In this document: positions 1-64,000 of the stretch, one piece after another
Position numbering within the stretch: the first letter of the stretch is position 1
Layout: every line of letters starts with the position of its first letter
From: Gongronella butleri
Lineage: Eukaryota; Mucoromycota; Mucoromycetes; Mucorales; Cunninghamellaceae
Length of the DNA stretch: 64,000 nt
NCBI GenBank assembly: GCA_025201375.1
Contig: JAIWZP010000045.1
Span: 124,001-188,000 of the forward strand
Direction of reading: 5' to 3'
The notes under the pieces: generated by a model
What the model was told of the DNA's origin: nothing
Databases searched by the model: none
The model's input: the letters and a program-made list of their open reading frames with translations, nothing else
Program-made: the position numbers and the translations under genes

Positions 1-84
1 CCCATGGCCCAGATGTCCGTTGCAAGCGTCAGCTGTAAAATTACGAAATCACGAAATTAGCCTAACCTTGATGCCTATTTTCCA

Positions 85-131
<47 letters not shown>

Positions 132-1172
132 TGCGAACTTACGGTCTCCTTGTCGTCAGTGTCCACATCGAGTGACTCTGGGGACATGTATGCGGGAGTG
201 CCCACGACGTGATCGTTTTTGACCACCGGTTTTCGATTGAGCAATTTTGAGTAACCAAAATCGATGATTTTCAAGCCTTGCTCCGTGACGACAATGTTGC
301 TTGGCTTCAGATCTCGATGTGCGACTTTGACACGATGGATGGCGTCAACAGCGCGGACGATCTAGAAGGACAGACGCGTCGTGAGCATTTCAATTTTATA
401 ATTTTAATTTTTATTCTTTTTTTACCTGGAACCACAACTGGTCCACCAAGGATGGGCGCAGGGGCGCCTTCAACTGCTGCTTGAGGATGCGGCCCAAGTC
501 CCAGGCACCCATTTCCATCAGCTAAATTGAAAAAAAATTATAAATTACGACATATTTCTTGACTCGGCCCTATATTTTCTGGCATACCAGGCGCATGGTG
601 GGCGTGGCGTTGTCCTCGTCGTAGGTGACTAGATGCGGCACCCATTCGACGCTGCTTTTGTTGCAATGGCTAAGAAAGTGCTTCTCCTGCAGGCACTGCT
701 TGAACGAACTTTTGCTGATTTTGCTGCCATCGACGACCTTTAAGGCATAAATTGCCTTGTCTTGCAGGCAGAACACCTTGTATACAACAGCCGTGGCGCC
801 GCTGCTGATCTTTTCGAGGATTTGGAGCTGGCGCTGACGCATGGTAACGATGTCGGTCTGCTGTTGCTGCGCCGCTTGTTGTTGTTTTTGCTGCTGCTGT
901 TCTTGCTCTTGCTGCTGTTCTTGCTCTTGCTGCTGCTCTTGCTGCTGCTCCTGAACGAGCGCACGCACGCTGCTGGTCGTGATGCTCACCCATTTTGTAG
1001 CAGCCACTTCCTTGACGCGACCACGCTTGACTGTGTCACGTGCCGACTGGCCAGACGACGGACCGCGTTCAGAACGCGTCCGCTTGCGGACAGTACGCGA
1101 CAACGCGCGCGAGCGCACGTGGGCCGACGACGAAGTGTCGGGATTGAAGGTGAATGAATGTTTCGACGACAT
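1..1172 (-). CDS. Mps1/TTK-like protein kinase, 3' end beyond the window
   Basis: Four exons are visible: 588-1172, 426-521, 143-361 and 1-32. All junctions keep frame, and the gene runs off the left edge. The N-terminal ~130 residues are basic and low-complexity with a glutamine-rich stretch (about residues 70-105). The kinase domain follows: ATP lysine in YALKVV, HRDLKPSN catalytic loop, DFGYSK, a GTPAYMSPE activation-segment end, then DIWAMG just before the window edge. The spacing MEMGxxDL...AVDAIH...LKIIDFG resembles the spindle-checkpoint kinase Mps1/TTK (MECGxxDL...AVHTIH...LKLIDFG), so a role in kinetochore signalling is inferred. Oddities: the glycine loop reads SSGATAVV, so two of three glycines are replaced, and the catalytic loop is HRD where Mps1 usually has HSD. 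Another serine/threonine kinase family is possible. Intron 3 contains a poly-A run of over 35 on the coding strand. Confidence 0.72.
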
Positions 1173-1405
1173 AAAATGGTGAGCAAGGTGAATGTCAAAC
1201 CGAAATGAGTAAAAAGTACAGGAAAAGAGAAAGAAACGCCTAAAAAGATAGACTTAATCACAAATAGAGGGAGCGCCGACCAAAAATGTTTGCATGAAAA
1301 AAGCGCCCACACTCAGTTTCACTCTTTTTTTTTTTTTGGCCTGTTTTCTCTTTTTTTTTTTTTTTTTTCTCTTTTGTCCCCTCTCCATCACTCGTTACGC
1401 TTAAT
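1173..1405. promoter_or_regulatory. Divergent promoter region between kinase and F-box genes
   Basis: This 233-bp gap separates two divergently transcribed genes. On the plus strand it holds two long T-rich tracts (about 1325-1339 and 1352-1372) followed by a C/T-rich stretch that runs to within 20 bp of the F-box ATG. Pyrimidine tracts of this type precede most start codons in the window. No clear TATA box is visible. Confidence 0.4.
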
Positions 1406-2191
1406 ATGTCTAGCAGCAACACCCCTTCAACTCTTTCTGCTGCACATGCCGCCAAGACTTCTGCGCCCTCTCAAAACCGTGTCGATATTGCTGGTGCGGC
1501 GCTTGTTGTGCCCCTGACGCAAGACACGTACGCGACTGTGTGGCGCAACGTCTTTGACAACCTTTGCTTGCGCGACCTTTGCTCGGTCGCCTGCACATGT
1601 CGCTCATTTCAGCAAATTGTGACTAGTTTGCCCATCTGGAGCCAGGTTTTGGAGCGCCTAGGCAAACAGCGCATTGATCATATCACTGCCATGCGACAAG
1701 TCATGCGCCTGCAGCATCGCTGCGGCATCTGTGAGGTATGCGGCCGCCTGGGTCAGCGCTATGGCGCAAAAAACATTCTGCGCATTCGATTGACCACGGG
1801 CAACCTCACCGTCGGCATGTGCCTCGAGTGCCGTAAAGAATTCATCGCCACCAACCTGCTGCTGGAGCAAGACGACGACTTTGGCCTGCCGGAATCGCTC
1901 ACACCCGCTCAAGTTGCTCGCGAATTGTTTATCCGCGGTGAGCACCTTGAATTCATGGCTCGATCCTATAATGGATGGGTGCCTCGCGACCTGATATTGT
2001 TCGAGGCACAAAGTGTGTACGGCGGCAATGCAGGTATTATGGCCATGCGAGCCCAAGCGGAGCGCGATCGACAATCGCAGCTACAATGTAAGTCGAAAAC
2101 GAAAAGTCCCGCTTATTTTGCTTACCCCTTTGCTCAAATTGTTCCGTTAGCGCGTGTGCGACGCCCAGAAAACGACGACAGGGCCACGTAG
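1406..2191 (+). CDS. F-box protein with a CxxC...CxxC cysteine cluster
   Basis: Two exons: 1406-2087 and 2151-2191. The 63-bp intron has canonical GTAAGT...TTAG ends and is a multiple of three, so the unspliced frame is also open. After a Ser/Thr-rich start, residues ~45-85 match an F-box (WRNVFDNLCLRDLCSVACTC, then RSFQQIV and the W of PIWSQVLERLG), which binds Skp1 in SCF ubiquitin ligases. Residues ~108-150 contain CGICEVC and MCLEC, two CxxC pairs spaced like a small zinc ribbon and probably part of the substrate-recognition half. No WD40 or leucine-rich repeats are seen. The protein is about 240 residues after splicing. The substrate is unknown; the F-box call is good, the zinc call is inferred from cysteine spacing only. 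Confidence 0.72.
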   Translation: MSSSNTPSTLSAAHAAKTSAPSQNRVDIAGAALVVPLTQDTYATVWRNVFDNLCLRDLCSVACTCRSFQQIVTSLPIWSQVLERLGKQRIDHITAMRQVMRLQHRCGICEVCGRLGQRYGAKNILRIRLTTGNLTVGMCLECRKEFIATNLLLEQDDDFGLPESLTPAQVARELFIRGEHLEFMARSYNGWVPRDLILFEAQSVYGGNAGIMAMRAQAERDRQSQLQCKSKTKSPAYFAYPFAQIVPLARVRRPENDDRAT

Positions 2192-3515
2192 ACAAGCCGC
2201 CGTAGTCGACTTTGACGACGACAATGAATCCCCCTCTCTTTCTTTCTTTCCGCTTTTTCTTTTCTTTTTCTTCGTGCCTAACGACACAACATGCTCTTCA
2301 CATCTTTCTTCATTGAATTTAATATACTCTGTCACTTGCTGGTGCCTCATCCTTCCACAACAGGCCGCTATGAAAAAAAGGAATAATAAAATGAGAAATG
2401 CGCGTAGGCGGAGCAGCCGACGTCGAACAAAAAGAAAGAGAGACGTGATGCCATCGCACTAGAGCGCGAACGAGAGTAAGATGCCGAGTGGCGTGGCATT
2501 TATTGACCTTGGACAGATGGGTGGAGTGTGAGAAACCAAAAAGACAAAACTAAAACGAAAAGCGAAAAAAAAAAAAAAAGTGGCGCACCTTGAGGCGCTC
2601 GTGCATCAAGCATGGTCATCCCCAGACACACACGCGGGACCCCTGTGGCGCAAAGTGAGCCGCCTGGACATGTATTCCATTGACAAACAGCCTGTGAGGG
2701 CGCAAACAGGGAATGTTCAGTGTAACTCACGACTCGAATCGCATCTGCTTTTGCTCTTGACGTGAATGCATGGACTGGAAGATCATCACTGGAAAAAAAA
2801 AAAAAAGAGAAAAAAAGAAAAGAAAAGCTGCGTGAAATAAAAAGCCAATCCAAAGGTTTGGCGCTTTAGCTGCCACAACCCCATGTTCCATATTCAAAAT
2901 ATCAGTAAAAGCCAATCCTTTGCCGTCTCGATTCAATCGAGATGTTGCCCGCGCATGGCCACGTGGAGGCGATTGACAATGCATGCGCTGGTTGAGATTG
3001 CTGCATTGCGTGTCACATTACAAGGCTGCTGGTAGTGCTTGTGCATGAACCCAGAGCAATCCAACGCCTTTACCCTCCCCAAACTGGTCACGAAGGGCCA
3101 GACCGGAGGGATTCATATACGCTGGCACACCGTAGTCGCTACACCCACCGTCCTTTGATCACAGCCATATTGTCCAGCAGGGCCACCGACCATAAAGACA
3201 CAAGGTCAAAGACGGCGGCTCGCCGTTTGAGCATCCCGTGCCGTACGAACGCACCTCGTCAGTGTGCACATCGCCGCGCCGTCACACGTTCAGCCATAGG
3301 AATAGGAATATGGCTGCATCTTTCCCCAACAAACAAAGGACCCCAAGCCAGATAGCAAAATTGCACCACATTTAACACAGGTTGAGTATTAGTGTGGTCA
3401 AACATGCCATGGCAACAAGAGTAACCAAACAGTGACAGACAGTCAACAAATCAACCAATATTGAGAAGAGAAACAAAAAAATAGATAACCGCCCACACTG
3501 GCCAATTTATACTCC

Positions 3516-3547
<32 letters not shown>

Positions 3548-4524
3548 GGCCAAAGTTGTTGTTGCCTTGCCTCCGCACACACTCGTTTAGAGCCACCGCG
3601 CTTCGCTTTTATTCTTTGGTTTGTTCATTGCCCAAAGATGCCGCTTAGAACCTCTTTCGCCATGGGTGAAAAATAAACGCATGTCTTTAATTGCGGCAGG
3701 GAATTGATGTTGACCGAGAACAATGAGCTCAAGCAGCCAGGTACGCAAAAAAACATGGTGGTTCAGGTTTCAAGATGCTCAGTGTGCAATGGACACGGAG
3801 AGCCGTAGCAACATTGTAGGCGCTTGAGCTCAGGCCAAGCCGAGAGTCGGGTATTGACCGCTGAATCTGTCATACCATCATCATTCTCTCCTTGAATCCG
3901 GCTTTTTCGCCTTCTCACTCAATTTTGAGATTATATCATAGCCCCCCGTTTCACGTCTCACTTGTATTACGCCCGTTCCGTATTCACAAAATGAAAAAAA
4001 AATATAAATGAAAGGGGCACCTTGGAAGATGCCAATTGAGCTTTCCAGTGCATCATCTTCATTTTGAAAAACCTGACAGAGTGCAAAGCGCAGTGGTGAT
4101 GGTTGAAAGCCAGCAGCGCGTAATAAAATACCGTCATACAAATCGGCGTCACGGCTTGCGTGACACCTGAAACCAAAGACGGTGAACATGATCGTGTTTT
4201 GGAGAGATTGCGTTAAAATTTCAGCGAATTGGTGTGAAATGTCTCTGAAAACTCGCATTTTGATCGATTTCAGTTTTTTTTTTTTTGTCAGACGTGATGC
4301 AGGTTCACAAACACAGTATGAGCTCCCACAAGCGCAAAAAAATCAGTCAGATTCTCAAGTGCCCACGAGAAAATGCACAAAAGCACAAATTTCATCCGTT
4401 TGAATTTTCGGACACAACTAATGCGTTTGGTTTTACCATGTTCGATTGCAATGGACAGAAACTGACGCATGCTATCATTCAAGCAATGCTTGAAGCATTT
4501 CGCTACACTGCACAAAACCTTACA
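2192..4524. other. Intergenic stretch with no confident gene
   Basis: This 2.3-kb stretch has no ORF that I recognise. It contains a T29 run near 3518-3546 and an A-rich patch near 2790-2820. Base composition at 2,580-3,350 is gene-like (about half G+C) and the minus strand has open segments, listed separately as a possible relic. The part 3,360-4,524 is A/T-rich and shows nothing identifiable. The 3' UTR and terminator of the F-box gene should lie at about 2192-2400 (a GAATAATAAAATG element is near 2381). Confidence 0.5.
2577..3120 (-). other. Possible decayed or unrecognised coding segments
   Basis: On the minus strand, ~2580-2795 is open from a poly-pyrimidine/CCAG acceptor-like site (near 2795) to a CTCAAG/GTGCGC donor-like site (near 2590), with a cysteine-containing peptide including QWNTCPGGSLC. 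A second segment at about 2930-3100 is open in another frame and includes the peptide NAAISTSACIVNRLHVAMRG. The segments cannot be joined into one frame without stops, and I recognise no family. It may be a pseudogene, part of an intron-rich gene I could not assemble, or chance. Confidence 0.2.
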
Positions 4525-4637
4525 CATTCACCTTTTAAACACCAACGAGCGTGTTTTCCAGACTTTGCCGGCCGGCCTGTTGTGCCTCCAGAATTTTTTT
4601 TACAGTCTACTTACCCGCCAATGAAACCTGCGTCACG

Positions 4638-5561
4638 CAAATATGGTGCCCGGGTCGGATGAGCTGAGATGAAGACCTGAAATGCTGAGGAAATTCAGGT
4701 TCAGGTCACAAAGATTCTACCTGAAAATTCGACCGAAACCCGACCTGAAAAAAAACAGAAGACTAAAACCTGACCTGATTTTATCTCAATTCAGGCTCAA
4801 GGGCCTGAAATGTACGACCTGAATGACCTACCGGTAAACCTGAAAGCTCAACTTTTACGATAGAGCGTGCAGGTCGGTTTCAGCTTTCAGGTCAATTTTT
4901 TCAGGTTGTCGGGCATCAGGTCATTTCAGCTCTATTCAGGTACAAATCGTTTCAGGTTGTCGGTTTTCAGATCAATTCAGGTGCGACTCATTTCAGATCG
5001 TCAGCTTTCAGGTCATTTCAGGTGCGATTCATTTCAGGTCGTCGGTTTTCTTCCGGTCAATTCAGGTGTGATCCATTTCAGTTAGTCGGTTTTCAGGTAA
5101 ATAATTCAGGTGCTGAAATCGTGAAATGATCGGAAAACACCGGTAAATAAATTGACGACCTGAAACGACCTGCACCTGAAATGACCTGAAAACAATCGAC
5201 GAACTGAAATGAATCACACCTGAATTGACCTGAAAACCGACAACCTGAAATTAATCGCACCTGAATTGCACTGAAATGATGACCTGAAAACCGAAGAGCG
5301 AAGACTTACTTAATTTAATTGTTTCACAGGCATTTCGGTTGGTTTCAGGCCAAATTCAGGTTGGTTTGGTAATGTTCAGGCAGGTTCATGGACCTGAACT
5401 TTTCAGGTCGTCAAAGCGGCTAGGTATGAGGCTGTTGCCCGGATTGCTTGATCGCGATTCAGCAGGTTTGAATCTCCTGAAACCTGATTTGTTATTTTTT
5501 CGACCTGAACTTTTTGACCTGAAGCAAAATTTCCTCGGGTTGCCACCATCCCTCCTGCCGT
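4638..5561. mobile_element. Foldback-like insertion built of CCTGAA/TTCAGG repeats
   Basis: About 924 bp absent from copy B at the matching site (39,881). It is flanked by CGTCACG at 4631-4637 and 5562-5568, which looks like a target duplication of about 7 bp. The inside is packed with short repeats of ACCTGAAA and its complement. Between ~4866 and 5100 most are in TTCAGGT orientation; between ~5155 and 5300 most are in ACCTGAA orientation, so the two halves can fold on each other around ~5130. Ends show a weak inverted similarity (ATGGTG near 4642 and CACCAT near 5544). No ORF. Known foldback transposons have this architecture; the assignment is by structure only. Confidence 0.5.
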
Positions 5562-5914
5562 CGTCACGGCATAAACTATACAGTAGCCCACCAGTGCTCA
5601 AGGTGAACCCGCCGGATTTTTTTGGGCTCGAAAATTCCAAAACCAACTCCCATTTATGATATACTACAGTATTTTGCATTCATATCTCCATTTGCATGGT
5701 CGACCCCGCTCAAAATTAGCTGCATCGAATTCAGCGCAAAATTTGCAACAAAAAAGCTTAAACCACCAAATAAAGCGCTACGGCCACTTTTGAAAAATTC
5801 AGGGGTCACTCAGGGGTCACACATTTCCATCTCAGAAAATGCCAAATTTGGGAAATTTCGAACTCCGCGTGATCAATGCATCCCAAACAGGTATCTCCGA
5901 CCATTTGCTATTGA

Positions 5915-6379
5915 TGTTGTGCCCGCTGAAGGGCACCGGTGCCACAGGCACGGAAGGGACAGCAGCATTGATTTGTGAAAGCATTGTGGCATGTTTATTA
6001 TAGCAATAAATGTACAGTATGTGATTGTGAAGATAAGGGAAAAAGGAAGCAAGGACATGCGCTGTGCGGATGTCCTTTTACTGTACACTCTAAGGACCAA
6101 GGGAAAATAGGGGGTCGTACTGTATCTACAGATGAGTCAAGATGATGGATCTGAAGGATCCTTCAGTAAAAAGGGGATTTAACGCCATGTTAAGGGTCAA
6201 TTGCATGTTAGGAGGTTGGGTCATCATGCATTGGTGTTGTTGGCCATCCGGAATTAGGAGCTAAGAGCGGTCGCGCGAAGGGGACAGCCTTGAGGAGGGG
6301 GGATGGCACAAGAGCGCGTATGTAAGAAAAAGGTAATCCAGAAAAGCATAGCGTGAATCTTGGCTTTGCGGGCATAACA
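5915..6379. mobile_element. Solo LTR of a retrotransposon with 5-bp target duplication
   Basis: This 465-bp block starts TGTTGTGCCCGC and ends GCGGGCATAACA, a 12-bp terminal inverted repeat with one mismatch and the TG...CA ends typical of LTRs. It is flanked by ATTGA on both sides (5910-5914 and 6380-6384). Copy B of the surrounding repeat lacks it: at ~40,205 the sequence runs straight from CTATTG into GCAGACAAA. AATAAA occurs inside. No gag or pol sequence is next to it, so it is a solo LTR left by recombination between two LTRs. The superfamily (Ty1 or Ty3) cannot be told. Confidence 0.8.
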
Positions 6380-7110
6380 ATTGACAGACAAGCAAAATGG
6401 CAGGCCGCCCTACTTTTTTTAAGAAAAAACCCAAAGAGTGACGCATGAACGGCGATCGACTGAGAAAAGTGCCTACTTTGGGCAAGTTTTTTTTGCAAAA
6501 ATTTTAAGGTTCGACACTTCCAAACTTAAATGCTTAAATTGCATGGAATTTTTTTACTGGATTTTTTTGCAGGTTTTTGTGCGCTGTAGATATGATAGAA
6601 TGGGCTGCAAGCTGGTGGTGAAATGACCGATGCAAAAAGTTAAAACCCAAGCTAGCGCCCTGCAAGTCATCCCATTAGATGCTTTGCTCCCCTGTTTGTT
6701 ATTAAATATAAAATAAAAATCGGGGGTTGAGTAGACAGTTGTCGAGCAAATCGTCATTGAATATTTTGTTGAAAAAGTGTATTTCCTCGGCCAGTTTTGA
6801 TCAGATCACCGTGAAACTTATTTCATTCGGTGGAGATTCTGCAGCAGCATTTGACACGTTAAAAGCATCGTTGGTTATTTTTCCAGCTGTCGAGAAAAGC
6901 AAGTTTAAAAATTAATCCAAAGTTTGATCGACTTTGCAAGCGGGCAAAGTTCACCCATCGGGCAGGCAAACAATCAGGAAATGACACCCGAGTGCGTCTC
7001 TTTCGATCTGTGGTGCCATCATTTCACCACCGCGATCCACAAAATATTTTGAGAGACTCGTGCCGGATTTGTGGAAATGTCAGAATTTTGGATTCATGCA
7101 CAATGACTCG

Positions 7111-9900
7111 GTCGACTCCTGGTTTAAACCGTTTTTCAAAAGATTCGCTTCGGTAAATATTACGTACCGTATACTGTATACCGGTATGTGTAGATTTTGG
7201 GCCACCCAACCATGATGTATGATTTGGGTCATTTAATTCAGCATTTGTAAAAATGTCGAGATTTCGAATTCATCTGCAAAACGATCCAGTCAATTTTGGG
7301 GTTTCATGTTGTGTTGTTGAATAAGGCGCGGCGAAATAGTCAAAGGGCAAAGGTTGGGAGGAGGCAATCGATTCATGATTTGCATTGGTCATCCATGGAT
7401 TTGTGCCAATTCTTGAAAACAGCGCATGCCACGAAAACGGCCCGATTAACATCTGGTTTTTTAATTTTTCTTTCAAAGAGAGACGCTGAAAAAGCTATGA
7501 TAAGTGGCAAAGTTTGGCGATGATCGAATCACGATTTTACCGCGAAATGAATTTTACAAAAACGCGCTACAGCCAAATTTTTAGCAATGCCGTGCTTCCC
7601 GACAAACTACATGATTGACCTTTGGATTTTTATTTTTTTCTGAGAAGAGAGGAGCAACATTCACTACATGTAAAAGTTTCGTGGCGCTGCGATGAGCCCT
7701 TATTGCTTGGCGACGAATTTTTTTCAAATTTAGAAAAAAAAAGGTGGGCCAGGTCAAAATGAATCTGGAGGGTCCTCCGCTTTCAAAGGCGTAGGTCTCT
7801 CAAATCCGTTTGGCAACCTACACATTGGATATCTAAGAGTCATATCATTTGGTGCATTGACCCCTTCTTTCTAAGCAAATCTGCGATAAAAGTCGGGGGG
7901 TCAATCGAGCCGTTCTCGAGTAATGAGCGATCAAAGCCAAATTAAAGAAAAAGAAATTGCGCCATCGGTTTCGGTCGTACGCTGGTGAAACTGGGTTCAC
8001 CCGACAGAGAATCGAATTCTGCATTTATTGTCACAGCAACACGCCATCCTTTGTCTTGTCCATTGCCGAGAAAAACGAAGCTGAAATGTTTGATTGGGCG
8101 TTGCAAGCGTACAAATGTTGCACATCGGCGTTGCCGGGCAGGGATAAAATGACCCCCTTGTGCGTATCTTTCCACTTGTAAGATTTAAGCCTGGTTGAAT
8201 AGCAGCTTGACGCGATAGAGAAAAACTGTGAATTTATGAAGCATTGTCAATTTTCTTGCCAACGGTCAGATCAACCTCCGGTTTTTACTATAGTTCTGAA
8301 AAGAGAGAGACCAAAATGCTCATATGCCAAAATTTCATGGAGCTGCAAGCACCCGATGGTGCACCACATCGATTTTCAAAAATGATGATTTTCCATCGAT
8401 TTTCCAAGGGGTACAGTCATGAATTTTAACCTGGCAAAACTTGGTTTCTCGGATCGCCGCGCCATTCACCCACATGGTAGAATGCATCCATTTGCCAATG
8501 AAAATGCCATAAAACCCCGGGCTCCATCGACTGGTGTAAAATGCAATCTATTTCGTATTTTCGCCACAAGACAAACTCGACAAAGACTTGCCGCAGATCA
8601 TCGAAACGCGGCTCACAAGAAAGAGCACAGGCTGTTACGTATGCGACCATCGATGATCACTTCAAAAAACGAGATCCAGGCAGAATTGACGCGAACAGGT
8701 TGTTTGCGGGATAACTTGGACGTGTGAAAAACGGCGTCAGACTTTGATTTAAACGCGTCCGTTTCAAGTCGAATCCATACACCTCGAACTTCTTTTGCTA
8801 GTGAATGTGTCGATGCAGCTCCAAGGACGTGCTCTTGCGTGCCATAGCGATTGGCGCGTCTATTGTCTCGACATTGTCATATTTTTTTTGAGCCTGCGAA
8901 TGGGCTGCATGTCGCTGGGCATGTTCATTGTGAATAGACTGTATGCCTCTTAGTGCGTTTATTGCGAGATAAAGATATGTGATTATGAATGGCTAGGCAA
9001 AGCAGCCAAAAAAAAAAAAAAGAAACGAGGTGCCACGCGTAAAAGTGCCGCCTATAAAAGGCGATGTTCCTTTTAAAATAATTTAAACAGTTTCATCACA
9101 ATACAGTACACCAGATATTTCGAGATCAGGGACGAATTTGTGAAAATAACGAAATTTCGGGTTCATCTACACAATGATCTAGACCACCAACTCCTGTTTT
9201 TAATTTGTATCGCTCATACTTGCGTGTTTTCAGTGATCTCACACTTTTCAAGGTCAGATGTCACTGCACACCACCTAGCCAGGTCAGACAAAGGCATCCA
9301 GATCTTGTTCTTGCTGATGGCCCAGCCACCACCTGATTGACGTTTGATTTTTTTTATTTTGCTGGATGATATTTCTGAAATGAATTATTGAACTGTAAAG
9401 GTGCTCTCCAAATCGTGGTCCATCGACGACGGCATCTTTGAGAAACCACAATTATGACAGTACTTTCTTTCTTAAACCCTTGATCGCTCCGTGAGTTTTT
9501 GCTGAACGTTTTCGGCGAAGCGATTCTCATTCAGCAGAGAATCGACCTTTTTTTTTTTTTTTTTTTTTTTTTTGTATTTCCTAGCGAGTAAATCGTATTT
9601 AGCACTTTAAGCAGATATTTTTGGTATACAATGGTCATTCTTTGCCATTGCAAATTGCAACGAAATAACGCTAAACCTGTTTATTTCCAGCAGTGCAAGT
9701 TTCATCCAAGGTCAATCGAGCGCACTTCGAGAAATGTCATTGAATGGACGATTTTTTGTTTTCGCGTACATGACGATCAATATGTGTCCAATTGAAGCAG
9801 TGTTGCTTCCATGGAGTTGGTATGCACGCTTTGCACCTTTTATCTTGCAAACAAGGTAGCCCATAAAAAGCTCGTTGCCGACAAAATTACAATTGCAAGT
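7111..9900. repeat. Degenerate further units of the same repeat family
   Basis: No gene is seen. Several motifs recur in weaker form: a unit around TTTGTGAAAATNNCGAAATTTCGGNTTCAT at ~7070, ~7245 and ~9140 (also 40,910); a CTGCGATAAAAGTCGGGGGGTCAATCGAG-like block at ~7880 that matches ~6710 and ~9690; and a CCGAGAAAA block at ~8065 that matches ~6890 and ~40,730. The block 8,440-8,750 matches 20,775-21,090. The whole stretch looks like eroded tandem or nested copies. Long T-runs occur near 9549-9573. Confidence 0.55.
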
Positions 9901-10054
9901 TTAATACGAGCGCTTTAAGCATGAAACTTGCTCGCGCGCGTCGGAGTCTGTTGTCATACAGAAGGCGTGAATGGGGAAAGCGAATTAGGCCCTGTTTCTT
10001 TCACGTTTCGCCTACCTCCCCCTTTTTTTTTATTTACCCGTCGGCTCCCCTCTT

Positions 10055-11437
10055 ATGTCTTCCGGGCCAAACAGCACATATGGCCGGCCGAACCAGCCAG
10101 GGTCTGGCGCACCAGATGACAATCAGCAGCCGCATCTGTTGTCGCTCAAGGTGATGCGGCTGTCGCGGCCCCAGTTTGCGCATCATGCACCGTTGTTTTA
10201 CGAATCCAAGACCTTGACCAGCGAAAAATCGATAATTCCAACGCCACTGAGCAGTGTGGCCGAGGGCTTGGACATTTTGACGCTGTCTGACCTGTCGACG
10301 GCGCCAACGTTGGCCGAGAGGCACGAAAACAGCACAAGCGACGCGGCAAGCGTGCAAATTCGCGATTTTGGCCTGAGCCAGATGTTGCAGCTGCCTGCGG
10401 CGTTTGGCAACATTTACCTTGGTGAGAATTTCAGCACGTTTATCAGCCTGAACAGCGAGATGGTGAGCGAGGCGGTGCACGATGTGGGGATGAAGGTGGA
10501 GCTGCAGACCTCGTCGCAGCGGTTCATCCTGTACGACACGCTGTCGCAGCCGCAGACAACCATGGCGCCCGGAACGAACAATGTGGTGACAGTTTCGCAT
10601 GAAATCAAGGAGCTCGGCGTGCACATCCTTGTGTGTTCCGTCCAATATGTCACGCCCGACGGCAAAACACGTCATTTCCGCAAATTCTACAAATTCCAAG
10701 TGTCCAATCCGCTCGCGGTCAAGACCAAATTGAACAATTTGCCCGATGGGCGCGTGTTCATGGAGGCTCAGGTGCAAAACGTGTCTGTGGCGCCCATGTT
10801 TCTGGAAAGGATGAAATTCGAGGCGTCCGAGTATTTCGACTTTGAGGACATGAACACGACGAACCAACACGGCGGGCAATTGGTGTTTGGCGACGCGGTG
10901 ATCCACCCGCAGGACGTACGACAATATCTTTACCTGCTGAAGCCGCGGATTGCCGAGCGCGGCATGGTGGCGCGCACGACCAACGCGCTTGGCAAGCTGG
11001 ACATTGTGTGGCGCACGTCCATGGGCGATTTGGGCCGCCTGCAAACGTCGCAGCTGACGCGCAAGGCGCCGATCCTCGAGCAAGTCGAGGTCCAGCCCGT
11101 CGACGCGACAATTTACCTCAAAAATGGGCAAACCACGTCCGCCGACCAGATCCAGCTCGAGCAGCCGTTCCAGCTCAAGCTCCGCGTCTTCAACCACTCG
11201 GCGCAGGCCATGCACCTCGTCCTGTCGGCCGACAAGCTAAAAATGGGCCCTGTCCTCCTCAGTGGCCGATGCTCGCAAGACCTCGACACGGTCGCTGCCA
11301 ATCAGTCCAAGGACACGACGCTCGAATTCTTCCCGCTCGCCCCAGGGCTCCAGCGAATCGGCGGACTCAAGGTCGTCGACACCGTCTCGGGCTATACAAA
11401 GGAGGTGGATCACCTGTGCGACGTCTTTGTGCAATGA
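10055..11437 (+). CDS. TRAPPC13: TRAPP complex subunit 13 (TRAPPC13, DUF974 family)
   Basis: This is a single uninterrupted exon of 460 residues, close to the family's usual 400-450. The order of features matches TRAPPC13: LSLKVMRLSRPQF near the N-terminus, a LPAAFGNIYLGENFSTFISL block (about residues 113-132), KVELQTSSQRFILYDT, HEIKELGVHILVCSVQY, FRKFYKFQVSNPLAVKTK, then a C-terminal immunoglobulin-like half ending with a GLKVVDTVSG segment. TRAPPC13 belongs to metazoan/fungal TRAPPIII, a Rab1/Ypt1 exchange factor in ER-Golgi and autophagy traffic. The ATG at 10055 follows a C/T-rich leader. The gene is intronless, unlike most neighbours. Its stop lies about 165 bp from the stop of the convergent polymerase subunit gene. 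Confidence 0.93.
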   Translation: MSSGPNSTYGRPNQPGSGAPDDNQQPHLLSLKVMRLSRPQFAHHAPLFYESKTLTSEKSIIPTPLSSVAEGLDILTLSDLSTAPTLAERHENSTSDAASVQIRDFGLSQMLQLPAAFGNIYLGENFSTFISLNSEMVSEAVHDVGMKVELQTSSQRFILYDTLSQPQTTMAPGTNNVVTVSHEIKELGVHILVCSVQYVTPDGKTRHFRKFYKFQVSNPLAVKTKLNNLPDGRVFMEAQVQNVSVAPMFLERMKFEASEYFDFEDMNTTNQHGGQLVFGDAVIHPQDVRQYLYLLKPRIAERGMVARTTNALGKLDIVWRTSMGDLGRLQTSQLTRKAPILEQVEVQPVDATIYLKNGQTTSADQIQLEQPFQLKLRVFNHSAQAMHLVLSADKLKMGPVLLSGRCSQDLDTVAANQSKDTTLEFFPLAPGLQRIGGLKVVDTVSGYTKEVDHLCDVFVQ

Positions 11438-11602
11438 TTTCCCCCCTTTCTGCTCTTTATAATTGTCCTCCCCCATTTTGTGTAAGATACCAACTTTTTT
11501 ATAATACAAGTTTTGCAAATTGACTAGAAATCGAGTGTGGATCTATAACAAAAAAGGATGTGTGAGTTGGACGCCATGGCAAAATCGCGCTTTTCATGTG
11601 AC

Positions 11603-13970
11603 TTACAGCTGTTGTGAGCTTTTGCGGCTTGGGTGGTACTCCATGAAGATGTAGTCCGAGTTTGCAAAGCTGCCGGGGTTGAGGCAATGTGTCCCGTTGT
11701 AATTAATGCCGTAGGAGGCGCTGTGGTCGGCCAGGATGAGCTACAAAATAAAAAAGTGGTGAGTAAAAATCAAAAATACGCGCGTCGCGTCGCGCCCTTA
11801 CCATGTGTGGCAATGGATATAATCTCAGCGCGTGGTCGTGACTCCAATAGATCGGGCGGATGGACAGCGGCAGGGGGCAGAGGTGACCTTGATCAATCAC
11901 GGTGCGAACGACCTAAAAAAATCGATACAATGTGAGGATCACGCCTTTTTTTCTTTCTTTCTCATCCGTCTCGCGTCCCCCTCCCCTCCTCGATGCATAC
12001 GTGATTGGCGGGATTGGGGTGGTCCTCAATGTTTGGGTGGATGAGTGCATTTCGCCACAATCTGTTTTGGATGTCCTCGCGGAAGAGGACAATGTCCTGT
12101 GTGCAGTAGCGGATACGGCACGGGTTGGAAGCAAAGGTGATGTGCTTGACCTTTTGACGCAGGCGCGTCGTGAACAAGTCCGGAATAGGCGTTTGTGGCA
12201 GCAGATTGCCTCCCCACGGGTCTTGCGCGCCCGGCACAACGATGAAGCGCGATTGCGTGGCAATTGCCTTGAACTGCCCAATCAGCTCTGCAAGATGATT
12301 GAAATTGTCTATGAAACAAGGCATGTCAATGATCTGGATAGAGGAGAAAACGACGCGCCGCCCCCTTTTTTTTGGGGGGGGGGTTTTACCTCGATATTGC
12401 TGCGGGTTCAATCCAGCATTGGCCGTCTGCCCACTGGAGAAATTGCCAATCAAGATAAAGGCAAAAGGTATCTTTTCGTTCTCGTACTTTTCAAAAATGC
12501 GCCGCAGATGCATCATCACCTGAACAAATTGTGGAGAAAAGTGAGACGATCGCGTCGCATGGTATTGTCGTCCTTTTTTTACCTTTGGCTGGTCCAAAAA
12601 GACGTCCGAGAGAATCACAAAAAACACATTGTCGTTTGTCTCTTCCTCAAGTTGCAGACGTTTCTAATAAAAGATGGGGAAGATTTTTGAAAAAAAAGAG
12701 GCAAATAAGTAAGAATGCTTTGAAGACGCTGTACAGCCGAAGCGAGACGCGTACCTCGTCCACCACGGTCTGTGGGAACCCGCAGAAATCAACGTGCGGG
12801 AAGTAGATGCTATAAAAAAAGAGAGAAAGAGTTAGTATTGCGCGATTTTGTATGGCCAACGGCTTTTTACTCGGTGGTGATCCTTGGCTCGGGGGGCGGA
12901 AATGAAATGTCATTGACGATGAACCCGCGGTCGTTCTCGTAGATGCCCGCGACAATCACAAACGTGCCGTCTGTGAACAGGCCAACGTCGAATTTCTACA
13001 AAAAAAAAAAAAACAAGAAAAAGTGTGAATTTCATGCTATTGGAAGGCGAATAAAGGAAATGGAACGTACAAAATTGGTCATGTGCAGCTCGATGTGTGC
13101 GTCGTCGTCCTCGAGAAAGTATTTGCCCTCCTCCAGCTGGGTGAGCATGCCAAAGAGCGTGAAATGTTGCGTGTCGTGGCCAATCAGGGCCTTGATAGGC
13201 GTGATCTAGCAAAAAGCAAGCGTGTCAGCGACCGCGTTGGCTCCAATTCATGTCCCGGCGCGTTTACCTTGATGTATGACTGCTTGTCCAGATGCATGGC
13301 CGTAGGGCAAAAGCGCTCGTGGCGCAAAAGACGCTGTTTGACGAGATTCAGGCGATCTCGGTACATCTCTGCCTTGTCCTTTGCGGTGCCCAGCAGCGTT
13401 GGTGGTGTGTTGGACCTATTAAAAAAAAATAATATATAAACAAGGATGAACGGATTGCGTCCAATGCGCACAATTTGCCTATTTTCGCTCTTTTTTTACT
13501 TTGAAAACACCTTGCGATGATAATCGTATTGGAGTCTTGGCATATCAAAGGCGTCGACGACGTGGAAATGCTTAGTGACGTCGATGACTTCGTCGTCAAT
13601 GGACATATCCTGCATGGACGAGCGCAATTGGGTGTCATCCTGCGTAAAAAGGGTATTGCGCGGCGCGCGTTCGCTCTGCAAGCCCTGCACCACGTTTTCC
13701 ATATCAGCCTTGGTCACAATCACCGACGTTTGATCTAGATTGAAAGCAAGACTTTAGACAAAACTTGACATAAAAAGAGCAAAAAGGGTCATTTTTTTTA
13801 CCTTGATTCAGCTTGCGGTATAGTTTGAGGATCGTGTCCAAGGACCCAGACACGTTGTCTTCGTTGGCAAGGACTGTTTCGAGGTACCGCACGGCATCGG
13901 CCTGCACATGCAGCCCGTGCTGCTTTGTGAAAAGCAGGTAAATCGTGCGTGAGAGCTTTTTGGGGGGCAT
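11603..13970 (-). CDS. POLE2: DNA polymerase epsilon subunit B (POLE2/Dpb2)
   Basis: Eleven exons: 13802-13970, 13500-13734, 13268-13415, 13071-13205, 12871-12995, 12755-12809, 12583-12663, 12390-12519, 12001-12308, 11802-11912 and 11603-11740. All phases agree and give 544 residues (human POLE2 has 527). The N-terminal [18 protein letters not shown] is the four-helix domain. The middle is the OB-like part ([20 protein letters not shown]). The C-terminal half is the inactive calcineurin-like phosphoesterase domain: [74 protein letters not shown] and a CLNPGSF end. It is the essential accessory subunit of the leading-strand polymerase. The exon at 12001-12308 uses acceptor TTTCATAG; an upstream acceptor-like site would break the frame. 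An in-frame upstream ATG at 14114 exists, but 13970 fits the family start. Confidence 0.95.
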
Positions 13971-14223
13971 AGCAAGGAAGAAAAAAAAGAGGAGGGAGAG
14001 AAAGACACGAAAAAAAAAGAGTGCCGGGCGCGCTTGAAAGAAAAAAAAAATTGGGTCGTGGCGCGCCACGAAAACCCGCGTCCCACGAGCCAATGAGTGG
14101 CGATTCAGAGCCAAAAGGGCGAAAGACGAGTGAGGGGGATGATTTTATTCGCGTTTTTGCAAACAAAATGGGATTATATAAATAGGCGTCTATACGTACA
14201 AGGAATTAGCTGTGTATGCAAAA

Positions 14224-15385
<1,162 letters not shown>

Positions 15386-15963
15386 ACTTTTTGTCCAGCA
15401 AAAGGGGGAGCAGTATAAGAGAAAGAAACGACTGGAGCGGGGATTCGATATTTGGATCAGGGGAAAGAAAAAAAAGTCGGGAGTCCACTCCGCCCTTTTT
15501 GCCCACTTTTTGCCTCCATGTTCCTGGATCCCACATTGAACGTCCATGGCCATTGGCTGCATTCGAATTGAACTCACACATTTAATCGAAAAGTAAAAGG
15601 AGCGCAATGAAATTGACGAGCAGGTGCTTTTAGGAGACGCGTCCAACCCAAACCTGCATGCCAATTGGGCGTCACACGTTACGAACCTTGGCCAAAATAG
15701 TGCGAAAAAGAAGTGTAATGCGGTCCCATGAATGGAAGCAAAGAAAATTTCCAGCTTTCCAATTGCGGAACCTTTTTTTTTTTTCTCTTTGCGTCATGCG
15801 TGCAACCCCCGTCCCCCTCCAATGCCTTTAAAATAGCTCGTGGGGTTCCCTTTTCCAGTCTTCTTCTTTCTTTTTTCGTTTTATTTTCTATCGTTTTTTT
15901 CCTCAACTTGTATCATACCCTGCTTTTTTTTTTCTCTCTCAATTGCACTTTTTTTTTTTTTAC

Positions 15964-16491
15964 ATGACGCGTACACAACCCACGATTATGCCGGACAATC
16001 CTGTTTCTGGGCATGAGATTGACATCAAGGTGACACGCGCGCATTCATGGCGGCGATGCGACGCGAGCGGCAACAGGTCTCTGTCGTCGACGACGTCGTC
16101 GACGCCATCACATGAATTGCACCCGACATATGCGTACTGGGACGATTCGCAGCTGGACATTGACTTGGCCGACACGTCTGTAGGCCAAGACATGACGCAC
16201 GGCGGCGGTGGCGGCGGCCACTCGCACGGCCGGCGACAGCGGTTCAAAGAGAAATTCCTGCATCCTATTCGCCACAGTGTTTCAGCTCCTTCCTCCACGT
16301 CCGCACATTCTGCGGCACACAGACGCTCATCGTGGATTTCTGCGTCTTCCACGCGATCCTCCTTGTCCTCCACGCATTCGCTCTCATACGCAGCTACTGC
16401 CACATCCCATTCAACACGAGCCTCCAATGATACCAAGCTGTCACACACATTTCGCCAGCTCAAACACCTGTTCATCAAAAAGCACGTCTAA
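15964..16491 (+). CDS. Serine/histidine-rich protein of unknown function
   Basis: A single-exon ORF of 175 residues from the ATG at 15964, preceded by a T/C tract. I recognise no domain. The protein is rich in serine and threonine (~115-165), has a glycine run followed by HSHGRRQRFKEKF (about 82-100), and ends in a basic amphipathic segment (FRQLKHLFIKKHV). The opposite strand is also open over most of its length, so codon bias is the only support beyond the leader tract. It is convergent with CENP-T, with ~425 bp between the stops. It could be a lineage-specific protein. Confidence 0.5.
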   Translation: MTRTQPTIMPDNPVSGHEIDIKVTRAHSWRRCDASGNRSLSSTTSSTPSHELHPTYAYWDDSQLDIDLADTSVGQDMTHGGGGGGHSHGRRQRFKEKFLHPIRHSVSAPSSTSAHSAAHRRSSWISASSTRSSLSSTHSLSYAATATSHSTRASNDTKLSHTFRQLKHLFIKKHV

Positions 16492-16917
16492 AAAACAAAA
16501 AACAAAAAAAAAACATGCCATCTAGTTTTCTATTTCCAAAATGTATATCCACTTCCCCCTTCCCCTCTTCTCCCTTGTCTTCTAATTTTGTTCATAGTGC
16601 TCCATGCTTCTCGTAAATAGCTCCTTTCCCCCTTCTCATACCATTGAATGAATAAAAAAAGACGCCTTGTAGCTGTCATCCTCTCTCATTTCACTTTTTC
16701 AACAATGTCACGCCTCTTTTCTCCCCCCCCCCCTTTTTTTGTTGTTTTTCATGCCATCGTTCATCATGAATATTGTTCCGAGTGCGCTGCGTCTAAAAAT
16801 AAGAATTCTCCAGAAAGCTTTTTTTTTTTTTTTTTGTGTTTTTTGTTTTTTGTTTTTTGTTTTTTGTTTTTTTTTTGTCGCCATTGACCCCATTCTGTTC
16901 GTTTATTTGGCTTTTTG
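16492..16917. other. Convergent intergenic stretch between the unknown ORF and CENP-T
   Basis: No gene is seen. It contains A-rich and T-rich runs, including a TTTTTTG-type near-tandem repeat at 16841-16875 (period about 7). AATAAA at ~16651 could end the plus-strand transcript. Confidence 0.4.
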
Positions 16918-19854
16918 CTACTCGCGATACAGAGGATGCAGATAATTGTCAGCAACGGCTGACACACACAGCTCATCCCACAGCTCGCGCGGCAGGTGCT
17001 CATGAGCCAATGCTTCCAGATTCGCTTCATTGTTGATGAGTCGTTGCCTAAAAAAAAATGCGTTGCATGATGAGAAAAAAAAAAGATAAAAATAGAAGGA
17101 CAATGCTTTTTTTTTTTTTGTCGTTGTTGTTGTACCGTTCCATCAATAGCTGGACATCCTTGGATTGGACTTCCGAGCGGCCCGCATGGTCAGCATAGGC
17201 TTTTAAATCTTGGCACACTTGTTCAAAGAAAAGGTCCGACCTAAGGATATCAAAAAAAGGGGGTGCGTGAGCTATAATTAAGCATCACGTCACAGGGCCC
17301 TTTTTCATGCAGCCACTCTTTTTTGTCCCCTGAATTGGCCATGGAAAAAAAAATGGCTTACACGTGCGACAGGCAGCCCACACTGTTGCCACCAAACACG
17401 GCGCGGCTCGGCGCCACCGACGTGAAGATGGATTTCATTATCTTGGTAGGCATCTGCTTGCGCTCACGTCTGCCGGGTCGCCGCCTATCAAACAAAAGTA
17501 CAACAAAAAAAGGCATTGAGCCGCACTGTGTGCCACTTTTTGCTAGTTTTTTTTTTCTTTTCATACTCATAGTCGGCCAGCAGTGCCTCGGTCAAGTTCG
17601 CCATGGGATCAATGCGTGACAGGTTGCTAGAAAAAAAAATGCGAAAAATATGGCATTGAGCGTCATTTTGCTCCTTTTTTTTTTTTTTTTTTTTTGTCTT
17701 TTTCGTCTTTTTTTGTCTTACGTGGCCGTCGAGGGTGACACGGAGTCGACGTCATGATCCTGCAAGTTGCCATTGTCTTGCTGGTCGTCATTGCCTTCCA
17801 GGGCATCATTTTCGTCCAGCACGGCATTGTCTTGGTCGTCAAAGTCAAAGTCAAAGCCGGCGGCATCCATGTCGTCGTTGATGTCGATAGGGTGGCCATT
17901 GTGCTGCTGTGAGGCACGGGTATCATCGTGGGTCGACATGGCGACGGGTGTGTCGGCGCGCGCTTTGCCTTTTTCCTTTTTCTTGCTCTTGCCCTTGAGC
18001 GGGGTTGTGTCTGCAGCTTTTTCGGCGTCTGTGTCTACAACTGTTACTTGTGCTGCGGCAGCCGTGGTGGCAGGGATTGGCGATGACATTGTGTTTTTTT
18101 GGATAAATTTGTCAAACACGTCGGTGATTTCTGTGTGCGCGGGTGCAGCAGGGCGGACGGGTTGCTGGTCATTGTGCGCATCATCCTCCTCCAGGCGTGG
18201 CTGCGTGTCGGCTTCCGTCTCTGCAGGGGCAATGGCGGCGTCGATTGCTGCAGATGGCTTTTTCGTCGCCGGTGGGCGGTACGGGTCGAGAACAAAGGGC
18301 GGCGACGACGTGTCCATGGGCTTTTCGGGCTTCTCGGAGGATGATTGAAGGGGCAATGATGACTCGAGCGAAATGGGCTCGCATTCATGCCTGGATTTTT
18401 GCTCGACCGTGCGTTTTTCGGCAGCCGCGATGCCAAAGTCGTAGATAAACACAGACGACGCGTCTTCAGACGGGGCAGGCAAGGATGCATCCACGGACAT
18501 CGGCGGCGGCAATTGGGACACGCTCTCCGACGCCACACTGCTTTCGCCCTCAAACATGCTGTCAATCCATCGCTTTTCAAACGTGCGGTCACTAATTTGA
18601 TCAAAAAAAAAAAAAGGCGCGTCAATCGCGTCGTCTTTCACTGTTCACCGTTCACTGTCCAAAACCACTTACATGACATTATCAGACATGATGCGTTTGG
18701 ACGGCTCCGGCGTGAAAAAGGACATAAGGTGTGCTGTTGGGCGTGTGGAGGCGACATTGGCGGGTTGGATAGGCGTGGGTGGATGGCGTGTGGTATCATC
18801 AACATCCTCCTCGTCATCTTCATCCAACGTGATCACGGGAGGAGGTGATGGTGGTGGAGGAGTGTGTTTTTTGGTGATTTTGGTGATTTTGGGGACTGTC
18901 GATGTACTGAAAGAGTAGGATGGACCGGCCACTGGCGATGGTGAGCGATTGGGCAACGGCATAGAGGGCGGACGTGAATGCGAGGCTGTTGGCAACGGTG
19001 TAGGGGATGTTTGACGGTGTGTTTGCGCGAATGGGATGGGAATCCAAGTGGGTGTAGATGGATGTGGTGGAGGGGTGCGTGCAGGAGGCTCGATAATGGT
19101 GACGCGGCGCTCAGGTCGCGATGGCCGTTGCTGGGACGCGTCTCGAAGCGCGGGACGAGGCATGGCATCGTGCCTGTCGTCCTCATCATCGATTACAATG
19201 GGCTGTGACCCACTCAATCCACGAGGTGTGCCTTGTCGGGCGTGCGAATCGAGATCAATCACTTGCGCCGCGCGCAATGGCTCTCTTGACGGGTGGCGCA
19301 GATGCGGCGGCATTGCTCGGCGCGCCAGCGCCTCATGATCCGCACTTGTGCGCCTCGGCACCGAAGTTTCCCGCGCAGGTGGTGTCTCGGGTTGATTGAA
19401 AAAGACGTAAGGCCGCGAGTCGGTGCGCTTCGTGCCTCGCGGTGGCGGGAAAAATGTCGGGGGAAACGCGTCGTCCTCTAAAAAAAAAAAAAGCGGGAAA
19501 AAAAAAGGGCGATCAACAAAAAAAAAATAATATGGACGCGTCTTTCTTTTTTTTATTATTACCCGTTGGCGCGACCGCGACTTGCGACGCGAGTGAGCCT
19601 TGAGGACTGAGCACTTGCAACTGGCTAAACTTGCCAAAGGTCGTGTTCGAGTCGTATGTCAGCACCGACAGCTGGTCGTCGTCGTATGAATCGTTGGTCT
19701 TGGCCGCTGCCAACACTGGTTTGTGCCGCTGCCGCCTCTCGCGGAACGAAATCCCAAGCGAAGTATCAACAACCGCGCGCAATTCTTCCATACGTGCCAC
19801 CTTGGCTGGCGTCTCTGTCTCTGCTATTGACCGCTTGCTGGGAATCTGCGACAT
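16918..19854 (-). CDS. Kinetochore protein CENP-T (Cnn1) with C-terminal histone fold
   Basis: Seven exons: 19563-19854, 18673-19477, 17722-18591, 17567-17626, 17362-17484, 17136-17240 and 16918-17047, all in phase, giving 794 residues. The last ~135 residues match the CENP-T histone fold and its extension: MPTKIMKSIFTSVAPS, FFEQVCQDLKAYADHAGR, VQLLMERQRLI and the family-specific HEHLPRELWDEL tail. CENP-T pairs with CENP-W on centromeric DNA, and its long tail recruits Ndc80 and Mis12. Here the ~650-residue tail is disordered, rich in Pro/Ser/Asp, with basic clusters and several TP/SP sites that could be Cdk targets. TFEKRWIDSMF near the start of exon 3 is the most motif-like piece of the tail. 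Start: MSQIPSKR at 19854; an upstream in-frame ATG at 19983 is possible. Confidence 0.88.
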
Positions 19855-20600
19855 GAGCAAAGTTAAAGATTGGAAACAGAAAAGAGAAGCAACAGAAAAG
19901 AAAAAGGCACGTGAGCGCCCTTTTGATCCTTTCAAACGCCGACGCACTGGAAAAAAAGCCGTGTTCCTCTCTTCACAAAGCAAAATCGCCTCGCAATCGT
20001 CCTATTGACTTGGAGCAAAGCGTGTTTGAACGAGAAATACGCCAAAACAAAGGTGAGAACATTGCGCCGCATGTGAATTAGCATCGCTCGCAAGGGATGA
20101 ATCGCAAATTCTCTGTTTTACATTATTTTTGCGTGCCATCGCGCGAAAAGGTGCTCCAAATTGCACGCGAAACAATCATCAGCAATACTACGAGATCATG
20201 GCGCGTCTGCCAGCATGGTTTGCTCCGAAAAGTACTCAATGTAGCGAAAAAATTTGGCCAACATTTTTATTTGCTCTTTATTGCTTTTTTCAGACACATA
20301 TCCGTGTCATTTCCCTATTCGTTTCAACTGTTCCATGTCTCGTTCCATGTATCGTTGAGCCTAGATTCTCTTTTCATCAAGGCTCAAAGTGGCTGGTCGC
20401 GTTCCAAAATACATAGTATAATGAAAATAAATTTTTTACGCTAAGAATTTGTTGTTCCAGGCATTGTTGGGTCTCCTGAAAATGATCCTAAGGCCTGCAG
20501 GAGATGATTTTGTGCGCAACAAGTGATTTCCGGACGCGAGACACTCATTTGCGATGGAGAAACGTATGATTGTCGCTTTTTATTGTACATTGATTACTTC
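19855..20600. other. Intergenic stretch upstream of CENP-T
   Basis: No gene is seen. Positions 19855-20030 should hold the CENP-T promoter and leader. The remainder is A/T-rich with short open frames that resemble nothing. Confidence 0.4.
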
Positions 20601-21980
20601 TTAGTCTTTTTACAATTTGCTAGAGAATCAGTCGTTTGTACTAAAGAGTCTCGCGCTTTCTCGTTCAAATGAGCCCAGACTTGCCGCAAAGCGATCATTG
20701 AATGCCGTGCAATTGACCGTTTTCAAAATCGCCAATTTTCCAAGGGATGCAGTCGAGGATTTGAAAAGTGTCAAATTTAGGTCCACAGATTGCCACGACG
20801 TGCCACCACATGGTAAACACGCCGCATTCACCGATGGAAATGCAATAAAAACATGGGTAGCATCGACTGGTTGTCGCGAAAAATGCAAATTGCCTTTTAT
20901 TTTCGTCTCAAGGCCAAGTCGACGAAAATAGGCCATAGAGCCGCGAAACAGGGACCATCAGAAAGATCACAGTCTGTTGCACACCTTGATATCTATGATC
21001 ACTGCAAAAAAACGTGCTTCTGGCACAATTGCTGCGACCGGCTTGCTTGCAGGTCAACTTTGACGCGTGATAAACCGCGTCAGACGTCGAGTTACACGCG
21101 TCAGTTTATATTCAAATACACGCACTTGTGATGTCTCTTTCTGGTGAACGCGTTGATCGCGCTCTATAAACACGTTTTCCCGTGCCATTCGCATTTGAAA
21201 ATTTATGCAAAATCGCGGATTGCTCGTCAACCAGCAGATCGATTTCTCTCTTTTTTGTCATTTTCCGTAGTTTGACCATGCAATGCATCTTGTGTACAAG
21301 TTTGGTGCCGTTCTGCGGATCCAATTTTTGTTTTCTTCTTGGGTGCTCAAATAGGCTCATTTCTCGATTTGCATGTCGCGCGCCCCCAATGACCTTTGAC
21401 TATTGTCCGTTCTAATGCAGCTGGGGTTTCTAGCGTACCAGTTCACGCCAAGATGTATTTCACAATTATACAATGTCTGGCTGGCCTTGCCACAGTCAAT
21501 TTTTGCTAAAATTAACAATTTAAAGAGCATCTCTGTGCAAACGTGTCCAAATAGTGCCAAACTTGGAACAGATGAAAAGCGCGTCATAAAACTGAACAAT
21601 GGCAAAATTGGACAACTGTAGCACTAGGAATAGCGTCTTAAAAACGTTTGGCCGTTCTAAATATTACTTGTGCGTGACGCATGTCATTATATATAATAAG
21701 CCCACCGCAGATGAACCAAGTATAGTGTATTCAGGTCGCGTTTGATATATAAGACATGGTGATCGGCAAAGTCATCATCAAAAAAATACGATTTAATGAT
21801 ATATTTTTTTGTTTTTGAAAAACATGTCGATACCTCTTACAATTAATTTACAACGTGTGTGCTAGTAAATGTACAAAGTCCTGTCAGCTCTCGTTCGAAT
21901 GAGCCCTTCCCGAAGATTCTACGATCGGTGGATGGCGCGCAATGACGATTTCAAAACTACGATCTTTTTATTTTGCGTCC
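20600..21980. repeat. Diverged repeat units related to 8,440-8,750
   Basis: No gene is seen. 20,775-21,090 aligns with 8,440-8,750: shared CCACATGGTA, GCATCGACTGGT, GTCAGAC and neighbouring blocks. A second internal pair is 20,622-20,770 and 21,868-21,975, sharing CTCGTTC(A/G)AATGAGCCC and a following GACNNTTTCAAAA block. The copies are strongly eroded. 21,660-21,860 is very A/T-rich. Confidence 0.5.
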
Positions 21981-22045
21981 GTGTAGGTGCACGCAGGGTA
22001 GTTAGTGCACAACAATTGGGGCACGGGTGCAGCGCCTACTTGAGA

Positions 22046-22174
22046 CCCTAAACCCTAAAACCATGGCCAGAACTGAAAACCCTCCTAAAGCTTCCAAATT
22101 TCGCCATCTTTGTTTTTATGCAGGCGGAGCTGCACACAAATATGACAAGTCCAGAATATCGAACCCTAAACCCC
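22046..22174 (+). repeat. Interstitial telomere-like CCCTAAA repeats
   Basis: Two adjacent CCCTAAA units occur at 22046-22059 and a further CCCTAAACCCC at 22164-22174. They are too short for a true telomere tract. They lie just left of CWC22 and next to the repeat-rich stretch. Confidence 0.4.
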
Positions 22175-22685
22175 GACCTTTTGTCATCCGTCATTTTCTG
22201 CCTTTTCCCCTCCTCTCCTCCCCCACAAGCTGCAAAGCTGCATTTTTTTTATTTGTATATTTTTTTTTTTTCAAAACGGCATTGCTCGTCATCAAAGCAC
22301 CCTGGCTGGTCAATGGAGTGCCCAAATAAAAGCCTTGCACATGGCGTGTACTTTTCGTGAGTGGCAGCCATCATAAAACCTTTGAATTGATGTTGCAAAA
22401 GCCAAGAATCACGGTTTTTACGAATTTTCTTGGATTCGAGAGGGTTGCAGTGGGACGGATTTGCGTGCGTCAGCCTAGCAAGAATCGAAAAGAAATGAAA
22501 AGACAGCAAAAACAGGGCAGCAAGCAATTGGCCAATCAGGGGCGGCGGGGTCTGGAAAAAAACAAAAAGAAAAAGAGACCTTGCCGCAAGCTTTTTTTTG
22601 TTGTTGCTGTTCTTTCTCTTTTTTTTTCTTTTAATCCATCTTCTTGCCCCCCCTCTTCCCCCCTTTTTTTTATACCAGTGCAACG

Positions 22686-25129
22686 ATGATGGAAGTGGAA
22701 AGTGCGTCCAAGAGACGTAAGGTGGATGAAGCTGGCGGTGTCGTGCCGACATTGACAGGCGGTGCGTACATTCCGCCTCATCGTCTTCGTCAGCTGCAAG
22801 CGAATCTTGCCGATGACAAGAGCAGCGAGGCGTATCAGCGTCTGACGTGGGAGGCGTTGAAAAAGTCGCTGAATGGGCTGATCAACAAGGTGAATGTTGC
22901 AAACATCAAGCAGCTTGTCCCCGAGCTGTTTGGGGAGAATTTGGTGCGTGGCCGCGGGTTGCTTTGCAAGAGTTTGATCAAGGCACAAGCGGCCAGTTTG
23001 CCATTCACGCCCATTTATGCTGCCTTGGTGGCGGTGCTGAACAGCAAAGTGCCATCGATTGGCGGTTTGTTGCTTGCGCGTCTTGTTGTCCAATTCCGAC
23101 GCGCTTTCCGACGCAACGACAAGACGACGTGCTTGGCCACCAGCAAATTCATTGCGCATCTATCGAACCAGATGCTCGTGGACGAATTCTTGGCGTTGCA
23201 GGTGCTTGCGCTGCTTCTCGGGCGGCCGACCGACGACTCTGTGGAAATTGCCGTCGGGTTCATGCGCGAGGTCGGTGCGCACCTGACCAATGTTGCGCCC
23301 AAGCCATTGCACAAGATCTTTGAGCGATTCCGTACGATCCTGCACGAGGGCGACATTGACAAGCGCGTGCAATATATGATCGAGGTGCTGTTCCAGGTGC
23401 GCAAAGACAAGTTCAAGGACAATCCGCCCATCATTGACGAATTGGACCTTGTCGAGGAGGACGACCAGATTGTGCACGACATTGATTTGGACGACATGGA
23501 CATTGACCCCGAAGAAAGGCTTAATCTCTTCCAATTCGACCCTGATTTCGCCGAAAACGAGCAAAAATACGCTGCCATCAAGGCAGAGATTCTCGGAGAG
23601 GACGAGGATGACTCTGGAAGCGACGGCAGTGACTCGGGCAGCGAATCTGGCAGCGAAGAGGAGAGCGACGACGAACAAGAACAAGCCATGGACATCCAGG
23701 ACGAGACCGGCGCCGATCTCGTCGATTTGCGCCGCAAGATCTATCTGACCGTCATGTCTTCCGTCAATTATGAAGAATGCTGTCACAAACTCATGAAGTT
23801 GAACATCCCCGAGGGCCAAGAGGTAACCCAATTGAATTTTAAAAAGAGACAAAAAAAAAAAAAAGGGGAGAAAGCGAAAACAGAAGGGAAAAAAGAACCA
23901 GGGGAAAAAAAAGATAGACACTCACCTCTTTTTTTTCTTTCTTTCCACTCTAGATTGAGCTTTGCAACATGATCATCGAGTGCTGTTCGCAAGAGCGCAC
24001 GTATCTCAAGTTTTATGGCCTGATGGGCGAGCGATTCTGCAAGATGAGCTATCTTTGGCGCGACAAGTTTGCCGAGGCGTTCACGGCGACGTTTGAAACG
24101 ATCCACCGGTACGAGACGAACCGCTTGCGCAACATTGCCAAGTTGTTTGGGCATTTGTTCTTTTCGGATGCGCTGCCGTGGTCGGTGTTTGAGTTGATTC
24201 GCTTGAATGAGGACGACACGACGTCCGCGTCGCGTATTTTCATCAAGATCCTGTTCCAGGAGATCAGCGAGTACATGGGCCTGAAGAAACTCAAGGAGCG
24301 CTTCAACGACCCGACGATGGCCGACAGCTTTGCAGGCATGTTCCCGCGCCAGAACCCCAAGGACTGCCGCTTCGCCATCAATTATTGGACTTCCATTGGC
24401 CTTGGCGCCCTGACCGACGAATTGCGTGAATGGCTGCGCACCGCGCCCCAGCAGATGATGCGCGCCACCGACGACACCGACTCTTCCGACGATTCGTCCT
24501 CCTCGGGCAGCGATTCCTCGTCCTCTGGTAGCGAATCCGACAGCGACAGCGACTCGGGCTCCGACTCGGGCAGCAGCAGCAGTGGCTACGATTCCGAGGA
24601 CAGCCGCCGTTCGCCCGCGCCGCGCAAAACACGCGAAAAGACGCGATCCGTGTCGCGCTCGCGCTCGCCTCCTTCCCCTCCACGCCGCCGTCGCGACGAC
24701 TCGCGCTCGCCATCGCGCTCCCGTTCGCCACCTCGTGGTCGTCGCGTCGATTCTCGTTCACGTACACCCCCTCGCGGCCGTCGCTCGCCGTCGCGCTCGC
24801 TCTCACGCAGCCCTCCACGCCGTACACGCGACGCGTCGCGTTCCCGCTCGCGCACCCCGCCGCGCCGCAGCCGCCGGTCGCCGTCGCGCTCCGTGTCGCG
24901 TAGCCCCCCGCGTCGAGCGCGCCAAGATTCGCGTTCCGTGTCGCGCAGCCCCCCGCGCCGCGTGCGCCAACCATCGCGCTCCGTGTCGCGCAGCCCGCCA
25001 CGCCGCGCACGCCAAGAGTCGCGCTCGCCGCCACGCCGCAGACGCTACTCGCCGTCCCGCTCGCGCTCGCGCACCCCGCCGCGTCGCAGACGCTACGACT
25101 CGAGGTCCCCGTCGCCCCGCCGTCGCTGA
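22686..25129 (+). CDS. CWC22: Pre-mRNA splicing factor CWC22 with RS-rich tail
   Basis: Two exons: 22686-23822 and 23954-25129 (intron GTAACC...CTCTAG); about 770 residues. After [13 protein letters not shown], residues ~45-290 are the MIF4G domain ([43 protein letters not shown] stretch, RRNDK). An acidic linker (~310-345) follows, then the MA3 domain ([13 protein letters not shown]...[11 protein letters not shown] / [20 protein letters not shown] / LPWSVFELI). The last ~190 residues are acidic serine runs followed by RS/SP repeats, as in animal CWC22; yeast Cwc22 lacks them. CWC22 joins the spliceosome before the first step and, in animals, delivers eIF4A3 for exon-junction complex loading. 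The double ATG at 22686/22689 follows a C/T-rich leader. Confidence 0.95.
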
Positions 25130-25339
25130 TTTTTGAGCACAAAAATAGGGAAAATCGTTGTGTTTTTAATAAAATGGGCTTTTTTTGATGTTTTTTTTTT
25201 CTGGGTTCTTGGAGGAAGGTGAATTACTCACAAATGGTTCACAAATGGCTCATAAATGGCGAAAAGGGGGAAACAAGGAAAAAAAGGGGGAAAAAAAAGA
25301 GGGAATCAAGGCCCCAATTGGCCACTTTATTCAATTCTA

Positions 25340-25929
25340 TCATTGCTGGGTTTCCCATTGCTTGTCTGCATGGCGTGCTGCGGCATTCATGCGTTCCATA
25401 AACTCGGACTTGTAGCAAGTGTCGGTGTCGATGCGCGACAATAGGTCATTTTCGTGCTCGGCAAGCACTTTTTGCTTGCTCTTGTCAGCGTAGGCGGTCA
25501 ATTTCATCTTGTACAAGCCACAGTGCACACCGCCCAGGTTCGGCGACAGCACGTAGTATCGCGGGTGCTCAAACGGCGTACTCGCATCGGCGCTGGCCAG
25601 CTGAATTGCAGGCACAAGCAAAGGTCGGCTACGATCATGCGGATTTTCAAGCGTCGCCTCCACATAGGGGCTGCTACCTGCACCTGTCAATGGTTTGTGC
25701 AGTTGCACCAACCACGAGTAGCTATGGAATTAAAAAAAAATGAGTGTGAGTCGTGGTCAAAAACGACAAAAAAGGACAAAAAAATAAAAAAAGGGCCTTA
25801 CTGTGCGTCCAATTGCTCGTCTTTTGCGTTGACGGCAAAGCTGGCAGCCAAGTCCTCAAAGTGCTTGCTCTTTTTAAAGTGGGGCTCTCTGACTTTCTTG
25901 TCAAACAGACACCCGCACGAAAAGTTCAT
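25340..25929 (-). CDS. Small conserved-looking protein of unknown function
   Basis: Two exons: 25802-25929 and 25340-25721, joined in frame, giving 169 residues. The junction is GTAAGG...CCATAG. I recognise no family. It opens with MNFSCGCLFDKKVREPHFKK, has a central PRYYVLSPNLGGVHCGLYKM block and ends in an Ala/Gln-rich amphipathic helix (MERMNAAARHADKQWE). There is no signal peptide or membrane segment. It converges on CWC22 (210 bp between stops) and diverges from Cch1 (238 bp between starts). Clean splice sites and shared codon use support a real gene. Confidence 0.7.
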
Positions 25930-26167
25930 AGTTTGTTCGCGAAAATGAGCGGGAAAAAAAAAAAAAAAAGAAGCGTCACCCTCGGGCCACGGGGTCCCAA
26001 AAATAGCTGCCAAAAGATTTGTCTGCGCGCGTTTCAGACCCGCATGGCAGCCGCCCCATAATTGTCCGAGTTGACGAGAAAAAGGGAAAAAGAGAAAAGA
26101 GCGGGTTTCCCGGGAAACAAGGGCGTTCATTGTCCTTTTTTTCTTTTTTTTCTTTTAAACGGTGCCA
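25930..26167. promoter_or_regulatory. Divergent promoter region between unknown gene and Cch1
   Basis: 238 bp between two divergent starts. It contains an A-run of about 15 near 25955-25969 (a T-tract for the minus gene) and a TTTTTTTCTTTTTTTTCTTTT tract at about 26134-26156 directly before the Cch1 ATG. Confidence 0.35.
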
Positions 26168-29100
26168 ATGGATGATTTGACCAAGGGGCGTCAAAGCAGA
26201 GAGGCCATGCCGGCAGCGCATACGGCAATCCACATGGCGCAGCAGCCCAATGATCGCGAGGCACAGCTTTCGCCGCCAGTGTGGCCGCCACCACATACAA
26301 ATGACGATCATGAGGATGATACGCCCTTTTTGCTCGCACCGCGTGCGGCTGCGCAAAAGCGATACCAGCCTCTGACGGCCGACCGCCTTGCGAAAAAGAA
26401 CAAATTGGACGCGCTCAAGCAAGAGATCTTGCTGTCAAAGAAGCACGCGCGCGTTGCGGCGGGTGCGCGGCGACGTAGCATTGCAAGCGGCCAGATTTCA
26501 AGGGTGATGGATGTGGACGATCATCCTCGTCATGGCTCTAATGGCAAAAAGAACCGATCGGTCGCAAGTTCGATGGACACGGTGCCTTCCAATGCCCATT
26601 CAATGCATACACGCCCTGACGACGAAGACGAACACGACGACAACATCGCTCGCTTGGCTCACACGTCGCGATCCACCATAAGCCGCAGTCTACGTTCCTA
26701 TTTGCTCTCCGACTCGCCGTTTGCTCATGGCAGCCTCACCGCATCGACCTTGCCCTCACGCAGAAACGGCCCATCCTCGCCTTTTATGCATAGAACAAGG
26801 CAAAGCGTGAAAAGCCGGCACCACCACCACCGCCATCGCCATTCGTACCACCGCAGGCTTGATAAATTCCTTGCATTGTCGTCCTCCACACGCGCCATAA
26901 CCACACCCGACGCGTCCAATGTGTTTTTTTCATCGTCCGCCACGTTGCTAAAGGCGTGGACCACGGCACGCATTGTCTGGTATCATCTTGCCGCGCGTGT
27001 CGCTGGTAAAAACAAAAGAAAGAGGGCAGCCAATGAGCCACTTTTTTATTTTTTTTAAATTTTAATTTTTTTTTTTTGAATAGAAACACGCAGCTGCGAG
27101 TCGGCCGCGCCACCGTCTCGATTGTCGGTGAGCAACTTGATGGCGCTCGGCACGTATTTGCACGCATTGCGCCAAGGATATGACGCGAAACAGGCAATAA
27201 AAGAGCCCAATTTATTACACGACTTGACCGACGACGATGACGACGATTTAAATACGCTCTCCTCGTCGTTCCATGATGGCGCTCGTCCACTGAGGTCGCC
27301 CTTGTCGTCACGGACTCCCTCGCCCATACCGTCCTCGTCTTTTTCTCCTTCGCCGTCGCCCACGCCGCACACACCGCTTCTCGCCCGTGAATCGCCTGCC
27401 CAAGATAGGCAAGATGGGCCATTGAGTACACCAGAGCCCATGTACAAGCGCGCAATGGCACGCGCACGCGGATTTTTGTACGATTTGCGCCATGCGGGCA
27501 CGCAATTCGCCATTAAGAAAGACGATGACCATGATATCCGCCTAAAAGGCTGGTCGATGTGGCTCTTTTCACCCAGCAGCCCAGTACGCCTCTGCCTTTG
27601 GAAGGTCATTGCTTCCAGGTAAAGAAAAACAAAAAAGTGCAAAGTGCAAAACCCCGTTGATATCGACCATCTCGCGCTCCCAAATTGCTCTTGCGACGCG
27701 CTATTTAACTCTTTCTCTCTCTTTTTCTATCGATCAGATCGTATGAGGCACTGTCGCTGCTGCTATTGATTATTCAATGGATTTCGCTGTCTGTGGTCAC
27801 CATCCGCGATCACGAGCAAAAGACACGCGTCAACCATCCACAAATGATGATCCTCATGGCCATCAATGTCCTTCTGGTGTAAGCGATCAAACGGAGCAAA
27901 GGGAAATCCCAAGGAAATGGCAGAAAAAAGAGACATTGATCGCTTCTTTTTGCGTTTTTAGGCTGGAAATGGCGGTCAAGATCATTGTTTATGGCTTTTT
28001 TGTGGACGTGGCGTCCGAGTCGCGTCCGCGTGTGCGTAAGCGTGTGTATGAGTCAGTACAGGAATCGGCGTTTGGACAATGGATATCGCGTTTGGTGCAT
28101 TCGCCGCCATTGCACTCTGTTGCGCGTGCTGCGCAAACGGCTGCCGCGTCTGCTGCGGGTGCCGCGGGGCAAGAGAGGCTGCCGTTTATCGCGCACGCAG
28201 TCGATCACTTTTTTGACGACGATGTGGGCGTTTCAAATCACCATCATGGGCCATCACAGCCACAAACCGCAGGCGGATCGGCGTCAACAAGCACGCGTTC
28301 TGCATCGCCGCTGCCTCCGTGGATGTCGCCGCGTCACGGTGCTGCTGGTGCTTCCTCTACTGCCGGTTCCATGCCATATGTCGTACATTCACCGCTATCT
28401 GGCGCGTCGCGGTCACCATCGCGTCAAAATGGGCAGAATTCGCCTGGAATCAGGCCACATTCCATCTGGGCGGACGACACAAGCGATACCTCACCATCGT
28501 CCTGGGCGCCGTCCATCTCGCTGCAATATCTTAAGATCGAACATGTGCCTTTTATGCGCGACCTGCGCAACATCATTGATCTCGTGTCCGTCATCGCCTT
28601 TTGGCTGCACATTGGCTTGCTCACCACCTCAAACACATTCATACCCATCCTGCCTGCCATTGCCGCCACACGCATCCTACGACTCTTGCTCATCACCGAC
28701 GGAACAAAGGTACAAAATTCAAAGAAAAAATTGAAAAACAGGAAAGACAAGGGAAAGATTAAAACTACGCGTCATTTGGCAATATTCAAGCCTGTTTCTT
28801 TTCCACGTTTAGGTTATTTTGCAATCACTGTACTCGTGTCTCGATATGCTTGCCACGACACTTGGGTTCTTTGCCGTATTTTGGCTCGTATTTGCCATGA
28901 TGGCGCTCCACCTCTTTACAAATTCGTTCTCGCGCCAGTGTGCCATTGTCGACGTGACCCAGCTCTCACTACCCCTGATCAAAGGTGATATCCAAAATCT
29001 AAAAGAAAATGAAAAATTGAAAAAAAGAAAAAGCAAAGCTTACGTGTCCTTTTTATGCCAAGATACGATCGAATTGGCGCAGCCACGGCAGGCGTGCAAC

Positions 29101-32100
29101 GGTTACTTTGTGGACGGTGCGGTCGTGACGCGTGTGTACGACGTGGACACGGGCCAATTTGTGCCAGGGGGCGCGCCGGACGGATTTGCGTGCCAGATGG
29201 GGCAGCTGTGCGTTCAGAGTGCAGCGTACGTGCCATTCTGGTCGTACCTTAGCTTTGAGAACATTTATTTCGCCGTGCTCAACGTGTTTACCGTGATTTC
29301 CACCGAAGGATGGACAGATATGTTGTACATGAGCCAAGATGCCGTGTCGTCGTCCGCTGCCGCCGTCTTTTACTGTCTGTGCATCTACCTCATGACGCTG
29401 ATCCTTGTCCCCATGTTCATTGGTAAAAAAAAAAAATGGGGCAAAAAAGAAAAAATGAAAAAAAGATCCTGCCGCAGCAAAAAGGAACAAAATTCAATTT
29501 TGCATAAATTCATTTTTTTTTTTTTGTGACGCACCATTTTCCAGCTGCCATCACGTCGTCGTTGGCGAGTCTGCGGTCTTACCAGCAAGCGAGTGCGTTC
29601 ACCATGGGCAAAAGGCAATCACGGCTGCTGATTCCGACTTTTGGCTTGTCCGGTGGCGCATCATCGTCGTCTGGCGCCGCTGGCGGTGGCACGGGCGGTA
29701 CCGGCGTCGCGCACGACGACATGTGGACCTTTTTCGACGGTGTGGACCCGCGGCTGCGTGATCAATCGCATCGCCTGCAGCAATGGGCGCACGCCATCAT
29801 CATCCATCCATATTACTCAATGTTTGGCGCCGCACTTGTGTTGTGCAACACCGTTGTCCTTGCCATCGCCTGCTCCTATCCACCTGACAAGCTACCAACA
29901 CCACTCTGTAAAAAGAGAGGGGAGAAAACATTGCAAAAAGACGTTGAAAATACAAAGTAACACGATACAATTGGACTGTTTTCTAGTTTTCATGGACCGC
30001 GCGCTGAATTACACGTTTGCACTCGATATTCTTGCGCGTCTGTACGGTCTCGGTCCGCGGTTTTGGGCATACATGGTGGATCGCATTGATTTGATCATCG
30101 TCGTTGGTGCAATGAGCAATTTGCTCCTTGTCAGTCCGACAAGCCGCTTGTACCAGTTCCTGCAAATCTTTGCCGTGTGCCGTTGCTATCGTCTCATTTA
30201 TCTCTTTCCAAAGTCATTGGAGCTCTTGGTAAAAAAAAAAAAAAATCTAGAACGCATCGTACCGTGCTGGCCCTTTTTTTTCGCTCATCTTGCCCCCCCT
30301 TTTTTTTTGGCTAGTCCTCGATGATTGGCGACGGCCGCGGCATTCTGAATCTCACGGTGTTCACGATGGTCGTGTTGTTTTTGCTGACACCCATCTCCAT
30401 GCAGCTCTTTGGCGGTGATTTTGGCTTTCAGGGCCCCGCCGGCCTCGAGGACCCTGCGATGCGCTTTGACAGCTTTTATCAAGCGTTCTTGTCGCTGTAT
30501 CAGGTACTTTTGAAAGCAAAAAAAGAGGTATAACACTCCTTGGAAACGCGTATTAATGGCTTTTTTCACATTTTAGATCATGACGGGCGAAAATTGGACG
30601 GTAAAATACGCGCATTGTGATTTTTATTTGAATGCTGAGAGGGTTTATTTGCCATGTAGGATATTCTGTACGACGCCATGCACAGCCAGGCATACTTTAT
30701 GACGCTATTTGCCGCAATTTTCATGATCATGCTGTATTTTGCCGTCCATTGTAAGTGATTGTCACCTCTTTTTTGATGCAAACATTTCAAGACATGGTGA
30801 ACGAGCCACGAACGGCACATCTCATCATGACCATTTTTATTTTTTTGGGCGAGGCAGATATGGTGCTCAATATGTTTATTGCCGTGATCATGGAGAATTT
30901 TGACCTGGAAGAGGACGAGATCCGCCAGATTCAAGTGAAAAAATACGTGCGCCAGCACCGCTGGCAGCCCGAATATTTTCAATTGGACACAATTAGCAAG
31001 TAAAACTGACAATGGCCACAAAATCGAGTGAAAAAAAAAAAAAAGAAACCTGGTAAGTTTTACAGCTTTTTTTTTTTTGTGCATGTAGAATTTTTCTGCC
31101 GGTGTTCATGAAGCAAGAGCAAAAGCCGCTGCATTTGCGCAAGCTGCCCAACAATCTCGTGGCCAACGTGAACCAAGCGCATTTCCTTGATTTCATCCAC
31201 ACACGCAAGGACAGGGTGAAATCTGACGCGACTGCTGCGCCGCCCCCCCTTGTGTCGCAAGCGGCCGCCCAGGCACGTCGCCGCAGCTCGGTCTGGTAAG
31301 AAAAAAATTGTTTTAGAACGAAAATGTTGAAAATGTCGAAAATGGTCAAAAAATCGACGCGAAGGGGGAGGGGGTTGACCGATGGCACTGCATCTCACGG
31401 TGCAATTGAAGATGGCCATCCGCGATTTGATGTGCTTTTTTTTTTTGGCAAAGCCAAGCTGACGCTTACCATTTCTTTTTTTTTCCCTAAAATACAGGTC
31501 GGCGACCAGTCTTGTAGAAGAAATGTCGCGTGACAAGGAAGGCGACGCGGATGAAGCAAATGCCAAGAGTATTTGGGACACGACAAACGAGCAATCGCTT
31601 GTGAAATACGGCGACGAGTATGAATTGAATGTGGCCAAGGAGAACAAGGCGGTGTTGGCGGAGAACATGGGGCTTTTCCGCAGTTTTATTTTCCTGGAGG
31701 CGTCGCACCCTGTGCGGCACGCATGCCAGCGATGGGTGCATTCGGCGGTGCACGGGTATGTCATGATCGTGCTCGTTAGCTTGAGTGCGGGGATGGCCAT
31801 TTATGCCGATGGTGCATGGACCCGTGTGCATCCGCGTGGTGCAGAAGCCATGGACGTGATACAATGGGTCCTTTTTGCCCTTTTCCTCGTGGACATTATC
31901 GTGCAGATGGTCGTCTATGGCATGATTGTGCTGCCGGCATCGTATTTGCGGAGTGCATGGCAAGTCGTGGATTTATTGCTTTTGATTGCACAGCCTGTGA
32001 TTGCCACCAATGGCATGACGCCTGTGCGCGCACGCAAGGTCTTGCGGTGCCTGCGCACCGTGCGGATCATGAACCTCGTGCACTATGTGCCGGGCATGCA

Positions 32101-34297
32101 GACCATCTTTTTGGACACCCTGTATGGATTGCCAAAACTCGTCGACGCCGCTGTGCTCAATTTGCTCGCATTTATCCCGTTTGCCATTTACGGCTGTTTT
32201 TTGTTTGGTGGCCGATTCCGGTCGTGCAATGATGACGACGCCGCGTTCCAGCACGCTTGCGCGCGTGAATTCATCACACCCCTCGACGATGACTTGCCCG
32301 CGGGCATTCTTATGCCACGCGTCTGGGCCAATCCGTACCAGTATTCCTACGATCACTTTGGCAAGGCTATGCTACATCTCTTCGAGTGTGCCTCGGGCGA
32401 GGGTTGGGTAAAACAAATCGAGCGAGTGAACACAAAGTGGATGAAAAAGCGGGCTTTTTTACGATTTTTTTTTTTACGCGCAGATCATGTCTTTGTTTTC
32501 GGCCATGAGCCTTGCACCGACGCCGACGATGCAGCCACGTTTCTCATGGTATTCAACGTCCGTGTGGTACTCGTTGTATTATGTGGCATTTATGTTCATT
32601 GCGTCCATTTGCTCGATTCAACTCTTTATCGGCGTAAGATGTCCACCTTTTTTTTATTTGTGCTCTCAATGGCATTGTTTTTTTCGGGCAATGAATTAGG
32701 TGTTTTTGGAGGCGTTCAAGCAGCGTTACGGGATTTCGTCGTTGACCAACTATCAGCGACAATTCCAAGATCTTCAGCGACGGCTGAACCTGGTCAAACC
32801 TCTACCGCACGTGTACCGTGCCCAAGGTCGCTGGCGTGAGGCATGCTACAACATCATTGTCGAGGAAAATGGCTGGTTTAGGCCCGCCGCACTCTATGTT
32901 ACCATCTTAAATATTGGTAAAGCGTTTTTTTACAGCGAGATGGATGCCTATGCGCTGCCCCCAATGCCGCCTTTCTCACGCGTCTTGTTTTTTTAGTCGT
33001 GTTTTGCTCTTCGTATCTGCACCAGCCTTCGTGGGTGACACTTGTCCAAGGTAAAATTGAAAAAAAAAGTTGCGCAATCGAGCCTAATGTTGTTTTTTAG
33101 ATGCATTGATCGCCCTGTGCATTGTATTTTACTTGATGGAACTGTCAATCAAGGCACTAGGTCTTGGATGGCACATGGTAACACTTTTGTTTTGTGCCCA
33201 AGAAATGATATTTTCATTGAAAATTGCCGTTTAGTTTGCATTGTCACTTTGGAACATTTATGACCTTGTTGTCACTCCTCTTTGTAAGACCCATTGAACG
33301 CGTTTTATCAGTGTTCTTATCCATGGCAATCGTAGGCTTGGTGGCATATGTGCTGCGTCACGTATTTGGCGAGTTTGTAAGCAAAATGAACCATTTGAGA
33401 AAGGGGGAAAAAAACTCAGAACCACATGGCTTTCATGATGATCATAGTTTGTCTTTGATGTCTTTTACGTGGTGCTGCAAGCGCTGGTTTGCTTCCGGTT
33501 GTGCCAAAAAATCGACTCTTTGGACACACTGATCGGCATTGGGCTGTAAGCTCGCATAACTCGTTTTAACGCTCTCAATTGATTTTTTTTTCATGTACTA
33601 TAGCAAGTCGTTTGTGGTGATCATTTACATTGCATTTGGGTACTTTCTTGTGCAGCTCTGTTTTTTGGTGGTATTTGAAGAATTCTTTGATCGCACGGCG
33701 TACGGACCCTATGGCTCCAACCATGTGCACTTTCGTTCGTTTTTCACGGGGTTCATTGTCCTGTTTCGCATCACCACCGGCGAGAATTGGGTAAATATCT
33801 GCGCAAACGACGGTGAAATGAGTGATTTGACCCCCCTTTTTATTCCATTTTGCAGGATTTCTTGATGCACGATTTTGCGCAGCAGCCGCCCAATTGTGTG
33901 GCGGATGGCGACTGCGGGTCGACCGCCGCTGCGTACACACTGTTTCTTTTGTATTATGTCGTGTGCACGTACATTTTTGAGAATCTGTTTACTGTCGTAA
34001 GATGGCCCATTTCTATTTTTTTTTTTTTTGGGATTTTTACGGTACCTATGAATTTTTTTCATTCTAGGTGGTCATCAATAATTTCTCGTTCACATTTGAC
34101 AAGCGCAGCCAATTCACGCAAATCACGCGCACGGACATCCGGCAGTAAGGCGAAAACGCGTCTTTTTGACTATCTTTTTTTCATTGACGTAGGATTTCAT
34201 TCTTTTTAGATTCAAGCAGGCATGGATGAAGTACGACCCGGCGGCAACAGGGTATATTCGCAAGAGCGACATCCCTCGATTTCTGCAGGTTCGGGCG

Positions 34298-34334
<37 letters not shown>

Positions 34335-36017
34335 GCTTATTTCTTGCACAATAGACGTTACAAGGCGCCTTGTCGATCCATGTGTATGACGACGTGCATC
34401 GGATGGATGCATTACTTCGCGCGAGTGAGCGCGTGGATGCGGATATCACGCACATTGTGTCCATTCCGCTGCCGACACGCATCAACAAACACAAACATTA
34501 CACAACGCCCAACATTTTAAATGAGCGGTTTTACAATTACGCGCAGGTGAACCGACAGCTTGCGTCCATGGACACCCAAAGCGTGCGAGACAGAAAACAC
34601 GCGTACCAGCGACTCTATCACGTAAGACGGCGCTGAAAAAAATAAGCAAAGTCCTGGTTTTTTTAATTTTTATATCGTTTTACTAGGAATTGATGCTGTC
34701 GACGGAGCAAAAGGGCATTGAGTTCAAGTCAATGCTGATCATTCTCGTGCTGCGGCAAGTGGATGCGACAAAAGCCTTGAAGTACGTAGATTTTCAAAAA
34801 AAAAAAAAAAAAAAAAGTTGCGTGAATCTCACCATATTTTTTTCTTTTTTTTTCAGATTTGATGAGTTTGTGGCGTGGTCACGCAAGCAAGACGAGATTG
34901 ACAAGGTGATGGCGCACGATCGCATGCGGAATGCAGTGAACATGCTTGTGCAGCGGCAGAAATACCTGCGCGAGCGGCAGCAAAAGCAAGAGACGCAGGT
35001 GTATGATTTGCAGCAACGGCCAAGTCCCAGCAATGACGACGACAACGATAAAAGCGGTCTCTTGTCGCTGCGCACGTCACCCGAGGGGTCTGTTTCGCCC
35101 GGATTTCGAGCGGATCCGCGGAATTCGACGTTTTTCGAGCAGCCGTTTAATTTTCTGGCCCCAACAACGGGCTCCTCCAACCATGGCACCAATGTTGGTG
35201 GTGGCGGTTCATCCTCGGGGGTGCGTGCGCCTAGTCAGTCGCCGCCGCAGCTGCAACTCTCTGGCGAATTGCTGACGCGTAGGCAGCAACACCATCTTCC
35301 GTCCATTGTGATTGACCAATCGGTGCGGTTTGGACCACCACCACCGCAGCTGCAGCAGCAGCAGCCATCGGCATCACCAACTTCGTCATCGGTGCGCGGA
35401 CACCACCGGTCCAGGTCGTGGCATAATGCTGCATCCATGCAATCGTCGCCAACACCGCCGCTGCATCCGTTTGCCACCGATTCGCGCACCAATACTCCTC
35501 AAAAGAGCCCTCTGGCCGAGAAATCGCGCGAATCGACGCCAGTTCGTGTGAGCGAAAACAGTGAAATTGGCGAAATCAGCGAAATCGACGACAATGACAT
35601 TATGATCGCGCGGCCCGCGTTCCGCCGCTCGCAGTCGTTGCAATCGTTGCGCACCGCGGCAAAGATGAACGCGCCCGTACCGACGATAGCGACGTTACAG
35701 ATTGCACCCGAGCTTTTGCGCCCGTTTTCGTTCGATTCGGGCCCGTCGCCGCGCTTGCGGTTGTCCACCGACGCCGACGATGATGCCGCAGCCGCCGCAC
35801 TCGGCACTTTCACCACGTACTACGCGCACTGCGCATCCATCGACGACATGCCTGTCAATGACGGCGTCTCACTCATGCATGAGCTGCGACGCACCTCCTG
35901 GTCAGGTAAAAAAAAATGCAAAAAAAAAAAAAAAGTACACGACACAATAAAGTGCTCTTTTAATTTTTTTTTTTTTAACGCGCTGCAGAGATGTTGTACA
36001 ATGCTGACAAGCCGTGA
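26168..36017 (+). CDS. CCH1: Cch1-type voltage-gated-like calcium channel alpha subunit
   Basis: 29 exons fit with consistent phases and give about 2,523 residues: 26168-27005, 27084-27618, 27738-27878, 27962-28709, 28813-28984, 29063-29422, 29545-29907, 29987-30228, 30315-30503, 30577-30600, 30660-30750, 30858-30999, 31089-31295, 31498-32407, 32484-32633, 32700-32916, 32997-33050, 33101-33177, 33235-33283, 33336-33376, 33448-33545, 33604-33790, 33856-33996, 34068-34144, 34210-34288, 34355-34621, 34687-34781, 34857-35905, 35989-36017. There are four six-helix domains with pore motifs STEGWTD, TGENWTD, SGEGW and TTGENW, giving Glu at each selectivity position. Voltage-sensor S4 segments are poor in Arg/Lys except in domain III (RARKVLRCLRTVRI). 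After domain IV come VVINNFSF and an EF-hand-like YDPAATGYIRKSD segment, then a disordered tail. With Mid1, Cch1 mediates high-affinity plasma-membrane Ca2+ influx in fungi. Confidence 0.93.
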
Positions 36018-36233
36018 AATGCGAGGTCGATGCTGCGGTCAAATCCTTTTATCTCATATTACTCATTTTTGTACTATTCAGTCGCCCGAATGGCACACGA
36101 TTACAAGTATTGCCATTTCCCCCTCATTGTCATTGAAAAGCACTCATCCAAAGCGAGCATTAAAAGGCATACATCGGCTACGTATTAATGCAAACATTTA
36201 TCTAAACATAACGAGAAAAAAAGAACGAGCCAT

Positions 36234-37925
36234 CTACGTCAAAATCTCGACACCTGTCTCAGTGACAAGCATGGTATGTTCAAATTGCGCGGAGCGCTTG
36301 CCGTCCATGGTGACCGCTGTCCAGTTATCGGGCCTGGCAAAAAAAAAAAAAAAAAAAAAAAGTGTGTGAATTTAAGACCAAACGCGTCCTTGTTTCGCGC
36401 CAATGCCGTCAAAACGCGTCTTCCTTACCACAATTGGTCACGCCACGTGCCCTCGCAAATCATGGGCTCAATTGTGAACACATGGCCGGCCTTGAGGATA
36501 CCGACCGCCTTGTTGTCTGCGCGAAAATTATAAAAAATCAACAGGTGAGCCCATCAAATTGGCAGTGCATGCGCCGACCGCGCGTGGGCACGTGGTATGC
36601 AATGACACTTACTGGCATAATGCGGCACGTTTGGCGCGCAGTGGAACAATTGGTTGATGCCGTGGCCGCAGAACGTGCGGACGACCGAGAATCCGTTCTT
36701 TTTGGCGTGTTCCTCAATCACCTTGCCAAAGTCGCGGTAGCGCACACCAGGCTTGACTATTTTTTTTTAAAAAATATAAGCAAGGGAAGAAAGTGAGCAC
36801 ACACATAAAAATTGCAACATTAGGGACTCAATTGCCCTCTTCAAAAGGTTTTACCCATCGCAATGGCCTTTTCCAGGCACTCGCGCGCCGTGGTGACGAG
36901 CTTTTGGCCCTTTTCGTCGACCTTGCCGACCAGATAGGTCTCGTTGAGATCGCCGTGGAAGCCCTTGTAGTAGCAGGTGACGTCCAGGTTGACAATGTCG
37001 CCATCCTTAAGAACGCGCTGATCGGGGATGCCGTGACAAATGACCTCGTTGACCGACGTGCACACGGATTTGGGGAACTTGTAGTAATTGAGCGGCGAGG
37101 GGTAGCAGTTGCGTTCAATGGTAGCCTCGTGGATGATGCGATCTTTTTTTTTTAAAAAAAAAAAAAAAAAAAAGAATGAGACCATCATGAAAAAAAAAGA
37201 CAATGAGCCAACCCACAACCCGCAGCCCGTCAATGAGCCAAAACTTTTACCAATTTCGTCCGTGGTGATGCCGGGGCGGATGGCTGCGGCGCCAATGTCC
37301 AGCACCTCGCGCGCGAGCTTGCACACGGTGCGCATGCCCTCGATTTCTTCAGCATACAACACGCGAATCGCGTCGCCACGCGCGCGCTCCTCGGACACAG
37401 GCACGCTAGACTCGGCATAATCGGCTACAGACGAGGAAAAGAGAAAAAAAAGCTCAATTGTTGACTATTTCCAATATAATCTCTGCATTTACGTCGTTCG
37501 ATATGGTCGGGCACGGTGCGCGTGGCGGACAAGGGGTACACGGCGCGCAGCTTGCCGGTGTACGTAAAGTTGGGGAAGGGGTCGTGGGGCTGGCCTATAA
37601 AATACAAATTGGAGCGAGAAAAGCCAAGGTGAGCCCAATTTTGAAGTGTTTTGATGAATTGACGGCGACACCCGTGTGCACATACTCTGGATCTTGGCCT
37701 TGTGCACGGCTTTGTGAGTCGCCTAGCGAGAGAGAGCGAGAAAGGGGCCGTGAGATACTTCGTTTGACAACAAAAGAACGTGAGGCTTACCCAGGACGCC
37801 TTGAAGCACTCCTGCGAGCAAAAGTAAGAGCCTTCGATCTTGAGCTTAAGGCATGTGGGGCACTGCAGCTTCGCAGGCTTACCACAGCCCGCCGACTGGC
37901 ACACTTTTTGCGACAGATCCGCCAT
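36234..37925 (-). CDS. METAP1: Methionine aminopeptidase 1 with N-terminal zinc finger
   Basis: Eight exons: 37791-37925, 37686-37722, 37493-37594, 37251-37424, 36855-37142, 36613-36756, 36429-36516 and 36234-36333; 355 residues, slightly shorter than the 386-387 of human and yeast. Residues ~8-40 form the MYND-like zinc finger ([22 protein letters not shown]), which docks on the ribosome. The pita-bread catalytic domain has all five metal ligands: both Asp in [18 protein letters not shown], His in FCGHGIN, Glu in FTIEPM and Glu in AQFEHT. It removes initiator methionine from nascent chains. Exon 2 is only 37 bp. The start is 197 bp from that of the divergent ASCC1-like gene, and the stop is 216 bp from that of Cch1. 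Confidence 0.96.
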
Positions 37926-38122
37926 GTTTGTAAAGAAAAGAGGGGGGAAGGAAAAAAAAGTCGAACAAAAAGCAAAGAAAAAAAAAAAAAAAAAGCTTGC
38001 CCCTTTCCGTCGGACCTTGGATCGGAACTCGACTTCCGGTGAAGAAAAAAAAAAAAAAGACGGGCGCCTGACGCACCCCGCACGCTCACTCTTTACTCTT
38101 TTTTTTTTTTCCTTCAAACTGC
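37926..38122. promoter_or_regulatory. Divergent promoter region between METAP1 and ASCC1-like gene
   Basis: 197 bp between two starts. It is built of long A runs (37978-37994, 38045-38058) on the METAP1 side and a T14 tract (38100-38111) before the ASCC1-like ATG, so each gene has a pyrimidine tract on its own coding strand. Confidence 0.4.
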
Positions 38123-39455
38123 ATGTCGTCGTCTTCCAGCAGACCCACAGTGCCGAGTATGGACGGCATGACGCTTGTGAGCGTGCAGAAGCGCACGTAT
38201 CGCGTGCCGTCGGCATCCATTGCCGCCTCGCAGCAAACATCGCGCCGTAAGTGTGTGCAAAATCGCGTGTTGCCGCAGTCTTTTGATTCATAAACGTGCG
38301 TTTTTTGCCTAGATGCGACGAAAAAGCCGGGGCCGAGCGTCCAAGGCGGCGAGGGTGACGGTGGTGACACCATTTACACGGACGAGATTGTGACGCATTA
38401 TCACCCTGTGCAGCGCATGTATCATGGGATTCTAATTGGCAAGAGTGGCAGCACGCTCAAGCGGCTCAAGCTGGAGACGGGTACGCGCATTGACGTGATG
38501 AACGGCAAAGACGAGGTGATGATCAAGGGCACGCAGGACAAGGTCGACCGTGCAATTCAAGTGATTGATGCGCACCTGCAGCAAGCGATTGCCAAAGCCA
38601 ATCTGACGCACTTTGTCGCGCTGCCAACGCAGGCATCGTTTGCCACGCGAAAGTTGCTCGATTTCCACAAAGAGGTCGCCGCCTACAAGGCCGATGGCAT
38701 CAACACCAAGATGCTTATCCCGCCGCAAAAGCTGCACATCACCCTCGGTGTGTGCAAATTGCTCTCGCAGACAGACCTGGAAAAGGCCATCCTCACCATG
38801 AAGCAGGATCTTCCCCCACTCATCCACAGCATCATGCAAAACGAGTCCGTCATTGCCATCCGGCTCAAGAAACTTGCCATCATGGAAGAGGACCCGAGTA
38901 AGATCCCCATTTTAGCAGAAAAAAAAAAATGATGCCATCGTCTCATTTTTTTTTATTTTCTTGTTTTAGAAAAAGCAAGCATCTTGTACATTGAAGCGCA
39001 GGACGAGACAAAGACACAGGTGCTCACACGCCTATGTGGTATGTGCTGCGGCAAAAGCTGGATGACGATCAGGGGAGAGGATGTGTATCATGTCGACTCA
39101 TTATTTTCTTTTGCATATTTTCACAGAGGGCATCCGCAACAAGCTAATGGATCAGGGCATCATTTTGGACGAAGGGCGGCCACTAAAGGTGAGATGCGTA
39201 TGAAAAAATGCTAATGTGCTACTTTGTCTCAGACACATGCTCTTTTTCTCGTTGTGATAGATCCACATCACGCTGCTAAAGACACGCGGCAGCGGTATGG
39301 ATAGCGACCGGCCAACGTTTGACGCGCGCAAGCTGCTGAAAGCGCACGGCGACCTGGATTTGGGCCTTGTGCATATTGACAAGCTGCATCTGATGAAGCT
39401 CGGGCCGCTCAATGCCGATGGCACGTACATCAGCGATGGCTCTATTACACTTTAG
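38123..39455 (+). CDS. ASCC1: ASCC1-like protein (KH domain plus 2H phosphoesterase fold)
   Basis: Five exons: 38123-38246, 38313-38897, 38970-39038, 39127-39188 and 39261-39455; 344 residues. The KH domain sits at ~75-130 with the GKSG loop (HGILIGKSGSTLKRLKLETG). The rest is the AKAP7/ASCC1 2H phosphoesterase-like domain with two HxT motifs (KLHITLGV and IHITLLK) and the family's F-ATRKLLDFH segment. ASCC1 belongs to the activating signal cointegrator complex, which works in alkylation repair with ASCC3/ALKBH3 and in ribosome rescue. The C-terminus (HLMKLGPLNADGTY) matches the family. Introns are 50-90 bp. Confidence 0.92.
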
Positions 39456-39764
39456 ACTCTAGCCCACTTTTTAAAATAAAATTTGCAACCTATTTTATAT
39501 CCCTTGACGATTTTTGGGTTGATTTTCTGGACTCTGGTTACAGTAGCATGACTTGGTATGATACATGATAACACGATGGTTTTAAATACTGTATATGATA
39601 TACCGTAATGTACGATACAGTATATGATACAGTATGATAGACAGAAACTGATGCGTGCAGGCGTGCTATTATAGTATCGTTTCCATGCCTCCTGAAGCAT
39701 CGCTCTTCTACAGTAGTATGATACAGTACACGGCAAATGGCACGAAAACGCACCGGTAAACGTT
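39456..39764. other. ATACAGTA-rich stretch downstream of ASCC1
   Basis: No gene is seen. Six TACAGTA/TACTGTA heptamers occur between 39,539 and 39,728, set in a sequence with repeated TATGATACAGTA phrases. Confidence 0.5.
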
Positions 39765-41000
39765 CATCTTTTACAGTAAATACCAAGCAAAGAGCATGTT
39801 TTTTCGGACTTTGCCGGTCTGCTGTGCGTCCAGAAATTTTTTTACAGCCTGCTCTCCCGCCAACGAAACCTGCGTCACGACGGCGTAAACTATACTGTAG
39901 CCCAGTGTTCAAGACACACCCGCCCGATTTTTTTTGGATTCGAAAATGCCAAAAACCTCCTATTTGTACTATTTTGCATTCATCTGTCCATCTGCATGGG
40001 CGACCCCGCTTAAAAATAGCTGCATCGCATTCAGCGCAAAAATTGCAACCAAAAAGCTGAAACCCCCAAATCGCTACGACCACTTTTGAAAAATTCAGGG
40101 GTCACTCAGGGGTCACGCATTTCAAACTCAGAAAATGCCAAATTTGAGGAATTAGAACTCCAAGTGATCAATGCATCCCAAACAGGTAAATCTGACAATT
40201 TGCTATTGGCAGACAAAACGGCGGCAGGTCACCCCAAAGTACGAAAAAAAGCCCAGAGAGTGACGCATGAACGGCGATCGACTGAGAAAATTGCCTACTT
40301 TGGGCAGGATTTTTTTGCAAAAATTTAAGGTTTGACACTTCCAAATTAAGATGATGGATTGCATGAAATTTTTACATTTTTTTATTTTTTTATTTTACAT
40401 TTTTTGCGCGCTGAGTGGGCTGCAGGCTGCTGAATTGACCGATGCAAAAAGTAAAAACCCAAGATAGCGCACCGCAAGTTATCCCATTAGGTGTTTTGCC
40501 CCTCTGTTTGTTAGTAAAACTGCAATAAAAATCGCATGTTTATTACAGTAGTAGACCATTGTCGAGCAAATTGCGATTAAAGATTTTAATGAAAAAGTAA
40601 ATTTTCTCTGCGAGTTTTAGCCATCCATCGATGAAACTACAGTATCATAGTCTCATTAGATAGAGCTAGAAGAGGCGCTTTTGATACGATATGATAAAAG
40701 TGCAGCGAGTCGTTCTTCTGTCCGTTGCCGAGAAAATTGGATATTGAAAATTAGTCAAAGTTTGAACGACTTTCTGGCATACTGTAGATGAAGGTCATCC
40801 ATCCATCGGGCGAGCAAACAATCAGAAAATGACGTCCGAGTGCGTCTCTTTCAAGCGGTGTCATTTTCACCGCGGTCCACAAAATATTTAGAAACCTTAA
40901 CTTGTGCTAAATTTGTGAAAATACCGGCATTTTGGATTCATCTTGGCAAGCACCAAGTCGACCTCTGATTTTTAAGAGTTCGTAAAAAATGGACGCCCAA
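39765..41000 (+). repeat. Dispersed repeat family, copy B (without the two insertions)
   Basis: This aligns with copy A (4,525-7,110) in the same orientation and order, and shows both insertion sites empty: ...CCTGCGTCACGACGGCGTAAAC... at ~39,875 and ...GCTATTGGCAGACAAA... at ~40,205. It also carries several TACAGTA/TACTGTA heptamers, some at places where copy A has none and the reverse. No coding capacity is recognised. Confidence 0.8.
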
Positions 41001-41306
41001 AAATAATCCAATGCATAGGTTTGGAGAGGCGAAACACCCAAGGTTTCTTGTCTTTACGACAACATTTGTGAAAAATCATGCAAAAATTGCCAATTTCTAA
41101 AATCGTCCACAACAGCCCAATCGCCCCCTGGTTTTTAATGTTATTTATAAACTGACGTGCCAAAATTACTTACAGTAATGGCTAATTTTGGAACCGATCC
41201 TCCAATTGCTGCGCTGTTTGTAGCAATCAGCATACTGTACTTCTTGTCATGGTCCGGCCCGCTCTCACTCCTCCTATGTCCATGGTGCTGTCGTCAGCGT
41301 CGACGT

Positions 41307-41765
41307 TTACGACAGCTCCAACTGTACAATCAGACTGACGTCAGGGTAGTCAATCCCAACACCATAGGCGCTGAAAAAAAGGATGAGGAGATCACTGATC
41401 ACTGATGTCACTTTTTTTTACCTCGTTGCCACCACGATTTTGATGTCACCGTCGAGTCATTGGCGGAGTATTTGAGCTTTGTCGCTGGTCTCCGAGTTGT
41501 AGGCGGCGGAGGAGGGCAAGCCGTTCTGCTGTAAAAACTCGCTGCTTACTGTTCTGTACTTGCTTCGTGACACATGCTTTTGGAGCCTCAATCTCACGCA
41601 TCCAAACGCGCCCGACAGCAGGGCTCGTGCCACCAGCAGCATCTGCGTTTTCAGCCTCCGTTGCCGACGCGCGAGCATTATTGGAAGGTGCTGTTCCTGT
41701 TTCTCAAAAACGCGTTTGAGCTCTGTCTTGATTTTTGGTGACGCGTCCAAATTTGATTCAGCCAT
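41307..41765 (-). pseudogene. RecQ/SF2-type DNA helicase relic
   Basis: Two segments, 41422-41765 and 41307-41370, join across GTAAAA...TTCAG. The junction region reads DGDIKIVVATSAYGVGIDYPDV, the conserved C-terminal helicase motif V region of RecQ-like SF2 helicases (VVAT-x-A-x-G-x-GID-x-P-x-V). It is preceded by SSAAYNSETSDKAQILRQ, which fits the YHS...KR..IL segment, but a TGA at 41457-41459 interrupts it where Trp is common. Motifs I-IV are missing; the right side abuts the Tc1 element at 41,778. It may derive from a helicase-bearing mobile element or a telomere-linked helicase. Confidence 0.6.
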
Positions 41766-41777
41766 CCATGTACTGTA

Positions 41778-41827
41778 CAGTGCCCTAGCAAAAAAACTTC
41801 ACAGTTCAAACTTCATTTTTTTACGCG
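41778..41827. repeat. Left terminal inverted repeat of the Tc1-like element
   Basis: It starts CAGTGCCCTAGCAAAAAAAC and is inversely repeated at 43349-43398. Confidence 0.85.
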
Positions 41828-41989
41828 TCACATTTTTTTGCATTATATTCCACCACTCAATGGGTACAGTATTTCATGAAGATCTCTCAAATTTCACATG
41901 GAGGTCCTTTAATACTTTGATAATATTCATACAAAAAAGAAAAGTAAAATAGCAAGGGTGTCGCTCGCAATTGGCAGTCACCATCGCGT

Positions 41990-42944
41990 GGGCTTACCAC
42001 GGTTCACGATGACAGCCATCATTCGCTTCGGCATGGATTCAATGAGCTTGTTCCAGTCCTCTGGCTGAAACTCATCCCACACGTCACAAAGAACATCCTG
42101 AAACTCCTCCAATTCCATTCCTGCATGGAATCGTGCCTGCACGCGTACGTACCTTCATCGTTTTCCATAAATTTTCGATGGGATTCAGGTCGGGCGAGCT
42201 GGCAGGCCATTCCATTTTTTTAATTTTTTTTTGGCGCGCCAAATCTTGGGATCGTTGGACCGATGGATAGGCCACCAGGGGCCCCATCCTCCATCAAGAT
42301 AAGGCCTCTTTTGCCACGAATGAAGTGCTTCAAAGGTCCTTCATAGACCACGTCGACGTAGTCTTTCGCAGTGGTTTGCGTGCTGCGTGCGGTTGTTGGC
42401 CCCTTCTTTGACGAAAAGAGCGAGCAAGAAGATCCGTCTTTTTGTTCCACATGATACCACCCCAGACCATTTGCGACGTGCGCCCGCTTTTGAAAGTGGG
42501 TGTAAGGGCCTCTGGGTGGTCAGCCTCTTGAGCTGTACGCCAGGCACGGACGCGTCGACTGTTTTTACCGATCTCGAAAGAAGACTCATCGGTAAAAAGA
42601 ACCTTTTTCCACTTGTCCAAGGACCACTTGGCGTGTTGTCTAGCAAAAGCAAGTCGGCGAGCTTGTTGTAGACTACTAACAAAGGGGTTTTTCTTGGTCA
42701 CTCGCGAAAAGATCCCCATGCCATGAAGACGACGTCGAATCGTGTGACATGACACGTTCAGACCAGACAAATCCGTGATCTGATCCAAAGTCGCCCGTCG
42801 TTCGTTAAGGGTAACGCGTCGTCGTAAGAGACGTAGGTCGCTTTCTGTGAGCTTCCGCGGGCGCCCTGAACCCTTTTTGCGTTCGTAGCTGCCACGATCT
42901 GCAAAATTCTTGATAATAGTGCTATAGATGGTACGCGTCGACAC
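41990..42944 (-). pseudogene. Broken Tc1/mariner transposase
   Basis: The first and longest open part (42944 down to ~42440) carries the second DNA-binding helix-turn-helix and hook (GSGRPRKLTESDLRLLRRRV, NVSCHTIRRRLHGMGI) and the first catalytic Asp in KVLFTDESSF, then WGGIMWNKK. Frame changes follow near 42,440, 42,285 and 42,150. The pieces hold the second catalytic Asp (LILMEDGAP), the catalytic Glu in [16 protein letters not shown] and the C-terminal DWNKLIESMPKRMMAVI. All three DDE residues are therefore present, but in different frames. The expected N-terminal ~25 residues are not readable upstream of 42944. It cannot make transposase; mobility would need a copy elsewhere. Confidence 0.85.
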
Positions 42945-43348
42945 GTTAGAAGAACGTTTCCTTTTATTTTAAACGCAATATTTTTTGTGGAAAATCAAAG
43001 CAAAAATGAAATGTTGCTTTTTTATGCATAACCATATGATAGGGTTGCTTACTTGTTATCTTATGAAATAAAATACATTTACAGTAAGAAAACATTATAT
43101 TCAAAATAAATTTTTATGATATTTTATAAAAAAAGTAAAACATTTAATAATTTTCAAATTCTAAATATCATGTGATCGTTCTTCTTAAATTCAGACGCTA
43201 ATGCAGCGACATCGCAGCCACTTCTATGAAGAGCGACCACTTGGGCCTTTTGAACAAGAGAGAGGACCATAGTTTGCAAGAAAAAAAAAGAAAGGTGGAC
43301 TTAGCAACTCAGGGCGGCGCTTTTTGTTTCTGCCCAAAAAGCAGCGGG

Positions 43349-43398
43349 CGCTTAAAAAATGAACCGCTGTGAAGTTTTTTTTTGCTAGTAGGGCACTG
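43349..43398. repeat. Right terminal inverted repeat of the Tc1-like element
   Basis: It ends GCTAGTAGGGCACTG, the inverse of the left end with a CTA insertion. Confidence 0.85.
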
Positions 43399-44377
43399 TA
43401 CTGTTGTAGATCGTGTGTATGTGATTGTATCCTCCAAGAGATATGCGAAGATTGACCCGTTTTGGCCTGTTTTGGGTCATTTACGAGCAAGAGCGCGCCC
43501 TGCATGTCAAAATGCACACGTTTATTTTCCTATGATGATCCTCTTACTGTACAACACATCCATGCCTCATTTTTCCTTATTCTTTTACTAGCTACTGTAC
43601 TACGTACTACTACAGTATTCTTCATTTCCCTTATTTTTTATTGTTTTAAGGCTTCTTGGACCATTTAATTCGGAGTATTGCTTGCTCACTCAAGCATCAA
43701 TTCTTTCCCCCACTCGCTCTCCCACCTTTAAAAGGCCATTGAGGACGTCATTTGCAACTCCCTTTTTCTTTACCTCATTATTGTTGCTTGTTGGCCTACG
43801 TACTTTCTTCCTTTTTATTTTTAAAACCACAAGACCCAGCGGTAGGCTTACAAATTGATGAATATTTACTTCATGACACTCATTTTTAAATAAAGGGTTT
43901 TTACAGTATTACCGTATATTGACAAAGAAGAAAACGATTGAAAAACCCGGCTTTTGGTACTACGTATCACCATGGATGTTAGGGGCCGGCAGGGGTCCCG
44001 CGACTGATATGGTGCGTCTCAATCATCTATACTGTAGAACGGTACTGTAGTAACCGTCACTTTTTTGGTCAACTTTTGAAAATTAATTGCAAAAGTTTCC
44101 CCCATTTATTGGAAAAAATAAAAAATATTTTTAAATAAAAAATAGAAATGAAAGAATGGGTCATTGCGAACATTTTCTATTTTGCCTTGTATTGTTTTTA
44201 ATAAGTGGTTTGGTTCCGACGCACGCTATTAATTTTTAAAATGGCATGTCAAGTCCACTTTAAGCGGGGGACATCATGAAATTGAGCCATCCCCGCCCCC
44301 GCCCCCCGGACGGATAAATGTTTTTCCGAATTGTATTGACTGTGAAGCATCGAATGTTTTAATTTTAAATAAGGTTC

Positions 44378-44450
44378 TTGCTTGTGGTTCAGTGGGGCAA
44401 TCTTGACATGCCAGCATCATGCTGGCGCGTGTTCGATTCTCGTGTTTTAC
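44378..44450 (+). other. tRNA-like relic with A-box and B-box
   Basis: It contains TGGTTCAGTGGGG (A-box-like) and, 40 bp on, GTGTTCGATTCTC (B-box-like), with a 5-bp hairpin GCCAG/CTGGC at the anticodon-arm position. The acceptor stem does not pair and the base 5' of the anticodon is not T, so it is not a functional tRNA gene. It may be a relic or part of a tRNA-derived SINE. Confidence 0.35.
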
Positions 44451-44509
44451 ATTTTTTTGCACATGCCAGGGGGCTGCCGCCTGGTTAATTTTTTATTTTG
44501 GCGCGCAGG

Positions 44510-44595
44510 TACGTTATGGTCAAGTGGCATAAAAAAGCGTTGTACTCAAAAGAGCTCTCGATCTGCATGTCAAGAAGAGTTCGAGTCCTGGTAAA
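44510..44595 (+). other. Second tRNA-like relic
   Basis: TGGTCAAGTGGC (A-box-like) is followed ~50 bp on by GAGTTCGAGTCC (B-box-like); the spacing suits a tRNA with a long variable arm. The T-stem and acceptor stem pair poorly. It lies 60 bp from the previous relic, so both may be one SINE-like unit. Confidence 0.35.
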
Positions 44596-44865
44596 AAAAT
44601 CTCAAAAAAATTGAGCCACTTTCATGTTACAGTAAATACTGTAGATGAGACGCACCATACCCCATCGGCGGACACCAAGACCAATTATTGCAATCCTTGA
44701 AATGCCACTGAGGAAGTCCATGAGCAAATTTCAGGGAAAGTGCCAGTTTCATAGGCCGATAGGCGTAATAAAGTGGGTAAAATCACGACCATCTGGTCCG
44801 TACCGTGGCCACAGCAGAGCGCCCCGACACGCAAGTCACCTGAAATGAGTCAGCAGCCAAACGCG

Positions 44866-45265
44866 GTGAAAGCGCTTGTGGTTTGGGGACATCGCTTCGA
44901 GTTCTCCGCGAGTTAGCCTTCAAGGGGTTGATTTGACCCTGGTTCCACCAAGCAAAATGCATTTCCTCATGACTGATGAGTGATCCGATCTCTGAAAAAA
45001 ATTGACGTTGTCAGCATTTTTTTGTGTTCAGCATCCTCTTGCTCAAATAATATAGAACCTGATGAACAAGACCCGGAGGTGGCGCCCAGCAAAAGGGGTA
45101 ATGTTTTGTCCATTCTAGAGGAGGCTTTCGCGACAACGAACCAATGTATCAGCGCGCGAGGCACCTTGAATATCATAAATTATCATATCATAGCGGCCAC
45201 AAGCGGTAAAAGCGCTTGTGATTTGGAGATCGCGCCGCTGGGATCTCGACGAGTTAGCAATCTGA
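44866..45265. repeat. Short duplicated motif around GCGCTTGTG
   Basis: 44,866-44,925 and 45,203-45,265 share GCGGT(G/A)AAAGCGCTTGTG(G/A)TTTGG(G/A)GA and GCGAGTTAGC/ACGAGTTAGC in the same order. They are about 55-60 bp each, 337 bp apart, in direct orientation. The function is unknown. Confidence 0.5.
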
Positions 45266-47527
45266 TGAATATGGGGTAGCTTTTGAGCAAAAAGGGTGAA
45301 AAAGATAGAGACGTTAAGAATAACGAGAATGAAGTAAGTCTTTTATTAAAATGAAAAGATCTCGATATTTATACAAAAATGAAAAATGCCTAGACGGATA
45401 GGCTAGATGCGCAGACGCGTAAAATGAAGCTGTCGCGGCGTCTGAATAAGGAAACAGGGGCGTGAGACCAAGACATGGCCGCGCAGATCTCAAACAAAAC
45501 GTTATGCCCATCCCAGAGGATTCAAACATGCCAATGCTTGCAAGCACCGTGTTGTTTCACTTGGTGCGCAAGTGCTAGAAACATAATGGTTCGAGTCGTG
45601 TGTGCCAACATGCAATGTTTGGCACTGACAGGCCATTTTTCTTTTTTTTTTTTTTTTTTCTTTTGTTTCTCAAAAGGCATTGATCACTTAGTGATCAAAG
45701 CAGGCTATGAAACCGTGAGGGTGTGTTTCTACTTAAGCATCTGAGAAAATGTGATGATGCGTACAGAGACCGAGATGGAGGAAGATGCGCATTCTTCCAA
45801 AACGCATGAACAAGCGGTAAAAGGAGATGACCAGCCGACAGCGGGCTTTTGTGACGAGCAGAGCGGGAGCATTACCCAATTGGGCAATGCCCCGCTTAGA
45901 GGAGCGGCATGAGAAAGATCCAATTGCGGCAACAAGTCAGCATTTTAATTCTTTGATCGCTGCTTGCACACGCATTGACGCGTTGAGCGCGTTTAAGACG
46001 CGCTTATGCTTTCTTTCGTTGACAGACCAAGCGTCTGTTAGGCTTTTCTTATTAAATCAAGCTCTGTAAAGCAGGCAAATACAACACAATCAAGGGTCAT
46101 TTTGGCCCTGGTTCCATTTTGGTGGCGTGCGCGACAACGGCCTAACGTACAGTACTGTACAGTATCGACGCTCATCAAACTCACTACAGAGGTGGAGATC
46201 GTCTGTTGTGGTCGCGCACCATGAAGTTTTTGTCGAAAAAACGCGATGGAGCCAAGTTTTTAAACGTTTTTGATGGATTTTTGATGATTTCACAAGTTTG
46301 CATCCTGGAATCTGGCGCATGTTGGTGGCGTTGTGTGCATCCTGATGGTTCCACTTACATTGCCTTTATGATGTTTCGATTGAGGGCTGTCACTGGCAGC
46401 GGTCACGAGTACAGTAGCGTGCTGGTGGTCTTACGTAGCGCAATTGCAACATGAGCACGGTGTGCCCCCCCCACTTTCGTGCGCGTATAAAATATGCAGG
46501 GTCGGCGGCCTTGGAATTTGCCCAAAGGAGGCAACCCGAACGAAATGCGGGCACGGGTTGGGCTCCACATCCAGGACGTGTCAAAAAAAAAAAAGGCACG
46601 TGCTGCCCCAAGAACCGGAATACCGGTGCGGGATGTCATTTTTTTTTTTTTTTTACATTCATAATAAATAGGTATCGCTGTGGATCTCCTTAGAAATGCA
46701 ATTTTGTGGATGGATAGCGTCATTGGCCGTTTTGTCTCTTGCCAAGATAAAATTGAGATTTTGCTGGAATTGTTCTGTGCACCTTGGCGGGGCCACAAGC
46801 TGACTTTCGTCTCTTTACCTCTGCTTTTGTTTTTTTGTGATCAGCTTTACGTTTTGTGCTAGTTTCTGCGGCAGTGACGCCCAACAAGGAAGTTTGCTCG
46901 CTCCGTCCCACGTACGTGTCTGGCACGGGACCACAGCCCACTTCAAGTTGTTGAGTTGCTGTTGCCAATAGGCACAGCACCGAGCATGGGAACAGACTTT
47001 TTTTTTTATGACTGGAAATCCCGCTGCGCATCTCAGAACCCATTTTACTATTTTTCTCTCACTCCTTCTGTGCCTTGGCACGCGATGAGCCTGCTGAGTG
47101 ATCCGCCTCTGGTCTCAGTTGCAGTGAACAGCTCTCCTGATATACGCGGATCATGGATTGGATGCTAAAAGAGAGGTTTTTATTCAAATTGTGGCAAAGA
47201 TGTTAAAAAAAAATAAGGATGCGGGTGCGACTGTTTTTAGTGTTGCAGGGATGGGGTAAAATTGGTGTGTGTGGTGTCACAAGCGGCTAAAAAGCAGGGT
47301 AACCAAGGGCGAGACCATGAGAAGAGGAGAAGCAGAGTACGACGTAAAAAAAGGATCGGGGATGACGCAAAGAGGGCTGGGAAACAAAAAGATTACTTAG
47401 ATGATGCTGAGATGGGAGCGAGAGCGATATTGAGGAAAAAAAAGGCATTGTGTGGAGATTTTGTGTGTGTGTGTCATGTGTTGAAATAACGGGTGGGCAC
47501 GGGCCTCAATTCGCCCTTCCCTTTGTC

Positions 47528-48183
47528 TCAATGGTTGGGCGATGCGAGTCTGGCCTCGAGTTCCTGGAGACGGTATTGCTGCTTGATGGATTGGGCCTGG
47601 AGGTCGCGCAAATAATCGACCGTCAGCTTTAGGATGTGGCCACGGCTGGGCTTGTTCTCTGCCGAGCCATCCATCAAGGTGTACAGCTCGTCAATGCGCT
47701 CATTGATGAATTCGCGGCGGCGACGTTCTACAACATTGTGCGATTCGCGGCGCTTGCGCTTGCGTTCAAATAGCTGTTCAAATCTATCAATGCAAAAAAA
47801 AAGGAACGTGAGTAAAAAAAAAAAAAAAAAAAAGTGGAGGGAAAATACCCCTGGCTTTCCCCCTGCGCAGTGGTGATTCCCATTGTTTCCCCAATGGCGG
47901 GGGCCCTGTTTCAATCCTGCTTGGAACATATTTGTTTTTTTTTCTCGGGCTGATGGGTGCGGGACAGGGAGCACGTGCCTAGCACGCCTTGGTCTTACTT
48001 TTCTGGGCCTTCTTGCAAGTCGTTTGGCGCGTCCTGTGGCGGGCTGTGCGTGTGGGGCGGGAACAGGACGGGTGTTTTTGCGGCCGCGGCGACAACAGCG
48101 GCCGCCGAGGAGGCTGGCGGTGTGGGTGGGCCGCGTGCGGGTGCTATGGTGGGCATGGCATTATTGTTAGGTGCAGAGGACAT
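47528..48183 (-). CDS. Basic helix-loop-helix leucine zipper transcription factor
   Basis: Two exons: 47999-48183 and 47528-47783; 146 residues. The first half is Ala/Pro-rich. The second holds a basic region RRESHNVVERRRREFINERI with the His-Glu-Arg triad that reads E-box CANNTG DNA, helix 1 (DELYTLM), a short loop (DGSAENKPSRG), helix 2 (HILKLTVDYLRDL) and a leucine-zipper-like extension (QQYRLQELEARL) to the C-terminus. It resembles MAX/USF/MITF-type factors and fungal bHLHs. It has no activation domain beyond the short N-terminus, so it probably works as a dimer partner. Target genes are unknown. Confidence 0.85.
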
Positions 48184-48631
48184 AGAGAGACTACTAAAAA
48201 AAAAGAGGGGGTAGAAAAAGCAAAGAAAGTAAAAAAAAAAAAAAAAGTCAAGAAGAAAAAAGAAATAAAGAAGCAAGAGGCTCGTGACCCACGACGAGAA
48301 AAAAAGGCAGGTCCCATGACCACTCTGCTGGTTTCGAACTTCCCTCGGTTGGGCATGTTGGGCGCGAAAGCACGCGTGGTGGGGCTCGGCCAATGAATTG
48401 GCTTCTTTGCAGCCCATGGCGATATTGGCAAAAGATGAACACTGATTCTTAATTTATTTGATATCAAGACAATGCAATGATGTGGAGGCGGGGGTGGGGG
48501 ATGCGAAACAAAGGATGAGAAAAGAAAAGAAAAAACAAGGGCGTCGAGGAATCAATAGGGGATGCATTATAAAAGTAGAATACAATGAAAAAAAAAGGCA
48601 GAAAGAAAAAACGAAAAAAAAAATGCGTTGT

Positions 48632-50477
48632 CTACATTTCCATGTCAACGTCGTCGTCCATGGGTTGGTCGGGCTCATCCATGTTGATTTCCATCTCATC
48701 GAGCATTTCTTCAAGCGAGATTTCAGGGAAGTCTTCTTCTTCAAACTCGCCGTCGGTCATGTCGGCTTCTTGAGCGGCGGCATGCTGGCGCGCGGGGTCG
48801 TCGGACTTGAAGATGTTGACGGTGGAGCGGAATTCGGGGTCTTCCTCGAGATCGCGCATGAACATTTCCATGTCGTGCTCGATCTTTGCCTGGTCCTGCT
48901 TGCGCGGCAGCATCTCCTCCTCTTGCTTGCCGAGCTGCTGGATCTTCCAATTGCGCTGCTTGTTCTTCTTTCGTCGCACGGGGTACGTCTTGCGCACGAG
49001 GATGATGTCGGGCAGGTTTTGCATGTCCAATTTGTTGAATTCGTCGTGGTTGAAATTGGCCGACGACAGATCATAGCCAAGGACGGTGTCGCCCGGGTTC
49101 AAAAGGTTGCCCAGGTGGCTGCGTGCAATGAATTGCGTGTCATTGCGGCCAAAGTCCGACATGCGAGCGACGTGGACGTCGGCGAGCACGTGCTTGCCAT
49201 TGACGGGGCCAAGCAGCTCGACATCCAGCACGTAAAACTCAATCATGCCCTTGGAATTCGCCAAAGAGGGGAATGGCGCGCGCCAGTACACATTGTGCAT
49301 CAAGTCGCCCGATTGCATAGTGTTGTAATCGAGAAGATGAATCGAATTGCTCACGCGCGTGCAAATCAACAACTGGCCAAGGCTGCCCAGACTGTTGGCA
49401 AGCTTCTTGGGCAGCACCACCAAGTCATCGCGACAAATCGGCGCAATTTCAACCGAATACGTGAATTTGTAATTGCTCGTGCTCGTGTGGATATCCGTCG
49501 AGATCAGCTGCTCACTGGTCTTGTACCTGGCCACGATAAAAAAAAAAGAGAGAGAGAAAACGATGAGCAAACCTAGAAAATTCAGGAAAATTCAAGAAAA
49601 AAAAAAGAAAAGCTGTCCATTGCTTACTTGATGGGGACGACGGCCGAGAGGAATTCAACCATTTTGATGGCGTGGGCACGCTGGCCATAGTAGAAATCAA
49701 TGCCATCCCTGGTCTCCTTGATGTTTGTGGTGTCCTTGTGGGCATTGTGGCGCAGGATGAGCTGTTCGAGGTACAAAAAGGTGCGCTTGTGCTCGACCTT
49801 TTGACGGACCTGCACCGCGGCCTTCCAGGTATTTTGGGCGGCGAGGCGCGTACATTCGTCACACTGCTGGTTGGAAACGACGAATTCCACCTGGAAGATC
49901 TGCTGCAGCACAGTGTTGGCAAACACTTCCTTTTGGATCGTCAATTTGACCTTGATACGCTTGCTGTGAGGCTCGGTCCAGATGAAACCCGCGTCCACAA
50001 GGCGCACCTTGTTCAGACCCTTGAGCTTCTTGAGACAAAGCGTCAACAGCTCCTTGCTTTCCAATTGCGCAGGCACCCAGATACCGGGAGGCTGCAAATA
50101 GCGCTCGCAGCCGCGGCAAAAGTGGATCGTCGCATTCTTGGGGATGCCCTCGGTGATATCCACCTCGTTGCGGATACAATTGACACACATGTTCGCGGGA
50201 TTGGGGGGCGTGGGCGCACCGCATCCAGGACACTATTAAAATAAGGGGGGCAAAAAGGCGTAAAATGAGCCATTGTTTTCATTTGAACATATAAACTCGG
50301 CGGCATCGAAGGCCAAAAGACTGTTGTGTGTGCTCCAGGAAAAAAAATGGTGACAAAAAGTCGTCTTACCAGACTAAATATAACAAAAACAAAGCAAGTT
50401 AGGTACAAGTTTATGTTTTTGTGTTATTTTGCATGTTCTTACATGAGCTGCTCGGTAACAACAGGGTGGTATTCCAT
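48632..50477 (-). CDS. NMD3: 60S ribosomal export protein NMD3 (with a 4-nt microexon)
   Basis: Four exons: 50443-50477, 50370-50373, 49628-50232 and 48632-49526; 512 residues (human 503, yeast 518). NMD3 carries pre-60S subunits out through Crm1. The N-terminal treble of CxxC pairs is present (CPGCG, CVNC, CRGC), then YLQPPGIWV, ELLTLCLKKLKGLNKVRLVD, FIWTEPHSKRIKVKLTIQKE, CDEC, and the C-terminal acidic region with a leucine/isoleucine-rich export signal (EISLEEMLDEMEI). The frame between exon 1 (...TEQL) and the CPGCG exon needs 4 extra nucleotides. A perfectly placed TAG/TCTG/GTAAGA at 50370-50373 supplies them and gives ILCPGCG, matching the hydrophobic-LC of human and yeast. The 38-nt-scale alternatives break the frame. 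Confidence 0.93.
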
Positions 50478-51227
50478 GGTTCGTATCAATCGATCAAGTG
50501 AGAGGGAAAGAACAAGCGAAAAGAAAGGGGAAAGGAAAGGAAAGATGGAATAAAGAGGAAAAAAAGGCGGGCTTCAAAGCCACCCGTCCCGCCGCAGCCG
50601 CAGTCGTCGCCGCAAGTCGATTTGTCAGTCTGCCCAATTCTCGAGCAAAGAGCGCCTCAACAGTGCGCTTGGCTCTGGCCCAATGGAGAGCCCAGACAGA
50701 TTTTTGCGTACAAAGAGGATAAATATAATACGTGCTTTTGTGTGCCTGGCCGAGGAAACGGAGGGGTATCTGGCCATTTTTTTTTTTTTTTGTGGTTTGA
50801 GCGGGGCAGCCGAATCCGCGGCTTGTTGAGCCTAGCATGTGACATGAAGCGCATCAGGGGTTAAACAGATTCTGGGTTGGCGGGGGACACCCGTGCAGAC
50901 GGACAAAGACCGTGTCAACATGCATGCATCATTGCTCAATGCTTGAAAAAAGGGGGCTGCGAGCGGAATTGGGTTTGCCGCGGGCTCGGCGGTAAGCTTT
51001 TTTGCTTTCCCAAATCACCTTTTTGCCCAAACCAGGCGAATTGATGTAATCACTTGATTGTGATGGTCAGACATGATTGGATGAGATTTGTCAAAAAGTA
51101 CGCCCATAAATGCCTGCCTGTTGTGGCAACTTTTTCTATTCTTCTTTCTCTCTTTTTATTTTACACACATTTTTACATTTTTTTCAATCCCCCCCCCTCT
51201 TTCCCCCCTTTTCTACCTTACATTGCA
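50478..51227. other. Divergent intergenic stretch between NMD3 and the FMN-binding gene
   Basis: 750 bp with no gene. The NMD3 side has a purine-rich (plus strand) tract at 50,500-50,575, i.e. a pyrimidine leader for NMD3. The right side ends with the C/T tract before the ATG at 51228. Nothing else is recognised. Confidence 0.4.
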
Positions 51228-51929
51228 ATGTCTTCGTCCTTTGAAGCTGGCCCCAAGGCAATCAACACGGTGCGTCGCCACAAGGAGCGCGCAGACTATG
51301 AGCGCGAATCGGTTTATCGCGTGCTGGACGCGGGTTTGATGGGCCATGTTGGCTTTTGCTTGGAGGACGCGGATGGTGATCCTGAATCGGTGCCCGTCGT
51401 GATCCCCATGGTATATGGACGCAAGGATGACTACATTTACCTTCATGGATACGTTTCATCTCGATTGCAAAAGCATTTGGCCAAGGGGAAAAAGGTATGC
51501 ATGGAGGTGACCGAGCTCAATGGCCTTGTGCTCGCGCTTTCGCCATTCAACCACTCGGTCCACTATGAAACGTGCGTGGTGTTTGGCCGCGCAGAGCTTG
51601 TCGACGACCCGGACGAGAAGATGGAGGCGCTCAAGATCGTCACCGACCAGTTGCTCAAGGGCCGCTGGGACCAATGCCGCGAAACGACCAAAATCGAGTA
51701 CCAGAGCACCAAGGTTGTGAAATTCCAGATCGAGTCCGCCAGCGTCAAGAGCAGCTACAGCGAGGAGCCATCCATTGACAAGGAGGATCTCGAAAATAAG
51801 GAATTGTGCGAAAAGACATGGACAGGCGTCATTCCCCTGCGCACGGTCGCGGGGCCAGCCAAGCCTGCCTCGTACAACGTCCAACCAGAGCCAGAGAATA
51901 TTAAGACTTTTATCGCCAAGCGTCAATGA
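51228..51929 (+). CDS. Flavin-nucleotide-binding (PNPOx-like split-barrel) protein
   Basis: A single exon of 233 residues. The start MSSSFEAGPKAINTVRRHKE and the stretch YERESVYRVLDAGLMGHVGF are typical of the FMN-binding split-barrel family related to pyridoxamine 5'-phosphate oxidase (bacterial NimA-like and fungal flavin-nucleotide-binding proteins). PVVIPMVYGRKDDYIYLHGY corresponds to the core strand pair, then VCMEVTELNGLVLA and NHSVHYETCVVFGRAELVDD complete the barrel. The C-terminal WTGVIPLRTVAGP matches the family end. Function is unproven; members may act on nitro compounds, haem or B6 vitamers. An 80-bp T/C leader lies before the ATG. The gene converges on the PAQR gene with ~210 bp between stops. 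Confidence 0.85.
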   Translation: MSSSFEAGPKAINTVRRHKERADYERESVYRVLDAGLMGHVGFCLEDADGDPESVPVVIPMVYGRKDDYIYLHGYVSSRLQKHLAKGKKVCMEVTELNGLVLALSPFNHSVHYETCVVFGRAELVDDPDEKMEALKIVTDQLLKGRWDQCRETTKIEYQSTKVVKFQIESASVKSSYSEEPSIDKEDLENKELCEKTWTGVIPLRTVAGPAKPASYNVQPEPENIKTFIAKRQ

Positions 51930-52138
51930 GCATGTCATTTTTCCCATTTTCCACCCTTTTTTTGATGTACGTAATAAATTTGAAGATTTCATTCATTTTG
52001 TAAGATGTGTAGAGGCATGTAAGAATCTAAATGGTATAATAGGAACTCAATCTTGAGGTGTAAAAAGACGGATGGGGATCATAAAAGTGAGAAAGTTAAA
52101 AAAAGGGGCGCGACACGGCTGACGTGCGCCAATTTTCC

Positions 52139-53924
52139 TCACACTGAGCACAGGCCAAATTCCTGACGCTGCGCCACAAATGTCTTCGCCGCCACATAGT
52201 GCCACCAGATCCCGCCGCACACAAACAGGTGCCACCATTGGTGCGAATGGCCAAAGTGGTCGAATTTACCCGGCCAGATGCTTTCTGGGAATTGGAAGCC
52301 GTATGCCACGATCCTGTCAACAACGAGACGCGTCAGTTTGTCGATGGACGCGTGAATGACGCGCAAAAACACGCGTCTTGCTGCGTCCATGGCTAGTTTT
52401 TGGCACTTACCCCACGGCATAGCACATGAGCGACTTGGTGACGGGTGAAATCCATGCCGCAACGGTGCCAACACCATATTCGGACATAAGGTGTAGGATG
52501 GGCAACACGCCTGAAGACGCCAGGGCCACAAAGTAGCTGACGCGCACCCATTTGCGATCTAAAAAGTAAAAAAAAAAAAGGGACAAACAAGCTTAGACAC
52601 CGTGTCAATTACAATTCAGGAGGGAGCGAGAGTGCAATTGAGCGTGCAAGGGAAAAAGGGGGATGGACGCGTTCTAGTCTTCAGGACAAAGGAGAATGAA
52701 CGCGCCACTTTAAAGGCGGCCTTGCCTTTACCGGGTCCATCTAGCCAGGAGGTAAATGGAAACAAGCCGCTAATGAAAGCGAGCGAACCAGTGGCCATGA
52801 GGTAGCGATTGCGCCAATACTCGTCGCAGTAAAAGCCGTAATATTCGCACATCATCACGCTGGCCGAGATCAACGTGCTGATGCCCAAATAGTCCAAGCA
52901 CACGACGCGCATGAACATCCGATAGTCATTTATCCCACACAGCGTGTGCCACATTGTTGAGCAAATCAGGCACTTGCAAGCCGCCAAAAAGAAGATGGAA
53001 AAGATGAACCAGTCGAACAATGGCACATTTGCAAGCATTTCCGAGTAAAACAGCTCATAAATGCCCACACCAAGGAAGAAAACAAAGCCAAGCAGGTGCG
53101 TGTAGATGTTGCCCGACTCATTGTGCAGGTACAGCCACGAATGGAAGCATGCGGCAGGGGTCGAAAGGAACCGATAGCCCGTGCGGATATTCTAAATGGG
53201 AAAACAATGGAAATAAAAGGGGAAATTAGTGACGAGAAACACATAATAAGAGGCACGGTGCGGCCACTGAATCGCGGAATTCGCTCGGGTTGCACTCGTA
53301 TTCTCTTTTTCTTTTTTTTTTTCGCATTTTTCCGCGCATTTTTTTTTTTTTTTTTACCTTGTTGCCGCGGAAAGGGACAGGGATCTCCTCATAAGAGAGG
53401 AGTCGCTTTGCACCATCGGCAACGGCCTGGCGCAGATGGTCCATGTGCTCGTGGGCGAGGTCGGCGAAGCCCTGGAATTTGTCGTGGACGATTTGGCGCA
53501 TCTCTGTTGCACGGTTGAGGGTGTCGGCAATACACGCATCCATTTGCTCGATAGAATTCATCAGGCCGTCCATGGTGTCATCGAGCGTGTGCTCAAGATA
53601 GTCGCCCTGCAATTGCTCCAATTGGCGATATTTTTCGGACAAATCCGAGAAGGCGTGTTCCAATTGCTGCAAAAAAGGCTGCTTAAACGTCGAATAATCT
53701 TCCATTTGCAGCAGTCGCCATTGCTTATCGAGCGTCTCCAAGTGCGACATGGCCTGTTGCACCTTATCACGGGTATAGTCCTGCAGCCGCTTCGAGCTTT
53801 GCATATGAACAAGACCGAATTTCACCTGTCGCACCAGCGGTGTCAAGCGCTCGTGAATAAAATCGTCCAGGTTCAGCACGTCGTCTTTGCAAGCCGTCTT
53901 GTTGATAGTCACGAGGTTCTCCAT
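52139..53924 (-). CDS. PAQR family (adiponectin-receptor/IZH3-like) membrane protein
   Basis: Four exons: 53358-53924, 52732-53191, 52411-52558 and 52139-52313; 449 residues. The N-terminal ~185 residues are cytosolic and helical with heptad character (LEQLQGDYLEHTLDDTMDGL), as in yeast Izh3. The PAQR seven-helix core follows: YRFLSTPAACFHSWLYLHNE, SGNIYTHLLGF, the SxxxH motif in CSTMWHTLCG and the C-terminal HSHQWWHLF. The three metal-site histidines expected for a zinc-dependent ceramidase-like receptor are thus present. Yeast IZH proteins affect zinc and sterol homeostasis. The coding strand has a long pyrimidine tract upstream (53,940-54,170). Confidence 0.9.
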
Positions 53925-56900
53925 AGGTCAAAAGGGGAGCGAGAGGCAAGGTAAAACGAACGGCAAGGGTAAAAAAAAGTGTAAACGAGTGAGATAAAGA
54001 AGAAACGACCTCGAGGCAAGGGCGAGTTGAAAATAGGCAAGAGTAGGGGCGAAAAGTGAGGGAAAAAAGGGGGAAGAGCGGACAAAGGGAGGAAGGGTCT
54101 ACTTTGAGTGACAGGAAAGCGAGAAAAGAAAGGTGACAGAAAAGGGGAGCGAAAAGAAATAGAGGAAAAGCAACAAAAAAATAGGCTTTTTGTGCGTCCC
54201 TGTCTTTTTGATACCCAAGCGTGAGGGTCTCAGCTTCATTTTCGGCCAATCAAAACCGCGCTCGGGGCTTCGGCGGTGATTTTCACGAGAAAATGACATG
54301 CGCCGTATGCGAGCCAATTGGAACAATGTGGTGTCAATGCCCTTTGGGTCACACAAACTCCGGTCGAATTTTTGCCCCAAAGTTGGGCGTGCGTTTCCTC
54401 TTCAAATGGCCCAATAATTCATCCGTGCGCATGACTGCACTTTAAATAAAAACAGCACAAATGAAAGCCATTGTTCATACCGCGTCACGCGCGTTGTGCA
54501 ACCTTGGCCTTGTTCCCATGGCATGCACACATTGGCTCCTTTTGCACCGCCCCAAAAGTCATCCATGCGCAACACAGGACCCACAACGACACGCGGTGCG
54601 AATCAGCGCACATTTCACAGAATTGAACGCGTTTGCCCACGAATAAATGCAATGATTCAGAGCGTAGATCGCCCTGCCTTGCACGTCATTGATCCTCACG
54701 GTCTGTACGACACGCTCCTTTTGCCATTGTACTTAACTTTCTCGTATTTTTGACCGAATCAAAGAAAACACGCGACTCTACGCTTTGACCGAGCCGCACA
54801 ATCCTACAGACACCTTGTACTTTTGCTGCGCTTTCGAATGGATCCAATTTCAAAACGCTGCGGGCTATCAATGTCCTACAAGCGCGATTTTTCAAGCGGA
54901 TCCATTCCAGTCGCAAAACGTGAAATTCAGGCTGTGTGATTGCCACGCCAATTAACCAGATGATAAAGCATGCTATATTCACTAACAAAAATAAAATAAA
55001 AACCTGGCATTTTATCCGTAGGATTTGGCAGAAATTACATTCAACTCTGTTTTCTGCTTATCACACAAGTCTATATTGATGAGGATTGGCTGCAGTGCCT
55101 GGAAATGCATGCCAGCAGAAAGATCACTACTCACCACGCATGTGGCTGCCAGTGATCATTGAAAAATGCTATGATAGTTATCGATCAGCTGGACACAATG
55201 CAAAAAAAAAAAAAAAATACTTGAAGCTCGGTGCCTTGTGATGCCGCCGTTGTAGTTGCACCTCGCCTTCATCAATGCCATGCACGTTGCGTGGGTCTTA
55301 CTGGCAAGTACATTGGCACGGATCCACATCACATTGTACTTGAGCAAATCGCTGGCAAATTATATGGCATTGAAAACTAGCCATTGATCGTTATTGACCC
55401 AACGAATCGCCCTCTTTTTGGTGTTTTTGTTGGTTCTGCCATGCACTTTATCTCGTGTGCACCTTTGGCATATCACTAAAGTAAGAGTATTGCCTTTTTT
55501 TTTTTTGCTCCAAATTCATTATTGCCACAGCAAATGTTTGAGTGTGGCATGCCCCAACGACACTTTTCCAGTTACGAGTCCGGTCAAGAGCGACACTTTT
55601 CAAGACGCGTTTCAAGGCTGCTTGCTATTGGGCTGATGGCGGCGGATTTGTATTGTATCATCATGATCGCGATTTTTGAATTTTCGACGAAAACACGCGC
55701 TATCTATCATACCAGCAACAGGTAGAATGCAATGCATTCATTTTATGGCACGCAGCACGACAAGCCTGCCAATTTTTCACTCCTTGGGTGCCAAAACGCC
55801 CCTGGCGTCAAACATGTGCAACCGAAATTGCCAAAGTGTTGCTTTCCTAAAAAAGAGATGGGGGCTCTCTCACCCAAAAAAAAAAAAAAAAAAAAAGTCG
55901 GCAAAATCCTCGTAAATTTTGCCAGACTGGTTTCTACAGTCTGCTGCAACCGGGCAAAATCCAAACTCATTGGAATTTGTTCCCCTCTTTTCCACTCTTC
56001 CGAGGGGAAAATCATTTTGACTTCTTTTGAAGGCCTATTTTGGAAACAATGCAAGCAAGTTTGCCAAGATTGCGGACGGTCGCGACAAGCTTCCATTTGG
56101 GGGACCAATGGTGCGCCTGGATGACGCGTCGTCCACGAGCAATGCTAAATCTAAGATGTTGGTACAATTTGGCTCACTTATTGTCACACATCTGCCAATT
56201 GAACTTATGCAAATCACCTCAAACTTGACAGACGTGTTCTGTACGACAAGGATCCTGAGATCCCATGATATTTTGGGCAATTGACTCTTTGTTTGCTCTT
56301 TTGATTTATACGCGCCTGCAAATTTAGAGCCAAAAGGCACGTTTTGTTGCCAACGCTTTAAGATCTCAACAAAAATCATTGTGAGATATGCTCTGAGCTT
56401 CGTTTTATTCATGTGATGTTCATTAAAAGCGGAAGATGGATTAAATCGTTGCCAGGAAGTCGCAAGTTCACATTTTTGGCAAAGACCTCGGGCCATTCTC
56501 TCAGGGCAAATCCTTTTATCATCACGCAGCCATTACTTGTGTGTATTGCTCCCCTACATTTATTGCTTGAGCTCGGTCATGCTGTGGGGTCCTCCAACGA
56601 TGTTCAGAAATCGCGAAACAAAGACAAAATAACCAAGAAACACTCATTGCATCTTGTCAACGAGTCCAAATCGCTCACGGACGAGGTCGTCACTGGTTAC
56701 GTTTATGAGATTTGAACGTTTTCAATCAGACTTTGGCATCACTAGTAAAAGTAAAAATGGCACAATTGAGTCAATCTCAAACAAAAATGCCAGACGTCGA
56801 TCTTTTCCGCAGTAAACTCAGGTCAATTTATTAGGGATTTATTTCCATGGAAGTTGAATGGTTTGTTTTGCACTGCAAAGGGGTTAATACATGGGGTGGG

Positions 56901-56931
56901 GAATTGAATGGACGATGTGATTTTCGTAAAA
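53925..56931. other. Three-kilobase stretch without a recognised gene
   Basis: 53,925-54,200 is a purine-rich (plus strand) leader of the PAQR gene. From 54,200 to 56,900 there are only short open frames on both strands, homopolymer runs (e.g. A22 near 55,878) and no family signature or clear splice structure. Repeat similarity to the other intergenic stretches was not evident to me. It may be decayed. Confidence 0.4.
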
Positions 56932-58963
56932 TTAAGCTTCTTCCTTCTCTGCAGCCGTCTTGACGACCGTGATGTTGCTGTTCTCCTCTTTCTTGACTTG
57001 TTCAAGCAACGCGTTGTCCTCCGCAGCGGAATTACCGCCAAAGAGCGCGTCCATGTCCTCCAAAGAGCGGTTTTTCGTTTCTTTGACGACGAAAGCGGCG
57101 AAAAAGAACGCAAGGAAGCAGAAGATCGCAAAGAACACGTATGTCTTGTATCGAATGGTCTCCAACATGATTGGCGTGATCAGACCAATGATGAAATTGT
57201 TCATCCTAGGTGCAAAGAAAAGCAAAAAGTAAGCAAACGGCGTGTTTTTCGCTTGAAAGCTTACCAATTGGCCGACGTGGTGATGGACATGGCCTTGGAT
57301 CGGATACGCAATGGGAACATTTCTGCGGGAATCACCCAGCCAAGGGGGCCAAAGCTTTATAAAAATGAGAACACGATGAGTTTCACGTGTCCAATTGCGC
57401 GTTTTCGTGAATTTGGCATTTACCTGTAGGCAAAGTTGGCAATGTACAGATAGACAAAGGCGACAGCGGTCCAGCCAGCAGCCGTGTGGTTGGGCCAATC
57501 GTCCTCAAAGAGACCGACAATCACAGCAATGACGACCATGCACACGGTCATGGCGACAGCCGCAACCATCAGGAACACACGGCGGCCTACACGGTCCACG
57601 TACAGCACCGTGATGAATGTGCTCAAAAAGTTGATGATACCAATGACGCCCTGGATTGTGCAAAAAGAAAAAAGAAAAAAAAAACGCGTCAGCCATGTTG
57701 TTGCGACCAAAAAAAAAAAAAAAAGTCAAAATTCAAAAAAATGAACTTACAGTGGCCAACAAGGAGATGGAATTGCCAGTGAGACCGACGGATTGCATGA
57801 TGCGCGGGGCATAGTAGATGATGGCGTTGATACCGGAGAACTGTTGGAAGAATTGAAGCGCACAGCCGATGAAGAGGCGGATGAAAATGCCTTTTTTGAA
57901 GCAATCAGCGTACAAGGAGGCGCCGACCTTGATGTTTGTCCACGTGCTGACTTTGTGATCCCCCTGCGCGAGTTCCGGGAAGCGCGTGTTGAGCAGCATC
58001 TTCTCAAACTTGACATTGATCTTGATGTCGCGGAATTCTTCCTGGACGCGCGGATGAGATGCGGGCAAACGGCGCAATTTCGCCAATGTCGCGAGCGCTT
58101 CGTCCTCCCTGCCCTGCGACATGAGCCAGCGTGGCGAGAACGGGAAGAACAAGATGCCCACAATCAAAAGCAAGCCCAGCGCAATCTGAATGCCAAAGGG
58201 CACGCGCCATTGCGCCTCGCTTTGGATATATTGACAGCCATAGTCGATCCAGAACGAAATCAAGATACCAAACGTCACAGCCAGCTGCTGAAGCGACACA
58301 AGCGATCCGCGAATCGAAGCAGGCGCCAATTCGGACTAAAAGAAATTCATTTTATCAGACCTGATAGTCTTCCTTTGAGTTTTTGCTTACTTGATACAAG
58401 GGCACAAGCATACTCAGACCACCGATGGACAGACCAGCCACGAAGCGGCCGGCCAAAAGGTAATTGACATCCATGGCGGCCGTTTGCTGGATTTAAAACA
58501 AGAATTAACACACTATTGCAACATCTTTTTTGTGTCCCACACCCTCTCATTACTTACGACGGCGCTGCCAATGAGAAACACCACGCCATAGAGGGCAATC
58601 GAATATTTACGACCAATCTTGTCCGAAAAGTAGCCGACAATTAGCGATCCCACCCAGCAGCCAAGCGTCAAAATGGACACGACCATGCCATTTTCCGTCG
58701 CATTCATCGGAAATCGTGCCTTGAAGGTCTATGAAAAAGAAAGGATGAGCTCACCATGGCCACGCAATCAAAAAAAAAAAAAAAAAAGGACGCACCTCCA
58801 TCTCTTGGATGCCTGAGATGATGCCTTGATCATAACCAAAGAGCACACCGCCAATGGCAGCAAAGGCGGATGTGCCAAGGACATATGGGTTGTCCAGCAG
58901 GCCCTTGAGACCGGACGCCTCGCGGTGCTGGTAGCTGACAGCTTCATCAAAAGTTTCTTTCAT
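56932..58963 (-). CDS. Sugar transporter of the major facilitator superfamily
   Basis: Seven exons: 58796-58963, 58558-58728, 58391-58486, 57751-58335, 57424-57650, 57265-57354 and 56932-57205; 536 residues, 12 predicted helices. All sugar-porter signatures are seen in order: GYDQGIISG in helix 1, SDKIGRK after helix 2, [20 protein letters not shown] with [25 protein letters not shown] in the central loop, [15 protein letters not shown] in helix 7, VDRVGRR and the [12 protein letters not shown] loop before helix 11, then [13 protein letters not shown] after helix 12. Proton symport of hexoses or related polyols is likely; the QQFSG.N signature supports hexose binding. The cytosolic tail is acidic. 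Substrate not determinable. Confidence 0.93.
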
Positions 58964-59349
58964 GGCAGGGAATTGAAGACCAAAAGATAAATGAGATGAT
59001 GAAAATAAAAAAGAATAAAAAAAATGAGCATTGTCACCCCGCATCCTTTCCTTTTTATACTTTCGCGCTTTCCCCACGATCGACGACGGCTCACTATTTT
59101 CCCTCTCTTATCATAATGGGAGATCGCGCCCCTCTCTCCACGATTTCCCATCCAATCATCACATTACCCCGTGGATGTCTCGCCTGAAACCAAGCCGGGC
59201 ATCATCCGTGTTGCCACCCCACCCATTCTATTGGCACGTCTGAGCACGCTAAACAGTGATCCCGCCGCTTCCCAGTCTAGTCCTAACGATGATTGTCCTA
59301 ACACCATTGCTTTTCCCAATTTCTTGGCTCAACGATTAGTACCTGCATG
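58964..59349. other. Leader and upstream stretch of the sugar transporter
   Basis: 386 bp before the 2.3-kb tandem repeat. The part next to the start (58,964-59,060) is A-rich on the plus strand, i.e. T-rich on the coding strand. No other feature is recognised. Confidence 0.35.
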
Positions 59350-61540
59350 GCATTGATCTCTCCACTCACCTCATTTTTTTTTTTTTGTTTTTTTTTATTT
59401 AGGTTGGCACCTCGCAGCTTCCCCAAGCAAGACAATGAACCCCAGGAATTGTCATTGGCGAGCAAATGCACAAAAACCTTATTGCCTGCAATGCAAAAAG
59501 GCAGCTCTCGGTACCTTAATCCCGTTTTGGTAAGTATCGGGATCTGCAAAAGGCAAGTGCGACGAACAAGGCAACACCGCACTGTCAAAAATGGTATGTA
59601 CAGGGCCCTCCATGCAAAAATGACCTGCAAAATCATCGTTCATCTCGAATAATCCTCTTTTTCCAATGGGAAATCATCGTCCATCGGTGCACATGGACTT
59701 TCACCCACGAACCATGTCCCAGGTCTTGGGAAAAATACAAACAGAACAAAACAAAAGCGGATCGAACGCGCTCCGTGCGTCCCCGTGCTTGAAACAGCCT
59801 CGCAAAAACGAGACTTGGGCAACCTGTGGGCAAATTGACAGGGCCATGACATCATAGTTGCCCTCACCGGCCTATTTTTTTTTTTTTTTAGCAGAGTCAG
59901 GCTGTCTGGGGGCGGTGCCGGCCGCGGTGCGGGCCGCGGCAGAAAAAAAAAACAGGAAAAAGGGCGCACTCTCCGCTTTTACATGACGAATGATCAACGC
60001 AATGGCCCGTCAACTCCAATTGGATGGGTCCCATTGGGAAGAAGTGTGCCTGTGACCATCTCGAACCCCAAACCCACGCGGAGACGCGCCTCCATTCCCC
60101 CGCGGTGCGCGATCAAACTTTTTTTTTTTCATTTTTTTGAGCGCCGCATCAACGTTACGAGTCGCTTACGACTCAACCGTTAAAAAATCTATGATTTAGG
60201 TTATCCAGATTATGGTCCGCCCACACTTCTCGCATTCTCACCCTCAAAAAGGAAGAAAATGAAATATAGACAAGAAAAAAGACGTTGGATGGAGCTGAGC
60301 GAGTGCATGGTCACAGGATTCCAAAAGGTCGGGGCTGGGACACAAGCAGCACGAACACAAACGACATGACAGCACTCGTCTATTTTTATTTTTTGAAAGC
60401 ATTTTCGTTCTTGGCAGCAGGGGATTGGGCGCGCGCAGGGAAAGAACCTTTGCCAGTGTCGTGGTCAGCCTTTCCTGCGTCGATTGGATACGAGACGCGG
60501 CGTCCTTGGTCATTTGGCCAGATTTTGATTGCTGGACATGGCGGCCGTATGATAGTGTTTGTGAAAGAAAGTTAAGGGAAAAAAGGGGGGATCATGAACC
60601 CTCTAATTCCTCTTGTCATTTCACTGTCGACACTCAACGACAGGATATCCATGTGCGCGTGAGACCAGCCAGCAAGGCGTGAACCTCACAAAACACACTG
60701 AATACATAAAAAAACCAGAAACACAAAAAAACAGGTTAGCCCTAGATTTGCTGTGAATCGACATGAGTCTAGGGTAAAACAGGTTGAGAAAGAGCGTGAA
60801 CGACACGAAAGACGAGCAATGTGCATATGTAGTTGGCATAGTATTGGGCGTAACGTGAGAGGTCCATGATTTACAGTACAAACATTTTTTGCATGTAAGA
60901 CCAACACAGGCACACGTTACTCAAGATGCCAACAATCAGAAAAATTTCGCCCACGCTGTGCCGTAGTCTCAATCGGCGTTGACGCGTCAACATGGCGTCC
61001 TGGAGTACGATTCCGGCGAAAATCAGGTTAATCTTAATATGGCGCACTCTGATCGCCAGAAAAGCGCATCTTTGAGATCTACAGCTTTCCTGTCAGTTAA
61101 AGTTGATACAGGCGGTATGCTCAAAGGCAGCCCAAAAGAAGCCAGAAACACTTTGTCCACCTAAAACAAAAAAAACGCGTTTTTCCCGAATTGGTGCGAT
61201 CCGCGCTACACCTCGTCTTTGAATGCTGTGTACATGGGTGCACATCGCGTGTCTTGATGTCTCTGAGTCGTTGCAACAAAAATTGGTGTCCATCTGGCTC
61301 TGTATACGACGCGACTTTTCGCAAATATCGCCATTTGACAACTTTTTCGCCATTCGCCTCCCATCTCCTCCTTACAAAATCGCAAACACGTCCAAGTCTA
61401 GACTATAAACAAATGATTCTTGATTCACGCTCAATCAGTCCATTGGCTATTGACGAGCGCGCAAACCCGCGTCAAATTTTGTAATTGACACGAGCCCTTG
61501 GCAAAAAAAAAAAAAAAGAAAAAAAAAAAGCAAGAGGCTC
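59350..61540. repeat. Tandem 2.3-kb unit, first copy
   Basis: It is diverged but co-linear with 61,541-63,830. Shared blocks: TGCAAAAGG(C/A)AGC(T/C)CTCG...GTACCTT (59,490 vs 61,870); GCACATGGACT (59,690 vs 62,020); AAACAGCCT (59,790 vs 62,127); a minus-strand SMP gene (60,386-60,539 vs 62,687-62,845); the TTGATTCACGCTCAATCA-like block (61,420 vs 63,730); and the end block ATCGCGGTCCCATGGTCAATGACCAA (61,583 vs 63,885). The offset is about 2,300 bp throughout. Confidence 0.75.
60386..60539 (-). pseudogene. Frameshifted SMP-type stress protein copy
   Basis: Co-linear with the intact copy at 62,687-62,845. The ATG (60539), the MTKDAASRIQ core and the tail with TGKGSFPARAQSPAAKN and a TAA stop (60386-60388) are all readable, but in three successive frames. 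Single-base deletions are placed after about codon 5 and after about codon 20. If the sequence is correct, this copy cannot make the full protein. Confidence 0.65.
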
Positions 61541-63830
61541 TCTCACCACCCGCTCCATGCCATTTTTTTCTTTATGCTTGAGAAATCGCGGTCCCATGGT
61601 CAATGACCAAATAAAATTTGTCTTTCAAGTAGGAACAGGGTGCATTTGCTTTTTATTTTGGCGTAATTGGAATCAAAAGAGCCACATACAAGGATGTAAA
61701 GTGATACAAGGCAGCTAAGGGACATGAAACGGAATGGAAATGCATGATTACGAGCTACAGTGATCCTGCGTTGGGAAAAAAACAAAAAAAGGAAGAAAAA
61801 TCGCGTAAATCGACAAAGTGCTGTAAAAGCATGAAAAATAAAAGACAAACGATCATTTGATGTTACCGTGCAAAAGGAAGCCCTCGCTGTACCTTCATCC
61901 CTTTTGACAAGCATCGTGATCCGCAAAACAGGGCCCCACCATTGCAAAAATGACTTTCAAAGCATTTTTCATCTCCAATTGATCTTTTTTTTCCATTAAG
62001 CAATCATTTTTCATCGGCACACATGGACTGTCACACATGTACCATACGCCAGGTACTGTATAAAAAATAAAAATAAAAAAAGGCAAACAAGCGCGGATCA
62101 ATTGCCAATGATACGTCCCCAGGCCTAAAACAGCCTACTGTAGCAGATGTGCTTTGGGCGATCTGTTTGAAAATTGACAAAGCCAATACATCATTGTCGT
62201 CTTGTCTAGCTTGTTTTTGCCAGAGACAAGCTGTTTGGGTGCCTGTGTGCGATGCTGCCCGTTGTGAAGGGAAAAAAGGTGCTTTCTCGACTTTTTCTAC
62301 ATTATTGATCAGCCGAAGGCCATCAGCTTCAATTGGATGGGCTGCATCGTGAACAAATGCGCCTGTGGCCTTCTCCAACCCCAAATCCAAGTGGATACGC
62401 GTTTCTTTTTGCCAGCAGCACGAGATCAAGCCTTTTTTTCTTTTTCTGAAAGCCGTTCATCGCAACGAGCAACAAGCGACCCCTCAACCGTCGGAATCGT
62501 CATGATAAATCACACTGACCGTGGCCTGCCCACGTCTCTCATTCGCACCCTCCAAAATTTTAAAAAAAAGAAAAAAAAATAAATAATAAAAAGACGAATC
62601 AAATGGATGGAGCAAAGCGAGTACATGATCGCGGGACGGAGGGAAGCGAGGAGTGCAACCCCAGGCGACACAAGAGTACTAGTTTTTTATTGCTTGTTGG
62701 CGGCATTTGCATTCTTGTCAGCAGCAGCTTGGGCACGCGCAGGGAAAAAATCTTTGCCAGTGTTGTTGCCAGCCTTGGCATTGGCCGCTTGGATGCGTGC
62801 GGCATCGTCCTTCGCCATTTGGACAGGTTTTTGCTTGTCAGACATGTTGGTGGTGAAATTGCGAAAAAAAGAGAGAGATAGGGGGAAAAGTGACAACCAG
62901 ATTATCCGTCTTTTATAATCATTCCACGATCGAGATCTTACGACGCAATCTTTAGAAGCGTGTGAATCTGGCGGGCCAACTTGTCGTGAAACTCACGGGT
63001 TTTTTAAAATAAAAAACTAGGAAACTATAAAATCTCGTTTGCCCATGAACATGGTTGTATTTTCGCGTGTGTTCAAGGCAAACTGACGGATAAAACGCAT
63101 GAAAAAAACACGATAGACGAGCGATGCACACGTGCAATTGGCGTACGATGGGGCGTAATGCGTGAGATTGATGATCTACTAGCAGTTTTAGCCTATGAGG
63201 TTGACACAAACGCAACTTGCTCTAGAAGCCAACAAACAAGAATATTCACCCAAGCGGTCTCGTGATCCAGATGGTCTAGGCGCTTCAACAGGGCGCCTAG
63301 GGGAAACGATTTCGGCGTAAGACTTACATTTCTCAAGTTGGAACGTCCCGATCGACCGAAAAGCGCGTCCTTGTGATTCGACAGCTTACCTGTCAATTAC
63401 AGATGATGGAGGCGGCGTGCTCAAATGTGATCCAAGAGTGTCCAAAAACACTTGCTCCACGCAAATAACAAAAACAACAAAAAAATGCGCTTTGCCTGGA
63501 TTGGTACGATCCGCGCGACAAGTCGAACCTGAATCCTGTGTAAAAGAGTGCACATCACGGCACAAATGCCCTTGGGCGGTTGTAACATGTATTGTTGCCC
63601 GTATGGCCTGTTTAGAGGGCGATTTTACCAAGAATCTCACCATTAGGGAGCTTTTACGCCAAATTACCACCCTACTACCTCCCTCGAAATAAACACGACG
63701 AGGCGCAGAATCGGAATGTGAACAAACGACCATTGATTTGCGCTCAATCATTCTACGGACCATTGACAATCACTCAACCCCGTATCAAAATGTGTAATTG
63801 GCGCCAAAACTTTGGCAAAAAAAGAAACTA
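61541..63830. repeat. Tandem 2.3-kb unit, second copy
   Basis: The second unit, with the intact SMP gene near its middle. The unit outside the gene shows only short open frames on either strand and no family signature. Confidence 0.7.
62687..62845 (-). CDS. Small SMP-type (seed-maturation-protein-like) stress protein
   Basis: A single exon of 52 residues. The MAKDDAARIQAANAKAGNN and FFPARAQAAADKNA segments match the SMP motif (DAARIQ...A...G..F..RAQAAA..N) found in plant seed maturation proteins and in small fungal proteins, which are hydrophilic and disordered and tied to desiccation or stress tolerance. It is short but complete: ATG, SMP core, Ala/Asn-rich end, TAA. The start at 62845 is chosen at MSDKQKP; 17 further upstream codons are open but contain a phenylalanine-rich leader. 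Function is inferred from the family only. Its tandem sister at 60,386 is broken. Confidence 0.72.
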   Translation of the reverse strand: MSDKQKPVQMAKDDAARIQAANAKAGNNTGKDFFPARAQAAADKNANAANKQ

Positions 63831-64000
63831 GAGAGGATTCTCGCCGCTCACCTCACTTTTTTTTTTTTTGTTTTATGCCGAAGGTATCGTGGTTCCATGA
63901 TTAATAACCAATAAAATATAGAATTTCTAGCAGAATGGTGCATTTTTTGTTTATTTTGTCGTGGTTTAGATCAAAGGTGGTGCTACAACAAGGATGAAAA
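63831..64000. repeat. Start of a third tandem unit, cut by the window edge
   Basis: CTCACCTCACTTTTTTTTTT... followed by GTGGTTCCATGATTAATAACCAATAAAAT and ...ACAAGGATGAAAA repeats the start of unit two (61,545-61,700), so the array probably continues to the right. Confidence 0.6.

What the first reader, a model, noticed from the sequence alone, without database searches (positions are those of the whole stretch)
39539..46416. A field of TACAGTA/TACTGTA heptamers that look like Tc1/mariner excision scars
Seen: about 37 copies of TACAGTA or its complement TACTGTA in the window by eye. 27 lie in 39.5-46.5 kb, 7 in 5.5-9.2 kb, 3 in 60.8-62.2 kb, and none that I noticed in the gene blocks. Chance would give roughly one per 8 kb for the pair. 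Known: excision of a Tc1/mariner element of the Sleeping Beauty type leaves TA plus three terminal bases plus TA, i.e. TACAGTA or TACTGTA. The element at 41,778-43,398 has exactly CAG...CTG ends. Inference: a burst of insertion and precise-cut excision riddled these repeat regions with 5-bp scars, giving a readable fossil record of transposition.
Basis: partly seen in the sequence, partly recalled or inferred. Interest (0 to 1): 0.78.

Follow-up and report, generated by a model that had tools for sequence, protein, structure and literature searches.

The report
Genome riddled with transposon excision scars
A probable fungal genome carries thousands of five-letter scars left where cut-and-paste jumping genes once sat, and the surviving jumping genes of one group nearly always have a scar-like sequence right at their ends, which may show how they move or where they land.

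Summary
Observation confirmed and enlarged. The window holds 38 TACWGTA, none in the 49.5 kb outside three fields; about 1.5 expected. The 33-Mb assembly holds 16,213, against 1,999 TACSGTA. They look like 3-bp excision scars plus TA, as Sleeping Beauty leaves.

New points. (1) Three scar classes, often chained. (2) W scars are young, about 2% decayed by my estimate, in repeats 13-19% diverged. (3) Likely donors: short-TIR Tc1 elements (W) and a 346-aa Tc1 family with CCG ends (S); the TATSATA donor is unknown. (4) 112 of 133 short-TIR element ends have TACWG directly outside the flanking TA, middle base near random, against 1 of 22 in the CCG-ended control family. So these elements either really end in CWG, five bases further out than their CAG suggests, or land between their own scars. 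I lean to the first (about 50%).

The parts
39539..46416 (.). Scar field: 28 TACWGTA, 12 TATSATA and 2 TACSGTA in 39,481-46,500
5579..9108 (.). Second scar field: 7 TACWGTA, 3 TATSATA and 1 TACSGTA in 5,401-9,600
60872..62142 (.). Three further TACWGTA
39893..39899 (+). TACTGTA in a dispersed repeat; most of the 22 aligned copies have no addition at this TA, and the copy at 5,579 has TACAGTA at the same place
5579..5585 (+). TACAGTA, paralogous counterpart of 39,893 with the other middle base
46148..46164 (+). Chain of three W scars sharing TAs: CAG-CTG-CAG
39623..39639 (+). Mixed chain TGA-CAG-TGA of two scar classes
41778..43398 (-). Decayed Tc1 element, TIR CAGTGCCC(TA)CTAGC..., TA on both sides
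41773..43403 (-). The same element if its true ends are the outer CWG triplets (CTG TA CAGTG ... CACTG TA CTG); left outer dinucleotide TA, right outer TT
   Evidence: sequence
42330..42944 (-). Transposase fragment, HTH_Tnp_Tc3_2 (PF01498, 1.4e-12); a later part of the catalytic domain gives a separate PF13358 match at window 42,129-42,245

Best explanation
TACWGTA, TATSATA and TACSGTA are excision scars of TA-inserting Tc1/mariner-type transposons. A transposon enters a TA (duplicating it), leaves by 3-nt staggered cuts, and end joining of the two flanks leaves three bases and the extra TA, i.e. five bases. Shown: five-bp TANNN additions against plain TA in paralogues, restricted to three classes; both middle bases at the same paralogous place; chains made of mixed classes; no W scar outside three fields of the window; Tc1 families with matching ends for the W and S classes. 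Inferred: the cut itself, the end joining, and the outer terminus. My preferred detail (about 50%) is that the W-class elements really end in CWG, with TIR CWG-TA-CMR..., so the whole unit TA[CWG TA ... TA CWG]TA is what moves, one jump writing one scar, and the middle base of the CWG cap is often re-drawn between copies, as if two like 3-nt overhangs had been paired and the mismatch resolved either way.
For: Genome-wide excess over the same-composition control. 25 of 65 five-bp insertions placeable at TA, the 25 in three classes only. A repeat family in which a short TATA stretch gained TACTG, TACAG or TACCG in different copies and stayed without addition in most. W within doublets nearly free: 733 same, 880 alternate of 1,613 (p 3e-4 for the small excess of alternate), against slippage. 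0 W scars in 49,480 bp outside the three fields. 37 PF01498 matches, 35 over the cut-off; the 360-aa group has CAG ends, the 346-aa group CCG ends with roughly 200-bp TIRs. For the outer terminus: TACWG outside the TA at 112 of 133 ends across inner triplets CAG, CCG and CCA, control 1 of 22; 15 of 17 CCA-type ends carry TACWG, yet TACCATA is not clearly in excess: 16 against 15.8, or against 10.7 after masking, two of the 16 being the ends of element L023 itself; after stripping of scar units the flanks of copies L121 and L125 join to a plain TA that paralogues share.
Against: The outer-terminus detail does not explain why the middle base varies in copies whose first 31 bases are nearly identical, nor the head-to-head pairs with a single TA between two TIRs (L052 and L146, one junction seen from both sides; L054; L118), nor ends such as GATTGTA, AGACGTA and ACGTGTA. 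The TACCATA argument rests on how often CCA-type copies jumped: with an 8% share of events the shortfall is clear (p 4e-7), with 4% p is 0.01, with 2% 0.26. TATSATA and TACSGTA are not confined to the fields: 6 of 21 and 1 of 4 in the window lie outside. No element with TCA/TGA ends was found, so the second commonest scar class has no donor. No second strain could be compared. The 346-aa family was assigned to the S class by its end sequence alone, and some S scars may be W scars with a changed middle base (5 of 117 caps are TACGG).
Confidence: 0.9

Rival explanations
1. Landing-pad model (a rival to the outer-terminus detail, not to the scars): the elements end at CAG as usual but insert almost only at the TA between two earlier scars (TACWG^TA^CWGTA), so each excision writes the address for later insertions.
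For: The flanking caps have a free middle base like real scars (T 60, A 52, G 5). All 12 ends that have the TA but no full cap still have G before the TA (for example GATTG, AGACG, TCCTG, ACGTG, TTCTG, CACTG), as a graded target preference would give, and head-to-head insertions use another element's CACTG as half site. The unit beyond the cap is W in 39, S in 4, Q in 1 and none in 73 of 117, against W 140, Q 73, S 11, none 668 beside W scars at large (Fisher p 7e-6 for W against Q).
Against: It cannot make the commonest scar, a single unit at a plain TA: excision from a doublet should leave three units. No copy examined sits at a plain TA on both sides. CCA-type copies should leave TACCATA, which shows no clear excess (depends on their share of jumps). 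At clean sites the caps agree in forward W in 10 of 13 scorable copies, against 733 of 1,613 doublets at large.
Confidence: 0.27
2. Trap model: elements hop through plain TAs leaving single scars, but become stuck when they land between two scars, so survivors are found there.
For: Explains single scars, free W in the caps and absence of free copies. My rough arithmetic: if about 0.5% of some 14,000 hops fell into doublets, that would be of the order of the roughly 100 surviving copies (from; not a tool result).
Against: CCA-type copies should have left TACCATA on the way (same caveat on their share). Q units are 73 of 224 scar neighbours of W scars at large, yet form no cap among 133 ends and 1 of 44 next units.
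Confidence: 0.13
3. TACWG is a pentanucleotide satellite or a binding motif spread by slippage or selection, not a scar.
For: Chains up to seven units occur; slightly more alternate than same-letter doublets (880 to 733).
Against: Singles dominate (426 of 538 chains in the dense sample); slippage would give same-letter units; additions sit at plain TA one by one in different paralogues; two further classes with the same layout, one matching a transposon end.
Confidence: 0.02
4. TACAGTA...TACTGTA are the two ends of short pogo-type MITEs (TA + CAGTA).
For: Pogo TIRs begin CAGTA (recalled); three DDE_1 matches exist, each with stops inside.
Against: Among the inverted CAG pairs printed (14 of 24) I saw only the known Tc1 elements, inner repeats of the 346-aa elements and pairs made of scar chains; the addition in paralogues is five bases, not a MITE.
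Confidence: 0.01

Closest known systems
Sleeping Beauty (Tc1/mariner) excision footprints
   Same: Footprint TAC(A/T)GTA (PMC3432063, passages seen); 3-nt 3' overhangs joined by NHEJ, TA target duplication, local hopping (PMC7827188, passages seen)
   Different: Here natural, thousands per genome, in three classes and in chains; the elements carry an extra TACWG outside the TA. Not seen described in the listings (no hits), which cover open-licence papers only; two papers were opened, passages only
Tc1-like DD34E transposons (Pfam PF01498 + PF13358)
   Same: HTH_Tnp_Tc3_2 and DDE_3 domains, DD34E spacing counted by me in the 360-aa and 346-aa frames; database relatives up to 85% identical over 77% of the query, and more distant named ones from Puccinia, Austropuccinia, Mucor, Entomortierella and the moss Physcomitrium (best 120 of 989 listed)
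   Different: TIR starts CWG-TA-CMR... if the outer terminus is right; about 1-kb non-autonomous copies outnumber the autonomous ones among the listed ends
Tc1-type MITEs
   Same: Non-autonomous, TA-flanked, share TIRs with an autonomous element (L097-L176)
   Different: About 1,005 bp and, in the one read nearly in full (L057) and a CCA-type relative (L023), palindromic over most of the length; longer than typical MITEs (recalled)

Membership tests
Tc1/mariner transposons (W-class elements) | Transposase with HTH_Tnp_Tc3_2 and DDE_3, DD34E | tested here: met
   spacing counted by eye on the frames
Tc1/mariner transposons (W-class elements) | TA target-site duplication next to the TIR | tested here: met
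   inner TA present at 129 of 133 ends; outer TA at 117 as well
Tc1/mariner transposons (W-class elements) | Nothing conserved outside the TA | tested here: not met
   TACWG outside TA at 112 of 133 ends; by contrast 1 of 22 in the 346-aa family (2 of 24 ends dropped for lacking the exact TIR)
Sleeping Beauty-type footprint | TA + 3 bp + TA with plain TA before insertion | tested here: met
   paralogue comparison, 25 placeable of 65 five-bp insertions
Sleeping Beauty-type footprint | Middle base A or T about equally | tested here: met
   22 to 16 in the window; doublets 733 same, 880 alternate
Sleeping Beauty-type footprint | Made by transposase-dependent cleavage in cells | not testable with these tools
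   needs an excision assay
Mariner proper | Transposase_1 (PF01359) present, as a possible source of TATSATA | tested here: inconclusive
   no match, but the search rang in no control genome either
Pogo/Fot1 (DDE_1) | Intact DDE_1 transposase as source | tested here: not met
   3 matches, each with stops inside

The most novel reading that the evidence does not exclude
The scars are not only a record but an address: these Tc1 elements settle only between two of their own scars, or rebuild a fresh scar-type joint (TA-CWG-TA, middle base re-drawn) at both ends each time they land. Either way excision products and insertion sites feed each other, which no Tc1/mariner element that I know of does.
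Probability: 0.35. Interest if true: 0.9.

Novelty: new variant of a known kind. Interest (0 to 1): 0.74.

Why it matters
Excision scars are usually met in experiments, a few at a time. Here a small genome holds about 14,000 more W words than the TACSGTA control, plus 9,529 TATSATA, young enough to read. That makes the history of a cut-and-paste burst countable: rate, target choice, repair outcome, local re-insertion and avoidance of genes. The scar-like caps on the surviving elements pose a direct mechanistic question (where does the transposase cut, and what re-draws the middle base) that one excision assay can answer.

Tried and rejected
Rejected: composition artefact; satellite slippage; short pogo MITE ends. 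Tried without result: DDE_3 families of 336/337 aa and one 401-aa copy as TATSATA donors, no TA-flanked TIR found in five stretches. A 7-bp target duplication (same forward middle base on both sides) is favoured at clean sites, 10 of 13 scorable, but not obeyed; with further units it is 13 to 11. Species naming: an NMD3 search had unnamed top hits, and the organisms named among the 120 listed are fungal in six of ten, so fungus is likely and the species open. Rfam on the window and the tRNA scan with bacterial settings gave nothing.

Caveats on counts: the 20 C1 stretches were picked for heptamer density; L010 holds a tandem repeat of about 193 bp that repeats some TATSATA. In one search rows L067-L075 were read a few bases off; one search relocated them by TIR and its table is the one used for ends, while the 10-of-13 and 13-to-11 figures are without them. 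L052's left end and L146 are two sides of one junction. L191's TACTG may belong to a neighbouring element's end. L196 has no TA and may not be an end. The ends were taken from 40 of the non-autonomous CAGTGCCC-type copies and from others, not from all copies.
Full report
What was claimed and what is there. There are 38, in three fields, with none in the remaining 49,480 bp. The window lies in a 33.0-Mb assembly of 110 contigs. It has eukaryotic gene fragments (NMD3, a sugar transporter, an M24 peptidase), and six of the ten organisms named among the listed NMD3 hits are fungi. The species is not known to me.

Genome-wide. TACWGTA occurs 16,213 times; TACSGTA, the same apart from the middle base, 1,999 times. 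The reversed words, which do not keep TA, occur 6,355 and 9,577 times and are a poor control. Two units sharing a TA (TACWGTACWGTA) occur 1,613 times against 12 for the reversed word. TATSATA occurs 9,529 times against 1,031 reversed. In 260 kb (window plus 20 stretches chosen for density), of 32 TANNNTA classes three stand out after masking: TACWGTA 446 against 6.3, TATSATA 208 against 11.6, TACSGTA 58 against 6.7; the next is 14 against 2.9. In the window 6 of 21 TATSATA and 1 of 4 TACSGTA lie outside the three fields.

The decisive test. A dispersed repeat at 39,640-40,020 has at least 39 relatives elsewhere. Aligning 20 of them and two window copies shows no addition in most and TACTG, TACAG or TACCG additions at neighbouring TAs in a few. 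Across all repeats in the held sequence, 65 distinct five-bp insertions were found; 25 can be placed as TA becoming TANNNTA, and these belong to the three classes only: 14 TACWGTA, 7 TATSATA, 4 TACSGTA. The other 40 could not be placed so; a few of them look like altered scars. This is what 3-bp excision footprints predict and what a base-composition effect does not.

Scars chain and mix. Of 538 chains in the dense sample 426 are single and 112 have two to seven units, and W and Q units are mixed (adjacent pairs W-W 70, W-Q or Q-W 73, Q-Q 15). In the genome 733 W doublets have the same letter and 880 alternate; slippage would give mostly same-letter units. One-mismatch relatives of TACWGTA are only modestly in excess (261 against 206), so the scars have decayed little (my estimate about 2% per site), while the best repeat copies are 81-87% identical to the window's.

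The donors. There are 37 PF01498 matches, 35 over the cut-off, with two groups of long open frames of about 360 and 346 aa that score alike. The 346-aa group has TIRs of roughly 200 bp beginning CCGTGGC directly after TA, which fits the TACSGTA class. The 360-aa group has TIRs CAGTGCCCGGAC..., and its relatives CAGTGCCCTAGC (also the window element), CAGTACCC, CAGTGACC, CCGTACCC and CCATACCC. About 80 copies in all, the 360-aa ones included, carry CAGTGCCC-type ends (80 forward and 82 reverse matches); most of the pairs listed lie about 1,005 bp apart, and one such copy read nearly in full is palindromic over most of its length.

The surprise. The short-TIR elements seldom sit at a bare TA. 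Of 133 ends examined, 112 have TACWG and 5 TACGG directly outside the TA (360-aa group 20 of 22, 1-kb copies 72 of 80, CCA type 15 of 17, others 10 of 14), middle base T 60, A 52, G 5, C 0; in the 346-aa control group 1 of 22. Stripping all units from the flanks and joining the outer flanks recovers a plain TA shared by paralogues in the clearest cases, L121 against L020 at 89% identity, and L125; 15 of 49 copies had any such paralogue in the held sequence, many of those alignments are too gapped to judge, and in L147 the paralogues read AA instead of TA.

Two readings. Either the mobile unit really ends in CWG, five bases outside the CAG, so that one jump from a plain TA gives the capped state and one excision gives one scar; or elements land in the TA between two scars. 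For the first: single scars at plain TA are by far the commonest, and landing in doublets cannot make them; the cap is CWG whatever the inner triplet; and TACCATA shows no clear excess (16 against 15.8 unmasked; against 10.7 masked, with two of the 16 in element L023's own ends) although CCA-type ends number 19 and are capped too. That last argument is clear if CCA copies made 8% of the jumps (p 4e-7), weak at 4% (0.01) and gone at 2% (0.26). For the second: the middle base behaves like that of scars, all 12 ends with TA but without full cap still have G before the TA, and some elements abut another element with a single TA between. I put the first at about 50%, the second at about 27%, and a trap variant at about 13%. 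At clean sites (one unit on each side) the forward middle base agrees on the two sides in 10 of 13 scorable copies, suggestive of a shared origin of the two caps, for example an end-to-end joined intermediate; with units beyond the cap it is 13 to 11.

What is not explained. TATSATA, the second commonest scar, has no donor: the inverted pairs with TCA or TGA ends in the sample were inner parts of palindromes, scar chains or weak, mariner-type PF01359 gave no match in a search without a working control, and the extra DDE_3 families showed no TA-flanked TIR.

Comparison with the known. TAC(A/T)GTA is the published Sleeping Beauty footprint (PMC3432063, passages) and the three-nucleotide stagger with end joining is its accepted cause (PMC7827188, passages). 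Searches of the open-licence library for the heptamers, for genome-wide scars and for chained scars listed nothing that I recognised as this (listings only). The scars are a known kind in unusual number; the capped elements look like a new variant of Tc1.

Noticed in passing
window 39,557-45,192 and genome-wide: TATCATA/TATGATA behaves as a second scar class (21 in window, 9,529 in genome), with 5-bp additions in paralogues, but no donor element was found.
   Followed up: partly
L011:5681, L035 (repeat copy): Additions of the form TA to TACCGGTA, or close to it (four bases plus TA), perhaps scars of an element with a 4-nt stagger.
   Followed up: no
L057:1-933 and L023:6152-7168: Palindromes of about 1 kb that look like non-autonomous Tc1 copies.
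   Followed up: partly
L177-L181: Other DDE_3 transposase families (336-401 aa frames; several matches on different contigs score alike) without recognisable TA-flanked TIRs.
   Followed up: partly
L010 about 4,660-5,110: Tandem repeat of about 193 bp that carries scar-type heptamers in each copy.
   Followed up: no
window 4,924-5,276: Imperfect tandem arrays with 41-85-base units built on TTTCAGGTCAATTCAGG.
   Followed up: no
window, whole: Long A and T tracts are very frequent (AAAAAAA or its complement 918 times).
   Followed up: no
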